DNA of 64,000 nt from Actinomycetota bacterium (lineage in GTDB: Bacteria > Actinomycetota > Thermoleophilia > Gaiellales > Gaiellaceae), in contig VAWW01000016.1 in the NCBI GenBank assembly GCA_005884575.1, positions 1 to 64,000 of the forward strand, read 5' to 3'. Position 1 is the stretch's first letter. Each line of letters begins with the position of its first letter. Shown here piece after piece: positions 1 to 64,000 of this stretch. A model generated the notes under the pieces. It had not been told where the DNA came from, did not search any database, and saw nothing but the letters and a program-made list of their open reading frames with translations. A program made the translations under genes and the position numbers.

Positions 1-408
1 GGGGAGCTTCAGCTTCGCAAGCCTCGCTGCAACGTCCGGATCGATCTTTCGCGCGACGTAGACGAAGCCGAGGGACCGGTTCGCGAGCAGCGGGTAGAGC
101 TTCCCCGCTTTCAGGCCGAGCACGCGCGCGGCGGCCCTCGCCTCTACGCGTGGATGGAGCACCTGGCGCGGATCGGCGAACACCGTCGTCGCCTGCTCAC
201 CGAGCGCGAGTGGCGTCCCCATGCTGTCGAAGATCGTTCCCCGCCCAGCCGGGAGCACAACCGTCGCTTTCGTCTGGGTCTGCGCCATCTGCGACAGCGC
301 CGAAGCGCGCATCGTCGCGATCCAGCTCGCGCGCGCCAGAAGCGCTGCAAAAGCGAGCACGATGCAGAGGAGAAGCAGGCGGATCCGCGAGTTGACGACC
401 CGCGTCAC
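1..408 (-). CDS. ftsI: Penicillin-binding protein FtsI/PBP2-like, N-terminal part (runs off the window)
   Basis: Only the first 136 codons are present; the gene continues beyond base 1. Reading from GTG at 408 gives a basic N-terminus, one hydrophobic segment (about residues 8-28, RIRLLLLCIVLAFAALLA) and then the motif PAGRGTIFDSMGTPLA followed by ATTVFADPRQV, typical of the N-terminal pedestal domain of class B PBPs that cross-link septal peptidoglycan. The transpeptidase domain is outside the window. The GTG shares one base with the TAG of ftsL, which suggests translational coupling. Position directly after mraZ-rsmH-ftsL supports FtsI rather than another PBP. Confidence 0.85.
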   Translation of the reverse strand, partial: MTRVVNSRIRLLLLCIVLAFAALLARASWIATMRASALSQMAQTQTKATVVLPAGRGTIFDSMGTPLALGEQATTVFADPRQVLHPRVEARAAARVLGLKAGKLYPLLANRSLGFVYVARKIDPDVAARLAKLKLP

Positions 409-776
409 TACCGCCCCAAGTTGAGGTAGCTCGTATCTGCCGCCTGTGCGGGGACGAGTCCGAGCCGGTGGGCCGTCTGCTCGATGCGAAGCGACGAGCC
501 GGCGCTCGAGAGCTGCGACGAAAGGGTCGCGTTCTGCGCCTGCAGCTGGAGCTGCTGCTTGTTCAGATCGTTCAGGGCCATGTTCGCGCGCAACACCGCG
601 ACGTTCAGCGCGACGACGCCCGCGAGCAGAACCGCGAACGCAGAGATCCAGACGATTCCGCCCGTGAGGCGCCGCCCTTCTCTACGCGGGCGCGCAATCG
701 CGCGCGGCCGTGGGCGGGGGGCACGGCGTACCGGAGCCGGCGCAACCTCGGCCGTGAACCAGTCGACTGCCGCCAT
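408..776 (-). CDS. ftsL: FtsL-like cell division protein
   Basis: A 122-residue bitopic protein: basic cytoplasmic tail rich in Arg/Pro (residues 1-38), one membrane helix (about 40-62, GIVWISAFAVLLAGVVALNV) and a short extracytoplasmic coiled coil (about 66-95, LNKQQLQLQAQNATLSSQL). Sequence alone is too divergent for firm assignment, but size, topology and the place between rsmH and ftsI are those of FtsL, the divisome component that works with FtsB/DivIC and activates FtsWI. Its ATG overlaps the rsmH stop by one base and its stop overlaps the ftsI start by one base. Confidence 0.8.
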   Translation of the reverse strand: MAAVDWFTAEVAPAPVRRAPRPRPRAIARPRREGRRLTGGIVWISAFAVLLAGVVALNVAVLRANMALNDLNKQQLQLQAQNATLSSQLSSAGSSLRIEQTAHRLGLVPAQAADTSYLNLGR

Positions 777-1744
777 TACGTCTTCACCGCAGCGCGAAGC
801 CGCGCCGACGAGGCGCGCGGGTTGGCGGCAACCTCGGCCGCGCTCGGTCTGATCGGCCGGCGCTCGATCGCACGCAGCTCGGGCTCATGGCCGCACACAC
901 ACACCGGGAAGTCGGGCGGACACGTGCAACCGCGCTCCTTCTCGCGCAGAAACTGCTTGACGATGCGGTCCTCGAGGGAGTGGAACGCGATCACCGCGAG
1001 GCGGCCGCCGGGTCTCAACATCTCGAGCGCTGCGGGCAAGGCGGTCTCGAGGGAGCCGAGCTCGTCGTTGACCGCGATCCGCAGAGCCTGAAAGACCCGC
1101 TTCGCGGGATGGCCTTCGCCGAAGCGCGCCGGCGCGGGGATCGCGCCCTTGATCGTGTCGACGAGCTCCCCCGTCCGCTCAAACGGCTGCTCGCCGCGCC
1201 TGCGGAGAACGGCGCGCCCGATCTGCCTCGCATAGCGCTCCTCCCCGTACCGGCGAAAGATCGTCACGAGCTCACGCTCGGGCCACTCGTTCACGATGTC
1301 GCTCGCGGTCAAGTCCTGCGACGTGTCCATGCGCATGTCGAGCGGGGCGTCGACGGAGTACGAGAAGCCGCGCTCCGGCCGGTCGAGCTGCATCGACGAG
1401 ACGCCGAGGTCGAGCAGGATCGCATCCGCGCGCACGCCGTTCTCGGCGAGCTGCGGCACCACGACGCTGAAATCGCCGCGCAGAAGCCGCGACTGCACGC
1501 CGCGTGTCTGCTTCTCGAAGCGCTCGAAATACGTGCGCGCGGTCGGGTCGCGATCGATCGCGATCAGCTTGCCGCGGCCCTGCAGGTCGCCGGCCAGGAG
1601 CATGGCATGGCCGCCGGCACCGAAGGTCGCGTCGACGACGGTCTCGCCCGGTTGCACGGCGAGGGACTCACGGACCTCGTTCGCGAGGACCGGGACGTGA
1701 TCAGTCGCGCTGGGCTGCAAGACGTTCGGCAACATCTTCCGCAC
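776..1744 (-). CDS. rsmH: 16S rRNA (cytosine-1402-N4)-methyltransferase RsmH
   Basis: Methylates N4 of C1402 in 16S rRNA using S-adenosylmethionine. The 322-residue product has the family N-terminus HVPVLANEV, the SAM-binding motif VDATFGAGGHA (about residue 37), LLDLGVSSMQLD (about 110), and the C-terminal LAVIAFHSLEDRIVKQF. Length is normal for the family. The start codon lies inside the end of mraZ (44-base overlap); an ATG three codons further in (1735) is an equally possible start. Second gene of the division cluster, expected to be co-transcribed from the mraZ promoter. Confidence 0.96.
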   Translation of the reverse strand: MRKMLPNVLQPSATDHVPVLANEVRESLAVQPGETVVDATFGAGGHAMLLAGDLQGRGKLIAIDRDPTARTYFERFEKQTRGVQSRLLRGDFSVVVPQLAENGVRADAILLDLGVSSMQLDRPERGFSYSVDAPLDMRMDTSQDLTASDIVNEWPERELVTIFRRYGEERYARQIGRAVLRRRGEQPFERTGELVDTIKGAIPAPARFGEGHPAKRVFQALRIAVNDELGSLETALPAALEMLRPGGRLAVIAFHSLEDRIVKQFLREKERGCTCPPDFPVCVCGHEPELRAIERRPIRPSAAEVAANPRASSARLRAAVKT

Positions 1745-2135
1745 TCCCTTCGACCTCGGCGAGCTCGCGGCGCCAGGCGTCGCGGTCCCAGATCTCGAGG
1801 TGGTCGTGGACGCCGGCGACGATGACGTCGCGGCCGAGCTTCGCGTGCTCGAGCAGCGCGGCAGAGAGGATGACCCGGCCCTGCTTGTCGAGGCCGGCCT
1901 CCATCGCCGCGGAGAAGAAGTAACGCTGCATCCGCCGGCCCTCTTTGCTCAACGGGTCGAGGCCCGCGAGCCGGTCCTGGATCAGCTTCTCCCAGTCGGC
2001 GCGCGTATAGGCGACGAGGCAGCCGTCCATGCCGCGGGTCACGACGATCCCGTCTCCGTAGACGTGCCGGAACCGCGCCGGCAGGGTGAGCCGGTTCTTG
2101 TCGTCGATCGTGTGTGCGTGTTCGCCGAGCAGCAT
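1701..2135 (-). CDS. mraZ: Transcriptional regulator MraZ
   Basis: A 144-residue protein with the two AbrB-like MraZ repeats: MLLGEHAHTIDDKNRLTLPA at the N-terminus and a second copy near AGLDKQGRVILSAALLEHA. MraZ binds tandem repeats in its own promoter and controls the division and wall cluster. The ATG at 2135 was chosen over an upstream in-frame start at 2171 because the family begins at MLLGE and the longer form would start inside the operator; a GAGAAGGGA stretch lies about 11 bases upstream. First gene of mraZ-rsmH-ftsL-ftsI. Confidence 0.95.
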   Translation of the reverse strand: MLLGEHAHTIDDKNRLTLPARFRHVYGDGIVVTRGMDGCLVAYTRADWEKLIQDRLAGLDPLSKEGRRMQRYFFSAAMEAGLDKQGRVILSAALLEHAKLGRDVIVAGVHDHLEIWDRDAWRRELAEVEGSAEDVAERLAAQRD

Positions 2136-2157
2136 GGTGGGGCCGGTCCCTTCTCTA

Positions 2158-2199
2158 CCACTTTGCCCCACGATAAACCACTATTCCCCACCTGTCCAC
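2158..2199 (-). promoter_or_regulatory. MraZ box array upstream of mraZ
   Basis: Read on the minus strand, GTGG occurs four times with an exact 10-base period (plus-strand CCAC at 2158, 2168, 2178 and 2188), with a further GTGG eight bases beyond (2196). MraZ is known to bind short direct repeats of a GTGG/TGGG core with 10-base spacing upstream of its own gene. The array ends 22 bases before the mraZ ATG. Assignment as the MraZ operator is an inference from pattern and position. Confidence 0.75.
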
Positions 2200-2201
2200 C
2201 C

Positions 2202-3029
2202 CTAAAGGGTGAAATCCCCACCGCCTAACTGGCCGGCGTAGGGGCCACGGCCGGTCAGCACGGCTGCCCCGCAGCGCGCCCCGACCTGGACGGCATCCTC
2301 CATGGAGCGCCCCTCGGCGAGCGCGTAGGTGAGCCCGGCCGCGAAGCAGTCGCCGCAGCCGTATGCGTCCTCGATCGGTCCGGGCAGCGGCGCAGCGGTG
2401 AACGGGCCCCCGGGCTGGACCCAGCCGCCGAGGGCACCTGCGGTCGTGACGACGATCTTCGGCGCCGGATCGAAGTCGCCGGCCCGGTAGCGCTCGGTCT
2501 CGTCCTCCCCGCTTCCCACGAGCACGTCGATCTCGACGCCGGCCCGCGCCAGCGTCGGCAGCTCGCGCGCCCCGGCGACGAGGATCCGTGCCTTGCGCGC
2601 CTGGCGCAGCGCCTCGACGTCGCCGCTGACGAAGTAGACGGCGTCAGCCCGCGCCAGCTCCTCCCACGGCAGCGAGCCGTCGCCGCCACCGGGGAGCAGC
2701 TTCTCGCCGAAGACGGTGATCGTCCGCTCGCCGTCGCCGTCCAGGTACGTGAGCGCTCGGCGGTGGGCGGACGGCGGCGTCGCGGCGTGGACCGTCACGC
2801 CCTGCTCCGTGAGCTGCGCGCGGGTGCGTCGGCCCAGCTCGTCGCTGCCGAGCGCGGTATAGAAGCGGACGGAACCGGCGAGATTTGAAAGCTGGACGGC
2901 GGCGACCGCGCCGCCACCCGCGGCTTCCTCCCAGGTCTCGAGCGCGTGCACGATCTCGCCCGCGACCGGGACGTGCTCGACCCGCGCGAACTCGACCCAT
3001 TCGGTGTGGCCCACCACGGCGAGGTTCAC
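2202..3029 (-). CDS. PfkB-family carbohydrate kinase
   Basis: Ribokinase-like sugar kinase of 275 residues. It shows the N-terminal AGGGAVAAVQLSNLAG region (substrate side), GSDELGRRTRAQL, and the C-terminal PfkB signature DAYGCGDCFAAGLTYALAEG with the catalytic Asp in GCGDC. The usual GAGD is GCGD here. The substrate cannot be told from sequence. The start is GTG at 3029 (VNLAVVGHTEW); the in-frame extension to 3179 runs through three hairpins and is Pro/Arg-rich, so it is rejected. The GTG lies inside a strong hairpin. The gene precedes mraZ and is read towards it. Confidence 0.85.
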   Translation of the reverse strand: MNLAVVGHTEWVEFARVEHVPVAGEIVHALETWEEAAGGGAVAAVQLSNLAGSVRFYTALGSDELGRRTRAQLTEQGVTVHAATPPSAHRRALTYLDGDGERTITVFGEKLLPGGGDGSLPWEELARADAVYFVSGDVEALRQARKARILVAGARELPTLARAGVEIDVLVGSGEDETERYRAGDFDPAPKIVVTTAGALGGWVQPGGPFTAAPLPGPIEDAYGCGDCFAAGLTYALAEGRSMEDAVQVGARCGAAVLTGRGPYAGQLGGGDFTL

Positions 3030-3143
3030 GCGGCTGCCTGCCGCGTGAACGGGGGAGCGGGGGCGTTGACCGGGGGAACAGGGAGGTTCCCCCGGTCGCG
3101 CACCAAGAGGGGGGCTCGTGGGGAAAACATGGTTTCCCCCACG
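3024..3143. repeat. Three consecutive perfect or near-perfect hairpins
   Basis: Between the divergent kinase and sigma-factor genes are three inverted repeats. 3024-3034 pairs with 3040-3050 (11 bp, loop of 5). 3069-3079 pairs with 3086-3096 (11 bp, loop of 6, core GGGGGAAC/GTTCCCCC). 3117-3128 pairs with 3132-3143 (12 positions, one mismatch, loop of 3). The first contains the kinase GTG start. They may act as operators, as a leader structure on either transcript, or be a mobile palindromic repeat; the sequence does not decide. Confidence 0.8.
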
Positions 3144-3211
3144 GGAGCGAGCCGAAGGCGAGCGACGTTCACACCTCACATCTTCTCGGAGGCATACGTT
3201 TCAATGGAGCG

Positions 3212-3676
3212 ATGGCCGTCGCAGCTCCCGTCCCGCCGTTCGAGACGTTCTACGAGACCCACCGCGAGGAGGTGCTCGGCTTCCTGCGCAAGCGGGTCGG
3301 CAGCGACCGCGCCGACGACGCGTTCCAGGAGACGTTCCTGCGCGCGCTCCGCGCCTATTCGCGGCTCGAGCACGGACTGCATCTGCGCGCCTGGGTGCTG
3401 ACGATCGCGAGCCGGATCGTCCTCGACGACGCCCGCAGGAAGAAGCCGGACGGGGAGCTTCCGGAGCTGTTCACGAACGACCACATGCCGCCCTTCGAGC
3501 AGCTCGCCGAGCTCGCTGCGCCACTGCCGCCGAAGGAGAAGGCGGCGGTCGTGCTCCGCTACGGCTACGACCTCGACTACGCCCAGATCGGCGCCGCGCT
3601 CGGCTCGAGCGAGGCCGCCGCGCGGCAGGCCGCCTCGGCCGGCGTCCGCCGCCTCAGGAAGGAGCTCCGACCATGA
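3212..3676 (+). CDS. ECF-type RNA polymerase sigma factor
   Basis: A 154-residue sigma-70 family protein. Region 2 spans about residues 10-75 (ETHREEVLGFLRKRVG, DDAFQETFLRALRAY, LRAWVLTIASRIVLDDARRK) and region 4 about 105-150 (LPPKEKAAVVLRYGYDLDYA, then a helix-turn-helix with EAAARQAASAGVRRLRKEL). There is no region 3 or long N-terminus, so it is of the ECF type. No anti-sigma gene is adjacent; the next gene is a DNA alkyl-repair protein, and its ATG overlaps this gene's TGA (ATGA). Chosen start ATG 3212 is preceded by GGAG at very short spacing. Confidence 0.88.
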   Translation: MAVAAPVPPFETFYETHREEVLGFLRKRVGSDRADDAFQETFLRALRAYSRLEHGLHLRAWVLTIASRIVLDDARRKKPDGELPELFTNDHMPPFEQLAELAAPLPPKEKAAVVLRYGYDLDYAQIGAALGSSEAAARQAASAGVRRLRKELRP

Positions 3677-4236
3677 TCACCGTCCCGACCGAGCTCGACG
3701 CGCGCTTCCGCGCCGCCGCCGCCGCCGCGGGGCTGCTCGACGCCGCGTACGACCTCACCGACAGCCCGGTCGGCCCGCTGCTCGTCGGCGCCACCGATCG
3801 CGGGCTCTGCAAGATCTCGTTCCGGGCCGACCCCGAGCAGGCGCGGGAGGAGCTCGCGCGCACGTTTGGCCCGCGCGTGCTCCGCTCGTCGAAGCCGCTT
3901 AAGCGCGTGCGGCTGGAGCTCGACGAGTACTTCGAGGGCCGCCGGCACGCGTTCGATCTCGAGCTCGACCTGCGCGCGATCCCGGACTTCAACGTGCGCG
4001 TCCTCCGCGAGCTCGCGCGAGTGCCGTACGGGCAGACGACGACGTACGGAACGCTCGCGGCGCGGGCCGGTGTGCCGACGGCGGCGCGGGCCGTCGGAAC
4101 CGTGATGAACCGCAACCGGATCCCGATCGTGCTCCCGTGCCACCGCGTGATCGGCGCGAACGGCAAGCTCGTCGGCTACGCCGGCGGCCTGGACGTCAAG
4201 GAGCGCCTGCTCCGGCTGGAGGGGGCGCTCCTCTGA
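3673..4236 (+). CDS. ogt: Methylated-DNA--[protein]-cysteine S-methyltransferase
   Basis: Suicidal repair of O6-alkylguanine: the alkyl group moves to the Cys of the PCHRV motif (IVLPCHRVIGANGKLVGYAG, about residue 155). The N-terminal ribonuclease-H-like domain (SPVGPLLVGATDRGLCKISF) and the DNA-binding helix-turn-helix (VPYGQTTTYGTLAARAG) are both present, as is the Asn hinge region NRNRIPIVLPCH. The length of 187 residues is normal. It is translationally coupled to the sigma factor, so sigma activity and repair are probably linked. Confidence 0.93.
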   Translation: MITVPTELDARFRAAAAAAGLLDAAYDLTDSPVGPLLVGATDRGLCKISFRADPEQAREELARTFGPRVLRSSKPLKRVRLELDEYFEGRRHAFDLELDLRAIPDFNVRVLRELARVPYGQTTTYGTLAARAGVPTAARAVGTVMNRNRIPIVLPCHRVIGANGKLVGYAGGLDVKERLLRLEGALL

Positions 4237-4416
4237 CTACACGTCGTGCTCGTGTTCGGCGCGCTGCCTGCGCAGCTGTTCGCTGAGCCGAGCGAAATCC
4301 TTTCGAAGCTGTTCGAGCTCCTTGCGCCGCTGCTCCTCTTCCAGCTGAGCAGCGGCGAGTCGTGCCCGCAGATCGTCGAGCTCCCTCGCGACCTCGCGAT
4401 CGGTTCGCTCGCGCAT
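4237..4416 (-). CDS. Small coiled-coil protein (59 aa)
   Basis: The minus strand from ATG 4416 to TAG 4237 encodes a highly charged helix: MRERTDREVARELDDLRARL, then AAAQLEEEQRRKELEQLRKD and FARLSEQLRRQRAEHEHDV. Leucines and charged residues fall in heptads throughout, so it should form a coiled coil; no other domain is seen. A GGGAGG ribosome-binding site lies eight bases before the ATG. Its stop codon abuts that of ogt, so the two genes converge with no gap. No family is recognised and the function is unknown. Confidence 0.65.
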   Translation of the reverse strand: MRERTDREVARELDDLRARLAAAQLEEEQRRKELEQLRKDFARLSEQLRRQRAEHEHDV

Positions 4417-4494
4417 CGTCTCGCCTCCCGAGATCTACCGTCTCTTCCAGTTGACACCGACGGGCGGCGAAACTTGCGCCGGGCTTTCTGAGTT

Positions 4495-5154
4495 CTAGTC
4501 GACTCCTTCCGGATTTACAACACGGTCGACGAGCTTGTAACCAACGCCCCAAACATTCACGACGACGTCGCGCGCGCCCGCGGCGACCAGCTTCCGACGC
4601 AGGCGCGAGGCGTGGGAGTCGAGCGTCCGGGTGCGGCCGCGCGAGCGAAAGGCCCACACGTCCCTGAGCAGCTGCTCCTTCGTGAACACGCGCTCGGGGT
4701 CGGAGGCGAGCCGGACGAGCAGCTCGAACTCCTTGCCCGAGAGCGGCACCGTCCGGCCCCGAACCGATACCCGGCGCGTGGCGCGGTCGACGACGAGGTC
4801 GCCGACGCACAGTCGCTCACCGAGCGGCGGCGCCGTCCGCCGCAGCACCGCGCGGATCCGGGCGAGCAGTTCCTCGTAGACGATCGGCCACGTGACGTAG
4901 TCGTCGCAGCCGCGCTGGAACGCACGTACCCGGTCGACCGTGTCGTCGCCGGCGGCGCCCAGGACGATGACCGGGCAGGCCGGCTCCCAGCGCTCGAGCG
5001 CGGCGACGTCGCCGAGCAGGACGAGATCGGCTCCGTCGGCGGCCTCGCGCGGGTCGTTCGCGCTGAGAACGTCGAAGCCGTCGTCCAGCAGGTGCCGCTC
5101 GAGGAATCCGCGGGTCGCCGGCTCCGGGTCGGCGAGGACGAGGGCGGCGGACAT
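4495..5154 (-). CDS. OmpR-type response regulator with a degenerate receiver domain
   Basis: A 219-residue protein with an N-terminal receiver-like domain (1-115) and a C-terminal winged helix (about 125-210, LSGKEFELLVRLASDPERVF, then TRTLDSHASRLRRKL and NVWGVGYKLV). The receiver lacks the usual phosphorylation set: the Asp expected after the third strand is Gly (DLVLLGDVAALE), the conserved Lys is Trp (DDYVTWPI) and the N-terminal acidic pair is reduced (VLADPEP). It is therefore likely to act without classical phosphorylation. No kinase is adjacent. DNA binding should be intact. Confidence 0.85.
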   Translation of the reverse strand: MSAALVLADPEPATRGFLERHLLDDGFDVLSANDPREAADGADLVLLGDVAALERWEPACPVIVLGAAGDDTVDRVRAFQRGCDDYVTWPIVYEELLARIRAVLRRTAPPLGERLCVGDLVVDRATRRVSVRGRTVPLSGKEFELLVRLASDPERVFTKEQLLRDVWAFRSRGRTRTLDSHASRLRRKLVAAGARDVVVNVWGVGYKLVDRVVNPEGVD

Positions 5155-5196
5155 GAAGCGAACGTAGCTCCGGCTTCGCGGCCCGGCCAGATGTCC

Positions 5197-5208
5197 TTTC
5201 GTACGAAA
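5197..5208. promoter_or_regulatory. 12-bp palindrome upstream of the atypical response regulator
   Basis: TTTCGTACGAAA is a perfect palindrome centred 48 bases upstream of the ATG at 5154. It stands out as A/T-rich in a G/C-rich region. It could be an operator for the adjacent regulator or part of its promoter; no direct evidence. Confidence 0.4.
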
Positions 5209-5268
5209 TTGTGACGAAGAATCCTCAGCCGTCCAGACCGGACCCGCCCTTCAAGTGAGGGCCGTCGT

Positions 5269-5497
5269 TCAACGTTCAGGCGCGACCGTGCGCAGCCGAA
5301 TCAAGTGGCGCCGCCATGAGAAATCAAACGACGCGAGCGGTCCGCATTCAGCGCGCCATCGCCAACCGCGGTGTGTCAGACGCACCAGCGTCGTACCTCC
5401 GTGCCCCTCGAGGTCGAAACGCAGCGTCGATAGGTTCCACTCGGGCACGCCGCCGACGCAAGTCCACAAGACCAGCCGCGGCCGCTCGAGTCGTTCG
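5269..5497 (-). pseudogene. Remnant of an AHSA1/SRPBCC-family gene (C-terminal part only)
   Basis: The minus strand encodes about 75 residues ending at 5269 that match the C-terminal half of AHSA1-type (START-like fold) proteins: RLVLWTCVGGVPEW, STLRFDLEGHGGTTLVRLTH, RGWRWRAECG and SWRRHLIRL. In intact relatives this strand-strand-helix end follows about 80 more residues, which are missing here; the frame upstream becomes Arg/Ser-rich noise and enters the neighbouring remnant. I see it as a truncated, dead gene. No start codon or ribosome-binding site fits. Confidence 0.6.
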
Positions 5498-5507
5498 AAA
5501 GCAGATC

Positions 5508-5850
5508 GCCGCCATGCTGCTCCGCGATCGGACGACGACTCGGCTGCTCGCGCGCGCCGAGCGAACGTACGCCGCCCGTCGCGCTGGGCTCGTCTCGGCG
5601 CTCGCGACGCGCGGAATCGACGCCGCCGGCGACTCAGGACTCGGCGTATGGGTGCCGCTCGCCGACGAGGCGGCCGCGATGCGCGAGCTTCTCGTGCAGG
5701 GGTGGGCGGTGAGTCCCGGCGAGCGTTACCGGTTCGACACGCCGCCGGCATCCGGATCACGACCGCAGACCTCGAGCCGGACGAGGCCGAGCAGCTTGGC
5801 GACGCCATCGCGGCGCTCGGGCGCGCTCCGGCGAGCACGTATACGGGCTG
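5508..5850 (+). pseudogene. Remnant of a MocR/GntR-type aminotransferase-like regulator (C-terminus, frameshifted)
   Basis: The plus strand shows the C-terminal end of a PLP-fold MocR regulator: LLRDRTTTRLLARAERTYAA, then GLVSALATRGIDAAGDSGLG, VWVPLADEAAAMRELL and GWAVSPGERYRF in one frame, followed in another frame by GIRITTADLEPDEAEQLGDA. The frame changes near 5743-5748. The helix-turn-helix and most of the aminotransferase fold are absent. With the opposed AHSA1 remnant this fills 5155-5908, a stretch without an intact gene. Confidence 0.65.
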
Positions 5851-5908
5851 ACGCCGTCCGGGCCGGACCGGCCTTCAAGGGAGCGCCCGCGCTGCCGATA
5901 GGAGACGG

Positions 5909-7987
5909 GTGAGCGCTGCCGCCCCCGCACGCGCGGTGACCCCTGCCCTCGAGGCGGTGGCTCCGCGCGCAGTCGCGCGCGCCGTCCCCGTGCGTCTCCT
6001 CCTCGGGGCGATCGTCGGGCTCAGCACCCTCGGCCACGTCGTCCTCTCCTGGCTGCGGCCGATGCCGAGCCTCTTTCCCGACGAGTACATCTACGCGGCG
6101 CTCGGACGCTCGCTGATCCACACCGGACGCCCGCTCGTCCGCGGCGGCTCGGCGCACTTCCCGGCGCTCCTCGAGCCGATCCTCACGGCGCCCGTGTGGC
6201 TCGTCCACGACGTCGACACGGCCTACCGCATCCTCCAGTTCCAGAACGCGCTGACGATCTCCCTCGCGGCGATCCCGGTGTACCTGATCGCGCGACGGCT
6301 GCGGCTCGCCCCGTGGATGTCGCTGGCGCTCGCCGGGCTCGCCGTCGCGACGCCGCAGACGCTGTACGCGAACAGCGTGCTCGCAGAGCCGTTCTCGTAT
6401 CCCCTGCTCTTCAGCGCGATCCTCGCGGCGATGGCGCTGATCGAAGAGCCCACGCGGCGGCGCCGCATCCTCTTCGTCGCCCTGGTGCTGCTCGCCGCGC
6501 TCGCGCGGGTGCAGCTCGCCGTCATTCCCGCGTGTGCGCTCGCCGCCGCGCTCGCGAACGGCATCCGTGAGCGACGGCTCCGGCGGACGCTTCGCGACCA
6601 GTGGATCCTCGTCGCGATCGTCGCGGCCGGACTCTGCATCGCGCTCGCGCTTTCCGCCACCCACCATCTCGGCTACTACGGCGCCCTCCTGCCGAACGGT
6701 CTCGCCGGCGGCGACGCGCTGCACATCGGGAGCGTGAGCGTGTACGTCGTGCTGCTCTCCGCGGGATGCGCGCTCGTGCCGGGTGCCGCCGTCGGCTGGG
6801 CGCTCGCGCTCGCCAAGCCGAGGAGCCGCGCCGAGTTCGTCTTTGCGTGCTTCGCGACCACGCTCGCCCTCGCGCTGCTCGCGCAGTGCGCGCTCTACGG
6901 CGACCTGCACCTCGTGCAGGAACGCTACCTGATGTACCTCGTGCCGCTCGTCGGAGTCTTCTTCGCGCTACGGGCGACGCGCCGCGAACGGCGATGGCTC
7001 GCGGAGCTGGGAACCGGCGCGGCGCTGAGCACCGCCGCCGCGATCCTCCCGCTCGCCGGCTACGCGAAGTCGAGCGTGCAGAGCATCGCGCCCGCGCTCT
7101 TCGCCGTCAACCGCGTGGAGCAGACGGTCGGACTCCCCGGCACCGCGTCGCTGATCGTGGCGGTCGTCGCCACGGTCCTCGCCGGCGTCGCAGCCGCCGC
7201 GGCCGCTCGGCCGCGCGCCGGCACGCCGCTCGTGCTCGCGCTCTCGCTCGCGTTCTCGCTCGCCGCGCTCGCCGGAGGTTTCTCTTTCGACCGGTCGTCC
7301 GACCTGCGCGTGCGGAAGACCTTCCTGCCGGCCGATCGCTCCTGGGTCGACCACGCTCATGTCGGTCGGGTCACGTACCTGGCAGCGACGGGGGCGAGCC
7401 GCAACGTCGTGCTCGCGGCGATGTTCTGGAATCCGTCGATCGACCGACTGGTCCGCCTCCCCGCGACGGCGAGCTTCGACGGACTCCCGCAGGCCGTCGG
7501 CAGCGTCGCGCCCGACGGCACACTCGAGGTACACGGACAGCCTGTCCGCCGCGCCGTCGTCGCCGACGAGTCGCTCACCACAGTCGAGCTCCGCGACGCC
7601 CGCCGGCTCGCACACTGGAACGTGCAGACACTTTGGGTGCCGAGCGGGCCCGTCAGGCTCGGGTCGGTGATGGTCGGCCGGCCGCCGAGCGGGCACCTGC
7701 TCACCCGGGGTGCGCTCCTCCTCTGGCCCGGGACGACGCAGGCGAGCGGCTGGCTCGAGCTGCGCATCAGCGCATCCAAGCGGCTGCCGCACGGCGGCGG
7801 TCTCCGCTTCAAGCGACCCGACGCCAAGCCAGTCGTGCTGACGGTGCCGAGCGGCGGCTCGCGGCTCTTCCGCGTTCCCGTCTGCGGCGGCTCGTGGCAG
7901 GCGCCGTACACGACCGTCCCGCGCTACACGGAGGAGATAAGCGCGGGCGTGCCGCGGTTCGTGCCGGATCCGGCCGCCTGTTCTTAG
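5909..7987 (+). CDS. Multi-pass membrane protein, GT-C glycosyltransferase-like
   Basis: A 692-residue protein with about ten to twelve hydrophobic helices over residues 25-460 and a soluble C-terminal domain of about 230 residues. The first periplasmic loop carries SLFPDEYIYAALGRSLIHTG; an acidic PDE/DE loop motif after helix 1 is characteristic of GT-C glycosyltransferases that use polyprenyl-phosphate sugars. The C-terminal part is beta-rich (TLWVPSGPVRLGSVMVG) and resembles carbohydrate-recognition regions of large mannosyl- and arabinosyltransferases. Donor and acceptor are unknown. Starts at GTG 5909 after GGAGA. Converges on ubiB with eight bases between. Confidence 0.75.
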   Translation: MSAAAPARAVTPALEAVAPRAVARAVPVRLLLGAIVGLSTLGHVVLSWLRPMPSLFPDEYIYAALGRSLIHTGRPLVRGGSAHFPALLEPILTAPVWLVHDVDTAYRILQFQNALTISLAAIPVYLIARRLRLAPWMSLALAGLAVATPQTLYANSVLAEPFSYPLLFSAILAAMALIEEPTRRRRILFVALVLLAALARVQLAVIPACALAAALANGIRERRLRRTLRDQWILVAIVAAGLCIALALSATHHLGYYGALLPNGLAGGDALHIGSVSVYVVLLSAGCALVPGAAVGWALALAKPRSRAEFVFACFATTLALALLAQCALYGDLHLVQERYLMYLVPLVGVFFALRATRRERRWLAELGTGAALSTAAAILPLAGYAKSSVQSIAPALFAVNRVEQTVGLPGTASLIVAVVATVLAGVAAAAAARPRAGTPLVLALSLAFSLAALAGGFSFDRSSDLRVRKTFLPADRSWVDHAHVGRVTYLAATGASRNVVLAAMFWNPSIDRLVRLPATASFDGLPQAVGSVAPDGTLEVHGQPVRRAVVADESLTTVELRDARRLAHWNVQTLWVPSGPVRLGSVMVGRPPSGHLLTRGALLLWPGTTQASGWLELRISASKRLPHGGGLRFKRPDAKPVVLTVPSGGSRLFRVPVCGGSWQAPYTTVPRYTEEISAGVPRFVPDPAACS

Positions 7988-7995
7988 AACTCGTT

Positions 7996-9672
7996 TCAGA
8001 GACGCCCGGAGCGCAAGACGCTCCACAGCAGCCACGCGCCGAGCACGGCGGAGAGCACGAAGCCGACGACCGAGAGCGTGTTGATGCCGAGCACGTGCGG
8101 CCCGCCCGTCGCGAAGACGCCGATGAGGCTCGACCCGATCAGGCCGCCCGTGACGATCAGCGCGACGACGAGCCGGTTGAACACGCGCTGCGTCCCCTCG
8201 AGGAACTCGTCGAGGCCCTTGTGGACGAAACCGACCTCGATCTGCCCGTCGCGCAACTCCTCCATCACGTCGTGCACCTGGAACGGGAGGTCCATCGCGA
8301 CCTGCGCGTAGCGCCACGAGTCCTTGCGCACCCGCCGCGCCACACGCCGCGGCGTGAACCGCTCGACCATCAGGCTGCGCGCATACGGCCGCGCGACCTC
8401 GAAGACGTTGAAGTCCGGATAGAGCTCGACGCCGACGCTGCCGAGCGTCGCGATCGCGCGGTCGAGCAGCAGGAAGCGCGTCGGCAGGTGCAGGTTCATC
8501 GCGTAGATGAGCGTGAACGCCTCGCGGATCACCTGGATCGGGTCGATCTCGGCGAGGCTCGCTCCGTAGTAGCGGTAGTAGATCTCGCGGAGCTCCGCGA
8601 GGAATTCCTCCTCGCGCTCCTTCGGATAGCGGACGCCGAGGTCGGCGAGCCGCTTGGGCAACGCGTCGACGTTCTCCTGCGCGGCGTCGATGAAGAGCCG
8701 CGTCAGCTTCGTCATGTCGTCGTCGGTCAGCTTCCCGACGGCGCCGAAGTCGACGAGGCCGATCTGGTCGACTTCGTCCATAACGAGGATGTTCGCCGGG
8801 TGCGGATCGCCGTGGAAGAACCCGTTTCGGAAGATCATCTCCATCCACGTCTCGGTCATCCGGTAGGCCAGCTGGCGCCGCTCCTCGAGCGACCACACCT
8901 CGTGGTCGACGTCGGCGAGCTGCGTCCCCTCGAGCAGCTCGAGCGTGAGCACGCGCGCGCGCGTGTAGGTCCAGTAGACGCGCGGGACGCGGACGTGCGG
9001 GTGGCCGGCGAAGTCGTGGTGGAACGCCTGCGCGTTGCGCGCCTCGAGGCGGTAGTCGAGCTCCTGCCGAATCTGGCGCGCGAACTCGTCGACCAGGGCG
9101 TGAGCGTCGATGAAGTCCAGCGCGTGGACGCGCTCCTTGACGAGCTTCGCCGCCTGGTAGAGCAGCGCGAGATCCGCCTCGATCTGGCGCGGCGCTCCGG
9201 GGCGTTGCACCTTGACGGCGACGCGCTTGCCCGTCGGGAGGACGGCCCGGTGCACCTGGCCGATCGAGGCGGCGGCGATCGGTCGCTCCTCGAACTCGAG
9301 GAAGAGCCGCTCGACGGTGTTGCCGAGATCCTCCTCGAGCACGCGCTCCACCTGCTCGAACGGCACCGGCCGGACGTCGTCCTGCAGCTTGCGCAGCTCG
9401 GCGATGATGTCCGGCGGGACGACGTCCGGGCGCGTCGAGAGGAGCTGCCCGAACTTGACGAACGTCGGCCCGAGCTCGTCGAGCAGCTCGCGCAGGTGCT
9501 GGCCGCGCGCCGAGGCGGCGCCGTCGTCGAGGCCTTCGAGCCGCTGCGCCTTGTGCCCCGGGATCAGATCGGTCAGCTTGTGCGACTCGAAGAAGTAGCC
9601 GAACCCGTGTCGCACGGCGACCTGCGCGATCTCCGAGAGCCGCCCGAGGTTGCGCGTGGGGGTGGACGCCAC
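7996..9672 (-). CDS. ubiB: ABC1/UbiB (AarF) family protein kinase-like protein
   Basis: A 558-residue UbiB-family protein. The N-terminal KxGQ motif (FVKFGQLLSTRPDVVP, about residue 80), the Ala-rich nucleotide loop AAASIGQVHRAVLP, the invariant Lys in RVAVKVQRPG, the catalytic FFHGDPHPANILV and metal-binding LVDFGAVGKL are all present, with two C-terminal membrane helices. Members support isoprenoid quinone synthesis or lipid metabolism through ATPase activity; the substrate here is not known. GTG 9672 (VASTPTRNLGRLSEIAQVAV) was chosen; the longer frame to 9906 overlaps the next gene and is Ser/Arg noise. Confidence 0.92.
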   Translation of the reverse strand: MASTPTRNLGRLSEIAQVAVRHGFGYFFESHKLTDLIPGHKAQRLEGLDDGAASARGQHLRELLDELGPTFVKFGQLLSTRPDVVPPDIIAELRKLQDDVRPVPFEQVERVLEEDLGNTVERLFLEFEERPIAAASIGQVHRAVLPTGKRVAVKVQRPGAPRQIEADLALLYQAAKLVKERVHALDFIDAHALVDEFARQIRQELDYRLEARNAQAFHHDFAGHPHVRVPRVYWTYTRARVLTLELLEGTQLADVDHEVWSLEERRQLAYRMTETWMEMIFRNGFFHGDPHPANILVMDEVDQIGLVDFGAVGKLTDDDMTKLTRLFIDAAQENVDALPKRLADLGVRYPKEREEEFLAELREIYYRYYGASLAEIDPIQVIREAFTLIYAMNLHLPTRFLLLDRAIATLGSVGVELYPDFNVFEVARPYARSLMVERFTPRRVARRVRKDSWRYAQVAMDLPFQVHDVMEELRDGQIEVGFVHKGLDEFLEGTQRVFNRLVVALIVTGGLIGSSLIGVFATGGPHVLGINTLSVVGFVLSAVLGAWLLWSVLRSGRL

Positions 9673-9688
9673 GCCGTCAGTGTTGCAG

Positions 9689-11248
9689 CTAAGCCGGAAC
9701 GCGCGGCTGCCGGGTCCACGGGCCCGGCGGCACGAGCAGCGACTCGACGCGCAGGTACGCGAGCCCGACGACCGGCACGTCTGAGAGCCGCTCGACGCAG
9801 AGGTACCGCGGCCGCCACTCCGGGAAGAACTTCTTGTTGAACGAGTGCAGCCGGTCGAGCTGGAACAGCCGGTCGAGTCCGAGCAGCGCCCGCCGCGCAA
9901 CCGCACGCCAGCCGCGCAGCTCCGGCTGGAGAAAGTCCGTGAAGACGCAGAAGTTCAACGAGATCTCCGACGCACCGCGCTCCTTCGCCCAGGCAAGCGT
10001 CTCGGCGATCAGGAACTCCATCAGGCCGTTCGGCGTACCCGGTCGACGGCGCATCGTCGACAGCGAGTAGCCGCGCGCTGCAGGCGACGGCACGAGGTGG
10101 AGGAAACCGCCGACCTCGCCGTGCTCGTCCTCGGCGACAGCGAGGAGCGTGTCCGGGGCGTAGAGCTCGTCCATGGACATCGAGAAGCCCCGCTCGGGCT
10201 GGTTGCCGCGCCAGGCCGCCGAGACCGCGTCGACCTTCTCCCGCAGGCACGGGTCGACGTCGCCGACCGCGACGACGCGGAGCGCGTAACCCGCCTTCGA
10301 GAGCCGCGAGACCGACTGGCGCACCTTGCGGATCGGCCGGCCCTCGAGCGAGAACGCACCGGGCCGCAGCACCGCCTCGTCGCCGAGCTTGATCGCGCGC
10401 ATCCCGAGCCGCCGGTAGCGCGCGAGTTGGTCCTCGCTCGCACCGAGGACGGCCATACGCCAGCCGCGCGCCCGGGTGGTACGGCGAAACTCCTCGAGCA
10501 GCGCGTCGAACTCGCTCTCGTCCCCGACCGGATCGCCGCTGACGAGCGCGGCGCCGCCGATGACGCGGTACGCGAGGAACGAGGTGCGCGATGGCGAGAA
10601 GAGGTAGCTCTTGTCGCGCCGCAGCGTGAAGAACGCGAGGCTGTCGCGGCCGTACGCCTCGACGAGCTGGCGCGCGGCCCGCCGCTCGCCGGTCGACTGC
10701 CGCACGCGCTCCGAGATCGGACGCAGCCACAGGTGGAGCGCGAACGCGCCGAGCAGCAGGCTGATGCCACCGAGCGTCTCGACTCCGCGCTCCGGGAACC
10801 AGCCCGATCGGTCCTCCAGCCACAGCGCCCAGCCGACGGCGGCCGCGAGTGCCGCGAGCGTCGCCACAAGCGGCGTGAAGACGACCGGATCGCCGGGAAC
10901 GTCGAACCGCGTCCGGTAGAAGGCGAGCGCGCCGAGGAGGATCAGCGCGCCTGCGGCTTCCTCGAAGTCCAGACCCTTAGCGAGGTGTGTCACGGCGAGC
11001 CCGATCACCACGGCGACGGCGAGCTGCCAGGCTCGCCGGCGGCGCTTCGCGAGCGAGAGCGCGAGCCAGACGAGCGCGAACCCGAACGACAGCGTGACGA
11101 TCCGCGCTGCGACGGGGATCGCGTCCGGGAGGACGCTCTGCACCGCGTCGTGGCGCCAGGCAAACTCCGGCGTCAGCGCTGAGATGATCGCGATGACTCC
11201 GACCGCAGCGGCCGCCCACGCGAGGAGCGACTCGGCTCTGAACCTCAT
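9689..11248 (-). CDS. DUF2156 / MprF-like phosphatidylglycerol lysyltransferase domain protein
   Basis: A 519-residue protein with five or six N-terminal membrane helices (1-190) and a soluble C-terminal tandem GNAT fold (about 200-500): LVEAYGRDSLAFFTLRRDKS, YRVIGGAALVSGDPVGDE, RRLGMRAIKLGDEAVL, GFSMSMDELYAPDTLLAVAE and RGASEISLNFCVFTDFL. This is the layout of bacterial MprF homologues, which transfer an aminoacyl group from tRNA to phosphatidylglycerol and lower surface charge. The upstream 50 bases hold a divergent promoter region shared with the next gene. Confidence 0.85.
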   Translation of the reverse strand: MRFRAESLLAWAAAAVGVIAIISALTPEFAWRHDAVQSVLPDAIPVAARIVTLSFGFALVWLALSLAKRRRRAWQLAVAVVIGLAVTHLAKGLDFEEAAGALILLGALAFYRTRFDVPGDPVVFTPLVATLAALAAAVGWALWLEDRSGWFPERGVETLGGISLLLGAFALHLWLRPISERVRQSTGERRAARQLVEAYGRDSLAFFTLRRDKSYLFSPSRTSFLAYRVIGGAALVSGDPVGDESEFDALLEEFRRTTRARGWRMAVLGASEDQLARYRRLGMRAIKLGDEAVLRPGAFSLEGRPIRKVRQSVSRLSKAGYALRVVAVGDVDPCLREKVDAVSAAWRGNQPERGFSMSMDELYAPDTLLAVAEDEHGEVGGFLHLVPSPAARGYSLSTMRRRPGTPNGLMEFLIAETLAWAKERGASEISLNFCVFTDFLQPELRGWRAVARRALLGLDRLFQLDRLHSFNKKFFPEWRPRYLCVERLSDVPVVGLAYLRVESLLVPPGPWTRQPRVPA

Positions 11249-11299
11249 GGCCGCGCCAGAGTAGCGCTCATCCGGGACTGCCGCAGCTACAACTCCAGG

Positions 11300-11725
11300 A
11301 TGGCGGTTCTATCGCAGCACTGGATCGGGCGGCTTCTGATTCTCGCCGCGGTCCTGCTCGCCCCGTGGACGATCCTGCTCGCGTTCCGGCTCCCGGCCGA
11401 GCACACGAGCCAGCACTGGGACGCGGCCTGGGTCGGTTTCGACCTCGCGCTCACGGCGACCGTCGCCGCGACCGCGCTCGGCGTCCACCGGCGCATGCTC
11501 TGGACGCACACGCCCGCGGCGATCGCGGCGACGTTGCTCGTCACGGACGCCTGGTTCGACAACCTGCTCGCGAGCGGAATGCGCGAGCACGTCGAGGCCG
11601 CGCTCGAGGCCGGCCTTGTCGAGCTGCCGCTGGCGCTGATCTGCCTCTGGATCGCGGCGAACACGGCGCGCGCGATCGACGCGGTCGACGCCGCGCGCGC
11701 GGCTCTCCCTCAGCGCAGCGAGTAG
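11300..11725 (+). CDS. Conserved four-helix membrane protein
   Basis: A 141-residue protein with four predicted membrane helices (about 10-30, 45-62, 73-92 and 102-122), including GRLLILAAVLLAPWTILLAF and LPLALICLWIAANTARAI. No enzymatic motif is visible. It is read divergently from the MprF-like gene and overlaps the 3' end of the ABC solute-binding gene by 16 bases, tail to tail. Function unknown. Confidence 0.75.
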   Translation: MAVLSQHWIGRLLILAAVLLAPWTILLAFRLPAEHTSQHWDAAWVGFDLALTATVAATALGVHRRMLWTHTPAAIAATLLVTDAWFDNLLASGMREHVEAALEAGLVELPLALICLWIAANTARAIDAVDAARAALPQRSE

Positions 11726-12898
11726 ACCGGCCCGAACGAGCCCCAGCGCGCGCCGAGCCAGCGGATCAGCCGCGCCTGCTCGACCGGGAAGCGGTCCGTC
11801 GGCGACGTCCTGACGCGGATCTCGGGCGGCAGGAACGGGTTGCTCTCGTTCAGGTGCAGCGAGGCCTTCATGACGTTCTCGCGCGTCGGGTTCTTGCCGA
11901 CCTTCTCGAGCACGTCGACCATCGTGTAGGCGACGGCCATCCCGTACATGTTGTAGGGATCCTTCACGTCGCCGCTCGCGTTGTACTTCTTCATGATCGA
12001 GCGGTAGAGCGCGACGGTCTTGTCCTTCGCCCAGCGCGGGTCGGTCGGATCCTTGACGAAGACCGTGCTGATCGTTCCGACGATCTGTTTCGGACTCGTC
12101 GAGGCCTGGCCGATCTTGATGATGCTCGACGCGGACGAGTACGCCGGCACGACCATCCGCGGCGACCAGCCGAGCTTGAACGAGCCGACGAAGGCCTGGA
12201 GCGCGTAGGCGGGGGTGCCGAGGTTGACGAAGACGTCTGCGTGCGTCGCGGCGAGCTTCGAGACCTCGGACTGGACGGACGTCGCGAGCGGGGGCGATCT
12301 GCGACGCCTTCTTGCCGAGGCCGCGCTTGAGTCCGTTCACGAGCTCGTTGCCGCCCTCGTCGTTCGGCGCGAGCACGGCGATCCTGTGACTCCCCCTCAG
12401 CGACGCGAGGTACCTGCCGTAGACGCGGCCTTCGGCGGTGAAGCTCGGGATGTAGCCGACCGTCCACGGATACTTCTTCGCGTCGTAGAGCGAGTCCACG
12501 CCGGTCGCGGCGAAGAGCTGCGGGACGCCGGACTCGTTGAGGTACGGCGCGACGGCGAGGTTCTGTTCCGTGCCGAGGCTGTTGAAGATCGCAAAGACCT
12601 TGTCCTGCTCGACGAGCTTTCGCGTCTCGGCGACCGTTCGCGACGGATCGAAGCCGTCGTCGGAGATTCGGTAGTCGATCGTCCGGCCGTTGACGCCGCC
12701 GTGCGCGTTGACGAAGGCGAAGTAGGCGGCGGCGCCGCGCTCGACGGACGCGAAGGCGGAGGCGGCGCCGGAGAGCGGCGCGGTCGCGCCGAGGACGATC
12801 TTCGTCGCGGTGACGCCCGGGGTGTCCTGCGTGCGCGCGGTCGCGCCGGGTACGGCGAGCAGTCCGCCGAGGACGGCGAGGACGACGGTACGCCGCAT
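11710..12898 (-). pseudogene. Branched-chain amino acid-type ABC solute-binding protein, broken by one frameshift
   Basis: The N-terminal part (12898 to about 12295) has a signal peptide (MRRTVVLAVLGGLLAVPGATA) and a Peripla_BP_6 (LivK-like) domain: GVTATKIVLGATAPLSGAAS, NGRTIDYRISDDGFDPSRTV. The rest continues in another frame: LATSVQSEVSKLAATHADVF, VNLGTPAYALQAFVGSFKLG, YNMYGMAVAYTMVDVLEKVG, ending FGPVYSLR at 11710. Removing one base from the G5 run at 12290-12294 restores a single frame of about 395 residues, the normal length. Both halves keep coding bias, so this is either a recent mutation or a homopolymer base-calling error. No permease or ATPase genes are adjacent. Confidence 0.85.
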
Positions 12899-12908
12899 CC
12901 CGAGGATC

Positions 12909-13136
12909 CTACTCCGGGGGCCGCTCGAGCAGGCGCAGCCGGTGCTCGAGCTGGGCGACGCGAAGCTCGATCTCGTCCATGTCGTCGCGGGTCACGAGGC
13001 CCAGCTCGCGGCTCAGGGCGCGCAGCGCGCCGAGCGTCTGCTCTCCGACGCGGTCGCGCGACCCGCGCACCCGGGCGGGCAGCTCGGCCAGCAGCTCTTC
13101 GAGCGCGCGAACGATGTCGTCAGCGCGCGCGGCCAT
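12909..13136 (-). CDS. Small coiled-coil protein resembling UbiK/phasin-like accessory factors
   Basis: A 75-residue protein, MAARADDIVRALEELLAELP, then LSRELGLVTRDDMDEIELRV and AQLEHRLRLLERPPE. The pattern of an amphipathic helix, a short LGLVTRDDMD linker and a C-terminal coiled coil is like UbiK (YqiC/BMFP) proteins, but similarity is at the level of architecture only. The ATG lies inside the 3' end of secDF (17-base overlap). Confidence 0.7.
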   Translation of the reverse strand: MAARADDIVRALEELLAELPARVRGSRDRVGEQTLGALRALSRELGLVTRDDMDEIELRVAQLEHRLRLLERPPE

Positions 13137-15958
13137 GCGGCCTCGTCTTGCGCCGTTGGCGGCGCTTCTCGCGCCGCGCCTGGGCGCTCGCTGACTCCAC
13201 GGGCGGCGACACGTCGAGCAGCGCAGGCGTCGGCTCGGCCGCGAGCGCCTCCTCCGACTCCTCCAGCGCAACGGTCCCGGCGTCCGGCGCCCGGCGGCCG
13301 AGGACGCGACCGCGCAGCGGCCGCGCGCCGTCGGCGCTCGGCTCCTCCGGCTCGGCCTGCGCCTTCCGCTTGCGGTAGTCCGGCTCGCGTTCCTTCAACA
13401 TCGTCAGCAGCGGTGCCGCGACGAAGATCGACGAGTACGCACCGGACGCGATGCCGACGAGCAGCGCGAACGCGAAGTCCTTCAACGTCGCGCCGCCGAA
13501 GACGAGCAGCGCGCTGACCGGCAGCAGCGTGATCAACGTCGTCGCCAGCGAACGACGGATCGTCTCCCACAGCGAGACGTTCGCGATCGTTGCGAACGGC
13601 GCGCGACGCATCAACGGGATGTTCTCCCGGATGCGGTCGAAGATGATGATGGTGTCGTAGATCGAGTAACCGAGCACGGTCAGGACGGCGGCGACCGTGG
13701 ACGTCGAGACCTCGCGCCCGACGAGCGAATAGATGCCGACGCAAATCAGGACGTCGTGCAGCATCGCGACAATCACCGGCCCCGCGAACTTGATGTCGAA
13801 CCGGACGGCGATGTAGATCACGATCAGCAGCAGCGAGACGATGATCGCGAGAACCGCGTCGTGCGCGATCTGCCGTCCGAAGCTCGACGAGACGTTCTTC
13901 GTCCCGATCTTCGTCGCGCCGACGTTCGACTCGAGATCCTGCGTCAGCCGGGACTGCTGGGCGCTCGTCAGGGACTTCATGCGCAGCTGGAAGGCCTGGT
14001 ACTTGTCGGAGCCGGCCGTCTTGCCGCGCCCCTGGACGACGGCGTCGGCGTGGCCGACGTCGGCCGTCTGCTTGCGGACCGCGCTGAGCGAGACCGGCTG
14101 CTTCGTCGAGAACGAGACCTGCGTCCCGCCCTTGAAGTCGATCCCGAGGTTCAGGCCCTTCGTCGCGAGCGAGACTGCGCTGACGAGGATGATCACGCCG
14201 GAGAACCCGAGCCAGAGCCAGCGGCGCGCCATGAAGTCGATCTGCAGCCACCTCGCCCGCTGCACGCCCTGCGCTCCCATGAAGCGCGCGTTGCCGAACC
14301 AGCGGAAGCCGGCGAGCAACCCGAGCATCGCGCGCGTCGCGGCGACGGCCGTGAAGAGCGAGATGAGCGTGCCGATCAGCAGCATCAGCGCGAAGCCCTT
14401 CACGCCCGCGGTGGCGACGGCGAAGAGCACGAGCGCCGTGATCGCCGTGACGACGTTCGCGTCGACGATCGTGTGGAAGCCCTTCGCGTAGCCGGCCGCG
14501 ATCGCGGCGCGCACGGACTTCCCGGCGCGCACCTCTTCCTTGATCCGTTCGAAGATGACGACGTTCGCGTCTGCGGCAACGCCGATCGTCAGGATCGCGC
14601 CGGCGAAGCCCGGCAGCGTCAGCGTCACGTTGAAGAGCAGGATCGCGGCGTAGTAGAGCGCGGCGTAGATCGCGAGGCCGAGCACGGCGACAACGCCGAG
14701 GAAGCGGTACAGGACGAGCAGGAAGATCGCGACGATCAGCAGGCCGACGGCCGCGGCCTCCCACGCCTGGCGCAAGGAGTCCTTGCCGAGGGTCGCTGAG
14801 ACGTCGGTGCGCTCGATCTGCTGGAAGTTCACCGGCAGCGCGCCGGTCTGGAGCACGAGTGCGAGGTCCTTCGCCTCGTTGATGCTGCCGCCCTGGCCCA
14901 TGTCGATCTGGGCCTGGCTACTGTCGATCCCGTCGGGGTTCTTCAGGTAGTCGATGTACGGCGTCGAGCGCACGACGCCGTCGAGGACGATCGCGAAATG
15001 GCCTGCGTATTGCGTGACGTAGTTCGGGTCGCCGCCGTGGCCGGCGAGCGAGGCCGCAAGCTTGCCACGCGCCGCCTCCTGCTTCGTGATCTTCGCGAAG
15101 ACGTTCTGGCCGTGGCCGGTGAACTCGAGGGTCACGATCGGCAGGCCGTTCTGGTCGAAGTCGGCGCGGGTGCCGGAGAGCTTCAGCTCCTTGCCGGTCA
15201 TCTCCGGCGCGCCGTTCTTCGCTGACGGGTCGTACTTGAGCAGGTAGTAGTAGGTCGCGGCCTGCGCCTGGTTCTGGGTGACGCCGAGGCAGCCCGACGT
15301 CGCCGGGCAGCTGACGACGGTCATCCCCTTCGGGACCGCGAGGATCTCGCCGCCCGGGGGCAGCTTCCCCTTGTACGAGCGCAGGAGCTCCTTCTTCGTC
15401 GGCACCGCGCCGTTGGTGGTCACGAGCGAGTGCACGGTGTGGGCCTTCTTGCCCGTCCCGGCCTTCTTCGTCTTGAAGAGGTAGTAGCCCTCGGGCGAGC
15501 CCTGCTTCGCCTTGCCCTGCACCTGCTTGAGCAGGTCGTAGAGGCTCCCCGTCGCAACGATGTTGCCGTTGAGGTTCTTCGACGGGCCCGTCACGTCCGC
15601 CTCGAAGTCGAAGAACTGGAGCTGCGCAGTCTTGCCGATCAGCTTGGCGGCGGCGGCGGCGTCGTGGACGCCCGCGAGCTCGATCACGATCTGGTTCGAG
15701 CCCTGCTTGCGGATCTCGGGCTCCGAGACCCCGAGCTTGTCGATGCGGCTGCGCATGATCGAGACCGAGCGGTCGAGGTCAGCCGCCGTCAGCGTGTGGC
15801 CCTTCGGCGGCACCGCCTTCAGGACGACCTCGAGGCCGCCCTGGAGGTCGAGGCCAAGCGTCGGCTTCTTGTGCGCCGGGGAGCCTGGGATCGCCAGCAG
15901 GAGCGCGCCCACGAGGGCCGCCAGGATCAGACCCATCAGCGTCAGGTGTTGGCGCCGG

Positions 15959-15966
<8 letters not shown>
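13120..15966 (-). CDS. secDF: SecD-SecF fusion protein translocase subunit
   Basis: One 948-residue protein combining SecD and SecF, which use the proton gradient to help pull secreted proteins through SecYEG. SecD part (about 1-555): first helix, GLDLQGGLEVVLKAV, P1 domain, then five helices with TIGVAADANVVIFERIKEEV. SecF part (about 580-870): GLNLGIDFKGGTQVSFS and LTVLGYSIYDTIIIFDRI. The C-terminal 90 residues are a charged tail (KRKAQAEPEEPSADGARPLR and onward). GTG at 15966 (VSNRRQHLTLMG) overlaps the yajC stop by eight bases. Follows yajC, as in most bacteria. Confidence 0.95.
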
Positions 15967-17445
<1,479 letters not shown>

Positions 17446-17667
17446 TCAGCGCGCGCCGGCACGGCGGCCCGCGACGGCAGCGTCGGGGTTCCGCCAGAGC
17501 CCAAGTGAGAGCTCGAAGCCTCGGACGCACGGTCGCCGCTCGAGCTCGTAAGTCTCGTCGACGGCGCGGCGGACGAGCTCCCCCATCGAGAGCCCAGTCC
17601 GACGCGCTTCACCGAACAGAAACGCGTGCTGCGAATCGGTCAGCACCACATGTGTCCTCCGTCCCAT
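17446..17667 (-). CDS. Ribbon-helix-helix (CopG/Arc-type) small protein
   Basis: A 73-residue protein. MGRRTHVVLTDSQHAFLFGE, then ARRTGLSMGELVRRAVDETY is the strand-helix-helix pattern of RHH DNA-binding proteins such as antitoxins and metal regulators. The last 25 residues are unlike the fold and may be disordered. No toxin gene is adjacent: it sits between queA and tgt. Two palindromes close to its start may be its own operator. Confidence 0.75.
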   Translation of the reverse strand: MGRRTHVVLTDSQHAFLFGEARRTGLSMGELVRRAVDETYELERRPCVRGFELSLGLWRNPDAAVAGRRAGAR

Positions 17668-17678
17668 GACACATGTGT
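17647..17678. promoter_or_regulatory. Paired CACATGTG palindromes at the start of the RHH gene
   Basis: CACATGTG occurs at 17647-17654 (inside the first codons) and again within ACACATGTGT at 17669-17678, just upstream of the ATG; the centres are 23 bases apart. RHH proteins usually bind paired short palindromes or repeats and repress themselves, so this is a candidate autoregulatory site. Confidence 0.4.
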
Positions 17679-17707
17679 ACCCATGGGCCGTTCACGGATG
17701 TGTGCCG

Positions 17708-18637
17708 TCAGAGCAACAACATTGCGTCGCCGAAGCTGTAGAAGCGGTAGCGCTCCTCGATCGCGAGGCGGTAAAGGTCGCGCGTTTGCTCGACGCCTGC
17801 GAACGCCATCACGAGCGCAAGCAGCGTCGAGCGCGGCAGGTGGAAGTTCGTCAGCAGTGCATCGACGCGTTGGAACTCGAAGCCGGGCGTGACGAACAGC
17901 TCGGTGCGACCCGAGAGCGGCGCACCCCGCGCGAGCGTCTCGAGCACGCGAACACTCGTCGTCCCGACGGCGAGCGCGCGCTCCGCCGCGCGGATCCGTT
18001 CCCACGCGGCCGGCTCGACCTCGTAACGCTCGCCGTGGAGGCGGTGCTCCGAGAGGTCGTCGACCGCGAGAGGACGGAACGTGTCGAGCCCGACGTGCAG
18101 CGTCACACGCTCGATGTCGAGCTGCTCGAGCAGCTCGAGTGTGAAATGCAGGCCGGCGGTGGGCGCCGCGGCCGATCCGGACTGCCGTGCGTAGACCGTC
18201 TGGTAGCGCTCGGGCGAGTCGAGCGGCTCCGTGATGTACGGGGGCAGCGGCGTCTCGCCCGCCGGCTCGCCGTCGAGCCGCAGCCGCCAGCGTCCCTCGC
18301 CGAGGTGCTCGAGCAGCTCGACCGGCCCATAGCGGCGACCGGCGCGCAGCCGTCGTGTCGGCCGGGCGAGCCCTTCCCAGACGTCGCCTTCGAGCCGCTC
18401 CAGCAGCAACACCTCGCCGCGCGGTGCCTCGATCGCGATCCGCGCCGGGACGACGCGCGTGTCGTTGACGACGACGAGTTCTCCCGACAGCTCGTGCGGC
18501 AAATCTGAGAACCGGCGATGCCGCACCGCACCCGTCGCCCGCTCGTAGACGAGCAGTCGCGACTCGTCGCGCCGCCCGGCCGGCCGCTGCGCGATCAGCT
18601 CGGGCGGCAGCTCGTACTCGAGCTCGGAGGCCTTCAT
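17708..18637 (-). CDS. queA: S-adenosylmethionine:tRNA ribosyltransferase-isomerase
   Basis: Transfers and isomerises ribose from SAM onto preQ1 in tRNA, giving epoxyqueuosine. The 309-residue protein starts ELEYELPPELIAQRPAGRRD and shows VVVNDTRVVPARI, TPLPPYITEPLD, AAPTAGLHFTLELLEQL, VTLHVGLDTFRPLAVDD and the C-terminal LLTNFHLPRSTLLALVMAFAG. It is somewhat shorter than many homologues but all these motifs are intact. ATG 18637. Confidence 0.95.
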   Translation of the reverse strand: MKASELEYELPPELIAQRPAGRRDESRLLVYERATGAVRHRRFSDLPHELSGELVVVNDTRVVPARIAIEAPRGEVLLLERLEGDVWEGLARPTRRLRAGRRYGPVELLEHLGEGRWRLRLDGEPAGETPLPPYITEPLDSPERYQTVYARQSGSAAAPTAGLHFTLELLEQLDIERVTLHVGLDTFRPLAVDDLSEHRLHGERYEVEPAAWERIRAAERALAVGTTSVRVLETLARGAPLSGRTELFVTPGFEFQRVDALLTNFHLPRSTLLALVMAFAGVEQTRDLYRLAIEERYRFYSFGDAMLLL

Positions 18638-18664
18638 CCGACCCCGACGTTACTCTCCCCGCAA

Positions 18665-19126
18665 ATGGACGAGGACGCCGTTCACCGCGCGCTCGAACGG
18701 CTCGCCGGCGCAGCTGAGGCGCGGGCCGGCCGCGTGGACGTCGAGGCCGCGCTCGAGCGGGCTCGCGCCCAGGTCGAGGCGCTCGCGCAAACGGCGGCGG
18801 AGCTCGAGTCGACGCTCCCGGCGAAGGTCGGCGACGCGGTCGAGGACGGCGTCCGGAAGCAGGTCATCCCCGTCGCGCGCCACCTGGCGGAGGTGCGCGG
18901 GCTCATGAACCAGGTGATCCGCCGCCTCGAGCGCATCGAGGGCGACCAGCTCGCCGAACGGCACGCTCGCGTCGACGACCTGTCGCTGCTCGTCGATCTG
19001 ATCGCGTCCGGATGGAAGGGCGTCGACGAGCGGTTGGCGAAGCTCGAGGAACGGTTGCAGGGCTCCACCGGCGCGATCGTCTACCGGATCGAGGAGCGGC
19101 GCGGCGGCAACGCCGAGTCCGGTTAA
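18665..19126 (+). CDS. Coiled-coil protein of unknown function
   Basis: A 153-residue, almost wholly helical acidic/basic protein: ALERLAGAAEARAGRVDVEA, then HLAEVRGLMNQVIRRLERIE and ERLAKLEERLQGSTGAIVYR. No membrane segment or catalytic motif. ATG 18665 gives the clean start; the in-frame upstream stretch overlaps queA. It is read divergently from queA with 27 bases between, and its stop overlaps the stop of the FtsX-like lipoprotein gene. Confidence 0.75.
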   Translation: MDEDAVHRALERLAGAAEARAGRVDVEAALERARAQVEALAQTAAELESTLPAKVGDAVEDGVRKQVIPVARHLAEVRGLMNQVIRRLERIEGDQLAERHARVDDLSLLVDLIASGWKGVDERLAKLEERLQGSTGAIVYRIEERRGGNAESG

Positions 19127-19515
19127 GCGCAGCGAGTCGCGGAGCTGCGCGGGCGGACGACGTCGACGCCGGGGGGCGGCGGACGCAGCGCGCGGATAAC
19201 GTCGTCGCGCTCGCGGTCCGACCGCGGCCACACGATCAGAGCATCCGGCAGCGGGTTCCGGGGAACACCCTTCATCAGGTACGGAAACTTCTTCCGCATC
19301 ATGCGAAGCGCGTGTTGCTTCGAGACGAAGTCCACGCGCGCAACCCGCTCGTAGCGCCGGAGCCGCGCCGCCACCTGGAGCGCTCGTGCGCGCGGGGCCG
19401 TCGGGCTGAAGTACACATTGATCACGCACTTCGGGGATACGGCACGGTGCCCGTCCCCGCCCCCGCACGACGCCGCCACGAACGCGACGAGCAGCAGGAG
19501 CCCCGCAGCCCTCAT
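19123..19515 (-). CDS. Lipoprotein with an FtsX extracellular-domain-like fold
   Basis: A 130-residue product. The N-terminus is a lipoprotein signal (LLLLVAFVAASC, cleavage before Cys). The mature part matches the extracellular domain of FtsX: INVYFSPTAPRARALQVAAR, ERVARVDFVSKQHALRMMRK and NPLPDALIVWPRSD, including the family's VSK-x-x-AL and NPLP motifs. FtsX uses this domain to switch on peptidoglycan hydrolases; here it stands alone, with no FtsX membrane helices and no FtsE. It is last in a four-gene operon and its ATG overlaps the kinase stop (ATGA). Role as wall sensor or hydrolase regulator is inference. Confidence 0.75.
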   Translation of the reverse strand: MRAAGLLLLVAFVAASCGGGDGHRAVSPKCVINVYFSPTAPRARALQVAARLRRYERVARVDFVSKQHALRMMRKKFPYLMKGVPRNPLPDALIVWPRSDRERDDVIRALRPPPPGVDVVRPRSSATRCA

Positions 19516-20864
19516 CGCGCCGCAGGCAGCACGAGCCTGAAACGGCTCCCGCGCCCCGGCTTCGAGTCGAGCTCGATGCGGCCGCCTAGTGCGACCGCGA
19601 GCTCGCGCGCGATCGCGAGGCCGAGCCCGGTCCCGCTGCCGTCGCGGGACCAGAACGGGCGGAAGATCCGCTCCCGCTCCTCGGCAGTGATCCCCGGCCC
19701 GTTGTCCGAGATGTCCACCTCGACGGCGCCGTTCTCCGCGGCCAGCGACAGCTCGACGCGGCCGCCCTCGGGCGTCCAGCGGAACGCGTTCGAGAGCAGG
19801 TTGGAGATGATCTGCAGCACGCGGTCGCCGTCGGTGACGATCACCGGCCGCGCCAGGATCTCCTGCCGGTAGTCGATCGACCGGCGCCGCGCCTCCTCCC
19901 CGAACGCCGCGTACGCGCGCTCGACGAGCTGCTCCATGTTGACTTCCTCGTGCAGGACCGTGAAGCGGTGCGCATCGAGCTTCGCGAGATCGAGGACGTC
20001 GCCGACGAGCCGCCCGAGCCGCGCCGCTTCCTGGTCGATCACCTCGAGCGAGAACGCGCGGGTCTCCTCGTCGTCGAAGACGCCCTCGCGCAACGCTGCG
20101 ACATGCCCCTGGATCGCGGTCAGCGGGGTGCGGAGCTCGTGCGACACGGTCATGAGGAAGTTCCGCTCGAGCTCCTCCGCCTCCGCCAGCCGCTCCGCCA
20201 TCCCGCGGAACCGCTCGGCGAGCTGCGCGATCTCGGTCTTGCCCGGAACCTCCGGCACCTCGACCTCGTACCGCCCGCGCGAGACCTCGTCGGCGGCGCG
20301 CGAGAGCGTCCGCAGCGGTCGCGTGATGCGACGCGAGAGGTACAGCGCGAGCAGCGACGCGACGAGCAGCCCGATGCCGAACGCCACCGCGAGCCGCTTC
20401 ACGAGCGGCGTCAGCCGACTCTGCAGCTCTTCCTGCGGCTTCGCTACGACGAGCGCGCCGAAGAGATGCCCGTTCAGCTGCACCGGCCGGGCAACAGCGA
20501 GATAGGTCGTCGTCCCGCGGTGCAACGTGAACTCGACCTTCTTCGTTCGCTCCAGCTTCTTCATGTCGATCGTGTTCGCCGGCAGCGCGTCGAGCGGCTG
20601 CAGCAGCGTGAAGTTCCCGACCGGGATGTAGAAGAGCCGGTCGCCCGTCGCCCGCTCGATGTCGAGCGGCGACACGCTCGCACGCCCGGCCTCCTTCTCG
20701 TACAGATGAACGGCTCCGGCGGACTCGCGGCGCAGCTCCTGCAGCGCGCGGTCGTGCGTGTAGTTCTGGAACAGCCGGAAGGCGATCGCCGTGGCGACGA
20801 GCCCCGAGAGGAGAATCCCGAGCAGGAAGAGCGCCGGCAACCTGAACCGGAGCGAGCGCAGCAT
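19512..20864 (-). CDS. Membrane sensor histidine kinase (HAMP-HisKA-HATPase)
   Basis: A 450-residue kinase: helix 1 (about 8-30), an extracytoplasmic sensor loop (31-150) with no recognised domain, helix 2 (about 155-175), HAMP (RRITRPLRTLSRAADEVSRG), HisKA with the phosphorylated His in FLMTVSHELRTPLTAIQGH, and HATPase with N box NLLSNAFRWTPEGG and G boxes DISDNGPGITAEERERIF and GTGLGLAIAREL. It follows its response regulator by 21 bases. Confidence 0.94.
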   Translation of the reverse strand: MLRSLRFRLPALFLLGILLSGLVATAIAFRLFQNYTHDRALQELRRESAGAVHLYEKEAGRASVSPLDIERATGDRLFYIPVGNFTLLQPLDALPANTIDMKKLERTKKVEFTLHRGTTTYLAVARPVQLNGHLFGALVVAKPQEELQSRLTPLVKRLAVAFGIGLLVASLLALYLSRRITRPLRTLSRAADEVSRGRYEVEVPEVPGKTEIAQLAERFRGMAERLAEAEELERNFLMTVSHELRTPLTAIQGHVAALREGVFDDEETRAFSLEVIDQEAARLGRLVGDVLDLAKLDAHRFTVLHEEVNMEQLVERAYAAFGEEARRRSIDYRQEILARPVIVTDGDRVLQIISNLLSNAFRWTPEGGRVELSLAAENGAVEVDISDNGPGITAEERERIFRPFWSRDGSGTGLGLAIARELAVALGGRIELDSKPGRGSRFRLVLPAAR

Positions 20865-20885
20865 GCCTACAGGGTAGGTGACGTT

Positions 20886-21584
20886 CTACGCGGCGTCTCG
20901 GGCCGGCGAGACCTTGTAGCCGACGCCCCAGACCGTCACGATCGGGCTCGCGTCTCCGAGCTTGCGGCGCAACTGGCGGACGTGGACGTCCACGGTGCGC
21001 GTGTCGCCGGCGAAGGTGTAGCCCCAGACGCGCTCCAGGAGCTGGTCGCGCGTGAGGACGAGGCCGCGGTGGTCGAGCAGCTCCCAGAGCAGGTCGAACT
21101 CCTTCGGCGCGAGCTGGATCTCCTGCTCGCCGACCTTCACCTCGCGGCGGCCGGCGTCGACGACGAGATCGCCATGCTTCAGCTGCGCGCTCTCGCGGGC
21201 CGCACGTTCCGGTGTCGCGCGCCGGAGGATCGAGCGCACGCGGGCGACGAGCTCGCGCGGGTTGAACGGCTTCGTCAGGTAGTCGTCCGCGCCGACCTCG
21301 AGGCCGATGATCTTGTCGACGTCCTCCTCGCGCGCGGTCAGCATCAGGATCGGCAGGTCGGACTCCTGGCGGATGCGCTTGCAGACCTCGATCCCGTCGA
21401 TGTCCGGGAGCATCAGGTCGAGCACGACGAGGGCCGGCTTCTCGGCGGCCACCTGACGCAGCGCCTCGCCCCCGGTCGCCGCCGTCCGGACGCCGTAGCC
21501 CGCGTTCTTCAGGTACGCGGAGACGAAGGAGGCGATCGAGGCCTCGTCTTCGACCACGAGCACCGTTTGCGTCTTGGTCGCCAC
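20886..21584 (-). CDS. OmpR/PhoB-type response regulator
   Basis: A 232-residue regulator with an intact receiver (VLVVEDEASIASFVSAYLKN, phosphorylatable Asp in VVLDLMLPDIDG, Lys in DDYLTKPFNPREL) and a winged-helix output domain (LAPKEFDLLWELLDHRGLVL, DTRTVDVHVRQLRRKLGD, VTVWGVGYKV). Start GTG 21584 (VATKTQTVLV); longer in-frame extensions run antisense into the antiporter gene. Five bases follow the stop of the secreted protein upstream, so it is co-transcribed with it. Confidence 0.95.
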   Translation of the reverse strand: MATKTQTVLVVEDEASIASFVSAYLKNAGYGVRTAATGGEALRQVAAEKPALVVLDLMLPDIDGIEVCKRIRQESDLPILMLTAREEDVDKIIGLEVGADDYLTKPFNPRELVARVRSILRRATPERAARESAQLKHGDLVVDAGRREVKVGEQEIQLAPKEFDLLWELLDHRGLVLTRDQLLERVWGYTFAGDTRTVDVHVRQLRRKLGDASPIVTVWGVGYKVSPARDAA

Positions 21585-21589
21585 CGGCG

Positions 21590-22066
21590 CTACGCGTAGA
21601 TTGCGAGCGTGGTCGCGACGCTGGGCAGCGTCGTCCACAAGCCGCCGTTCAGGGAGTACTTGCCGGCGCCGTTCGTGAGCGAGGACCCGAAGAGGCGAAC
21701 GCTGCCCTGGCCGACCGCGTTGATGTCGATCCCGACGCCGTAGATGCGGACGCGGAAGTTGCCGGCGACGGCGCGGAAGCGGATGCCGCTGCCGACGTAG
21801 ACGGTGGAACCGTCGGCCCGGTCGTACTGGCGCGTCGCTCCGCTGACGTCCGGCTCCGGCCCGTTCCCCGGCAGGACAACGACACGGCCGCGGTCCACCT
21901 GGCCGATCGCGGCGCCGTTGATGTTCAGCGCGACCACGAGCTGGCCCGGGTCGCCGCCGGCATTGCGTACGGCGAGCGTGCCGTCGCCCGGCGCGAGACG
22001 CGCGGCAAGCGCGGTCGACGGGAGGACGAGCCCCGCAAGCAGGCAGGTAAAGAGAAGGCGCCGCAT
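21590..22066 (-). CDS. Secreted protein of unknown function
   Basis: A 158-residue exported protein: signal peptide MRRLLFTCLLAGLVLPSTAL cleaved near ALA-A, then a beta-rich, Gly-rich mature part (GDGTLAVRNAGGDPGQLVVA, VGSGIRFRAVAGNFRVRIYG). No Cys and no recognised domain. First gene of the operon with the response regulator, kinase and FtsX-like lipoprotein, so it is likely part of the same envelope response. Confidence 0.8.
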   Translation of the reverse strand: MRRLLFTCLLAGLVLPSTALAARLAPGDGTLAVRNAGGDPGQLVVALNINGAAIGQVDRGRVVVLPGNGPEPDVSGATRQYDRADGSTVYVGSGIRFRAVAGNFRVRIYGVGIDINAVGQGSVRLFGSSLTNGAGKYSLNGGLWTTLPSVATTLAIYA

Positions 22067-22080
22067 CGGCTGTGTCCTCA

Positions 22081-22141
22081 GTATCGTCGCCGGACTTTTC
22101 CCATCGTTCAACGGAAAGTAAAGAAATCGTAACGACGATAC
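22081..22141. promoter_or_regulatory. Divergent promoter region with a 9-bp inverted repeat
   Basis: GTATCGTCG at 22081-22089 is the exact reverse complement of CGACGATAC at 22133-22141. Between them lies an A/T-rich stretch (GGAAAGTAAAGAAATCGTAA), unusual for this genome. The region separates the secreted-protein/two-component operon (minus) from the antiporter (plus), so one regulator, perhaps the adjacent response regulator, could control both. Confidence 0.5.
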
Positions 22142-22151
22142 AGTCGCCCCC

Positions 22152-23366
22152 GTGCACGAGATCGTCGCCTTCGGAACGCTGGTCATCGCGGTCTCGGGAG
22201 CGTTCTACCTCGCCGTCTTCAGCACGAAGCTGACGCGCACCGTACCGGTGCCTGCGCCGGCCCTCTTCCTGCTCGGCGCCGCGCTCGCCTCGGACCTCTG
22301 GCCGCGCCTCGAGCGGGACGTCTCGATTCGCGCGGTCGAGCGGATCGGCGTCGTCGCTCTCATCGTCATCCTCTTCGACGGTGGGATGCGGATCGGCCGC
22401 CGCCGCTTCCTCCAGGCCGCGGCGCCGATCGTCTCCCTCGGCGTGCTCGGCACGTTCGCGACCGCGGCGTTGCTCGCGCTCGCGGCGCACTTCCTGCTCG
22501 ACTTCAGCTGGACGACGTCGAGCCTCCTCGGTGCGGCGCTCGCTCCCACCGACCCGGCGGTGATGTTCTCCGTGCTCGGGAACCGCGAGGTCGGCGGCAG
22601 GACGGGGACGATCCTCGAGGGCGAATCGGGCGCGAACGATCCGGTCGGGATCTCGTTGATGGTCGGGCTGCTCGCGTATGCGACGTCGAGCCACGGCTCG
22701 CCGTGGGCCACGGTGCGCGAGTTCGCGATCGAGATGGCCGTCGGCCTCGCGATCGGCGTCGCCGGCGGGATCGTCCTCGCGCAGCTGATGCGACGGATCT
22801 CGCTCCCGCGCGAGGGCCTCTATCCGCTCCGAACGCTCGCAGCCGCCGGCGTCATCTACGGCGCGGCCGCGGTCGCGCACGGTTCGGGGTTCCTCGCGGT
22901 CTTCGTCGCCGGCCTGATCCTCAAAGACGTTCGCGCGCCGTACAAGGAGCAGATCGAGCGCTTCCACTCGTCGCTCGCGAGCCTCGCGGAGATCGTCGTG
23001 TTCGTGGCCCTCGGTCTGACCGTCGACCTCGGCGGCCTCGGCGACCGGCACCTGTGGCTCGACGGGATCGTGCTCGCCGTCGTGCTCGCGTTCGCAGCCC
23101 GCCCGCTCGTCGTCGGGACACTGCTCGCGCCCGCCGCCCTCTCGCGCGGCGAGAAGACGTTCGTGATGTGCGGAGGCCTCAAGGGCGCCGTTCCGATCCT
23201 GCTCGCCGCGCTCGCCGTGATCGGCGGCGCGGCTGACGCGCGGGACATCTACGAGATCGTCTTCGTCGTCGTCGCGTTCTCCGTCGTCGTGCAGGGGGCG
23301 ACGATCCCGTTCGCCGCGGCGAGACTCGGCGTCCCGATGCAATACGTCGAGCCCGAGCACCAGTGA
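22152..23366 (+). CDS. Monovalent cation:proton antiporter (CPA1 type)
   Basis: A 404-residue membrane protein with about eleven to twelve helices and CPA1 antiporter motifs: LFDGGMRIGRRRF, ALAPTDPAVMFSVLGNREVG (the conserved PTDP), LEGESGANDPVGI (ND pair for ion exchange) and GGLKGAVPILLAAL. Ion preference (sodium or potassium) cannot be told. GTG 22152. Its stop overlaps the start of the next gene (GTGA), so the two are coupled. No C-terminal RCK domain. Confidence 0.9.
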   Translation: MHEIVAFGTLVIAVSGAFYLAVFSTKLTRTVPVPAPALFLLGAALASDLWPRLERDVSIRAVERIGVVALIVILFDGGMRIGRRRFLQAAAPIVSLGVLGTFATAALLALAAHFLLDFSWTTSSLLGAALAPTDPAVMFSVLGNREVGGRTGTILEGESGANDPVGISLMVGLLAYATSSHGSPWATVREFAIEMAVGLAIGVAGGIVLAQLMRRISLPREGLYPLRTLAAAGVIYGAAAVAHGSGFLAVFVAGLILKDVRAPYKEQIERFHSSLASLAEIVVFVALGLTVDLGGLGDRHLWLDGIVLAVVLAFAARPLVVGTLLAPAALSRGEKTFVMCGGLKGAVPILLAALAVIGGAADARDIYEIVFVVVAFSVVVQGATIPFAAARLGVPMQYVEPEHQ

Positions 23367-24937
23367 TCGCCGCGCTGATCGCAGCTGCGGCCCTCGGCGG
23401 GCCGTCGCTCGCGAACCTCTCCGTCTCGGACGGCTCCACGCCCTTCGCGGGCGACCGGCAACTGTTGACGACCGTGAGCCCGAACGGCGACGGCTTCCGC
23501 GACCACGCGATCGTCCGGTTCCGGCTGAATGAAGCCGCGACCGTGCGCATGGACGTCATGCGGACGAACCAGTCGGGCGAGCTCGGTTCGATCCAGCTCG
23601 CCGGCGGGACGACGGTGCGGCTGCCGAAGGGGCCGGGCGAAGTCGTTTGGGCGCCGGGCCGGTCGACGCCGCCGCGCACCTACATCCTGCGACTGACGCT
23701 GACCGACGCGCGCGGCCGCACGCGGGTCTACGGCGCGTACGGGCCGGGGCGGAAGCCGAACGCGCCGGTGGTCCGAGTCCAGGGCGTCGACGCGGGCTTC
23801 ACGCGACGCAGCTACGTCCCGGGCCAGGCCGCCGAGCTCGTCGTCTCCTGCGACGCGGCGTTCTTACGTGCACAGGTGTTCGCCTACACCGGCGGGCCGT
23901 TCCCGAACGCACAGCGCGACCTGCGGACGAGCGGGACCGCGGTGACGGGCTCGGTGCGCGTCGACTGGAGCGCACACCGGAACGCGCCGGCGCCGCTTCG
24001 TGTTGTCCGTGCGGGCAACTGGCGCAGCGGGCTCTACTTCCTGCGGCTCGAGACCGACGACGGCCGCGTCGGGTACGCGCCGTTCGTCGTGCGCCCGCGT
24101 GGGCTCGGCGAGCATCCCGTCGCCGTCGTCCTCTCGACGTACACGTGGCAGGCGTACAACTTCGAGGACGCAAACGGCGACGGTTGGGGCGACAGCTGGT
24201 ACGTCGCCGGCAACCAGCGGACGATCGACCTGCAGCGGCCGTTCCTCGACTTCGGCATCCCGTTCCGCTTCCACGACTGGGACACCACCTTCATCACCTG
24301 GCTCGAGCAGACGGGAAAGCAGGTCGACTTCATCACCGACGACGACCTCGACCAGGCCGCGAGCGGCGACGCGCTCGCAGATGCGTACAACCTGATCGTC
24401 TTCCCGGGCCACGAGGAGTACGTGACGCAGCACATGACCGAGGTCGTCCAGCGCTACCGCGATCTCGGTGGCAACCTCGCGTTCCTCGCAGCGAACAACT
24501 TCTTCTGGCAGGTGCGCCGCGACGGCGACGCGTTGACGAAGGTTGGGCTCTCGCGCGCGCTCGGCCGGCCGGAGGCGGCACTCGTCGGCGTCCGGTATGT
24601 CGGCTCGAACCACGGCGCGACGCAGGCGCCGTTCGTCGTCGCGCCGACGGCGCCGGACTGGCTGCTCGCGGGAACCGGCCTCGTCCCCGGCAGCTCGTTC
24701 GGGCGCTACGGGATCGAGATCGACGCGCGGGCGCAGACCTCGCCGACCGGGACGCTCCTGCTCGCGTCGATCCCGGACCTGCTCGGGCCGGGACGGACGG
24801 CGGAGATGACGTACTACGAGACGCGCGCCGGGGCCCGGGTGTTCGCCGCGGGTGCACTGAACTTTGCAGCGTCGGCCGCATCGTCGCCGGTCTCGCAGCT
24901 GCTCGAGAACGTCTGGGCGCGCCTCTCCGCGCCCTGA
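23363..24937 (+). CDS. Exported protein with N,N-dimethylformamidase large-subunit-like domain
   Basis: A 524-residue protein with a short hydrophobic N-terminus (MIAALIAAAALGGPSLA), an FlgD/Ig-like beta region (about 40-130, VSPNGDGFRDHAIVRFRLNE) and a large C-terminal domain like the DMFase beta subunit: VVLSTYTWQAYNFEDANGDG, FITWLEQTGKQVDFITDDDL, IVFPGHEEYVTQHMTEVVQR, GGNLAFLAANNFFWQVR. These are the motifs of that fold, but whether it has amidase activity is unknown. Translationally coupled to the antiporter. Confidence 0.8.
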   Translation: MIAALIAAAALGGPSLANLSVSDGSTPFAGDRQLLTTVSPNGDGFRDHAIVRFRLNEAATVRMDVMRTNQSGELGSIQLAGGTTVRLPKGPGEVVWAPGRSTPPRTYILRLTLTDARGRTRVYGAYGPGRKPNAPVVRVQGVDAGFTRRSYVPGQAAELVVSCDAAFLRAQVFAYTGGPFPNAQRDLRTSGTAVTGSVRVDWSAHRNAPAPLRVVRAGNWRSGLYFLRLETDDGRVGYAPFVVRPRGLGEHPVAVVLSTYTWQAYNFEDANGDGWGDSWYVAGNQRTIDLQRPFLDFGIPFRFHDWDTTFITWLEQTGKQVDFITDDDLDQAASGDALADAYNLIVFPGHEEYVTQHMTEVVQRYRDLGGNLAFLAANNFFWQVRRDGDALTKVGLSRALGRPEAALVGVRYVGSNHGATQAPFVVAPTAPDWLLAGTGLVPGSSFGRYGIEIDARAQTSPTGTLLLASIPDLLGPGRTAEMTYYETRAGARVFAAGALNFAASAASSPVSQLLENVWARLSAP

Positions 24938-24975
24938 GCAGGATCGTCCGATCCGGTTGCGAACATGCAGGGGCC

Positions 24976-25239
24976 ATGACGGATGCGGCCCGCAGCGAGC
25001 GGACGACCCGAATCCTCACGGCGCGGCTCGAGGAGCTGGCGCGGGCGGTGGAGCGCGCGAACGTGTCTGCGCGGCAGGCGGCGCGACTGCTCGAGTCGGC
25101 CTCGGTCGCCACGATGCACGCGGTCACGCTCGAGCTCCTCTCCTCCGCACGCGCCGAGGAGCTGTGGCGCGAGGCGGCCGAGCGCCATCCGGCGATCGAG
25201 CTGTCGATCGCGCGCGAGATCGAGCGCTTCGCGGCCTAG
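24976..25239 (+). CDS. Small helical protein of unknown function
   Basis: An 87-residue protein (MTDAARSERTTRILTARLEE, then LARAVERANVSARQAARLLE and SARAEELWREAAERHP). Two or three amphipathic helices; no motif recognised. ATG 24976 follows AGGGGCC. Its TAG overlaps the stop of the convergent hydroxyacyl-CoA dehydrogenase gene. Confidence 0.65.
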   Translation: MTDAARSERTTRILTARLEELARAVERANVSARQAARLLESASVATMHAVTLELLSSARAEELWREAAERHPAIELSIAREIERFAA

Positions 25240-26099
25240 CGCTGGTCGTACTGAAAGAAGCCTCGGCCCGTCTTGCGGCCGAGCAGGCCCGCGTTCGCCA
25301 TCGCGACGAGGCGCGGCGGCGCCGCCATGCGCGGCTCGCGCAGCTTCTCCCAGAGCGCCTCGGCCGCGTGCACGTGCACGTCGATCCCGACGAGGTCGAT
25401 CAGTTCACACGGCCCCATCGGCCACCCGGCGCCGTTCTTCATCCCGACGTCCAGGTCCTCCGGCGTGACACGCGCTTCGTCGAGAACGCGGACGCAGTCG
25501 TTGAGGAGCGGAATCAGGACGCGGTTGACGACGAAGCCGGGCGTGTCGTGGCAGCGGATCGGCGTCTTGCCGAGACGCGTGCCGAAGGCGTACGCGGTCT
25601 CGAACGCGTCCTCGGCAGTGAGCTCGGCGCGGACGATCTCGACGAGCGGCATCAGCGGGGCAGGGTTGAAGAAGTGCATGCCGAGGACGCGCTCCGGCCG
25701 CTCGGTCGCAGCCCCGATCTCCGTCACGGAGAGGGCCGACGTATTCGTCGCGAGCACGGCATCCGGGCCGACGACCGGCTCGAGCTCGGCGAAGAGCCGT
25801 CGCTTCGGCTCGAGCTCCTCCACGATCGCCTCGATCACGAGGTCGCAGCCTGCGAGCTCGGCGAGCTCGGTCGTCAGCGTGAGCCGACCGACGGCATCGT
25901 CGCGGGCGGCCTCCTCGAGCGTCCCCTTCTCGACCTTGCGCGTGAGGAAGTGCGCGATGCGGTCGCGAGCGCGCTCGGCGAGGTCGAGCGTGACCTCGCG
26001 GCCGACCGTCTCGACGCGGGCCTCGACGCAGAGCTGCGCGATCCCGGCACCCATCGCACCGAGCCCTACGACGCCGACCCTCGTGATCTCCCGCGGCAC
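25236..26099 (-). CDS. 3-hydroxybutyryl-CoA dehydrogenase
   Basis: NAD-dependent L-3-hydroxyacyl-CoA dehydrogenase, 287 residues. Rossmann motif VGVVGLGAMGAGIAQLCVEA, VIEAIVEELEPKRRLFAELE, NTSALSVTEIGAATERPERV, catalytic His in GMHFFNPAPLMPLVEIV, and the C-terminal domain with CHDTPGFVVNRVLIPLLND and GAGWPMGPCELIDLVGIDV. GTG 26099. With the nearby thiolase and aldehyde dehydrogenase it points to short-chain acyl-CoA metabolism, although the genes are not one tight operon. Confidence 0.94.
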   Translation of the reverse strand: MPREITRVGVVGLGAMGAGIAQLCVEARVETVGREVTLDLAERARDRIAHFLTRKVEKGTLEEAARDDAVGRLTLTTELAELAGCDLVIEAIVEELEPKRRLFAELEPVVGPDAVLATNTSALSVTEIGAATERPERVLGMHFFNPAPLMPLVEIVRAELTAEDAFETAYAFGTRLGKTPIRCHDTPGFVVNRVLIPLLNDCVRVLDEARVTPEDLDVGMKNGAGWPMGPCELIDLVGIDVHVHAAEALWEKLREPRMAAPPRLVAMANAGLLGRKTGRGFFQYDQR

Positions 26100-26157
26100 G
26101 GCGGCGATCCTACTGCGCTCGGGTTGACTTCACGCGGGTCGACAGGTCACTTCAGAC

Positions 26158-26210
26158 GGACGCGCGGCCGGAGGCCGCGCGTCCAGGTGAGGCGCCGCAA
26201 GCGGCGCCTC
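26158..26210. terminator. Two strong GC hairpins after the EVE-domain gene
   Basis: 26158-26169 pairs perfectly with 26173-26184 (12 bp, loop GGA), and 26189-26198 pairs perfectly with 26201-26210 (10 bp, loop AA). The second covers the EVE-gene stop codon; on the minus strand both follow that gene and precede the dehydrogenase start by about 60 bases. There is no T-run, so they are at best G/C-type terminators or palindromic repeats. Confidence 0.6.
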
Positions 26211-26628
26211 AGTGCCGAGCCTCCACCAGCGTGCGTGCGGTTGCGAACTGCTCCGCCGTGAGCCGGATGTACGAGTGGCGCCACAGCGACTGCGGGAAGA
26301 TCCCGGCCTCCTCGACGGCGGGCGCGTCGTGGAGATCGGCGACGTACGCCAGCGGGCGGATCCGGAACCGCCACGACCAGCGCTCCTTCGCCGGGTCGTG
26401 CTCGGGGTCGGAGACGACCTCGACGACGGCGAAGATCGCCTGCCAGACCGACGCATAGCAGATGGCGAGATCGCCCCTGCCGACGGTCGGCCGGCGCGTC
26501 GAGTGATGCGTCTGCAGCTGGGCCGCGCTGACGGGCGCGGCGAGCGGCCGGTCGCCGAGCCCGCGGATGAGCAGCCAGCGGGAAGATTCTGGGCCCCTCG
26601 CGCGTCTAGAAGATGTCGTGCGCACCAT
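26209..26628 (-). CDS. EVE-domain (PUA-like) protein
   Basis: A 139-residue protein. After a poorly conserved 16-residue lead it reads RWLLIRGLGDRPLAAPVSAA, VGRGDLAICYASVWQAIFAV, VEVVSDPEHDPAKERWSWRF and GIFPQSLWRHSYIRLTAEQF, the pattern of EVE domains of the PUA superfamily, which bind modified bases in nucleic acid. The true start is uncertain: ATG 26628 overlaps the thiolase stop by 23 bases and adds residues not typical of the family. Confidence 0.7.
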   Translation of the reverse strand: MVRTTSSRRARGPESSRWLLIRGLGDRPLAAPVSAAQLQTHHSTRRPTVGRGDLAICYASVWQAIFAVVEVVSDPEHDPAKERWSWRFRIRPLAYVADLHDAPAVEEAGIFPQSLWRHSYIRLTAEQFATARTLVEARH

Positions 26629-27832
26629 CCTGATCCTCGCAGTGCTCGTCCTCGCCCTCGGCGGCGCCGCCGCCCAGGCCCTCCGCGGCGACCGGCCGAC
26701 GCTGCTCGCCCATCGCGGCGATTCCGTAGCGGGCGTCGCGGCGCTCGACCTCGCTGACGAGCGTCGCGGTGATCCGGGCGCCGGTGGCGCCGAGGGGGTG
26801 GCCGAGCGAGATCCCGCCGCCGTTCGGGTTCACGTCCTCGATCCGCTCGCCGAGGCCCGTGTCCGCGAGGAACTGCAGCACGACGGACGCGAACGCCTCG
26901 TTGACCTCGATGACGGCTATGTCGTCCCAGCCCAGGCCCGCCTTCGCGAGCGCCTTCGCGCACGCCTCCGGGTTCCCGTGCAGCATCACATGCGGGTCGA
27001 CGCCGGCGATCCCGAACGCGACGAAGCGCGCCCGCGGCTCGAGTCGGAGGCGCGCGGCGGCCGACTCCGACGCGACGAGCACCGCCGCCGCGCCGTCGAC
27101 GATCTGGCTGGAGTTCCCGGCGGTGACCTTCCCGTCCGGGACGAACGACGGCGCGAGCCCGGCCATCTTCTCGAGGGTCGTGTCCCGCCGGACAGCCTCG
27201 TCGACCGCGAAGCGCACCGCGGTCGCCGCGCCGCCGCCGCCCGCGGACGGCTCGCGCGGCACCTCGATCGGCACGATCTCCTTCTCGAAGCGCCCCTCGT
27301 CGATCGCGCGCGCCGCGCGCATGTGAGACCGGTACGAGTACTCGTCGAGCGCCTCGCGTGAGAGATCCCACCGCTCGGCGATCACCTCGGCGGAGATCCC
27401 CTGCGGAACGATCTCGAAGCGTTCGAGGACGGCATCCGACAGCGAGCCGTTGTTCGAGCCCATCGGGACGCGCGACATCATCTCGACGCCGCCCGAGACC
27501 ACGAGATCGAGCTGACCGGACATGATGGCCGCCGCAGCGTTGAAGTTCGTCTGCATCGACGAGCCGCACTGCCTGTCGACGGTCGTGCCGCACACGGAGA
27601 CGGGCCACCCGGCGGCGAGCGCGACGTTCCGCCCGATGTTCCACGCCTGCTCGTCGATCTGCGTGACACAGCCCCACTGCACGTCCTCGACCTCTCCGGG
27701 CTCGACCCCGTTCCGGTCGAGCAGCCCGTTCACGACCTGCGCCGAGAGATCGTCCCCGCGCACCACGGAGAGCGTGCCGTGGCGGCGGCCGATCGGACTG
27801 CGGACGGCGTCGACGATCAGGGCGTCGGTCAT
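26606..27832 (-). CDS. Thiolase (acetyl-CoA acetyltransferase) with an aberrant C-terminus
   Basis: Thiolase fold over about 370 residues: DAVRSPIGRRHGTLS, nucleophile Cys in TVDRQCGSSMQTNFN, GGVEMMSRVPMGS, IVDGAAAVLVASESAA, and NPNGGGISLGHPLGATGARI with the active-site His. After YGIAAM the sequence should give Cys-x-Gly-Gly-Gly, the second catalytic Cys; instead it becomes GEQRRPVAAEGLGGGAAEGE and an acidic tail ending AHDIF. The last 40 residues are therefore unlike the family and the acid/base Cys is missing. Either a rearrangement replaced the 3' end or the assembly is chimeric. Activity is doubtful. Confidence 0.85.
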   Translation of the reverse strand: MTDALIVDAVRSPIGRRHGTLSVVRGDDLSAQVVNGLLDRNGVEPGEVEDVQWGCVTQIDEQAWNIGRNVALAAGWPVSVCGTTVDRQCGSSMQTNFNAAAAIMSGQLDLVVSGGVEMMSRVPMGSNNGSLSDAVLERFEIVPQGISAEVIAERWDLSREALDEYSYRSHMRAARAIDEGRFEKEIVPIEVPREPSAGGGGAATAVRFAVDEAVRRDTTLEKMAGLAPSFVPDGKVTAGNSSQIVDGAAAVLVASESAAARLRLEPRARFVAFGIAGVDPHVMLHGNPEACAKALAKAGLGWDDIAVIEVNEAFASVVLQFLADTGLGERIEDVNPNGGGISLGHPLGATGARITATLVSEVERRDARYGIAAMGEQRRPVAAEGLGGGAAEGEDEHCEDQDGAHDIF

Positions 27833-27891
27833 GTGCCGACTGTAGCTCCCGCACCTTGACCTGCGGAAGCCCCGGCGAGGACAATCGACCG

Positions 27892-28305
27892 ATGCTGCAC
27901 CGCAACGCCAAGGTCGACCTGATCAAGCAGGCGCCGTTGTTCGCCCGCTGCACGAAGAAGGAGATCGAGCAGGTCGCCCAGCTCGCCGACGAGATCGACC
28001 TTCGCGAGGGCAAGGAGCTGACGGTCGAAGGCGAGCCGGGGCGTGAGTTCTTCGTCCTGATCGAGGGGACCGCCGACGTGCGGCGGAAAGGCCGCAGGGT
28101 CAACCAGATGAAGGACGGGGACTTCTTCGGCGAGATCGCGCTCATCTCCGGCGCGCCGCGCACGGCGACGGTGACGGCGACCTCTCCGGTCCGCGCGCTC
28201 GTGATCACCGACCGCGACTTCCGGACGCTCCTGAAGAAGTCGCCGGCGATGCAGCTCCGCGTGCTCGAAGCGCTCGCCGAGCGGCTGCCGCCCGAGACGC
28301 TGTAA
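27892..28305 (+). CDS. Cyclic-nucleotide-binding domain protein
   Basis: A 137-residue single-domain protein: LIKQAPLFARCTKKEIEQVA, EGEPGREFFVLIEGTADVRR and the phosphate-binding cassette FFGEIALISGAPRTATVTA with the conserved Glu and Arg that hold cAMP or cGMP. There is no DNA-binding or catalytic domain attached, so it may act through partners. Read divergently from the thiolase with a 59-base gap. Confidence 0.88.
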   Translation: MLHRNAKVDLIKQAPLFARCTKKEIEQVAQLADEIDLREGKELTVEGEPGREFFVLIEGTADVRRKGRRVNQMKDGDFFGEIALISGAPRTATVTATSPVRALVITDRDFRTLLKKSPAMQLRVLEALAERLPPETL

Positions 28306-28314
28306 CGTCACGGG

Positions 28315-29745
28315 ATGGCCGTCACGGCCACCGAGCGGAAGCTGTTGATCGCCGGCGAGTGGATCGAGACCGGTGACTGGCTCGACGTCCGCTCGCCGTA
28401 CTCGGGCGAGCTCGTCGCCCGCGTCGCAAAGGGCGGCGCCGCCGAGACGCGCCGGGCGATCGACGCCGCCGCGGCCGTGCTCGCGGAGCCGCTCCCAGCC
28501 CACAAGCGCGCCGAGATCCTCGTCAAGGTCGCCGGCGCGATCGGCCGCCGCCACGAGGAGGTGGCCCGGACGATCTCCGACGAGGCGGGCAAGCCGATCA
28601 AGGCCGCGCGCGTCGAGGCGAGCCGCGCGATGTCGACGTTCACGTTCGCGGCGGTCGAGGCGCGGAAGCTCGCCGGGACGATGGTGCCGATGGACGCCGC
28701 GCAGGCCGGGGAGGGCAAGGTCGGCTTCACGATCCGCCGGCCGATCGGCGTCGTCGGCGCGATCTCGCCGTTCAACTTCCCGTGCAACCTCGTTGCCCAC
28801 AAGATCGCGCCCGCTCTCGCTGCCGGCTGCCCCGTGGTGCTGAAGCCGGCGAGCCAGACGCCGCTGTCGGCGCTGCTGCTCGCCGAGCTCGAGACCGAGG
28901 CGGGACTCCCGCCCGGCTGGCTCAACGTCGTCGCCGGCTCCGCCTCGGAGATCGGCGACGTCCTCGTCGAGGATCCGCGCGTGAGGCTGATCACGTTCAC
29001 CGGCTCGGGCCCGGTCGGCTGGAAGCTGCAGGAGCGGGCGCCGAAGAAGCGCGTCAAGCTGGAGCTCGGGAACTCGACGCCCGTCGTCGTCGCGGCCGAC
29101 GCCGACCTCGACCGGGCCGCCGACAAGCTCGCCGCGAATGCGTTCTCGTTCGCCGGCCAGAGCTGCATCTCGGTGCAGCGGATCTACATCGAGCGGTCCG
29201 CGATCGGCGCCTTCCTCGAACGCTTCCTGCCCAAGGTCGAGGCGCTGAAGGTCGGCGACCCCGCCGACGACGAAACCGACGTCGGCCCCGTGATCGACGA
29301 CGGCGCGAGGGAACGCATCCTCGCGTGGGTCGAGGAGGCCGAGTCGGCGGGCGCTCGCGTCCTCGTCGGCGGCGGCGTCGAGCGGGAGCTCCTGCGCCCG
29401 ACGGTGCTGAGCGACGTCCCTGACGACGCGAAGGTCTCCTGCCAGGAGGTCTTCGGCCCGGTCTGCATCGTCAACCCGGTCGACTCGATCGAGGAGGCCG
29501 TCGAGCGGGCGAACGGCACCCGCTACGGGCTGCAGGCCGGCGTGTTCACCACCACGCTCGACAACGCCGTCAAGGCCGCGGCCGGGCTCGAATTCGGCGG
29601 CGTCACGGTCAACGAAGCGCCGACGTTCCGCTCCGACCAGATGCCGTACGGCGGGGTCAAGGACTCCGGCAACACGAAGGAAGGCCCGGCCTGGGCGGTC
29701 CGGGAGATGACCGAGGAGCGGCTCGTCGTCCTCGACGTGTCCTAG
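28315..29745 (+). CDS. NAD(P)-dependent aldehyde dehydrogenase
   Basis: A 476-residue ALDH: IGVVGAISPFNFPCNLVAHK, PVVLKPASQTPLSALLLAEL, ITFTGSGPVGWKLQERA, catalytic Glu in KLELGNSTPVVV, catalytic Cys in FSFAGQSCISVQRIYIE, and EVFGPVCIVNPVDSIEEAVE. The LELGN (instead of LELGG) and C-terminal PYGGVKDSGNTKEGP are like the glyceraldehyde-3-phosphate/lactaldehyde branch of the superfamily, but the substrate is not certain. Starts nine bases after the cyclic-nucleotide-binding gene. Confidence 0.9.
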   Translation: MAVTATERKLLIAGEWIETGDWLDVRSPYSGELVARVAKGGAAETRRAIDAAAAVLAEPLPAHKRAEILVKVAGAIGRRHEEVARTISDEAGKPIKAARVEASRAMSTFTFAAVEARKLAGTMVPMDAAQAGEGKVGFTIRRPIGVVGAISPFNFPCNLVAHKIAPALAAGCPVVLKPASQTPLSALLLAELETEAGLPPGWLNVVAGSASEIGDVLVEDPRVRLITFTGSGPVGWKLQERAPKKRVKLELGNSTPVVVAADADLDRAADKLAANAFSFAGQSCISVQRIYIERSAIGAFLERFLPKVEALKVGDPADDETDVGPVIDDGARERILAWVEEAESAGARVLVGGGVERELLRPTVLSDVPDDAKVSCQEVFGPVCIVNPVDSIEEAVERANGTRYGLQAGVFTTTLDNAVKAAAGLEFGGVTVNEAPTFRSDQMPYGGVKDSGNTKEGPAWAVREMTEERLVVLDVS

Positions 29746-29779
29746 TTTCGGCGACCTGCGGTCCGGGAACCCCCCAAGC

Positions 29780-29950
29780 ATGATCGGACTCGGAATCGCG
29801 TTGTTAATCGTCGGGGTCGTCACGTTGTTCTTCATGCCGTGGGTCGGGGTTCCCGCGGCGATCGTGGGGCTCGTGCTGCTCGCGCTCTTCTTCCTGGGCT
29901 TCGGCAAGCGCGCCGCGCGGGACACGACCGTCTCCGACCGCCGGATGTAG
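29780..29950 (+). CDS. Small two-helix membrane protein (56 aa)
   Basis: ATG 29780 to TAG 29950 encodes MIGLGIALLIVGVVTLFFMP, then WVGVPAAIVGLVLLALFFLG and a basic end FGKRAARDTTVSDRRM. Two hydrophobic helices joined by a short turn and a positively charged C-terminus. Function unknown. It lies between the aldehyde dehydrogenase and the zinc-ribbon gene, same strand. Confidence 0.65.
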   Translation: MIGLGIALLIVGVVTLFFMPWVGVPAAIVGLVLLALFFLGFGKRAARDTTVSDRRM

Positions 29951-29968
29951 CGGTAATCTCGCGGCGGG

Positions 29969-30367
29969 ATGCCGCTCTTCGGACGCAAGCCCGCTCCGGC
30001 CCCGGCCGTGCCGGGAACGCCGGTGCGGCGGACGCTTCCGCCGCCGAGCCAGCTGCGCCGCGACCGGCGGGCCCTCCTGCGCGTCCGTGAGGAGCGGATC
30101 CGCGACCTCGGAGGCCTGATGCTCGAGATGTACCGGCGCGACCAGTTCCGGCAGGACCTCGTCGTCGACCGCTGCACCGAGCTCGTCGCGCTCGAGGAGC
30201 GGATCGCCGAGCTCGACGCCCTGCTCTCGGCGGCGATGTCCGTCCGGCACCGGCCGGCCGCCCGCTGCGAGTGCGGAGCGCCGATCCTCTGGGGCTCGAA
30301 GTTCTGCGCGTCCTGCGGGCGGCCCGTCGGCGCGTCGGCCGCTCCGGTTCCGCCGCAGGAGGCCTGA
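29969..30367 (+). CDS. Zinc-ribbon protein of unknown function
   Basis: A 132-residue protein: basic, Pro-rich start (MPLFGRKPAPAPAVPGTPVR), a helical middle (VREERIRDLGGLMLEMYRRD, then CTELVALEERIAELDALLSA) and a C-terminal zinc ribbon CECGAPILWGSKFCASCGRP (two CxC/CxxC knuckles). Same-strand partner of the next gene, whose ribosome-binding site lies inside this gene's last codons. Confidence 0.75.
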   Translation: MPLFGRKPAPAPAVPGTPVRRTLPPPSQLRRDRRALLRVREERIRDLGGLMLEMYRRDQFRQDLVVDRCTELVALEERIAELDALLSAAMSVRHRPAARCECGAPILWGSKFCASCGRPVGASAAPVPPQEA

Positions 30368-30368
30368 G

Positions 30369-31106
30369 CTGGAACCGTCGGCACCGACCCTTGAGCCACC
30401 TCCGCCGCCGCAGGAGGAGCCCCGCGACTTCTGCCCGAACTGCGGCGCGGCGTACGAGCCGCTGCAGGAGTACTGCCTCGAGTGCGGCGAGCGCCTGCCG
30501 GTCAATCGAGGTCTGATCGGGGTCCTCGCCTCGGCCTGGCAGCGGCGGATTCCCTGGTATCCAGGCGACTGGATGTGGCCGGCGCTCGGATTCCTCGGCC
30601 TCGCCGTGATCGCGACCGTCGTCGCCGTCCTGGTCGGCTCGAGCCGTTCGAGCGGGTCGAAGACGGTCGTCGCGACCGGGAACAGCGTCACTCTCGGTCC
30701 GGGCGCGGCCGGCGGCACCGTGACGGCTGCCGCGACCGGGACACTGCCGACCGCGCCCGAGCCGACCGGCTCCGGGCCGGCGAAGACGACCCCGAAGCCG
30801 AAGCCGAAGCCGGCGACGGGCGCCCTCGCAGAGTGGCCGTCCGGCAAGAGCGGCTACACGGTCGTCCTCGAGTCGGTGCCGACCTCCACCGGCCGCGCGT
30901 TCGCGGTGGCCAGGGCGAAGCGCGCCCGGGCGGCCGGATTGGCCTCCGTCGGTGTGCTCGACTCCTCGAATTACTCGAGCTTCCATCCGGGCTACTACGT
31001 GGTCTTCGCCGGGATCTACAGTTCCCCCGCAGACGCCGCCCGGGCGGTCGGAACCGCCCACGCCCGCGGCTTCGGCGACGCCTACCAGAAGCAGGTCACC
31101 CGCTAG
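30369..31106 (+). CDS. Zinc-ribbon, membrane-anchored SPOR-like protein with a CTG start
   Basis: The frame opens two bases after the TGA of the preceding gene and has no ATG, GTG or TTG before its conserved zinc ribbon. A perfect AGGAGG (30357-30362) sits six bases before CTG 30369, which I take as the start (245 residues). Order: Pro/Glu-rich lead, zinc ribbon CPNCGAAYEPLQEYCLECG, membrane helix (ALGFLGLAVIATVVAVLVG), Thr/Pro-rich linker (GPAKTTPKPKPKPATG), and a C-terminal SPOR-like domain (GYTVVLESVPTSTGRAF, PGYYVVFAGIYSSPADAARA). SPOR domains bind denuded septal peptidoglycan. A later in-frame ATG (30573) would lose the zinc ribbon. Confidence 0.75.
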   Translation: MEPSAPTLEPPPPPQEEPRDFCPNCGAAYEPLQEYCLECGERLPVNRGLIGVLASAWQRRIPWYPGDWMWPALGFLGLAVIATVVAVLVGSSRSSGSKTVVATGNSVTLGPGAAGGTVTAAATGTLPTAPEPTGSGPAKTTPKPKPKPATGALAEWPSGKSGYTVVLESVPTSTGRAFAVARAKRARAAGLASVGVLDSSNYSSFHPGYYVVFAGIYSSPADAARAVGTAHARGFGDAYQKQVTR

Positions 31107-31193
31107 GTGTAACCGCCGGTTGGAACGGGCACGCCGTGGAAGGGCCTTGGCCGGGGCGCACAATCGTTTCCAACTTTGAAAACAGAGGACGCG

Positions 31194-31223
31194 ACTTTGT
31201 GACAGTGGGCCGGTCCGTATAGA
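31194..31223 (+). promoter_or_regulatory. Candidate promoter for the zinc-finger/methyltransferase/PafBC genes
   Basis: In the 202-base gap before 31309 the sequence TATAGA (31218-31223) is preceded by a TTTGTG element (31196-31201) at 16 bases. The gap is relatively A/T-rich. A transcript from here would have a leader of about 80 bases. Pattern-based only. Confidence 0.4.
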
Positions 31224-31308
31224 CTCCGCCTCGGAGGGGGCTCGAGAGGACTGTTTACAGCGCGCTAACAAACGCTTTGCGGCGACTCAACAGGAGACCT
31301 AGAGACTA

Positions 31309-31761
31309 GTGATCGAAGAGCACACCGCCCAGTTGCAGAACTGCATGTATCAATACTCTCGCGCCATTTACCGCACCATCAAGGACATGATCGACCCGTA
31401 TTCGGACCCGGAGACGCAGCTCGAGTCCCGCCGGGCCGTCTTGCTGGCCTGCGAGCAGACGATGGAACGGCTCGCCAAGGATCCGCTCTACTTCGCGAAT
31501 CCGGACAAGGCGCTGTTCCAGGACATCCGGCGCCACTTCCCGATCACCGCGCAGGCGCAGGTGGCCTGGGCCGTGCAGCACGGAGTCGGAGCGGCGATCG
31601 AGTTCATTCAGGAGCAGATCGAGGCCGGCGCGCTCGACGGCGGCGTCGCCCGCTGCCGCGCGACGACGCGCAAGGGTAAGCCGTGCCAGCGCACGCCTTT
31701 GCCGGAGCGCGACTACTGCCCGTCGCACCAGCACCTCGAGCGGACGAAGGCCGCGGCGTAG
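31309..31761 (+). CDS. Conserved protein with a C-terminal Cys/His zinc-finger-like motif
   Basis: A 150-residue protein. The helical N-terminal part (AQLQNCMYQYSRAIYRTIKD, then HFPITAQAQVAWAVQHGVGA) has no known domain. The C-terminus reads ARCRATTRKGKPCQRTPLPE, then RDYCPSHQHL: a C-x9-C-x10-C-x2-H set that should bind zinc and is seen at the ends of various DNA-associated proteins. GTG start 31309 after ACAGGAGACC. It precedes a DNA methyltransferase and PafBC on the same strand. Confidence 0.75.
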   Translation: MIEEHTAQLQNCMYQYSRAIYRTIKDMIDPYSDPETQLESRRAVLLACEQTMERLAKDPLYFANPDKALFQDIRRHFPITAQAQVAWAVQHGVGAAIEFIQEQIEAGALDGGVARCRATTRKGKPCQRTPLPERDYCPSHQHLERTKAAA

Positions 31762-31788
31762 TCCGGACCCGGGCCTAAGCTCGGGCCG

Positions 31789-32667
31789 GTGCACGAGATC
31801 CTCCTCGGGGACAACCTCGACGTCCTCCCCCGCTTCGCGGACGCGAGCTTCCAGCTCGCCTACCTCGATCCGCCTTTCAACACCGGGCGCGCGCAGACGC
31901 GACGGACACTTGCCGTCACAGCTGACATGGATGGCGATCGCACCGGCTTCGCGGGTCGCCGGTACCGCAGCGAACTCCTCGAGACGAGCTCGTATCGCGA
32001 TGCCTTCGACGACTACCTCGCGTTCCTCGAGCCGCGGTTGCGCGAGGTACGTCGCGTCCTGTGCCAGGACGGAACGCTCTACTTCCACATCGACTACCGC
32101 GAGGCGCACTATTGCAAGCTGCTGCTCGACGAGCTCTTCGGCCGCGAGTGCTTCCTCAACGAGATCATCTGGGCGTACGACTACGGCGCCCGCGCGAAGC
32201 GCCGCTGGCCCGCGAAGCACGACACGATCCTCGTCTACGTCAAGGATCGAGAGTGCTACTACTTCGACTCGCAGGCAGTCGACCGCGAGCCGTACATGGC
32301 TCCGGGCCTCGTCACTGCGGAGAAGGCGGCGCGCGGCAAGCTGCCCTCCGACTGCTGGTGGCACACGATCGTCTCGCCGACCGGGGGGGAGAAGACGGGC
32401 TACCCGACGCAAAAACCGCTCGGCGTCCTGCGGCGGATCGTCCAGGCCTCGTCGAAACCGGGCGACACGTGCCTCGATCCCTTCGCGGGGAGCGGCACCC
32501 TGGGGGCCGCGGCCGCCGAGCTGGGCCGCCGCTCGGTGCTGATCGACTCGAACCCGGACGCCATAGCGGTGATGCGGGAGCGATTGAGGTCGTGCGATAA
32601 CCTCGCTGCTCCGTGTCGCACGACACCGACAAGCTCATCCGTCAACTCTCGCTCGTCGCCTTCCTGA
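31789..32667 (+). CDS. DNA adenine/cytosine-N4 methyltransferase, beta group
   Basis: A 292-residue site-specific amino-methyltransferase. The catalytic motif LAYLDPPFNTGRAQ (DPPF) is near residue 27 and the SAM-binding motif CLDPFAGSGTLGAAAAELGR near 233: this order defines the beta group (CcrM/HinfI-like). YPTQKPLGVLRRIVQ precedes motif I. The product, N6-methyladenine or N4-methylcytosine, and the target site cannot be read from sequence. No restriction endonuclease is adjacent, so it may be an orphan, regulatory methylase. The last 20 or so residues overlap the start of pafBC in another frame and look non-conserved. Confidence 0.9.
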   Translation: MHEILLGDNLDVLPRFADASFQLAYLDPPFNTGRAQTRRTLAVTADMDGDRTGFAGRRYRSELLETSSYRDAFDDYLAFLEPRLREVRRVLCQDGTLYFHIDYREAHYCKLLLDELFGRECFLNEIIWAYDYGARAKRRWPAKHDTILVYVKDRECYYFDSQAVDREPYMAPGLVTAEKAARGKLPSDCWWHTIVSPTGGEKTGYPTQKPLGVLRRIVQASSKPGDTCLDPFAGSGTLGAAAAELGRRSVLIDSNPDAIAVMRERLRSCDNLAAPCRTTPTSSSVNSRSSPS

Positions 32668-34628
32668 TGGCCGAACGGCGCCCGTTGACCGCACGCGACG
32701 TCAAGTCGAACGTCGAGGGTTACTCGGAGATGTCCGACGAGGCGTTCGCGCGCCGCTACTACTCCGACCGTGCGGAGCTCATCGCGCTCGGCGTCCCGTT
32801 GAACTCGCAACGGGACGAGTTCACCGGCGAGGAGCTCTACACGCTGCGTTCCGAGCAGTACTTCTTGCCGGAGCTCGAGCTGACCGACGACGAGCTCGCC
32901 GCGCTGCAGACCTCGCTCTACCTGCTCGAGGGCAAGTTCGCCTATGCGGAGCCGCTACGGCTCGCGTTGCAGAACCTCGGGCTGGGACGGCCCGGCTTCG
33001 CGGACCCGCCGAGCCGGGCGGCCGCGCGCGTCGAGGTGCTCGATCCCGACTACTCGGCCGAGATGCCCGGGCGGCTCGCGAAGCTCGAAGGGGCGATCTC
33101 GAAGCAGCGCACCGTCAAGTTCGATTACGAGTCGATCTCGCGCGGCGGGCCGCACGAGCGGACGCTCAATCCGTACGCGCTCTACAACGACGCCGGCCGC
33201 TGGTATGTCGTCGGCCAGGATCTCGACCGCAAGGACATCCGCACCTTCCGCGTCTCGCGCATCCGCGGCGACATCCGCTTCGCGACACGACGCGAGCGCG
33301 ACTTCCGGATTCCCGCCGAATTCGACGTCGAGGCGTATCGGGGCCGCCCGCCCTGGCAGATCGGCGACCCTGCCGGCGAGGCGCGGATCGAGGTCAAGGG
33401 CGATACGGCCTGGTGGGTCGAGCGCTCGTACGGGGACATCGGCCGCGTCGAGGACGGCGTGTTCGTCACCGAGTACTCGTCGATCCCGATGCTTGCGTCG
33501 TGGGTGCTTCGGCAGGACGGCCGTGCGGTGCCGATCGAGCCCGACGAGCTGCGCCGCGAGGTTGCACGTGCGCTCAAGGCCGTCCGCGAGGCGCACGAGG
33601 GCGCGCCGCCGAAGCTCGCGGCGGAGAAGCCGGTCGAGGAGTCGGACGGCGCCGGGGAGCGGCCGGCAGGGCCCGTCGCGCCGGAGCGGTTCGCGGTGTT
33701 GCAGGCCCTGCTCGCGTATCTGCTCGCCGCGTGCGGCCAGGAACGCGAGGCGACCATTCCGGCCCGCGAGATCGTCGAGCGGTTCAACATTCCGGAGGAC
33801 GGGCTGGAGGAGCATCTCTCGCTGCTGAACCTCGTCAACTTCGGCGGCGGTTGCTACACGGTCTACGCCGAACTGCAGGGCGACGTCGTCCACGTCGACA
33901 AGGAGTTGTACGGCGAGACGTTTCGCGCGGCGCCGCGGCTGACGCCGCTCGAGGCGCGGGCGATCCGCCTGGCCCTCGAATACGTCGGCCCGATGATCGC
34001 CGCCGACGCGCACACCCCGCTCGACCGCGTGCGCCGGAAGCTCGAGGAGACGTTCGGGCAGTTCGAGCTCGCGCAAACCCCGGAGCCGTCGGTCGATACC
34101 GAGGAGGAGCAGCTCGTCCGAACGTTCAGCGAGGCGATCGCGAACCGGCGGCTCGTCGAGATCGAGTACCAGAAGGAGGGCGAGCAGACGTGGTCGAAGC
34201 GCGTCGTCGAGCCGTACTCGCTGGAGCGCGAGCTGCCGAACTGGCGCGTCCACACGTGGGACCGCACGCGCGACGGCGAGCGCAGCTTCCGTCTCGACCG
34301 GATGCGCAGCGCGGCGAAGACGAAGGAGACGTTCGAGCCACGCGAGGGGTTCGAGCCGAGCAGGCTCCGGGACGCGCGCACGGCGAAGGTGCTCTACTCG
34401 AAGGCCGTCGCGCGGTGGGCGCGCGAACGCGGTGCGCGGCCGCTGAAGGACGGCAAGGCGCTTTCCGAGGTTCCCGTCGGCAGCCCCGAATGGCTGGAGA
34501 GCGAGATCTTCTCGTCCCGCGGCGACGCGATCGTTGTCGAACCCGAGGATCTGCGGGAGCGGATCGCGACGCGCGCGAAGGAGCTCGCGCAGGAGTTGGG
34601 CGTCGCGCGCATGCGCATTAAGGCCTGA
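32613..34628 (+). CDS. pafBC: PafBC: tandem WYL-domain transcriptional activator of the DNA-damage response
   Basis: A 671-residue fusion of PafB-like and PafC-like halves. Each has an N-terminal helix-turn-helix part and a WYL domain: first half LIRQLSLVAFLMAERRPLTA, KQRTVKFDYESISRGGPHER, GRWYVVGQDLDRKDIRTFRV; second half FAVLQALLAYLLAACGQERE, EIEYQKEGEQTWSKRVVEPY and RVHTWDRTRDGERSFRLDRM. In mycobacteria PafBC senses DNA damage and activates a LexA-independent repair regulon. GTG 32613 lies inside the methyltransferase gene (55-base overlap). Proteasome genes usually found next to pafBC are not here. Confidence 0.9.
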   Translation: MSHDTDKLIRQLSLVAFLMAERRPLTARDVKSNVEGYSEMSDEAFARRYYSDRAELIALGVPLNSQRDEFTGEELYTLRSEQYFLPELELTDDELAALQTSLYLLEGKFAYAEPLRLALQNLGLGRPGFADPPSRAAARVEVLDPDYSAEMPGRLAKLEGAISKQRTVKFDYESISRGGPHERTLNPYALYNDAGRWYVVGQDLDRKDIRTFRVSRIRGDIRFATRRERDFRIPAEFDVEAYRGRPPWQIGDPAGEARIEVKGDTAWWVERSYGDIGRVEDGVFVTEYSSIPMLASWVLRQDGRAVPIEPDELRREVARALKAVREAHEGAPPKLAAEKPVEESDGAGERPAGPVAPERFAVLQALLAYLLAACGQEREATIPAREIVERFNIPEDGLEEHLSLLNLVNFGGGCYTVYAELQGDVVHVDKELYGETFRAAPRLTPLEARAIRLALEYVGPMIAADAHTPLDRVRRKLEETFGQFELAQTPEPSVDTEEEQLVRTFSEAIANRRLVEIEYQKEGEQTWSKRVVEPYSLERELPNWRVHTWDRTRDGERSFRLDRMRSAAKTKETFEPREGFEPSRLRDARTAKVLYSKAVARWARERGARPLKDGKALSEVPVGSPEWLESEIFSSRGDAIVVEPEDLRERIATRAKELAQELGVARMRIKA

Positions 34629-34747
34629 TCCGCGCTTCTTAAGTACGCGCGAGTTAACTCGGGTCCCGACCCTCCCCCCTGCTCACGCCGAGCGTAACGC
34701 GAAAAAGCGCACGGGTGTGTGACGGAATCGTGCCGAATGTGTGACGA
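34629..34747. other. Convergent intergenic region with a 12-bp palindrome
   Basis: Between pafBC (plus) and the orphan kinase (minus). CGAGTTAACTCG at 34650-34661 is a perfect palindrome, and GTGTGTGACG recurs as TGTGTGACGA shortly after. No T-run hairpin that would mark an intrinsic terminator is seen. Confidence 0.4.
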
Positions 34748-36544
34748 CTAACCCACAGGTAGCGTCAGCGTAAAGGTCGCGCCGTGGCCGACGGTCGAAT
34801 GAACGTCGAGCTTGCCGCCGTGCGCCTCGGCGATCGACCGCGCGATGAAGAGGCCGAGCCCTGTGCCGGGCTTCCCCACGCCCGCGCCGGTGGTCGCGCG
34901 CCCGAACTTCTCGAAAATCAGCCGCTGCTGCTCGGGCACGATCCCGGGGCCGCGGTCGCTGACGTCGATTCGCACGATGCCGTTCTCGGCGTACGCGCTC
35001 ACCTCCACCGGCTCCCCCGCCGGCGAGTACTTGATCGCGTTGTCGATCAGGTTGGTGACGATCTGCCGCAGCCGTTCACGGTCCCCGCGCACCGACGGCA
35101 GCCGCCCGTTCAGGCTGGCCCGTACCGGCACCTCGTCCTGCGCCATCCCCGCGGCCGCGACCGCTTCGTTGACCAGCGCGGCCACGTCGACGTCCGTGAA
35201 GCTGTAGCTGAACGTGCCGGCCTCGATCCGCGAGGTGTCGAGGACGTCCCCGATCAGCGCCGCAAGCCGGCTCGTCTCGTCGGCGATCAGCGCGAGGAAC
35301 GCATCCCGCTGATCCGGCGTCAGCTGCCGCCACCGTTCCTGCAGCGTCCGCGCCGACCCGATCACCGCGGCCATCGGGCTACGCAGCTCGTGCGACACGA
35401 GCGAGACGAAGTCGGCGCGCAACGCGGAGAGCCTCCGCAGCTCCTCGACCGTCTGGCGTTCGGCCTCGTACGACCGGATGTTCTGCACCGCCGTCGCTGC
35501 GAGCCGGCCGAGCAGCGAGACGAGCTCGACCTCGTCCGGCGTGAATGCGTTCGGCTCCTCGCGGACGATCGCGAGCATCCCGATCGCGCGTGCGCCGACG
35601 AGCAGCGGCGCCACGAGCCGGCTGCGCAAGCCGAGGTCGAGCAGCACCTGCTCCTCCGGGTACCGGACGTCCGCCATGTCCTGCCGCAGCACCGGCTGTC
35701 CCTTCAGCACGTCCTCGAGGACGGAGCCGCGCATCGGTCGGCCGCTGCCCGCCGGGAACACGTCGTCTGCGCCCGCGCCCGCGGTCGCGATGACGCGGGC
35801 GGAGTCGTGCTCGATGAGCACGATCGCCGTCCGCGAGAACGGCACGAGGCCCTGCAGCTCGCGGATGAACGCGCCGAACGCCTGCTCGAGCTCGAGCGAC
35901 GAGCCGAGCGCGCGGGCACAGCGGCTGGACGCTTCGAGGACGTCCACGCGCCGCCCCAGCTGGTCGCGCAGCTCCGCCGCCTCCGCTGCCTCCTCCTTCG
36001 CGCGCGCCGCCTCGCGGTTGAGCCGTTCGACCAGCCACCCGACGATCAACCCGGTCAGCAAGAGAACCCCCGCTGGGAACGAGACGCGGTCGGAGACGAA
36101 TCCCGGCGGCCCGAAACGGTGCGCGCGCCACCATTCGGCGAAGACGAAGAACGGGATCAGGGCGATCGCGACGCCGGCGCCGCCGACGAGCCCGTAGCGC
36201 AGCGCACCCTCGACGACGGGAAAGATGAGCGCCCAGCGCGTCGGGCTTCCGTACTCGTACGAGTAGATCATCGCGTACGCCGCGACCGCCGCAGTGTCGA
36301 AGACCAGCGCGGTGAGGCCGATCGCGATCACGCGTGGTGTGCTGCGGCTGAGCACGAAGAGGACGACGGCGCCGGCCGCGAAGACGCCGGTCGTGATCCA
36401 CGCGAGCCGCTCGTACCCCCGCGGGTAGTTGGTGCTGAAGACGCCGACTTCGAGGACGGCGAAGAGCACCGCGCCGAGCCGGACCGAGGCGATCCATTGC
36501 TCGGCCTGTCTCAACCGCTCGCGGCGGGACGCGTCAATGCACAC
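34748..36544 (-). CDS. Orphan sensor histidine kinase (membrane-GAF-HisKA-HATPase)
   Basis: A 598-residue kinase: six or so N-terminal membrane helices (about 20-175), a short coiled coil (LNREAARAKEEAAEAAELRD), a GAF domain (about 205-360, GLVPFSRTAIVLIEHDSARV), HisKA with His in SLVSHELRSPMAAVIGSART, and HATPase (NLIDNAIKYSPAGEP, DVSDRGPGIVPEQQRLIFEK, GTGLGLFIARSIAEAHGG). GTG 36544 follows GGAGG by seven bases and overlaps the queG stop; the longer frame to 36994 lies inside queG and is rejected. No response regulator is adjacent. Confidence 0.92.
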   Translation of the reverse strand: MCIDASRRERLRQAEQWIASVRLGAVLFAVLEVGVFSTNYPRGYERLAWITTGVFAAGAVVLFVLSRSTPRVIAIGLTALVFDTAAVAAYAMIYSYEYGSPTRWALIFPVVEGALRYGLVGGAGVAIALIPFFVFAEWWRAHRFGPPGFVSDRVSFPAGVLLLTGLIVGWLVERLNREAARAKEEAAEAAELRDQLGRRVDVLEASSRCARALGSSLELEQAFGAFIRELQGLVPFSRTAIVLIEHDSARVIATAGAGADDVFPAGSGRPMRGSVLEDVLKGQPVLRQDMADVRYPEEQVLLDLGLRSRLVAPLLVGARAIGMLAIVREEPNAFTPDEVELVSLLGRLAATAVQNIRSYEAERQTVEELRRLSALRADFVSLVSHELRSPMAAVIGSARTLQERWRQLTPDQRDAFLALIADETSRLAALIGDVLDTSRIEAGTFSYSFTDVDVAALVNEAVAAAGMAQDEVPVRASLNGRLPSVRGDRERLRQIVTNLIDNAIKYSPAGEPVEVSAYAENGIVRIDVSDRGPGIVPEQQRLIFEKFGRATTGAGVGKPGTGLGLFIARSIAEAHGGKLDVHSTVGHGATFTLTLPVG

Positions 36545-37541
36545 CGCGTGCCTCCATCCGCGCGAGCGCCCACTCGGCGTGGTCGCGCAACATCTCGTCG
36601 TCGCCCTGCGCGTACGCGGCGACGGCGTCCCGTTCCTCCTGCCCGCCGACGTTCCCGGCCGCCACGAGCGCGTTGCGGCGCAGCCAGCGGGCGTCGTTCC
36701 GCGGGACGTACAACCTCTCGTACTCCCGCACGAGCTCGTCGTCGCCGGCGGCGAGCCATTCGACGAGCGAGACGTGCGGCGTCGCATCCGCGGCCGGCTC
36801 GCTGCCCTCGCGCCGCTTCTCGACTCCGCGGTTCCACGGACAGACGTCCTGGCAGATGTCGCAACCGTAGACCTGTGCGCCCATCGCCTCACGGTAGTCC
36901 TGCGGAATCGGCGCAGGCGCCTGTGTCCAGTAGGAGAGACAGCGCGTCGAGTCAAGCGTCCCAGGCTCGTCGAGCGCGCCGGTCGGGCAGGCATCGATGC
37001 AGAGGCGGCACGAACCGCAGTCCAGCGCGAGCCGCGGCGTCGACTCGATCTCGGCGTCGGTGACGAGCGTCCCCAAGACGACCCAGGAGCCGTGGCGGCG
37101 CGTGATCAGGAGCGTGTTCTTGCCGTAGAAGCCGACCCCGGAGCGCGCAGCGCCCTCCCGGTCGACGTGCTGGTTGGCGTCCACGAGCACGCGGTACGCG
37201 CCTCCAATCCGCCGCCCGAGCGCGTCGAGCTTCGCGCGCAGCTCGGCGTAGCCGTCGCTCCATGCGTACCGCGGCAGCCGCCCGCGGCCGACGGGCCGCT
37301 CCGACTCGTCGGCGTAGTAGCAGAGCGCCGCCGATACGACCGTGCGCGCGCCGTCGAACAGCGACTCGGGGTGACAGGAGACCTCCGGCTGCGCCATCGT
37401 GAACCGCATGCCGGCGAAGAGCCCGCGGGCGCGGCGCTCGCGGATGTGCCGCTCCGTCTCGAGATACGGCTCCGCCGGCGCAGCGCCGACCACATCGATC
37501 CCCAGCTCCTCGGCGAGCCGCGACAGCTCCTGGGAGGTCAT
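36534..37541 (-). CDS. queG: Epoxyqueuosine reductase
   Basis: Reduces epoxyqueuosine to queuosine in tRNA, the last step of the pathway. The 335-residue protein carries two 4Fe-4S clusters (CGSCRLCIDACPTGALDEP and YGCDICQDVCPWNRG) and the cobalamin-binding N-terminal region (RYAWSDGYAELRAKLDALGR, GFYGKNTLLITRRHGSWVVL). A HEAT-like C-terminus (LRRNALVAAGNVGGQEERDA) is present. ATG 37541 (MTSQELSRLAEELG) was chosen; the ORF could extend to 37580 but that would cross the start of the divergent gene. Complements queA and tgt at 16-18.6 kb. Confidence 0.94.
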   Translation of the reverse strand: MTSQELSRLAEELGIDVVGAAPAEPYLETERHIRERRARGLFAGMRFTMAQPEVSCHPESLFDGARTVVSAALCYYADESERPVGRGRLPRYAWSDGYAELRAKLDALGRRIGGAYRVLVDANQHVDREGAARSGVGFYGKNTLLITRRHGSWVVLGTLVTDAEIESTPRLALDCGSCRLCIDACPTGALDEPGTLDSTRCLSYWTQAPAPIPQDYREAMGAQVYGCDICQDVCPWNRGVEKRREGSEPAADATPHVSLVEWLAAGDDELVREYERLYVPRNDARWLRRNALVAAGNVGGQEERDAVAAYAQGDDEMLRDHAEWALARMEARGVH

Positions 37542-37559
37542 GGGAGGATTGTGCCCGGG

Positions 37560-38522
37560 ATGAAGGCGATTCGGATCCACGAAGACGGCGGGCCGGAAGT
37601 GCTCCGCTACGAGGACGCGCCGGATCCGGAGCCCGCGCCGGGTGAGGTACTCGTCGAGCTACGGGCGTCGGCGCTGAACCACCTCGACATCTGGGTGCGG
37701 AAGGGCCTCCCGTCGGTGCCGAAGCCGCGCATCCTCGGAGCGGACGGGGCGGGCATCCGCGTCGACACCGGCGAGCGGGTCGTCATCAACCCCGGGATCG
37801 AGCACGGCGACGTCGTCCACGTGATCGGGGAGCACGGCGACGGCACGAACGCGGAGCTGATCGCCGTGCCGGAGGCGCAGGTCTACCCGATTCCCGACGG
37901 GCTGTCGTTCGAGCAGGCGGCCGCGTTTCCGCTCGTCTTCGAGACTGCCTACCGGATGCTCGTCACGCGTGCCCGTCTCCTGGAGGGCGAGTGGGTCTTC
38001 CTCTGGGGGATCGGCGGCGGCGTCTCGACCGCGGCTTTCGCGATCGCCAAGGCGCTCGGCGCGCGGACGATTGTCACCTCGTCGAGCGACGCGAAGCTGG
38101 CACGCGCACGGGATCTCGGCGCGGACGTGACGATCAACCACGCGTCGGAGGACGTGAAGGCCGCGGTGCGCGAGGCGACCGGCGGCAAGGGCGCGGACAT
38201 CGTCGTCGAGCACGTCGGCGAGGCGACGTGGAGGACCTCGCTCGACGTCGTCCGTCCGCGCGGGCGGATCACCGTCTGCGGAGCGACGTCCGGTCCCAAC
38301 CCGCCGGCGGCGCTGCACCGGATCTGGTGGAAGCAGCTCGACGTGCTCGGCTCGACGATGGGGACGAGGCAGGACTTCGAAGGCGCCTACGAGCTCGTCG
38401 CGAGCGGTCGCGCGGCGCCGCTCGTGGACGAGGTCTTTCCGCTCTCGGAAGCAGCCGCCGCGCACACCCGGCTCGAGGCCGGCGACCAGATGGGGAAGAT
38501 CGTCCTCAGGATCCCGGACTAG
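37560..38522 (+). CDS. Quinone oxidoreductase-like MDR-family dehydrogenase
   Basis: A 320-residue medium-chain dehydrogenase: MKAIRIHEDGGPEVLRYEDA, LNHLDIWVRKGLPSVPKPRI, Rossmann motif FLWGIGGGVSTAAFAIAKAL, SSSDAKLARARDLGADVTIN and GADIVVEHVGEATWRTSLDV. The lobe that holds four Cys for structural zinc in many relatives is missing (the segment reads VVINPGIEHGDVVHVIGEHG), so a zinc-independent quinone reductase role is favoured. Its ATG is 18 bases from the queG ATG on the other strand. Confidence 0.88.
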   Translation: MKAIRIHEDGGPEVLRYEDAPDPEPAPGEVLVELRASALNHLDIWVRKGLPSVPKPRILGADGAGIRVDTGERVVINPGIEHGDVVHVIGEHGDGTNAELIAVPEAQVYPIPDGLSFEQAAAFPLVFETAYRMLVTRARLLEGEWVFLWGIGGGVSTAAFAIAKALGARTIVTSSSDAKLARARDLGADVTINHASEDVKAAVREATGGKGADIVVEHVGEATWRTSLDVVRPRGRITVCGATSGPNPPAALHRIWWKQLDVLGSTMGTRQDFEGAYELVASGRAAPLVDEVFPLSEAAAAHTRLEAGDQMGKIVLRIPD

Positions 38523-38830
38523 CGTCCGGCAGGACCATCGGCGGGAGTTCGCGGCCACCGAATCGGGCTCTGGCGACGGGGACCGTGGCGCGAAGCTTGC
38601 CGACGATTCCCGCCTCGGCGGCGAGCGCCAGCCGCAGACCACGCCGCCACAGGCGCGGATTGCGGGACGCAGTCGCCGACGATCTCGCTGACGCCGGACC
38701 AATGCGCGAGCAGCTGCGAGACCTGCTCGAGCCGGGCGGCGTCGGCGGCGCGGGCCAACCGCCAGATCTCGTCGCCAAAGCCGCGGCGCGCGGTCAGGAA
38801 CGGACGTTAACGCCGTCAGATGGCGAGCGC
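38506..38830 (-). pseudogene. Possible decayed small gene
   Basis: The 390 bases 38523-38912 hold no clear gene. On the minus strand one frame gives FLTARRGFGDEIWRLARAAD and VSQLLAHWSGVSEIVGDC, then a neighbouring frame gives RLWRRGLRLALAAEAGIVGK and LRATVPVARARFGGRELPPM. Both pieces look more protein-like than the surrounding frames and would join through one shift near 38655. No domain is recognised and no start with a ribosome-binding site is visible. This may be chance coding bias. Confidence 0.25.
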
Positions 38831-38912
38831 GAGCTTCAGGGCCCGGCGCCGCCGCCGTCGTAGCAGTCGGAACATGTCCACAGGACGGTTCCGGGGCCCG
38901 GTTTCTTCCTGA

Positions 38913-39035
38913 TCAGGCCGCCAGCCGCTCGGGCCCGTCGTCGGCCTCGGCCGCGTCCGTCTCGTCGTCGGGATCGCGGTCACTCAGGTAGAGCGGGCTC
39001 GGCGCCGCCTCTGGCTCGGTGCTCTCGTTCTCCAT
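38913..39035 (-). CDS. Possible short acidic peptide (40 aa)
   Basis: ATG 39035 to stop 38913 encodes MENESTEPEAAPSPLYLSDR, then DPDDETDAAEADDGPERLAA, strongly acidic and probably disordered. GAGG lies five bases before the ATG. It follows the MIP18-type gene on the same strand by about 40 bases. It could be a real small protein or an untranslated stretch. Confidence 0.35.
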   Translation of the reverse strand: MENESTEPEAAPSPLYLSDRDPDDETDAAEADDGPERLAA

Positions 39036-39076
39036 AGCCTCGAACGGAGGGTAGGAGGCGCGGCGGACGACGTCGT

Positions 39077-39376
39077 CTAGCCGATCCCGAGGATGAACTT
39101 GGCATCCTCGGACATGCGGTCGGGAGTCCACGGCGGGTCGAACGTCAGCTCGGTCTCGACGCCCTCGACGCCGTCGATCGACTCGGCGACCGCCCGGATG
39201 TCCTGCTCGATCATCGGTCCGGCGGGGCAGCCCATCGACGTCAGGCTGTAGAGGATCTTGACCCGCGGGCCGGTCACCTCGACTTCGTAGAGCAGGCCGA
39301 GATCGACGATGTCCATCCCGAGCTCGGGATCCTCGACCTGGCGCATGGCTTCGACCAGTTCTTCGCGACTGGGCAC
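39077..39376 (-). CDS. MIP18-family (DUF59) iron-sulfur cluster assembly factor
   Basis: A 99-residue protein: VPSREELVEAMRQVEDPELG, MDIVDLGLLYEVEVTGPRVK, SLTSMGCPAGPMIEQDIRAV and ELTFDPPWTPDRMSEDAKF. The conserved Cys in the MGCPAG motif and the DPPW-x-x-x-x-M segment mark the SufT/PaaD-like family that helps mature Fe-S proteins. Start could be GTG 39376 or TTG 39385; TATATT at 39388-39393 lies just upstream of the GTG, which fits a leaderless transcript. The 276 bases from here to the GlpX-like gene (39377-39652) contain no gene that I can support. Confidence 0.88.
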   Translation of the reverse strand: MPSREELVEAMRQVEDPELGMDIVDLGLLYEVEVTGPRVKILYSLTSMGCPAGPMIEQDIRAVAESIDGVEGVETELTFDPPWTPDRMSEDAKFILGIG

Positions 39377-39652
39377 TATTGGCAATATAGCGAGCTACTG
39401 TTGGGGTGGCTGCGGCTTCGTGGAGCCGGAGCTTGGCCAAGGGATGCCGCAGCCCGAGGTCGTCTCCGGCTCCTCCTATCCCGACGTCCCGACGCCTTCG
39501 ACGCCCCTGACCGGTCGCCGCTCCCGGCCTGCGGAGCCGCCCAGAAGTCAACTCGCAAGTTCGAAAATGCGTTGGAGTCTCCTGTGCGAGGCGGCGCTTC
39601 CGCGGTCTCTGCGGCGTCCGCGCGCGCCGTCTCTCGTCCGACAATCCGCGGG

Positions 39653-40666
39653 TCAGAAGCCGAGCAGGCGGACTTCCTCGCGCCGTTCGCGCGCGAAGAA
39701 CTGGATCCCGTCGACGAAGCGCACCCAGTTGCAGCGGGTGCACATGACCACCGAGTGCGTCCGAGCGCTGTCGGCGAGGAAGCGGACACCGCGCAGCAGG
39801 TCGCCGTTCGAGACGCCGGTGGCAGCGACGATCGGCTCGCCGGGAGCGAGGTCGTCGATCGTGAAGACCCGCGCGTAGTCCTCGATCCCGACCTCGCGGA
39901 GCTGCTCGATCTCGCCGCGCGTCGTCGGCCAGAACTGTGCCTGCAGCCCGCCGCCGAGGCAGCGCAGCGCGGCCGCCGCGAGGACCGCCTGACGGGTCCC
40001 GCCGACGCCGATCGCGAGGTGGTCGTTCGTCCCGCGCACCGCGGCTGAGATCGACGCGGTCACGTCGCCGTCCTGGATCAGCTTGATCCGGGCGCCGGCG
40101 GCGCGGATCTCCTCGATCAGGTCGTGGTGGCGCGGCCGGTCGAGGACGATCGTCGTCACGTCGTTGACGCGGCGCCCGAACGCGTCCGCAATCGCCTGGA
40201 TGTTGTCCGCGACCGAGCGGCCGAGATCGATCGCGTCGCGTGCGCGCGGCCCGACGGCCATCTTCCGCATGTACATGCTCGGCAGGCTCATCAGCGAGCC
40301 CGGCTCGCCGACGGCGATCATCGACATCGCACCGTAGCCGCCGCGCGCGACGACGCCCCGTCCCTCGAGCGGGTCGAGCGCGAGGTCTACTTCCGTCCCG
40401 CCGGCGCCGACGATCGAGTCGGTCTCCAGCATCTTCGCGTCGTCGCCGGCGCCGATCACGACACGTCCACGGATCGGCAGGACGTCGAGCGCCTGCTTCA
40501 TCCCGTCGCAGGCAGCGTCCTCTGCCGCCTCCTGGTCGGCGCGGCCGAGCCAGCGCGCGCTCGCCAGCGCGGCGCGTTCCGTCGCCCGCAGGTACGACTG
40601 GCAGAGGCAGTGATGCTCGACGTTCGACTCGGTCGCGTGCTCTTCGAGCGGATGCGTCTCGGTCAT
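39653..40666 (-). CDS. GlpX-like phosphatase with altered metal-binding residues
   Basis: A 337-residue homologue of class II fructose-1,6-bisphosphatase. It aligns throughout with GlpX (ATERAALASARWLGRADQEA, LALDPLEGRGVVARGG, VGPRARDAIDLGRSVADNIQ, LDRPRHHDLIEEIRAAGARI, DGDVTASISAAVRGTNDHLA). Key residues differ: the family GEGE-x-DEAPML is GAGDDAKML here, DP-x-EGT is DPLEGR, and the Glu of GGAPEG is Gln (GGTRQA). Canonical FBPase activity is therefore doubtful. ATG overlaps the stop of the 2-phosphoglycerate kinase gene (ATGA), so it is the third gene of the cDPG operon; it may act on a phosphoglycerate or cDPG. Confidence 0.85.
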   Translation of the reverse strand: MTETHPLEEHATESNVEHHCLCQSYLRATERAALASARWLGRADQEAAEDAACDGMKQALDVLPIRGRVVIGAGDDAKMLETDSIVGAGGTEVDLALDPLEGRGVVARGGYGAMSMIAVGEPGSLMSLPSMYMRKMAVGPRARDAIDLGRSVADNIQAIADAFGRRVNDVTTIVLDRPRHHDLIEEIRAAGARIKLIQDGDVTASISAAVRGTNDHLAIGVGGTRQAVLAAAALRCLGGGLQAQFWPTTRGEIEQLREVGIEDYARVFTIDDLAPGEPIVAATGVSNGDLLRGVRFLADSARTHSVVMCTRCNWVRFVDGIQFFARERREEVRLLGF

Positions 40667-41577
40667 GCCACGTGCTCCCGCGCGCGCTCGGCGGCCGAGA
40701 CGACGAGCTCCATCACCTCGCCGGTCGCCCGCTCGACGTCCGCGTTCTCGACGATCGCGACACCGGTCTTGCGCGCACGTTCTGCGATGTACGTCTGGAT
40801 CCTCCGGATCTCGGCGAGATGATCGAGGTACTTCGAGCCCGCACGGCGCTCGTCCGAGACGATGTCGCGGATCAGGAAATGCGAGCGGTGATTCTCCGTG
40901 TCGGTGATGTGGAGGATGCATTCGATCACGAGCGCGCCCTCGATGCGCGGCAACATGCCCGGCACGAGGTGGATGCCCTCCAGCACCATCGACCAGCCCT
41001 CCTCGAGCGCGCGCTCGATCGACGCGTTCACACCGACGAGGACGTTGCGCGTCTGCTCGAGGAACCCGAGCAACGTCGGGTCGCCCGTCTCCTGCTCTTC
41101 CTCGGGAAGTCCGTGGCCCGCCTCGAAGCTCGAGTAGTGGATCGACGGCATGAACTCGCGCGAGAAGAACGCGCGCATCGTCTGGCGGACGAAGTCCGTC
41201 GACGTGACGCGCGTGATCCCGAGCCGGTGCGCGACCTCGGTCGCGACGGTCGACTTGCCGGTGCCCGTCGCGCCGCCGACGAGGATGATCACCGGCAGGT
41301 CGAGCTCGCGCAGATCCTGGTAGCGTCGTAGCTGGCGCACCGTCTCCGTGCCCTCCACCTCGCCGAGGATCTCGATCGCGAGCTCGTCGAGCCGTTCGCG
41401 GTCCGCGGTCTCGGCGCCCTTCGCGGCGAGGTCGTCCTCGACGCGACGAGCGAGCTCGTACGCGCGCTGCGGCGCGACGCCGACGGCCATCAGCGCACGG
41501 GCCATCATCCCCTTCGAAAACGGCAGTCCGTGCTCGCCGCCGAGCGGCAGCGGATCACTGCGCCGCGGCTGGCTCAC
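40663..41577 (-). CDS. pgk2: 2-phosphoglycerate kinase
   Basis: A 304-residue kinase with an N-terminal ATP-cone-like domain (LPFSKGMMARALMAVGVAPQ, RAYELARRVEDDLAAKG) followed by a P-loop kinase domain with Walker A GGATGTGKSTVATEVAHRLG, then TSTDFVRQTMRAFFSREFMP, MVLEGIHLVPGMLPRIEG and HFLIRDIVSDERRAGSKYLD. This is the architecture of methanogen 2-phosphoglycerate kinase, which makes 2,3-diphosphoglycerate for cyclic 2,3-DPG. GTG 41577 overlaps the cpgS stop (GTGA). Its place after cpgS supports the assignment. Confidence 0.85.
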   Translation of the reverse strand: MSQPRRSDPLPLGGEHGLPFSKGMMARALMAVGVAPQRAYELARRVEDDLAAKGAETADRERLDELAIEILGEVEGTETVRQLRRYQDLRELDLPVIILVGGATGTGKSTVATEVAHRLGITRVTSTDFVRQTMRAFFSREFMPSIHYSSFEAGHGLPEEEQETGDPTLLGFLEQTRNVLVGVNASIERALEEGWSMVLEGIHLVPGMLPRIEGALVIECILHITDTENHRSHFLIRDIVSDERRAGSKYLDHLAEIRRIQTYIAERARKTGVAIVENADVERATGEVMELVVSAAERAREHVA

Positions 41578-42740
41578 GCGGGCACCCCGATCCGGCCGAG
41601 CAGCGCCTCGTCCAGTTCCGGCGCGACGACCTCGTTGTCGGCGAGCACGACGTGGGCGCCGCGCGCGAGCGCGGCTTCGGCGACGACGTCGATCGCCGCG
41701 GCCTTGAGCTCCACCAGGTACACCTCGGCCTCGATCGTCTGCAGATCCTCGCGCAGCGCGCGACGGTTCGCCAGGTTCCTCGACACCGCGACGACCTCGG
41801 CGTCGAGGTGCTCGGTCGGCGCGGGGCCTGTGGTGAAGACCGCGACCCGGCGCCCGGCGAGCGGCTCGGCCGGCTCGAGCCGGAGCTCGGCACGGACGAT
41901 CGGCACGTCCGTCAGCTCGCGGACGGCGTCCTCGTCGCCGTCGCCGGTGAAGACGACGAGGTCGGAGACGAGAACCCGGTAGGCGTCCAGGCCCTCGTGG
42001 ACGGCGTCGCCCCGCGTGACGAGAATCCGCAGGTCGACCTCGATCGGCGGGATCGCCGCGCCGCTGCCGTCGAAGACGACGACGTCCGGATGCCGCGCCG
42101 CTGCGAGCAGCGCCCCTTCGCGCACATTCGACGAGACCGTCACGCCGGCGAGCCCGCCGCCCGCCCGGCGGCAGCCGATCGTCGGAACGCGGGCTAGGGC
42201 GGCCGTCTCCAGGTAGTCAGACGCGGCGTGGCGGCCGGAGCGCGCAAGGGCGACGAGCTCCTCGATCGTGGGCGGCGTCTCGGCGATCTCCGGATCACGC
42301 GGTCCGCCGCGGCCCATCGAGACCACGACGACGTCGCGGTCACGGGCGAGGAGCCGCGCGACGTGGCCGGTCACGGCCGTCTTGCCGACGCGCTTCCCGG
42401 TCCCGATCACGGCGACCGACGGCAACGGGAACGACTCGTAGGCCGGCGGCTCGAAGCGGAAGTCGGCGCCGACATACGGCAGGCCGAGCGCGAGCGCGCG
42501 GCTCGCCCAGAGAAAGCGGCGGCGCGGGCCGAGCACCGGCTCGTCCGAGAGGTCGAAGACGACGTCGGCCTCGACGGCGTCCAGCGACTGCACCAGCGGC
42601 ACGCCGTACTCTTCCCCGCCCCGGATCTTCTCCGTCCCGCCGACAAGGATCGCGCCGACGACGTCGTATGGGAGCGCGGCGAGAGCCTCGCGCACCACGG
42701 GCGCGTAGTGCTCCCCGTCGATCAACGCGACCGCCCTCAC
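41574..42740 (-). CDS. cpgS: Cyclic 2,3-diphosphoglycerate synthetase
   Basis: A 388-residue P-loop protein of the cDPG synthetase family: VRAVALIDGEHYAPVVREAL, YDVVGAILVGGTEKIRGGEE, DLSDEPVLGPRRRFLWASRA, nucleotide site VAVIGTGKRVGKTAVTGHVA, VVSMGRGGPRDPEIAE and a C-terminal domain ending DNEVVAPELDEALLGRIG. In hyperthermophilic methanogens the enzyme closes 2,3-DPG into the cyclic diphosphate with ATP. The coupled 2-phosphoglycerate kinase makes the assignment convincing. GTG 42740 fits the family N-terminus; the frame above it lies in an inverted repeat. First gene of a three-gene operon. Confidence 0.82.
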   Translation of the reverse strand: MRAVALIDGEHYAPVVREALAALPYDVVGAILVGGTEKIRGGEEYGVPLVQSLDAVEADVVFDLSDEPVLGPRRRFLWASRALALGLPYVGADFRFEPPAYESFPLPSVAVIGTGKRVGKTAVTGHVARLLARDRDVVVVSMGRGGPRDPEIAETPPTIEELVALARSGRHAASDYLETAALARVPTIGCRRAGGGLAGVTVSSNVREGALLAAARHPDVVVFDGSGAAIPPIEVDLRILVTRGDAVHEGLDAYRVLVSDLVVFTGDGDEDAVRELTDVPIVRAELRLEPAEPLAGRRVAVFTTGPAPTEHLDAEVVAVSRNLANRRALREDLQTIEAEVYLVELKAAAIDVVAEAALARGAHVVLADNEVVAPELDEALLGRIGVPA

Positions 42741-42793
42741 GTCCCTGGCCGCCTCTAGCGAGCGCGCCGCGGAGCGGCGCTCCGCGAAAGGCT

Positions 42794-42873
42794 GGCGCCC
42801 GTGGGCGCACGCCGCTCTCCGGGCCCGTACTGGCTCGTACTGTGCCCTCCGGCGTCGCACGCCCACGGGCGCC
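42794..42873. repeat. 14-bp inverted repeat upstream of cpgS
   Basis: GGCGCCCGTGGGCG at 42794-42807 is the exact reverse complement of 42860-42873, with 52 bases between. The pair lies between the phosphodiesterase gene and cpgS, both on the minus strand, so it can act as a terminator for the first or a leader structure of the cpgS operon. Confidence 0.65.
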
Positions 42874-42891
42874 CCAGGAACGTGAGATTTC

Positions 42892-43707
42892 TCATTGCCC
42901 GCGCGTCGTGACCTCGTCCTCGATCCGCCCCGTGTATTTCTCGAACGCGAGCGTGTCGGTCGAGAACTGGATGATCCGTTCCTGGCCGTGGAACGGATGG
43001 CGCCGCCAGACGTCGACGTGCGCGTCGGAGACCTCGATCACGTTGTAACAGGGCCGCGTGTTGCCGCGGAGCCGCTGCGACGAGACCGTTCCCGCGTTGA
43101 CGATGAACAGATCCTCGAGCCGCCACGCGTACGGCACGTGCTTGTGCCCAGAGAGGACGAGGTGGACGCCCGCGCGCTGCAGGCACTCGATCGCGTCGCC
43201 GGCGTCGTAGACGACGTTCCGCTCGCGCCCGGTGCCGGGGACCGGCAGCAAGTGGTGGTGCAGCACGAAGATCCGGAACTCCGCCGGCTCCGCCGCGAAC
43301 TGCTCCTCGATCCAGCGGTAGCGGCCGCGCCCGATCTGCCCGTGGTCGAGATCCGGCTCCGTCGAATCGACCGCGACGACCGTCACGCCGCCGACGCGCA
43401 GCACGGAGTTCCGCTCGCCGAACAGCTCCTCGAAGTGGACGTAGCCGACGTTCCGGGAGTCGTGGTTGCCCGGAATGACGACGACCGATTGGCAGTCGAT
43501 CCGGTCGAGGTAGCTCCTCGCGAGCTCGTACTCCTCCTTGAAGCCGAAGGTCGTCAGGTCGCCCGAGCAGATGACGATCTCCGGACCGATGTCGTTGATC
43601 TCCGAGATCGCGCGCTCGAGCAGATTCGGCAGGAAGTACTGCTTCCCGCAGTGGAGATCCGAGAGCTGGACGATCGTGAACGGCTCGCCGTTGCGGCCCC
43701 GCGGCAT
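42892..43707 (-). CDS. Calcineurin-like metallophosphoesterase (CpdA-like)
   Basis: A 271-residue phosphoesterase with the five metal-binding blocks: IVQLSDLHCGKQYF, VICSGDLTTFG, VIPGNHDSRN, VLHHHLLPVPGTG and LVLSGHKHVPYAW. The closest class is the 3',5'-cyclic-nucleotide phosphodiesterase CpdA group, but members also act on other phosphodiesters. ATG 43707. The 72-base gap to the divergent nuclease-fold gene must hold both promoters. Confidence 0.88.
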   Translation of the reverse strand: MPRGRNGEPFTIVQLSDLHCGKQYFLPNLLERAISEINDIGPEIVICSGDLTTFGFKEEYELARSYLDRIDCQSVVVIPGNHDSRNVGYVHFEELFGERNSVLRVGGVTVVAVDSTEPDLDHGQIGRGRYRWIEEQFAAEPAEFRIFVLHHHLLPVPGTGRERNVVYDAGDAIECLQRAGVHLVLSGHKHVPYAWRLEDLFIVNAGTVSSQRLRGNTRPCYNVIEVSDAHVDVWRRHPFHGQERIIQFSTDTLAFEKYTGRIEDEVTTRGQ

Positions 43708-43779
43708 GGGCGAAGTGTACGAACGTGAGCCTTTCCCAAACGTTTCGGCGTCCGAGCCCGCTGGTACGGTGTCTTATCG

Positions 43780-44145
43780 ATGCTGGAAACGCCGGTTGTC
43801 CAGGCATATTGCGGGGAGGCTCCTCCCCGCTTTGCCGACGCCGCGGAGCTGGAGTGCGCGAAGGTCCTCGACTTCTACGGCCTGCCGTGGCAGTACGAGC
43901 CGCGGACGTTCGTGCTGGAGGAGGACGCAGAGGGCCGCACGATCGAGGCCTTCACGCCCGACTTCTACCTGCCCGAGCAGGACCTCTACGTCGAGATCAC
44001 GATGATGAAGCAGTCGCTCGTGACCCGGAAGAACCGCAAGCTGCGGAAGCTCCGCGACCGCTATCCGGACGTCAACGTCAAGCTCTTCTACAAGCGCGAC
44101 GTGGCGCGCCTGGCCGAGCGATTCAAGCTCCCGATCGCCTCATAG
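43780..44145 (+). CDS. Small PD-(D/E)XK nuclease-fold protein
   Basis: A 121-residue protein. ELECAKVLDFYGLPWQYEPR, then EAFTPDFYLPEQDLYVEITM follow the PD-(D/E)XK layout: a helix with Glu, the strand motif TPDFYLP, then a second strand ending VEIT, where the usual ExK Lys is Thr; a Lys occurs three residues on (MMKQ). The rest is basic (RKNRKLRKLRDRYPDVNVKL). Nuclease activity is therefore uncertain. ATG 43780. It stands just before an HPRT gene; the meaning of this pairing is unknown. Confidence 0.7.
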   Translation: MLETPVVQAYCGEAPPRFADAAELECAKVLDFYGLPWQYEPRTFVLEEDAEGRTIEAFTPDFYLPEQDLYVEITMMKQSLVTRKNRKLRKLRDRYPDVNVKLFYKRDVARLAERFKLPIAS

Positions 44146-44168
44146 TCGAAAACACACGGATCGGCGAG

Positions 44169-44684
44169 GTGTACCTCGCTGCGGAAGAGATTCAGGCGCG
44201 CGTCCGGGAGCTCGGCGCGCGGATCGCGCGTGACTACGAGGGCCGTGAGCCGCTGCTCGTGGCGGCGCTCAAGTCCTCGATCGTCTTCCTCTCGGACCTC
44301 TCGCGGGCGATCCCGATCCTCCATGCGATCGACTTCATCGAGCTCGCGGGCTTCGGCGCCGACGCGGCGCTCGGCGGGACGAGCGGCATCCGCCTGCTGA
44401 AGGACCTCGACTCGGAGCTCGAGGGCCGCGATGTGATCCTCGTCGAGGACGTCGTCGACACGGGCCTGACGCTGCGCTTCCTCTGCAAGACGTTCGAGCT
44501 CCGCAGGCCGCGCTCCCTCGCCGCGGCGACGCTCCTCGACCGCCCGTACCGGCGCCTCGTCGACGACCTCCCGGTTTGCTACGTCGGCTTCGTCGTCCCC
44601 GACGAGCTCTTCGCCGGCTACGGCTTCGACGTCGAGGAGAAGCACCGGAATCTCCCTGATCTACACGTGATCCGCGAGATTTAG
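44169..44684 (+). CDS. hpt: Hypoxanthine-guanine phosphoribosyltransferase
   Basis: A 171-residue purine-salvage enzyme: VYLAAEEIQARVRELGARIA, LLVAALKSSIVFLSDLSRAI and the PRPP loop VILVEDVVDTGLTLRFLC; the base-binding end shows VCYVGFVVPDELFAGYGFD. GTG 44169 gives a slightly short N-terminus; the frame is open upstream to the stop of the preceding gene but offers no other usual start. Its stop codon lies inside the operator of mntH. Confidence 0.9.
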   Translation: MYLAAEEIQARVRELGARIARDYEGREPLLVAALKSSIVFLSDLSRAIPILHAIDFIELAGFGADAALGGTSGIRLLKDLDSELEGRDVILVEDVVDTGLTLRFLCKTFELRRPRSLAAATLLDRPYRRLVDDLPVCYVGFVVPDELFAGYGFDVEEKHRNLPDLHVIREI

Positions 44685-44695
44685 GCTAGACTAAA
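44680..44695. promoter_or_regulatory. DtxR/MntR-type operator before mntH
   Basis: TTTAGGCTAGACTAAA is an interrupted palindrome (TTTAG/CTAAA arms around CTAG), like operators of the DtxR/IdeR/MntR metal repressors. It overlaps the hpt stop codon and ends five bases before the mntH ATG, so a bound repressor would block mntH expression when manganese or iron is sufficient. The regulator gene is not in this window. Confidence 0.65.
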
Positions 44696-44700
44696 CCTGG

Positions 44701-45978
44701 ATGATGGCGACTCGCCCAGAGGCGTTGGAACGTCCCCTGGGCCGGGGCGAGCAGATCCTCCGCGGCTCCCGGAAGTTCGGGATTCTGCCGTTTCTCGGGC
44801 CCGCGTTCATCGCCTCCGTCGCCTATATCGACCCCGGCAACTTCGCGACGAACATCGCCGGCGGCTCCAAGTACGGCTACACGCTCGTCTGGGTCATCGT
44901 CGCCTCGAATCTGATGGCGATGCTGATCCAGACGCTGTCGGCGAAGCTCGGAATCGCCACCGGGCGCAACCTGCCGGAGGTCTGCCGCGAGCAGTTCTCG
45001 CGCCGCACCTCGATCCTCCTGTGGATCCAGGCGGAGGCGATCGCGATGGCCACGGACCTCGCCGAGTTCCTCGGCGCGGCGCTCGGCTTCCACCTGCTGC
45101 TCGGCGTCGCGCTCTTCCCGGCGGCCCTGCTGACGGCCGTCGCGGCGTTCCTGATTCTCGGCCTGCAGCGCTGGGGGGCCCGGCCCCTCGAAGCCGTGGT
45201 CGCGTCGATCGTGTTCGTGATCGGCGCCTGCTACGTCGCCGAGCTCTACTTCGCGCACCCGCCACTCGGCACGGTCGCGCTCCACGCGGTCAAGCCCGAG
45301 TTCGCAGGCTCCGGCTCGGTGCTGCTGGCGGTCGGGATCCTCGGCGCGACCGTGATGCCGCACGTGATCTACCTCCATTCCGCGCTGACGGCGAACCGGA
45401 TCCAGCCTGAGGACGACACGCAGGCGCGGAGGCTGTTCCGCTACACGCGGATCGACGTGCTGATCGCCATGAGCATCGCGGGGCTGATCAACATGGCAAT
45501 GCTGGTCATGGCCGCCGCGGCCTTCTACAAGAGCGGCCTGCACAACGTCGACTCGCTCGAGGGCGCACACAAGACGCTCGAGCCGATCCTGGGCAGCGCG
45601 GCGAGCGCGCTCTTCGCGCTGGCGCTGCTCGCCTCGGGACTCTCGAGCTCGGCGATCGGCACCCTCTCGGGGCAGGTCGTGATGCAGGGGTTCATACGCC
45701 GGCAGATCCCGATCTGGCTCCGCCGCCTCGTGACGATGCTGCCGGCACTCGTCGTGGTCGCGGTCGGCGTCAACCCTTCGCGGACGCTCGTGCTCAGCCA
45801 GGTCGTGCTCTCGTTCGGGATCCCCTTCGCCCTGATCCCGCTCGTCCTCTTTACAAGGCGCCGCGACCTGATGGGCCCGCTCGTCAACCGGAAGGCGACG
45901 ACAGCCGCCGCCGGCGTCGTCGCGAGCCTGATCATCAGCCTGAATGTCTTCCTGCTCTACCAGACGTTCACGGGCTGA
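44701..45978 (+). CDS. mntH: NRAMP-family manganese/iron transporter MntH
   Basis: A 425-residue proton-coupled divalent metal importer with about eleven helices. Metal-binding motifs are intact: SVAYIDPGNFATNIAGG (DPGN in helix 1) and VMPHVIYLHSALTANRI (MPH in helix 6). IQAEAIAMATDLAEFLGAAL is the helix 3 signature. ATG 44701 (a second ATG follows at once). A metal-repressor operator precedes it. Confidence 0.94.
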   Translation: MMATRPEALERPLGRGEQILRGSRKFGILPFLGPAFIASVAYIDPGNFATNIAGGSKYGYTLVWVIVASNLMAMLIQTLSAKLGIATGRNLPEVCREQFSRRTSILLWIQAEAIAMATDLAEFLGAALGFHLLLGVALFPAALLTAVAAFLILGLQRWGARPLEAVVASIVFVIGACYVAELYFAHPPLGTVALHAVKPEFAGSGSVLLAVGILGATVMPHVIYLHSALTANRIQPEDDTQARRLFRYTRIDVLIAMSIAGLINMAMLVMAAAAFYKSGLHNVDSLEGAHKTLEPILGSAASALFALALLASGLSSSAIGTLSGQVVMQGFIRRQIPIWLRRLVTMLPALVVVAVGVNPSRTLVLSQVVLSFGIPFALIPLVLFTRRRDLMGPLVNRKATTAAAGVVASLIISLNVFLLYQTFTG

Positions 45979-46013
45979 GCCCCGCCTTAGGGACGATTCT
46001 CCGTTAAACGCGA

Positions 46014-46106
46014 AGCCGCCCCGGGGGGAGGCGGCTCGCGTCGTCGGGAGACGACCTGGCGAGAGACGGGGTGCCGCAGCCGGTGCTGGGCCAGACCCCG
46101 TTTCTC
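46014..46106. terminator. Cluster of three hairpins between convergent genes
   Basis: 46014-46020 pairs with 46030-46036 (7 bp); 46041-46045 with 46050-46054 (5 bp); and 46061-46072 with 46095-46106 (12 positions, one mismatch, GAGAGACGGGGT/ACCCCGTTTCTC). The last is followed on the plus strand by TTTCTCAATTTCAA. They lie between mntH and the M23 peptidase gene, which converge, and probably stop both transcripts. Confidence 0.65.
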
Positions 46107-46153
46107 AATTTCAACTCAGAAACGTCCTACTTTGGAAAAGAGATACGGGTCGG

Positions 46154-47335
46154 CTACAGGTAGCCGAGCGGGTCGACCGGACTCCCGTTCACGCGCACCT
46201 CGAAGTGGAGGTGCGGGCCCGTCGAGTGGCCCGTCGAGCCGATGTAGCCGATCGTCTGCCCCTGGGCCACGTCCTGCCCGCAGGCGACGGCGATCGACGA
46301 CTGGTGGCCGTAGGCGGTGGCCAGCCCGTTGCCGTGGTCGATCACGGTCAGGTTGCCGTAGCCCTCCTCCCAACCGCAGTAGATCACCCGGCCGGCGGCG
46401 GCCGCGACGATCGGCGCGCCGTAGCCGGCGCCGATGTCGATGCCCTCGTGCATCCGGCCCCAGCGCATCCCGAACGGGCTCGTCACAGGACCCTGTGCGG
46501 GCCAGACGAGACCGTGCGAGGACTCGCCGGCGGGCGGCGTGTACGAGCCGGTCGAGCTCTGCGCTGCCTGGATCCTGGCGGTCAACGCGGCGCTGACCTT
46601 GGCGAGCGCGTCCGCCTCATCGACGAACTCCTTCTCGGTCGCGCGCGTGATCGCGAGCCTGTGCGCCTTCTGTGCGCGCGCGCCCGAGAGTTCGTGCTTG
46701 CTCGCGAGCAGCCGGTCGCGGACGACGACGACCTGCTGCGCCCGCACCTCGATCACCTGCGTCTCGGAGGCGACGTGGAGCTTGACCTTCTTCGTCTCCT
46801 CGCGGGCCTGCCGAACCTGCTCCTTCGCCTGCGCGACCTCGGTCGCGATTCGCTTGTCTTGCTTCGCAACCGCGTTGAAGTAGTCGAACTGGTCGAGCAT
46901 GTCCTGCAGGCTGTGGGCGCTGAGGATGACGGCGACGGTCGTCGGCTCCTCCTGCTTGTAGATCTGGACGAGACGCGCGTCGAGCCGGGTCAGCGACGCG
47001 TGGTACTCGGCGCGCAGGAAGTCGAACCGCTTCGTCTGCAGCCGGAAGAGCTGGTTCAGCTTCGCGAGCCGCCGCTGGTGGAGCGCGAGATCGTCTTGGA
47101 GGACGGCGAGCTTGCTCGAGACGTCGCCGACGCGGGCCTCGAGCGCACGGATCTGCGTCGTGACGCCCTTGATCTCGCTCGAGAGCCGCGCCTCCTTCGC
47201 GCGGGCCGCGGCGATCTTGTCGCGGAGGTTCCCGATCTTCGCGTCGACATTCGCCTTCTGCCTGCCGACGTCGCCGGCCGCCGGGGCGACGACCAGGAGC
47301 GAGAGCAGGAGCAGGCAGAAGAGGCGCCGCGACAC
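46154..47335 (-). CDS. Secreted M23 peptidase with an N-terminal coiled coil (EnvC-like)
   Basis: A 393-residue exported protein: signal sequence VSRRLFCLLLLSLLVVAPAA, a long coiled coil (about 25-260, IGNLRDKIAAARAKEARLSS and onward) and a C-terminal LytM/M23 domain with MHEGIDIGAGYGAPIVAAA and STGPHLHFEVRVNGSP: the zinc ligands H-x3-D and H-x-H are all present, so it may be catalytic, unlike EnvC. Such proteins cut or activate cutting of peptidoglycan at division and are controlled by FtsEX. GTG 47335 gives a clean signal peptide; GTG 47377 is an alternative. Confidence 0.88.
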   Translation of the reverse strand: MSRRLFCLLLLSLLVVAPAAGDVGRQKANVDAKIGNLRDKIAAARAKEARLSSEIKGVTTQIRALEARVGDVSSKLAVLQDDLALHQRRLAKLNQLFRLQTKRFDFLRAEYHASLTRLDARLVQIYKQEEPTTVAVILSAHSLQDMLDQFDYFNAVAKQDKRIATEVAQAKEQVRQAREETKKVKLHVASETQVIEVRAQQVVVVRDRLLASKHELSGARAQKAHRLAITRATEKEFVDEADALAKVSAALTARIQAAQSSTGSYTPPAGESSHGLVWPAQGPVTSPFGMRWGRMHEGIDIGAGYGAPIVAAAAGRVIYCGWEEGYGNLTVIDHGNGLATAYGHQSSIAVACGQDVAQGQTIGYIGSTGHSTGPHLHFEVRVNGSPVDPLGYL

Positions 47336-47392
47336 CACCACAGTTTCGTCGACCGGGCGGCCAACCCTCCAGTCCACCCGGGTAGGCCGATG

Positions 47393-48238
47393 CTACGCGG
47401 GTTTCGGCGGCTCGATGCCGGGCTCGGGTCCGGGCGTCGGCACGGGATCCGGCTGGGGCGGCGTACCCTCGTCCGGCGGCGGGAGCGGCTCCGGGATCGG
47501 CGACGGCGTCGGCGGGTTGCCCTCATCGGGCGGCGGATAGGGCTCCGGCACCGAGACCATCTGCGTCTCCTGTACCGCAAGCCGGGCCCTTTCAATCCGT
47601 GCCCGCCCCTCGGCCGCAACCCGCTGTACCTCGGCGTCGAGCTCCGCCGCGCGCGTGTCGACGCGCTCGAGCTCGGCGCGGAGGTCGTCGGTCGGCGCGC
47701 CGCGGTAGGCGGCGTCGCCGAAGACGGTCAGGAGGTCGCGCCGGTGCGCGTGCACGCGCGCCAGCTCGTGCCGGAGCCGTACGATCTCGCGCCCGGCGCG
47801 GTTCCGCGCGGCGAGCGCCTCGAGTGCGGAGCCCGCGCGGGTGCGCATCCCGTCGAACGCATCGGCCGACATCCGGGTCACGGCTGTGTCGGGCTTGCGT
47901 CGCGCGACTTCGAGGAAGCCGGTGAAGACCAGGATCGACACGCCCACGAGGATCAGCCCGATCGGCCAGTCGCCCGCGGCGAAGAGGACGACGGCGGCGG
48001 CGAGCGCGGCGAGCGCGAGGACGAGGAGCGCGATCGGCGGCGTCACACCGAACCAGTGCGGCTGGGTGACCTCGTAGGCGACAGGCACCGGTCCGGTCTC
48101 GCTCGGCGGCACCTCGGCGCGCACCGTCGTCCCCGTGTCGGCATCGACGGGCCGGCCGCAGCCGGGACAGAAGCGCGCAGCCGCCGGCAGCGGCGCGCCG
48201 CAGCCGGAGCAGCTAGGAAGTGGTTCGGACGCGCTCAT
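47393..48238 (-). CDS. Zinc-ribbon membrane protein
   Basis: A 281-residue protein: N-terminal zinc ribbon (CSGCGAPLPAAARFCPGCGR), two membrane helices (PIALLVLALAALAAAVVLFA and GLILVGVSILVFTGFLEVAR), a helical coiled-coil region (ALAARNRAGREIVRLRHELA) and a Pro-rich tail (PYPPPDEGNPPTPSPIPEPL). No function is known. ATG 48238 lies inside the preceding ccmI-like gene (26-base overlap), so it is co-expressed with the cytochrome c maturation genes. Confidence 0.78.
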   Translation of the reverse strand: MSASEPLPSCSGCGAPLPAAARFCPGCGRPVDADTGTTVRAEVPPSETGPVPVAYEVTQPHWFGVTPPIALLVLALAALAAAVVLFAAGDWPIGLILVGVSILVFTGFLEVARRKPDTAVTRMSADAFDGMRTRAGSALEALAARNRAGREIVRLRHELARVHAHRRDLLTVFGDAAYRGAPTDDLRAELERVDTRAAELDAEVQRVAAEGRARIERARLAVQETQMVSVPEPYPPPDEGNPPTPSPIPEPLPPPDEGTPPQPDPVPTPGPEPGIEPPKPA

Positions 48239-48542
48239 GGCCCGCCTCTGCCCTCGGCTCCAGCGCGCGTAACGCCTCGGCGGCGCTGCGCCGCAACGGG
48301 CCGACCGCCGCGCGGTAGTCCTCGTCCGAGACCTTGCCGGTGCGGTGGTCGAACTCGAGCTCCTTCAGGGCCGCGAGCGCGCGGTCCCGTTCCTCGGCGA
48401 GCGCGAGCCGCCGCTGCTCGAGCTCGCCTCGCGTCTCGAGCCGGTCGTCCTTCGCGGCCGGCTCGCGCAGGAACGGCCGTGCGACGACGAACACGGCCGC
48501 CATGGCGACGAGGGCACCCAGCACCAGCGCAAGCGTCGTCAC
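48213..48542 (-). CDS. CcmI-like cytochrome c biogenesis protein (short)
   Basis: A 109-residue protein with one N-terminal membrane helix (LALVLGALVAMAAVFVVARP) and a helical part (ELEQRRLALAEERDRALAAL, KELEFDHRTGKVSDEDYRAA). The KELEFDHRTGKVSDEDY segment is typical of the membrane-proximal region of CcmI, which hands apocytochrome to CcmF. The TPR part of full CcmI is missing. GTG 48542 overlaps the ccmF stop (GTGA). Confidence 0.75.
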   Translation of the reverse strand: MTTLALVLGALVAMAAVFVVARPFLREPAAKDDRLETRGELEQRRLALAEERDRALAALKELEFDHRTGKVSDEDYRAAVGPLRRSAAEALRALEPRAEAGHERVRTTS

Positions 48543-50527
48543 GCGATCGCCGCCTCCGGCGCGTACCGCTCCGCGAGTCGCCGCTGCTCCGCAGGGTCGG
48601 GCCAGAGCGCGATCAGCGAGCCGCCGAGGAAGACGAAGCCGGCAAGCCAGATCAGGTTGACGAGCGGCTTCACGAGCACCTTGAAGTACACGGCGCCGCT
48701 CCGGTCGATCTGGTCGGCGATCGTGAACAGGTCGCCGCCGTTTCGCCAGTCGTGGTAGATCGAGACCTCGTTCGAGGTCAGCTGCTCGACGGGATAGACG
48801 TTCTTTCCGGGGTGCAACGTCGTCACGTGACCGCCGCCGATTGACACGTCGACGACGGCGCGGAACTCCTGCGCGTTCGCTCCCTGGCGGTGCTCGAGTC
48901 CCCGGTACGTGAGCGTGCGCCCGTCGACCCGCATCGACTGCCCCGGCGTCAGCTTCTGCTCGCGCACCGTCTGGTACGCGCTCGAGCCGGCGACGCCGAT
49001 CGCGAGCAGCAGCACAGCGCCGTGGACGACATAGCCGCCGTAGCGGCGCCGGTTGCGCGCGACGAGCGAGGCGAACGCAGCGGGCCAGGACTCGTCGGCG
49101 AGCGCGTGCCGCGCACGCGTTCCGCGCACGAACTCGTACACGATCGACGCGAGCACGAACACAGAGAACGTGTACGCGAGCAGCCCCGGGAGCGACGAGT
49201 CGGCGCCTGCGGCGACCAGCGCGATCCCGGTCAGCAGCGCGACGCCGAACGGCACGAGGAAGGTCTTTCCGAGCGCGCGTAGCGAGGCGCGCCGCCACGC
49301 GACGAGCGGGCCGATCCCCATCAACAGCAAGAGCGGCAGCCCGAAGCTGTGCAGGAAGAAGTTGTAGTACGGCTTGGAGACCGTGCTCGGCGTCCCGCGC
49401 AGCGCCTCCGTCACGATCGGCCACATCACGCCGAAGAGGATCGTCAGGGAGAACGCGACGAGCAGCAGGTTGTTGTAGAGGAACGTCGCCTCACGCGACA
49501 CGAGCGACTCGAGCTGCGTGCGCGCTCGCAGCAGCGGCAAGCGCAGCCAGATCAGCCCGGCCGAGAAGACGACCGTGAGCACGATGAAGCCGAGGAACCA
49601 GCCGCCGAGCGGACTCTGCGAGAACGAGTGGATCGAGTTCACGACGCCGCTGCGCGTCAGGAACGTGCCGAAGATCGAGAGGCAGAACGCGAGCGCGACG
49701 AGGATCATGTTCCAGACCTTCAGCATCCCGCGCTTCTCCTGGATCATCACCGAGTGCAGGAACGCGGTCGCCGCGAGCCACGGCATCAGCGCCGCGTTCT
49801 CGACGGGATCCCAGGCGTAGTAACCGCCCCAGCCGATCTCGACGTACGCCCAGTGCGCGCCGAGCAGCTGGCCGATGCCGAGGAACGTCCACGCGGAGAG
49901 CGTCCAGCGGCGCGTCGCGACGATCCAACGCTCGTCGGTGCGGCGCGAGAGCAGCGCGCCCATCCCGAACGCGAACGGGATCGTCAGGCCGACGTAGCCG
50001 AGGTAGAGCAGCGGCGGGTGCGCGAGCATGTACGGGTTCTGCAGGCTCGGCGTCATCCCCGCGCCGTCGGCCGGCGCGGGCTGCGTCGCGAACGGGCTCG
50101 AGACGAACACGAGCATGAAGGCGAAGAACGCGGCGACGCCGCCGAGGACGGGCACGACCCACGGCAACAGCTCCCGCGCACTCCGGCTCGTCAGCCAGAC
50201 GACGAGCGCGCAGTAGCCGGTCAGGATCAGCAGCCAGAGCAGAAGCGATCCCTCCTGGCCTCCCCAGAAGGCCGCGAGCGTGTAGCCGAGCGGCAGCTTC
50301 CGGCTCGTGTGGTCGGCGACGTACTGGAAGGAGAAGTCGTGCCGGGCGAGCGCGGCCCAGAGGACGGCGGCCGCGACGAGCGTCGCGCCGAAGGCGGCGA
50401 CGAGGGCGTTGCGGGCCGAGACGGCGAGCCGGCGGCGGCCACGCGCGGCGGCCCAGCCGCCCGCGAAGGTCGCGTAGAGGACGAGCCCGAGGGCGACGAT
50501 CAGGGCGGCGCGGCCGAGCTCGGGCAG
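48539..50527 (-). CDS. ccmF: Cytochrome c heme lyase subunit CcmF, CTG start
   Basis: Attaches heme to apocytochrome c. The reading frame is open to CTG 50527 and gives 662 residues, normal for CcmF, starting (M)PELGRAALIVALGLVLYAT, which is the expected family N-terminus (PELG). No ATG, GTG or TTG occurs in frame before TTG 50167, which would delete three membrane helices and GGQEGSLLLWLLIL. Other motifs: the tryptophan-rich WGGYYAWDPVENAALMPWL loop, GTFLTRSGVVNSIHSF and IHSFGLP-like His residues. GAAGG lies nine bases before the CTG. Follows ccmE by four bases. Confidence 0.9.
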   Translation of the reverse strand: MPELGRAALIVALGLVLYATFAGGWAAARGRRRLAVSARNALVAAFGATLVAAAVLWAALARHDFSFQYVADHTSRKLPLGYTLAAFWGGQEGSLLLWLLILTGYCALVVWLTSRSARELLPWVVPVLGGVAAFFAFMLVFVSSPFATQPAPADGAGMTPSLQNPYMLAHPPLLYLGYVGLTIPFAFGMGALLSRRTDERWIVATRRWTLSAWTFLGIGQLLGAHWAYVEIGWGGYYAWDPVENAALMPWLAATAFLHSVMIQEKRGMLKVWNMILVALAFCLSIFGTFLTRSGVVNSIHSFSQSPLGGWFLGFIVLTVVFSAGLIWLRLPLLRARTQLESLVSREATFLYNNLLLVAFSLTILFGVMWPIVTEALRGTPSTVSKPYYNFFLHSFGLPLLLLMGIGPLVAWRRASLRALGKTFLVPFGVALLTGIALVAAGADSSLPGLLAYTFSVFVLASIVYEFVRGTRARHALADESWPAAFASLVARNRRRYGGYVVHGAVLLLAIGVAGSSAYQTVREQKLTPGQSMRVDGRTLTYRGLEHRQGANAQEFRAVVDVSIGGGHVTTLHPGKNVYPVEQLTSNEVSIYHDWRNGGDLFTIADQIDRSGAVYFKVLVKPLVNLIWLAGFVFLGGSLIALWPDPAEQRRLAERYAPEAAIA

Positions 50528-50531
50528 AGTC

Positions 50532-50924
50532 TTACGCCTTCTTGTCGGTGTACTTCGACGGGCACTTCGTGACGAGTGTGTCCTTCGCGGCCACGAAGGT
50601 CCCGTTCTGCAGCCTGCCGTCGACGGCGACGTCCCTGCCGACCCGGAACGGATCCGGAACCGTGCCGTTGTAGACGACCGGGACGACGGCCGTCCCCCGC
50701 ACGTCGCGCAGCCGGAAGTGGAGGCCGCCGGCGTGCGCGTCGCCGGTCACCGGCCCGACGACGCGGCCGGCGAGCGAGACCTTGCCGCTGTGGGCGGCGA
50801 GCTGGCTCGGGCGCACGGACGGCGTGCTGCCGCCGGCGATCGACGTGTAGAGCAGGAACACTGCGAGCACCGCGGCGACCGAGAGGGCGATCACGAGGCG
50901 CGCCGGACTGCGCTTGCGGCTCAC
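50532..50924 (-). CDS. ccmE: Cytochrome c maturation heme chaperone CcmE (CXXXY type)
   Basis: A 130-residue membrane-anchored heme chaperone: helix RLVIALSVAAVLAVFLLYTS, then the OB-fold (GKVSLAGRVVGPVTGDAHAG, VVPVVYNGTVPDPFRVGRDV). The heme-binding end reads LVTKCPSKYTDKK: a Cys-x3-Tyr motif replaces the usual His-x3-Tyr (HDEKY). This variant is known from archaea and some bacteria. First of ccmE-ccmF-ccmI-like; ccmA-D are not seen nearby. Confidence 0.88.
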   Translation of the reverse strand: MSRKRSPARLVIALSVAAVLAVFLLYTSIAGGSTPSVRPSQLAAHSGKVSLAGRVVGPVTGDAHAGGLHFRLRDVRGTAVVPVVYNGTVPDPFRVGRDVAVDGRLQNGTFVAAKDTLVTKCPSKYTDKKA

Positions 50925-51038
50925 GCCGACGATTCTACCGCCGCGCGGCTCGCGCCTCTGGCGCCACGCTGGGCGTGCGCCGCCGGAGCGGACAGTGCTC
51001 TAGCACGGCCGCGGAGAGCGGCGTGCGGTCAGCGTGGC

Positions 51039-51110
51039 GAGGCCGTGCTGGACGGCGTCCGCCGCCGGGAGGCCGTGCTGGACGGCGGCTCCGCCGCCGG
51101 GAGGCACGGC
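51039..51110. repeat. 30-base tandem repeat with nested hairpins
   Basis: GAGGCCGTGCTGGACGGCG at 51039-51057 recurs at 51069-51087 (period 30). The second copy also forms hairpins: GGCGGC-TCC-GCCGCC (51084-51098) inside GCCGTGC/GCACGGC (51072-51078 with 51104-51110). It lies in the 203-base gap between the small gene at 51128 and ccmE, both minus strand. Confidence 0.65.
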
Positions 51111-51127
51111 CGGCCAGTGGCGCGAGG

Positions 51128-51373
51128 CTAGCTCTCGCGAGCCGGCGAACGCAGGCCCCGGCCGGGTATCCGGTAGCCGTGGTCGTGGCAAAGCGAGCCC
51201 GGGTTGTCCTCGGTCAGGGCGTCGCAGTAGCCCTTGCCGTAGGCCGCCCGCATGAAGGCGGCGACGACCTCGAGATTCCACTCGCCGATCTCGGCCGCCT
51301 CCCGCCAGAGGTCGGCGAGTCGGAGGTCGATGTCGAGCTCGAGGAGATCGATACGGGTCGGGCGCTTGGCCAT
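51128..51373 (-). CDS. Small conserved-looking protein of unknown function
   Basis: An 81-residue protein: MAKRPTRIDLLELDIDLRLA, DLWREAAEIGEWNLEVVAAF, MRAAYGKGYCDALTEDNPGS, then LCHDHGYRIPGRG. Two Cys and two His (GYCDALTEDNPGSLCHDHGY) could hold a metal. No family recognised. ATG 51373. Coding bias is good and both ends are clean. Confidence 0.65.
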   Translation of the reverse strand: MAKRPTRIDLLELDIDLRLADLWREAAEIGEWNLEVVAAFMRAAYGKGYCDALTEDNPGSLCHDHGYRIPGRGLRSPARES

Positions 51374-51463
51374 CCGCGATCACGGTAGAAAACGCGTCGG
51401 ACGGCATGAAGGTTTCCTCAGAATCTGGAGGAGATCCGCCGAAAGCCCGTACATTTCTTCGTC

Positions 51464-52135
51464 ATGACGCTCGCGCCGCCGGAGCGGATCGTGATCGCCG
51501 ACGACGACGCCCGACGCGGGCGCTGCTCCGGACGATCCTCAGCTTCTCGCCGGCCGTCGAGATCGTCGGCGAGGCCGCCGACGGCCCCGAAGCCGTCCGG
51601 CTCGCGCTCGAGCAGTGGCGGACGCGATCGTCCTCGACGTGAACATGCCGGGAATCGACGGCGGGCGCGCTGCCGAGGTGATCCGCGCGTACCGGCCCCG
51701 CGTCAAGGTGCTCTTCCACACGGCCGAGGTCGACGGTGACCTCCGCCGCCGCGCCGAGCGTCTCGGCGCCCCGATCCTGCTCGAGGGCGATCCGGGCGGG
51801 ACGCTCGACGCGCTCGACGAGCTGCTGAACGGCACGCCCGACCACCTCGATCCGAGAGTCGCTCTCGTCGTCGCGGCACTCGAGCGCAACGCGTCGGACG
51901 GCGTCGTGATCGTCGACGAGGAGCTGCGGCTGCAGTTCTACGACACCGGCGCTGCCGGTCTGCTCGGCGACCCGTTCCGCTCGACCTGCTGCAGCGGGTG
52001 CTCCACGATGCGGCCGAGACGCGGGATGCCGCGGTCCGGAAGATCGATGGACGATGCGACGTGCGTGCGGTCCCGCTTCTCGAGGGGGGCGCCGTCGTCG
52101 GCATCGCGGCCTACCTGACAGCGCCCGAGCGGTAG
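51464..52135 (+). pseudogene. Response regulator-type gene with three frameshifts
   Basis: Four pieces in successive frames build one protein: MTLAPPERIVIADDDA (from 51464); TRALLRTILSFSPAVEIVGE and AADGPEAVRLALEQW; ADAIVLDVNMPGIDGGRAAE, VIRAYRPRVKVLFHTAEVDG and NASDGVVIVDEELRLQFYDT; then LDLLQRVLHDAAETRDAAVR, ending AAYLTAPER with TAG at 52133-52135. It is a receiver domain (Asp in VLDVNMPG) followed by a short PAS-like region. The shifts, near 51510, 51615 and 51975, are each equivalent to the loss of one base. Either decay or a poorly called stretch; the intact gene would encode about 220 residues. Confidence 0.75.
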
Positions 52136-52146
52136 CGTTCGCGCCG

Positions 52147-52983
52147 ATGGGCGCACTGCGTTTCGGGCCGTCGGACCTCCCAGCGGCCGAGAACTTCACC
52201 GACGCGATCGTCCAGCTCGCCGACGCCGGCTACGACGCCTGCGAATTCGGCTTCGTCGGCGGGTTCTGGCTCGACTACGAGCAGGCGCCGCTGCTCAGCG
52301 CCGCCGCGGACGCCGCGGACGTCGCGCTCTCGGTGCACGCCCCGCTCGCCGCGTTCATGGGCCACGTCGACCGCGGCAAGAAGTTCAAGATGGCGCTCGG
52401 GATGCTCGACCACACCGCGGGCCTTGCAAAGGCCGTCGGCGCGCAGCTGATCGTCTTCCATCCCGGCTTCCTGCTCGGGCGCGAACGGGAACAGGCTATC
52501 GCGGATGTCGTCGACCAGCTCGGCGATCTGCGCGACCGCCTCGCGGCGAAGGATCGTCTCGTCCCATTCGGCGTCGAGGTGATGGGACGCGTGCGCGAGC
52601 TCGGGACGGTGGAGGACGTGCTCGCGATCGCGGCGCAGGTCGACTTCGTCCGGCCGGTGCTCGACTTCGCACACGTGCACGCGACGAGCGACGGCGCCTT
52701 CACGGACGTCGAGCGCTTCGCGGAGGTGCTCGCCGCCGCGGACGACGTGCTCGAGCCGGGCGCGCCGTTCCACATCCACTTCTCGGACATCGCGTACGCG
52801 AACCGCAACGAGACGAAGCACCTCCCGTACGGCGAGGGCACGCTGCGCGCCGAGCCGCTCGGCGAGGCGCTCGCGCGCTTCGACCGCCCGGCGACTGTGA
52901 TCAGCGAGGCGCCCGACGAAGCGTCGACTCAGGCGATCGGCGCCGCGCTGCGGGCGAGCAGCTCGACCAGCCGTTCCTCGTAG
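52147..52983 (+). CDS. TIM-barrel sugar isomerase/endonuclease IV-like protein
   Basis: A 278-residue AP-endonuclease-2/xylose-isomerase-like barrel: LRFGPSDLPAAENFTDAIVQ, GYDACEFGFVGGFWLDYEQA, LSVHAPLAAFMGH, QLIVFHPGFLLGREREQAIA, FGVEVMGRVRELGTVEDVLA, FVRPVLDFAHVHATSDGAF and FHIHFSDIAYANRNETKHLP. The metal ligands expected for endonuclease IV (His, Glu, Asp, His) appear in place, so an AP endonuclease or a sugar-phosphate isomerase are both possible. ATG 52147. Its 3' end overlaps the cyclase gene by 55 bases, tail to tail. Confidence 0.85.
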   Translation: MGALRFGPSDLPAAENFTDAIVQLADAGYDACEFGFVGGFWLDYEQAPLLSAAADAADVALSVHAPLAAFMGHVDRGKKFKMALGMLDHTAGLAKAVGAQLIVFHPGFLLGREREQAIADVVDQLGDLRDRLAAKDRLVPFGVEVMGRVRELGTVEDVLAIAAQVDFVRPVLDFAHVHATSDGAFTDVERFAEVLAAADDVLEPGAPFHIHFSDIAYANRNETKHLPYGEGTLRAEPLGEALARFDRPATVISEAPDEASTQAIGAALRASSSTSRSS

Positions 52984-55853
52984 GCGGCCGCCTCGTCCTC
53001 GCGGCCGCGGTCGCGGAGGAAGCCGGCGAGGACGCGCAGCGCCTCGCGCTCGGGCGAGTACATCTGGAAGGCCTCGAGGCCGTCGACCGCCTCGCGCATG
53101 AGGTGCTCGGCCTCCTCGTCCCGGTGCTGCGCCGCGCGCACCTGACCGAGCGCGAGCTTCGTCGTCGAGATCGACATCTTGTCCTCGTTGCCGACGGTCT
53201 CGCGCGCCTCGAGCGCGAGCCGCTCGGCTTCCTCGAGCCGCCCCTGCGCCGCGAGCAGCTGCGCGAGCGAACGCTGCGCCTCGCAGAGATGCGCGCGGTC
53301 GCGCACTCCCTTGAAGGTGCGAAGGGCCTCACGGAGCAGCTTCTCCCCTCGCTCGACCTCGTCCTGCGCGACATACAGCCGGCCCAGGTGGAGCGTCATG
53401 CTCGCCTCCTGGCCCACGAGGCCGATCTCCGCGTAGAGCTCCCGGGCTGCGACGTACGCCGTCTCCGCCTCGGGCCAGCGCCCGCGGGTGTGCTCGAGCC
53501 ACGCGAGAGCGTGATGTGCGGCCGCGCGACCGACGACGCTGCCGCTCTCGTGCGCGAGCTCGAGCGCCCGCTCGACGAGCGGCTCCGCGGGCTCGAGCTC
53601 GAGCCGCAGCAGGTAGCTGTTCGAGAGCGACTGGACGATCATCGCCTCGAAGTCCTTGCGGCCGGACTCGCGCGCGACCGCGAGCGCCTCCTTCGCCCAG
53701 CGTTCGAAGCCGCCGGCGTCTCCGAGCCAGGCCGCGACCTGGCTGCGCGTCCAGAGGGCGTCGAAGCGGGCGGGGTCGCCGGGCTGGAGGACGTCGAGTG
53801 CACGCTCCACGAGGTCGCGCGCCTCTGCGGCGTCGGCATCCTGGATCAGCGCGACGTCGGCGAGCGCCGTCAGCGCGCGGCCCTCGAGCTTCGGCTCCAC
53901 GCCCGCTGCGGCCTCCCGCACGTGCTCCATCTCGATCGCGAGCGCGACCACGTCGCCGAGCCGCCATGCGGCACGGGCCGCGGAGTAGCGGCGCCCGAGC
54001 GTCGGCCCGAGCTCGACGGCCCGCAGGAACAGCTTGCGTGCCGTCCGGAAGCTCTCCCGCGACATCGCGCGGTCGCCGGCCCTCGCCAGAGCCTTCGCTG
54101 CCTGCTCCGCGAGCTCGGCGGGGGCCTTGCCGTCGAGCTCCTCGTGCAGCCGTGCCGCCTGGTCGAGGTGGAACGCGCGGATCTCGAGCAGCTCCTCCCC
54201 GGTCCGCTCGCTGAGCCAGGCGGCGAACCGCGCGTGGTACTCGGCGCGCGCCGCCTTCGAGAGCCCGCTGTAGGCGACCTCGCGGATCAGGACGTGCTTG
54301 AACTTGAACGCCGACTCGCCGGTGATCGACGAGCGGCTCTCCGGCAGGACGAAATCGCGGAGCAACAGCCCCTCGAGGGCGCCGGCCGGGGACTCGAGGT
54401 CGGCCGAGAGGTGCTCGATCGCACCCGGCCAGAAAATCCGGCCGATCACCGAGGCCCGCTGGAGCACGACGCGTTGCTCCGCCGGCAGCCGGTCGACGCG
54501 GGCCGCGATCAGCGCCTGCAGGGTGTCGGGGATCCGCTCCGCGCCGCCGTCCTGCTCTGCGAGCGCGCGGATCGTCTCCTCCACGAACAACGGGTTGCCC
54601 TCGGTCTTCGCGAGAACGGCGTCGACGTCGATCGGCAGCTTGCGCTCGGCGATCAGCGCCTCGACGAGCTCGGCGCTGTCGGCCGGCGCGAGCGGCTCGA
54701 GCTCGATCGCGGTCGAGCGGACGCTGCCGCCGCCCCAGGTCGGGCGCACGTCGAGCAGCTCGGGCCGCGCGAGACAGAGCAGAAGGAGCGGCGCCTCCTT
54801 CACCCAGGCGGCGAGATGCTCGATCAGGTCGAGCAGCGGCTCCTCGGCCCAGTGAATGTCCTCGAAGACGAGCACGAGCGGCTGCGCCTGACCGAGCTGC
54901 TCGGCCCACGCACGGGCGGCCCAGGAGATCTCCTGCGGGCTGCGCTCGCCCTCGACGGCCTCGAGCACGCCTGCCGCGAGCGCGAGCAGGTCCGCGACGG
55001 CCTCGTCCTCGCAGGACTCGCGCAGCTTCTTGCGGGCCTCCTCCGACGGATCGTCGTCGGCGATGCCGGCCGAGGCCTTGACCATCTCGGCCAGCGGCCA
55101 GTAGGTCACGCCCTCGCCGTACGGAAGCGAGCGTCCGGAGAGGACGGTCGCTCCCTCGAGCCCGGCGACGAACTCGCGCGCGAGACGGCTCTTGCCGACG
55201 CCCGGCTCGCCGTAGAGCGTGAAGAGCGACGCGCGGCCGTGGCGGACCGTGCGCGAGAACGTCGTCTCGAGCAGCTCGAGCTCCTCGTCGCGGCCGACGA
55301 GCCGCGCGGTCAGGTTGCCGAGCGGACGCCCGCCCCCGCAGGTGCCGAGGACGCGGTACGCCGTCACCGGGTCGTTCCAGCCGCGCAGGTCGAGGGCGCC
55401 GAACTCCTCGGCCTCGATCAGGCCGCGCGTCAGGCGCTGCGCCGCCGGGCCGATCAGGATGCCGCCGGTGGGCGCGGCCTGCTGGAGGCGCGCCGCGAGG
55501 TTGACGGCCTCGCCCGTGGCGAAGGTCGAGTCGGATGCGTCGGCGACGACCTCGCCGGACTCCACGCCGATGCGGATCTCGAGGCCGAGCTCGGCGACCT
55601 TGTCGTGGATCGCGATCGCGGCGCGGACGGCACGCTCGGCGTCGTCCTCGTGAGCGAGCGGGACGCCGAACGCGGCCATCACGGCGTCGCCGGCGAACTT
55701 CTCGACGATCCCGCCGTGCGTCATGATGCAGCTCGCGACGTCGTCGAAGTACCGCTGCACACGCCGCCGTACGACCTCCGGATCGGAGGCAGCGACGAGG
55801 TTCGTCGACGAGACGAGGTCCACGAACAGCACGGTCGCGAGCTTGCGCTCCAC
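52929..55853 (-). CDS. Class III adenylate/guanylate cyclase - AAA ATPase - TPR regulator
   Basis: A 974-residue protein. Residues 1-180 are a class III cyclase domain (KLATVLFVDLVSSTNLVAAS with a metal Asp, HGGIVEKFAGDAVMAAFGVP with the second Asp, TGEAVNLAARLQQAAPTGG). Residues about 190-480 are a STAND/AAA ATPase (GRDEELELLETTFSRT, Walker A LYGEPGVGKSRLAREFVAG, LVLVFEDIHWAEEPLLDLIE). The remainder (about 560-960) is helical TPR repeats (LRLELEPAEPLVERALELAH and others). Cyclase activity is likely but substrate choice is not readable. GTG 55853. Confidence 0.93.
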   Translation of the reverse strand: MERKLATVLFVDLVSSTNLVAASDPEVVRRRVQRYFDDVASCIMTHGGIVEKFAGDAVMAAFGVPLAHEDDAERAVRAAIAIHDKVAELGLEIRIGVESGEVVADASDSTFATGEAVNLAARLQQAAPTGGILIGPAAQRLTRGLIEAEEFGALDLRGWNDPVTAYRVLGTCGGGRPLGNLTARLVGRDEELELLETTFSRTVRHGRASLFTLYGEPGVGKSRLAREFVAGLEGATVLSGRSLPYGEGVTYWPLAEMVKASAGIADDDPSEEARKKLRESCEDEAVADLLALAAGVLEAVEGERSPQEISWAARAWAEQLGQAQPLVLVFEDIHWAEEPLLDLIEHLAAWVKEAPLLLLCLARPELLDVRPTWGGGSVRSTAIELEPLAPADSAELVEALIAERKLPIDVDAVLAKTEGNPLFVEETIRALAEQDGGAERIPDTLQALIAARVDRLPAEQRVVLQRASVIGRIFWPGAIEHLSADLESPAGALEGLLLRDFVLPESRSSITGESAFKFKHVLIREVAYSGLSKAARAEYHARFAAWLSERTGEELLEIRAFHLDQAARLHEELDGKAPAELAEQAAKALARAGDRAMSRESFRTARKLFLRAVELGPTLGRRYSAARAAWRLGDVVALAIEMEHVREAAAGVEPKLEGRALTALADVALIQDADAAEARDLVERALDVLQPGDPARFDALWTRSQVAAWLGDAGGFERWAKEALAVARESGRKDFEAMIVQSLSNSYLLRLELEPAEPLVERALELAHESGSVVGRAAAHHALAWLEHTRGRWPEAETAYVAARELYAEIGLVGQEASMTLHLGRLYVAQDEVERGEKLLREALRTFKGVRDRAHLCEAQRSLAQLLAAQGRLEEAERLALEARETVGNEDKMSISTTKLALGQVRAAQHRDEEAEHLMREAVDGLEAFQMYSPEREALRVLAGFLRDRGREDEAAAYEERLVELLARSAAPIA

Positions 55854-55914
55854 GACGGAATTTTACGTGTCGGGGCCGGGCCTCTGCGGGCCGCGGCCCC
55901 GACACGCGAAACGG

Positions 55915-57654
55915 CTACGGCGTGCCGATCCTCGCTACCACCTGCTGCTGGTGGAAGAACGGATTCGCGCCGTCGTTGAACGTCGAGACGGAGGTCGTGT
56001 ACGTGGCCCCGCCGCCGGAGTCGACGCCGAAGTAGTCGCCGATGAAGGTGCCCGTGCACGTGATGCAGCCCTGGTGCGGCGCCGACAGCTGCGGATCCCA
56101 GGTATGCCCCGAGAGCCGGACGTTGTGCCCGATCGGCGTCAGGCTCGGCCTGTAGAACTGGATCGCCGTGTTGACGCAGTAGTTCGCGGCGCCGTACGGC
56201 GACATCGGGTCGAACGCGATTCCGGCGCCCGACGCCTCGGACGTGCCGGAGCCGGGACACGCGAGCCGGCGGTCGTAGAACGCGACCGAGACCGTGCCGC
56301 TCGGCGCGACGTTCAGGTTCGGCTGGAGCGCCTCGGTCGGCCCCTCGTTGTCGTTGACCTGGATCGGCGCGCTCCACGTCCGGCCGTTGTCGTACGACGC
56401 CGTCAGGTAGACGTTCGAGAGTCCGGAGGCCCCGTCCTCGTACGAGACGTAGAGGGGGTAGTACTTCCCGACCTTCTTCGTCCCGACGGCGAATGTGTTG
56501 ACGATCCCCTCGCGGAAGGTCGTGTTCTGGTACGTCGGCACGTTCACGCTCGCGATCACCGGCAGCGGCCCTTGCCACGTGGCGCCGCCGTCCTTCGACC
56601 AGATCAGGCTGATCGACGCGTGCGAGAAGTCCTGCTTCTGCGGGTTGTTCGTCGTCGTCGTCCAGACCGTCCCGTCCGGCGCGACGTGCGGCAGCAGATA
56701 CGTGTCCCAACGCTTGCCCGACGCCGTCGGCAGGATCTGCGGCGCCGTCCAGTCGGTGTGCGTGCCGTCGGGGTGGGCGTCCGCGTGCGACTCGTAGATG
56801 ATCGCCGGGTTCTTCACGAAGATCGTCCACATGGCGTAGACCCGGCCGTAGTGCGGGCTCGCCGGATTGGTGTCGATCGCGATCCACTGCTTGTCGGGAT
56901 CGTTCGTCGCCGCGTTGTCGGCCGTCATGAGGTAATCCGGCCGTCCGTTGTGCGTCGTGATCCAGCCGTTGACACCGCCGCCGGCCTTACGGACGGCCAT
57001 CGAGACCACTTCCGGCGGGACGGTCGGATTGATCTGGTTCGAGCCGTTGCTGTATGCGTGCCCGCCGCTGTTCGAGTAGTAGAACTGGTACGGCAGCACG
57101 AGCGAGTAGAAGTTGCCGTACGGATCGAACGCGCCGACCGGATCGGTGTTGTCCGTCCAGCCCTCGTAGCCCGGCACGTGACCCTGAACCGGCCACGTGA
57201 GACCGCCGTCGAAGGACTCGTAGAAGCCGAGCAGGTGGTTGTAGCCCTCCGCGCTGACGACCCACTTGCTCTGGCCGATCAGGTGGCTCGGATTTGCCGG
57301 GTCGACGCGAATGTCCGACTCGGAGTGGTCCTTGACGCGCATCGGGTTGGCTGCCGTGCGGTCCTGCGTCGCGTACGGCCCGAGGTCCTCGCCCGTCGTG
57401 GCCGCGCCCTTGCACGGCGACATGCCTCCGTCGAGATAGCCGTCGGCGGCGGTGAGTGCGTCGAAGTACGGCGTCTCCGGCGTATAACAGCTCGTCTGTT
57501 GCGCGGTCGCGTCGACCGCCTGGACTCCGTTGCCCGCAAAGCTCGCGGCGAAGTTGGCGTCCGACTGGTAGCCCTGCGGCGGTGTGGCGGCGCCGGCTGC
57601 CGCCGCGGCGGCGAGCGCGGCCACGGCAGCTGCTGCTGCTGCGTAGCGAATCAT
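55915..57654 (-). CDS. Secreted sialidase/BNR-repeat-like protein
   Basis: A 579-residue exported protein: Ala-rich signal peptide (MIRYAAAAAAVAALAAAAAA), then a beta-propeller-like region with repeated aspartate-box patterns such as FYESFDGGLTWPVQGHVPGY, LIWSKDGGATWQGPLPVIAS and LTASYDNGRTWSAPIQVNDN. No catalytic Arg triad typical of sialidases was identified. C-terminal Cys pair QGCITCTGTFIGDYFG. GAGGAGG precedes the ATG at 57654. Function outside the cell is unknown. Confidence 0.85.
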   Translation of the reverse strand: MIRYAAAAAAVAALAAAAAAGAATPPQGYQSDANFAASFAGNGVQAVDATAQQTSCYTPETPYFDALTAADGYLDGGMSPCKGAATTGEDLGPYATQDRTAANPMRVKDHSESDIRVDPANPSHLIGQSKWVVSAEGYNHLLGFYESFDGGLTWPVQGHVPGYEGWTDNTDPVGAFDPYGNFYSLVLPYQFYYSNSGGHAYSNGSNQINPTVPPEVVSMAVRKAGGGVNGWITTHNGRPDYLMTADNAATNDPDKQWIAIDTNPASPHYGRVYAMWTIFVKNPAIIYESHADAHPDGTHTDWTAPQILPTASGKRWDTYLLPHVAPDGTVWTTTTNNPQKQDFSHASISLIWSKDGGATWQGPLPVIASVNVPTYQNTTFREGIVNTFAVGTKKVGKYYPLYVSYEDGASGLSNVYLTASYDNGRTWSAPIQVNDNEGPTEALQPNLNVAPSGTVSVAFYDRRLACPGSGTSEASGAGIAFDPMSPYGAANYCVNTAIQFYRPSLTPIGHNVRLSGHTWDPQLSAPHQGCITCTGTFIGDYFGVDSGGGATYTTSVSTFNDGANPFFHQQQVVARIGTP

Positions 57655-57801
57655 GCTCCTCCTCGGTTGTCGCCCTCTGTGAACCGGGCGGGTCGTACCA
57701 CGTTTTGGCGCAATTTGCGAGCAGGAGCGGCACCATCCCGCCGGCTCCTGCATCGGCTGACAGACGACTGCCGTCGAGCATGGGCCCGTTACGATCGGCC
57801 C

Positions 57802-59145
57802 GTGCTCGACCCGAAGGTCTTCAAGGCGTACGACATCCGCGGGATCTATCCCGACCAGCTCGACGAGGAGGGTGCGTACGCGATCGGCCGCGCCTACGTC
57901 GAGCAGTTCGAGCCGCGGAAGATCGCCGTCGGCCGGGACATGCGGCTCTCCGGCCCGTCGATGCAGGACGCGGTGATGCGCGGCGCGGCCGACGTAGGCG
58001 CGGACGTGCTCGACCTCGGCCTGGTCGGCACCGAGATGGTCTACTTCGCGGTCGGCGAGCTGGAGCTCGACGGCGGCATCGCCGTCACCGCTTCGCACAA
58101 TCCGAAGGAGTACACGGGCATGAAGATCGTCCGGCGCGGCGCGCTGCCCGTCGGCGGAGAGTCGGGGCTGCTGGACGTGCGCGACCGGGCCATGTCCGGT
58201 GCCAGGCACGAGACAGGTCCCGCCGGGACGATCACCCCGTACGACATCTGGCCCGCCTTCGTCGACCGCGTCCTGTCGTTCGTCGACACCGCCGCGATCA
58301 AGCCGCTGCGCGTCGTCATCGACGCCGCGAACGGAATGGCCGGCGCGATGCTGCCGCCGGTGCTCGACCGCCTGCCGCAGGTCGACGCCGTCCGCTGCTT
58401 CTTCGAGCCGGACGGCAGCTTCCCGAACCACGAGCCGAACCCGCTGCTCCCGGAGAACCGCGAGTTCATCGTCAGGAAGACGCTCGAGGAGCACGCCGAT
58501 CTCGGCGTCGCCTTCGACGGCGACGCGGACCGCTGCTTCTTCGTCGACGACACCGGCGAGTTCGTCCCCGGAGACTTCGTCACCGCGATCCTGGCCGAAT
58601 CGATCCTCGAGAAGGAGCCCGGCGCGAAGATCATCTACGACCTTCGCGCGAGCTGGGCCGTCCCGGACACGGTCGAGCGCGCGGGCGGCACGGCGCTCGT
58701 CAACCGCGTCGGCCATGCCTTCATCAAGCAACGCATGCGCAAGGACAACGCGACCTTCGGCGGCGAGGTCTCCGGCCACTACTACTTCCGAGACTTCTCG
58801 CAGGCCGACTCGGGCGTCGTCCCCTTCCTGCTCATGCTCGAGTACATCTCGAAGCGCGGCAGGCTCTCCGAGGTGCTGCGCCCGTACCGCGAGCGCTACT
58901 TCATCACCGGCGAGCTGAACACGCCCGTCGCGGACGTCCCGCTGAAGCTGCAGGAGCTGAAGGAGCGCTTCGGCGCGGAGGGAGAGGTCTCGCACCTCGA
59001 CGGTCTCTCCATTACGGCGGACGACTGGCACTTCAACGTGCGCCCGTCGAACACCGAGCCGCTGCTCCGCCTCAACCTCGAGGCGCGTTCGCAGGAGCTG
59101 ATGGAGCGGAAACGGGACGAGGTGCTCGACCTGATCCGCAACTAG
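57802..59145 (+). CDS. Phosphomannomutase/phosphoglucomutase
   Basis: A 447-residue phosphohexomutase: FKAYDIRGIYPDQLDEEGAY, catalytic phosphoserine loop ITVTASHNP-like GIAVTASHNPKEYTGMK, metal loop VAFDGDADRCFFVDDTGEF, sugar-binding FGGEVSGHYYFRDF and phosphate-binding NVRPSNTEPLLRLNLEA. Interconverts hexose 6-phosphate and 1-phosphate for nucleotide-sugar and wall-polymer synthesis. GTG 57802. Confidence 0.94.
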   Translation: MLDPKVFKAYDIRGIYPDQLDEEGAYAIGRAYVEQFEPRKIAVGRDMRLSGPSMQDAVMRGAADVGADVLDLGLVGTEMVYFAVGELELDGGIAVTASHNPKEYTGMKIVRRGALPVGGESGLLDVRDRAMSGARHETGPAGTITPYDIWPAFVDRVLSFVDTAAIKPLRVVIDAANGMAGAMLPPVLDRLPQVDAVRCFFEPDGSFPNHEPNPLLPENREFIVRKTLEEHADLGVAFDGDADRCFFVDDTGEFVPGDFVTAILAESILEKEPGAKIIYDLRASWAVPDTVERAGGTALVNRVGHAFIKQRMRKDNATFGGEVSGHYYFRDFSQADSGVVPFLLMLEYISKRGRLSEVLRPYRERYFITGELNTPVADVPLKLQELKERFGAEGEVSHLDGLSITADDWHFNVRPSNTEPLLRLNLEARSQELMERKRDEVLDLIRN

Positions 59146-59148
59146 GAC

Positions 59149-59160
59149 CGAAGATACGAC
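59149..59160 (+). promoter_or_regulatory. Shared motif CGAAGATACGAC upstream of the first large secreted paralogue
   Basis: The 12-mer CGAAGATACGAC occurs here, within GACCGAAGATACGACCGAAG (a GACCGAAG direct repeat, 59146-59165), and again exactly at 62429-62440 before the second paralogue. It is 128 bases from the ATG. Likely a common regulator site. Confidence 0.5.
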
Positions 59161-59288
59161 CGAAGTCCTATAGCGGAACGCGCCGTCCGCCTCCACCATC
59201 CGCGTGACCAAGACAGGCTGCGCGGAGGGTGGTCGGATCTGGGGGCGGGCGGACTCCCTCGCGCCAGCGAACGCGAGAGGAGGCATTT

Positions 59289-61853
59289 ATGCGTCGCCCA
59301 GTCCATCCCCGCCCCAGGGGGGCTCTCACGACCGCACGTCGGGTCATCATCGCGGCGGCGGTCGCGGCATTCGTCGTCACGCCTGCGGCGTCGAGCCACC
59401 GGAATGCGGCAAAGACCCTTTGCGCCGTCGACTCGTACGGGACGGTCACCACGGCGGACACGACGACCTCGACGACGACGGCCAGGCGCCTCTTCCACCA
59501 CCGGTACTACGCCCCTCCGACGTATTCGGGCTGCGGGTCGTACGACTGGCAGGTCTCGCCGTCGTACAGCGGCGACTACTACTCGGACAACACGTCTGCG
59601 GACGCGGCCGAGCCGCCGCCGCCCTCGCCGGTCACGCCGAGTCTCCCGACCTGGCGCAATCTCTACGACTGGCCGAACGGCCACGGCTACGCCGGCTGGC
59701 ACACGGCCTCCTCGTCGCAGAGCGGTGCGTACGGGATGCAGAGCGCCCTCGGCGGCAACTACGGGCTCTGGCTGTGGCCCGTCGGCGGCTCGAGCTACAG
59801 CTACTCGCAAGGCCAGTACGCGGAATGGATGTACACCGCGCCGGGAACGACGCGGATCACGAATGCGACGCTCCAGTTCACGTACAAGAACAAGCTCCTC
59901 GCGCACCACTGCATCGACGTCGGCTTCCGGGATACAAACGGCGTCGTCGTCACGCACAACGAGCACTGCACCCCCGTGCAGCCCCCGGACAGCCAACGCG
60001 ATGTCACGATCTCGCTCGTCGACCCGGCCGCCAATCCGACGTCGACGACGCTCTACTTCCGGATCCGTGTCGACTGCGGCGGCGCCACGACCTGCTCGAA
60101 GAACATACCGCAGCTCAGCCCTCTCTCCACAGGCGGCTACGCGCGTGCGACGAAGGTCGACATGACACTCGTCGACGACGACAATCCGGAGGCCTGGGCG
60201 TCTGGCTCGTTCTACGACCTCGCGGGCGACTATACGAACGGCTCGTCGAGGTTCGACCTTACGTTCGGCGCGAACGACGCCGGCTCGGGCGTCCAGCGAG
60301 TCTGGGTCGAGCGGATCGGTGCCGGCGTCATCGCGAGCAGCAACGCACCCTGCGACCCGACGCACCACACCGACGCCCTCGACAACCGCATCTGCCCGGA
60401 TCAGTACTCGGCCGGGATCACGATCGACACGAGCACGATGCCCGAAGGCCGCAACCAGTACTTCGTCGCGGCCTCCGACCTGGCGGGCAACACCGACGCG
60501 CAGGACCCGTGGTCGGTGTCGATCGACAGGACAGCGCCTGACGCCGCGCTCGCAGCCGCGACCGAGTGGTACGACGCGCAGAACGGCGACTGGGCGGTCA
60601 ACTGGGACATCGGCACCGACCCCCCGCTGGCCGACGGCAACTCCGGATCGGGCGTCGCGCAGTCGCGGTACCGCTACTCCCTCAACAGCGGCGCGTTCAG
60701 CGACTGGGAGACAGACCCCGGCGCAGAGCTCGTGATTCCGAACGCGAGGGTCGGCGACAGGGTGACGGTCGAGGTCCAGAACCTCGACGGAGTCGACAAC
60801 GCGACTGCCGCGACGGCGACGACGCTGACGCTCGACGGGACGGCAGCAGCCCCTCCACAAGAGGACGCCGCGTTGCCCGACTTCTGCAAGGACTCGGCCG
60901 ATTCGAACACCTGCACGACCTACGGCGGCGGCACCAGCGTCGTGCTCATGTCGGCGCGCGCCGCGACGGCGTATCCACCCGTCACCCGGTCGTACTACGA
61001 GCACTATCTGGACCCGAAGATCTACCGGGACCAGGGGTGCAACGTCGCACGCTCCAAGGCGCGCGGCCTGGTCATCCTCGCGTTCGGCCGGCCGGCCTAC
61101 GCGGGCGGCCGGTACGGCACGATCCTCGTCTCGGTGAGGACGTTCGCGTCGAGCACGGCGATCCGCAAGTTGTCGATCGCATTCGCCGCCGGATTCGTGC
61201 GCTGCGGAGGTGCGCGGCGTGGCTCCATCATCGTCGCGGTCGGGGCGAACAACTCGTGCTCGCTCAACGATCCGAAGTGCAAGGGAAGCCTCCAGCCGCC
61301 GAGCTTCAACCAGGCCGGCAAGGTCTGGAACGCGAACGTGAATGCGCTCGGCAGCTGGATCCAGCTCAGGCCGGCGCGGCGGCGCGCCGTCTCGGCCGCG
61401 GGTGCCGACGACACCGAGCCGGCCTGGGAAGGCCTGTCGAAGACGGCCGTCCACACGATGGACTTCAACGAGGGCTACAACGCGGCGCCCTTCGCCGCCC
61501 TCTTCTACGACTTCGGCTCGAACGAACAGGGATTCTGGTCGGACGCGATCCGGTACCGCTTGGCCTACGGGCTCCCGCGCAACTACCCGATCCCGCAGAT
61601 CTACCTGCGGAACATGGCCGATCCGTGGCACGACACGAGCAAATGGGGAGCGCAGAACGGCAGGTACGGCAAGATCCGTTTCCAGGGCGTCCTCAGCCAG
61701 TACAACCCGGGCGTCGACAACACTCCCTTCGGCCCGAACTGCGGGCTCTCGCCGCATGACGGATACGACAGACTCCTGGAGGTGCTCAACGTCGATCCCG
61801 CGACGGCGCTACCGGCGATGAACTTCATCTCGAACATCGTGTGCACGACGTGA
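59289..61853 (+). CDS. Large secreted beta-rich protein, paralogue A
   Basis: An 854-residue exported protein: signal segment (RRVIIAAAVAAFVVTPAASS), a Thr-rich linker, then a domain shared with the gene at 62550 (TWRNLYDWPNGHGYAGWH, ATLQFTYKNKLLAHHCIDVG, LYFRIRVDCGGATTCSKNIP), followed by Ig-like repeats with Asp-Arg-Thr-Ala-Pro junctions (VSIDRTAPDAALAAATEW). The last 300 residues (from about DFCKDSADSNTCTTYGGG) form a separate Cys-containing domain with no recognised family. GAGAGGAGG lies 8-10 bases before ATG 59289. Probably a surface or extracellular structural or binding protein. Confidence 0.85.
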   Translation: MRRPVHPRPRGALTTARRVIIAAAVAAFVVTPAASSHRNAAKTLCAVDSYGTVTTADTTTSTTTARRLFHHRYYAPPTYSGCGSYDWQVSPSYSGDYYSDNTSADAAEPPPPSPVTPSLPTWRNLYDWPNGHGYAGWHTASSSQSGAYGMQSALGGNYGLWLWPVGGSSYSYSQGQYAEWMYTAPGTTRITNATLQFTYKNKLLAHHCIDVGFRDTNGVVVTHNEHCTPVQPPDSQRDVTISLVDPAANPTSTTLYFRIRVDCGGATTCSKNIPQLSPLSTGGYARATKVDMTLVDDDNPEAWASGSFYDLAGDYTNGSSRFDLTFGANDAGSGVQRVWVERIGAGVIASSNAPCDPTHHTDALDNRICPDQYSAGITIDTSTMPEGRNQYFVAASDLAGNTDAQDPWSVSIDRTAPDAALAAATEWYDAQNGDWAVNWDIGTDPPLADGNSGSGVAQSRYRYSLNSGAFSDWETDPGAELVIPNARVGDRVTVEVQNLDGVDNATAATATTLTLDGTAAAPPQEDAALPDFCKDSADSNTCTTYGGGTSVVLMSARAATAYPPVTRSYYEHYLDPKIYRDQGCNVARSKARGLVILAFGRPAYAGGRYGTILVSVRTFASSTAIRKLSIAFAAGFVRCGGARRGSIIVAVGANNSCSLNDPKCKGSLQPPSFNQAGKVWNANVNALGSWIQLRPARRRAVSAAGADDTEPAWEGLSKTAVHTMDFNEGYNAAPFAALFYDFGSNEQGFWSDAIRYRLAYGLPRNYPIPQIYLRNMADPWHDTSKWGAQNGRYGKIRFQGVLSQYNPGVDNTPFGPNCGLSPHDGYDRLLEVLNVDPATALPAMNFISNIVCTT

Positions 61854-62350
61854 TCGCAGCGCAGACGCACCGCGGCGGCCGGCTTCGGCCGGTCGCCGCG
61901 GGCGCAGCCGCCGTCGTGGTGGCGGCGGGATGCGGATCGTCGCACGCCGCGTCAACGTCGAGGCGAAGCGACATCGTGCCGCCGCCGCAGACCGTGCGGC
62001 ACGTCGGCGGCGGCACGCTGGGCACGCAGACGTCGCTCGGCGGTGTCTCGGTGCCGTTCAACCCGACGTACTTCCTCTTGACGAACTTCTGGACCGCGCG
62101 GCGGAAGCCGTTCTTCATCGAGGTATACGCAGGCGCACTCATGTCGCAGCGTCACCGCGGCGCGCTGATCGTCAACTGGACGAATCCGCACGTCGGGCTG
62201 CCGACCAAGTACTCGGGCGTCTACCGTGCACCGCGGCCTGCGGGGCCGTTGACGCTGGCCAACGTCCGGGGAAATCGGGTCTACTTCCGTTACGTCGGCG
62301 GCAGCGGCACGTTCGACCTGAAGTCCCGGCGCTTCGTGCTACGGCGCTAA
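61850..62350 (+). CDS. Lipoprotein of unknown function
   Basis: A 166-residue protein with a lipoprotein signal: GAAAVVVAAGC (lipobox Ala-Ala-Gly-Cys). The mature part (TVRHVGGGTLGTQTSLGGVS, FFIEVYAGALMSQRHRGALI, YFRYVGGSGTFDLKSRRFVL) is beta-rich with no known domain. GTG 61850 overlaps the stop of paralogue A (GTGA), so the two are coupled and probably act together. Confidence 0.78.
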   Translation: MIAAQTHRGGRLRPVAAGAAAVVVAAGCGSSHAASTSRRSDIVPPPQTVRHVGGGTLGTQTSLGGVSVPFNPTYFLLTNFWTARRKPFFIEVYAGALMSQRHRGALIVNWTNPHVGLPTKYSGVYRAPRPAGPLTLANVRGNRVYFRYVGGSGTFDLKSRRFVLRR

Positions 62351-62428
62351 TTCGCGGGCGCGACCGCGCGGAGCCTCTACGTCCGGCCCGCGTGTGGCGC
62401 CGCTGAGTACGCCCTTGGTCGTATCCGG

Positions 62429-62440
62429 CGAAGATACGAC
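62429..62440 (+). promoter_or_regulatory. Second copy of CGAAGATACGAC, within an inverted repeat
   Basis: Exact copy of the 12-mer at 59149. Here the sequence around it forms an 8-bp inverted repeat, GTCGTATC (62419-62426) and GATACGAC (62433-62440). It lies 109 bases before the ATG of paralogue B. The conserved half and the palindrome suggest binding of a dimeric regulator. Confidence 0.55.
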
Positions 62441-62549
62441 GTTCGCCTGACGCCACGCGGCGGCGCAGACGACAGCATCCGGGCGGACAGGGCTGCCTCC
62501 GGGCGATCCGCGCAGCCGCAACGGCAGGTAAAGGGGACAGGGGGGAACG

Positions 62550-64000
62550 ATGGGACTCCGAATGCTGTGCGCCGCGGCCACCGGCGCAGCTGCCGGTCTT
62601 CTACTTTTCGTTCCCGCAGCCTCGGGTCGGACGGAATACGCGAGCGACGTCTGCATCGACGCGCAGCCCGCGTACACGTTCTTCATCTACAGCGATCCCG
62701 GCACCGGCTGCGGCGCGACAACGACGACGACGTACGACTGGGACGTCAGCCCCTCGTACAGCGGCACGTATTTCACGGACAGCGCGTCGGCCGACGCCGC
62801 TGAGCCGGCCCCGCCGCCACCGGTGACGCCGGTGGTCCCGACGTGGCGGAACCTCTACGACTGGCCCAACGGCCACGGCTATGCCGGCTGGCACAGCGCG
62901 TCGTCCGGCCAGGCCGGCGCCTACGGGATGCAGACCGCCCTCGGCGGCCAATACGGCCTCTGGCTCTGGCCGACCGGCGGAGGCTCGTACAGCTATACCG
63001 GCGGCAACTACGCCGAGTGGACGTACGCGGCGCCCGGAACGACGCGCCTGTCGAACGCGACGCTCCAGTTCACCTACCGGAACAAGCTGCTCGCCCACCA
63101 CTGCATCGACATCGGCTTCCGCACGGCGGCCGGCACGGTCGTCACGCACAACGAGCATTGCAAGCCGGTGTCGCCGCCCGACAGCCAGCGGCAGGTCACC
63201 GTCTCGCTGGTCGATCCGTCCGCCAACCCGACGTCGAAACTCCTCTACTTCCGCATCCGTGTCGACTGCGGCGGAGCGACGAGCTGCTCGAAGAACATCC
63301 CGCAGCTCGATCCGCTCGCGACCGGCGGCTATGCCCGGATGCTCGAGGCCGACATGACGCTCGTCGACGACGACGCGCCGGCGATCGCCGCGACCGGCCC
63401 GTTCCGCGACCTGGACGGCACATACGTCAACGGTCAGGGCGCGTACGACCTGACGCTCACGGGGCAGGACGCCGGCTCGGGGATCCTCCAGGTCTGGGCG
63501 GACCAGCTCGGTGCCGGCCGGCTCGTCACCGCAAGCGCCCCCTGCGACCCGACGCACATGACGCCGGCGCTCGACAACCGCATCTGCCCTCCGAGCTACG
63601 CCGTCACGACGGCGATCGACACGCGGCCGTTCCCCGAGGGAACGAACCGGTTCACCGCCGGTGCATCCGACCTCGCCGCCAACGTCGGCGCCACGCCGAG
63701 CTGGAGCGTGATCGTGGACCGCAGCGCGCCGACGGGCGTCTCCGGAATCGCGCTGGCCGACTTCGACGGCACGCAGGGCACAGGCGAGATCGACTGGCAG
63801 CCGGGAGCCGATCCGGCGCTCCGGGACGGCACGCCCGGCTCCGGCGTGGCGACCTACCAGTTCCGCCTCGACAAGAACGGCGGCGGCTTCACCGACTGGG
63901 GCCAGACGAGCAAGCCGGGACTCTTCTTCGACGAGGCCGCGACCGGCGACATCTTCACCGTCGAGGTGCGCGCGATCGACGTCGTCGGCAACGTCTCCGG
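62550..64000 (+). CDS. Large secreted beta-rich protein, paralogue B (runs off the window)
   Basis: ATG 62550, after AGGGGACAGGGGGGAACG, opens a frame to the window end (483 codons). Signal peptide MGLRMLCAAATGAAAGLLLF, then the same domain order as paralogue A: TWRNLYDWPNGHGYAGWH, ATLQFTYRNKLLAHHCIDIG, LYFRIRVDCGGATSCSKNIP, and Ig-like units (SWSVIVDRSAPTGVSGIALA, then FRLDKNGGGFTDWGQTSKPG). Over the shared part roughly two thirds of residues are identical by eye. Local tandem duplication, with the lipoprotein gene left between the copies. Confidence 0.88.
   Translation, partial: MGLRMLCAAATGAAAGLLLFVPAASGRTEYASDVCIDAQPAYTFFIYSDPGTGCGATTTTTYDWDVSPSYSGTYFTDSASADAAEPAPPPPVTPVVPTWRNLYDWPNGHGYAGWHSASSGQAGAYGMQTALGGQYGLWLWPTGGGSYSYTGGNYAEWTYAAPGTTRLSNATLQFTYRNKLLAHHCIDIGFRTAAGTVVTHNEHCKPVSPPDSQRQVTVSLVDPSANPTSKLLYFRIRVDCGGATSCSKNIPQLDPLATGGYARMLEADMTLVDDDAPAIAATGPFRDLDGTYVNGQGAYDLTLTGQDAGSGILQVWADQLGAGRLVTASAPCDPTHMTPALDNRICPPSYAVTTAIDTRPFPEGTNRFTAGASDLAANVGATPSWSVIVDRSAPTGVSGIALADFDGTQGTGEIDWQPGADPALRDGTPGSGVATYQFRLDKNGGGFTDWGQTSKPGLFFDEAATGDIFTVEVRAIDVVGNVS

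Follow-up and report, generated by a model that had tools for sequence, protein, structure and literature searches.

A predicted operon for cyclic 2,3-diphosphoglycerate turnover, with a candidate hydrolase and a degenerate GlpX-like partner, in Actinomycetota

Results

The cpgS locus comprises four tandem genes and a structured element

We analysed a stretch of 64,000 nucleotides (positions 1 to 64,000 of contig VAWW01000016.1; hereafter the window) derived from a genome of 4.16 Mb that is 91% complete. On its minus strand, open reading frames (ORFs) for a CpgS-like, a 2-phosphoglycerate kinase (2PGK)-like and a GlpX-like protein are arranged in tandem, with neighbours overlapping by four bases, and their coordinates confirm the overlapping genes of the original prediction. 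The latter had described a three-gene operon; all three genes are present, but a fourth gene upstream (42892-43707), encoding a metallophosphoesterase, had been overlooked. The locus contains the following features:

42892..43707, minus strand: calcineurin-like metallophosphoesterase, 271 aa, first gene of the operon (PF00149, motifs and synteny)
42736..42896, minus strand: dispersed structured intercistronic element (R1 match, minimum free energy (MFE) z-score and paired changes)
41574..42740, minus strand: CpgS, predicted cyclic 2,3-diphosphoglycerate synthetase, 388 aa, GTG start (phmmer, Foldseek and residues)
41577-41574, minus strand: overlap of CpgS and 2PGK, 4 bases, GTGA
40663..41577, minus strand: predicted 2-phosphoglycerate kinase, 304 aa, GTG start, weak N-terminal ATP-cone match (NCBIfam PRK04220)
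40666-40663, minus strand: overlap of 2PGK and GlpX-like, 4 bases, ATGA
39653..40666, minus strand: class II fructose-1,6-bisphosphatase (FBPase; GlpX)-like protein, ATG start, degraded catalytic site (PF03320 and residue comparison)

The closest relatives of the window's CpgS stem from Thermoleophilia/Gaiellales-type metagenome-assembled genomes. Some close-relative isolate names point to palsa permafrost, Chersky and soil—habitats read from the names—and the host is apparently a soil actinobacterium, non-thermophilic as judged by its relatives. Since the cpgS-2pgk-glpX order recurs in nearly all Gaiellales loci having enough flanking sequence, it is not a matter of chance. Both the operon and its flanking genes are syntenic in relatives, ruling out chance or contamination as its source.

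CpgS retains active-site residues of cyclic 2,3-diphosphoglycerate synthetase

The original prediction of a cyclic 2,3-diphosphoglycerate (cDPG) synthetase-like protein was borne out by homology, fold and active-site residues alike. In phmmer searches, CpgS aligned at full length with the cDPG synthetase of Methanothermus fervidus (PDB 8ORK; E=9e-66, ~41% identity), the match spanning residues 44-415 of a longer ORF, and full-length matches to 8ORK/8ORU and 9SXB ranged from E=9e-66 to 2e-63. This homology takes in the N-terminal domain that is unique to cDPG synthetases. The longer ORF (start 42866) was rejected as the gene model: because its 42 initial codons lie within a dispersed repeat, we took the GTG at 42740 as the start of CpgS. 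As for the structure prediction proposed as a check, an AlphaFold2 model (mean pLDDT 89) returned 8ORU/8ORK as the sole full-length matches in the PDB (Foldseek; 8ORU, E=8e-35, TM 0.87), followed by LpxK P-loop kinases as the next-best folds.

In the M. fervidus enzyme, contacts to substrate, metal, charge and nucleotide involve K145, R146, E45, T150, D208, K149, K406 and E404, with E45 being supplied by the other protomer (PMC10690619). Residues E37, K38, K116, R117, K120, T121, D175, E344 and K346 of the window's CpgS correspond to M. fervidus E45, K46, K145, R146, K149, T150, D208, E404 and K406, and these nine 2,3-diphosphoglycerate (2,3-DPG), Mg, charge or ATP residues are invariant in an 86-row alignment, gaps in truncated rows aside. 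Variation is confined to peripheral ATP contacts, such as the ATP-pocket residue E305, which is not conserved and is a glycine in the window. We also tested for the case that would contradict the assignment—an unrelated P-loop GTPase devoid of the active-site residues—and did not find it. In homology and residues, CpgS thus matches cDPG synthetase (EC 6.5.1.9), the activity predicted for it.

In a tree of CpgS sequences, the five archaeal members were separated from all Actinomycetota (SH-aLRT 99); this tree lacks an independent root and therefore gives no direction of transfer. A search for CpgS on plasmids returned no match.

The neighbouring gene encodes a predicted 2-phosphoglycerate kinase

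The second gene had been predicted to encode a 2PGK with an ATP-cone domain. Among profile models, those for 2PGK scored it highest (NCBIfam PRK04220, 269 bits, E=4.5e-80; PRK12337, 267 bits), as compared to 91 bits for the mevalonate-3-phosphate 5-kinase model. Its score nonetheless stays below the NCBIfam equivalog cut-off (269 vs 343 bits), which is why we call the window copy 2PGK-like and read its function from context, and the ATP-cone match is weak (23.8 bits against a Pfam cut-off of 25.8). The protein bears the P-loop GGATGTGKS and shares 33 near-invariant columns with both an Altiarchaeota copy and the copies of one actinobacterial family, f20. The f20 copies mostly exceed the 343-bit cut-off, reaching up to 386 bits, and the 2PGK family is therefore genuine in Actinomycetota. 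2PGK also occurs in Thermus and Deinococcus relatives, and a search for solved structures found no full-length relative. Despite its score under the curated cut-off, the 2PGK assignment, as judged from sequence, is well supported.

The two genes co-occur across Actinomycetota

The survey of gene co-occurrence called for by the original prediction gave a clear answer. In a sample of 396 Actinomycetota genomes drawn evenly across the phylum, CpgS was present in 200, about half of the species sampled. A strong 2PGK match (E below about 1e-30) was found in 194 of the 200 genomes with CpgS as opposed to 4 of the 196 without (Fisher p about 1e-99, uncorrected for relatedness), and genes of the cDPG pathway are therefore common in bacteria. 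Many of these CpgS genes have presumably already been labelled by automated databases. Of a set of 84 genomes, in which family f20 is under-represented, 78 carried 2PGK on the strand of cpgS and directly downstream of it, at 64-518 bp. The other six comprised five f20 genomes and one with cpgS and 2PGK on different contigs. A single Altiarchaeota locus was inspected, and there cpgS and 2PGK adjoin on opposite strands. Archaeal sampling is thin, given that CpgS was found in only 2 of 29 genomes of the Altiarchaeota, and methanogen CpgS is represented by two PDB sequences.

These observations bear on which product the pair makes. CpgS and 2PGK might act on a different bisphosphate, in which case the product would be not cDPG but a similar cyclic phosphoanhydride or some other phosphorylated acid. 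The identity of only ~41% between CpgS and the characterised enzyme, the glycine in place of E305, the sub-threshold score of 2PGK and the inclusion of mevalonate-3-phosphate 5-kinase in the wider family would all be compatible with such a shift. However, all reported 2,3-DPG or Mg contacts are invariant in CpgS, and a near-perfect co-occurrence is what sequential steps on one metabolite would produce, making a different substrate unlikely. A second possibility is that 2PGK supplies 2,3-DPG as phosphoglycerate mutase cofactor, with CpgS being incidental. 2,3-DPG is a known cofactor of the dependent mutase (dPGM), and 2PGK does occur in Thermus and Deinococcus relatives. Yet none of 12 CpgS genomes had a dPGM match above the curated threshold, which leaves no obvious need for 2,3-DPG as GpmA cofactor in them, and 2PGK is rare wherever CpgS is missing; we consider this explanation highly improbable. 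From homology, fold, an invariant active site, co-occurrence and adjacency, the originally proposed route from 2-phosphoglycerate via 2,3-DPG to cDPG is thus well supported at the gene level, and cDPG is probably what 2PGK and CpgS of this operon would make.

A metallophosphoesterase is the most constant neighbour of CpgS

The protein encoded upstream of cpgS belongs to PF00149 (E=5e-19, 69.8 bits against a cut-off of 21.5), and its metal motifs DxH, GD, GNHD, HH and GHxH are invariant in 82 aligned copies. In 84 of 86 actinobacterial loci, drawn from several families, the gene immediately preceding cpgS, in the same orientation, encodes this protein (51-87% identity), making it the most constant neighbour of CpgS. 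Loci of family f20 retain this arrangement even though 2PGK is located elsewhere, and in 26 relatives' loci (some representing the same genome twice) the metallophosphoesterase gene overlaps cpgS by four bases. No such neighbour was seen in the archaeal loci examined.

Given this genomic context, we propose the metallophosphoesterase as the best candidate for a cDPG (or 2,3-DPG) hydrolase, a proposal whose chances we put at about even. A cDPG hydrolase has been described biochemically in Methanothermobacter, in a review that names no gene (PMC1224877). The competing view, to which we assign somewhat less than an even chance, is that the protein is a phosphodiesterase of general or nucleotide specificity whose co-transcription has another cause; the other genes could still make cDPG in that case. 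The protein's best characterised, if distant, relatives are indeed phosphodiesterases such as Rv0805 (E about 1e-9), CpdA/SpdA models match as well, and the linkage to cpgS does not extend to the archaeal loci examined. Against this view, no other neighbour is as tightly linked to CpgS across the phylum, and the protein is the best conserved of the three Gaiellales operon proteins compared, with a mean identity to the window of 78%, as opposed to 65% for CpgS and 60% for 2PGK.

The GlpX-like protein has lost catalytic residues of class II FBPases

The third gene of the original prediction had been described as a GlpX-like phosphatase. If it were a working fructose-1,6-bisphosphatase, the locus could be read as a glycolysis/gluconeogenesis cluster. 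Family and fold would fit: the protein matches PF03320 with 352 bits and TIGR00330 just above its cut-off (259.7 vs 259.3 bits), and its predicted structure adopts the class II FBPase fold (Foldseek E=4e-42). However, when compared to the M. tuberculosis enzyme, whose catalytic-site residues have been listed and whose T84A variant is inactive (PMC5892879), the window protein shows the replacements T84->R, D27->E, E51->A and E208->Q. In the Francisella enzyme, Thr89 is the proposed nucleophile (PMC10289334). Asp79 and Glu82 are retained, but the set of catalytic and metal-site residues of class II FBPases is incomplete. Thr84 was lost in all 33 operon copies examined (20 Gaiellales and 13 f20) and Glu208 in Gaiellales, whereas the phosphate anchor is intact at Y114, R159 and R161 throughout, with D183 missing from a single copy. 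In addition, a canonical GlpX with the motifs GEGEKDEAPML and DPLEGTR is encoded elsewhere in the same genome, and the canonical and operon forms separate in a tree to which a long-branch warning applies.

With the catalytic threonine and metal ligands gone in spite of matching fold and family, the idea of a functional FBPase is not supported, and a gluconeogenic cluster is very improbable. We instead regard the operon protein as probably a non-FBPase paralogue, as its residues suggest, and probably a binding or regulatory protein. Its gene is absent in many CpgS genomes, which marks it as an accessory part.

The element upstream of cpgS is dispersed in the genome

One end of the intercistronic element (42736-42896; ~155 nt) holds the upstream gene's stop codon, and the opposite end holds the GTG with which cpgS begins. 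This copy matched R1 with 156 bits and folds far better than shuffled sequences (MFE z=-6.9), and 29 of 56 pairs in the element's consensus show two-sided changes with pairing kept. The source genome holds 19 copies by blastn and 26 by covariance model, and copies were found in 22 of 61 genomes searched, all of a single family. No identity was found in Rfam. In 16 of 34 copies, the element bridges a stop codon and the next start codon, as compared to 2.9% of random placements. The cpgS site of many relatives is a plain four-base overlap devoid of the element; only two other genomes' loci carry it there, one as a full (L010) and one as a short copy (L034), while two further loci (L032 and L035) retain apparent end remnants. 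Because the genes downstream of other copies are diverse, the element is not specific to cpgS, and a role as a dedicated cpgS regulator was mostly rejected. It has the appearance of a mobile or dispersed element that inserts where stop and start codons overlap and preserves both.

Discussion

We propose a four-gene operon for cDPG turnover in an actinobacterium that is non-thermophilic to judge by its relatives. In this model, 2PGK would phosphorylate 2-phosphoglycerate to 2,3-DPG, and CpgS would join the 2- and 3-phosphates in a cyclic phosphoanhydride at the expense of ATP. The metallophosphoesterase would most likely open cDPG (or dephosphorylate 2,3-DPG), so that carbon and phosphate re-enter glycolysis, while the GlpX-like protein, having lost FBPase catalysis and kept the phosphosugar anchor, would most likely serve as a regulator or scaffold that binds a (bis)phosphate. 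The sequences themselves show the homology, the conserved active site, the co-occurrence, the synteny and the loss of GlpX catalytic residues; from these we infer the activity of each of the four proteins in this organism, what the cycle does for the cell, and the parts played by the metallophosphoesterase and the GlpX-like protein. The full combination—cDPG widespread in ordinary Actinomycetota, the metallophosphoesterase as its hydrolase and the dead GlpX paralogue as a ligand sensor—appears rather doubtful.

The thermoprotectant role implied by the original prediction is not supported, the carriers being mesophiles and, apparently, permafrost bacteria. The permafrost or soil samples after which several close relatives are named speak against a function specific to heat; one tied to phosphate, energy or osmotic conditions would be a better fit. 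The cycle would most likely serve as a phosphate, energy or carbon buffer, or provide an osmotic or desiccation solute, rather than a heat protectant.

Should the predicted activities be correct, cDPG would be made by much of the Actinomycetota, and its main role could therefore not be heat protection. The operon further provides a concrete candidate for the gene of cDPG hydrolase, an activity documented from the 1990s onwards, with no gene for it found in the literature consulted, and offers mesophilic enzymes for the production of cDPG, an extremolyte of commercial interest. The finding, which goes beyond the original prediction, is an actinobacterial gene set predicted for cDPG, with a new candidate hydrolase and a degenerate GlpX partner; the literature we found treats cDPG as archaeal. 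The available portion of one report describes cDPG as exclusive to hyperthermophilic methanogens and includes no bacterial survey (PMC10690619). The solute literature on Rubrobacter does not mention cDPG, its chromatography was not aimed at this compound, and family f20 corresponds to Rubrobacteraceae only possibly.

With respect to known systems, the individual components can be compared as follows. The methanogen cDPG hydrolase is membrane-bound, whereas the actinobacterial metallophosphoesterase has no membrane segment evident by eye. With Rv0805 and CpdA-type phosphodiesterases it shares the calcineurin-like family and metal motifs, but the relationship is distant and the fixed linkage to cpgS suggests another substrate. 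The GlpX-like protein has the fold and the anchor (Y114, R159, R161, D183) of class II FBPases (PDB 6AYY, 7TXG), but unlike these has lost Thr84, Glu51 and Asp27, as well as Glu208 in Gaiellales. In thermophilic ammonia oxidisers, the available portions of two reports on Nitrosocaldus note cDPG synthetase genes (PMC5797428, PMC7819960), a gene-level occurrence outside methanogens like that of the actinobacterial set; these organisms, however, are archaeal and thermophilic, and the same portions describe no operon with a phosphoesterase. The closest parallel to the proposed route is the M. fervidus pathway of 2PGK and cDPG synthetase (PDB 8ORK/8ORU), with both enzymes, the fold, and the substrate and Mg residues in common; the actinobacterial set differs in being bacterial, apparently non-thermophilic, only ~41% identical and encoded in a single operon that also includes metallophosphoesterase and GlpX-like genes.

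A dispersed structured element at gene junctions

Between the metallophosphoesterase gene and cpgS (the predicted cyclic 2,3-diphosphoglycerate synthetase gene) lies a ~155-nt structured element, which occurs at ~26 places in the source genome and has a diverged second copy in the window:

42736-42896, (-) strand: structured element, dispersed, with strong predicted folding
50949-51126, (+) strand: structured element, diverged second copy (68 bits)

No Rfam family matched the element, which was confined to a single bacterial family among the 61 genomes searched. Many copies sit at a gene junction, spanning it from the upstream gene's stop codon to the downstream gene's start codon. At the site of the 42736-42896 copy, relatives lacking the element have a plain 4-base stop/start overlap, suggesting that it was inserted into operon overlaps with both codons retained.

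On seven contigs of genome G000, blastn alignments to the element were limited to its 3' 50-70 nt:

Loci L079-L081 and L085-L088 (G000 contigs C10, C35, C47, C58, C77, C128 and C130): 3'-only matches

Here too, most of the matches end at a GTG start codon. Since a covariance model lengthens several of them, they may represent diverged full copies.

Divergent neighbour and variant loci

Nearly every Gaiellales locus has, beside the operon, a conserved gene (62-79%) whose product has no Pfam match:

43780-44145, (+) strand, divergent from the operon: gene for a 121-aa protein

At another locus (L125; G296:C3:509615-510520), the match to the predicted 2-phosphoglycerate kinase (2PGK) runs through one in-frame TAG, which may reflect a sequencing error or gene decay. 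A variant cpgS/GlpX-like arrangement concerns loci L119-L122 and those of a further actinobacterial family, f20 (L092-L117). Canonical GlpX was absent from all four f20 genomes checked; in this family, 2PGK lies far from cpgS, and the GlpX-like gene follows cpgS, with EPVEGL replacing DPIDGT.
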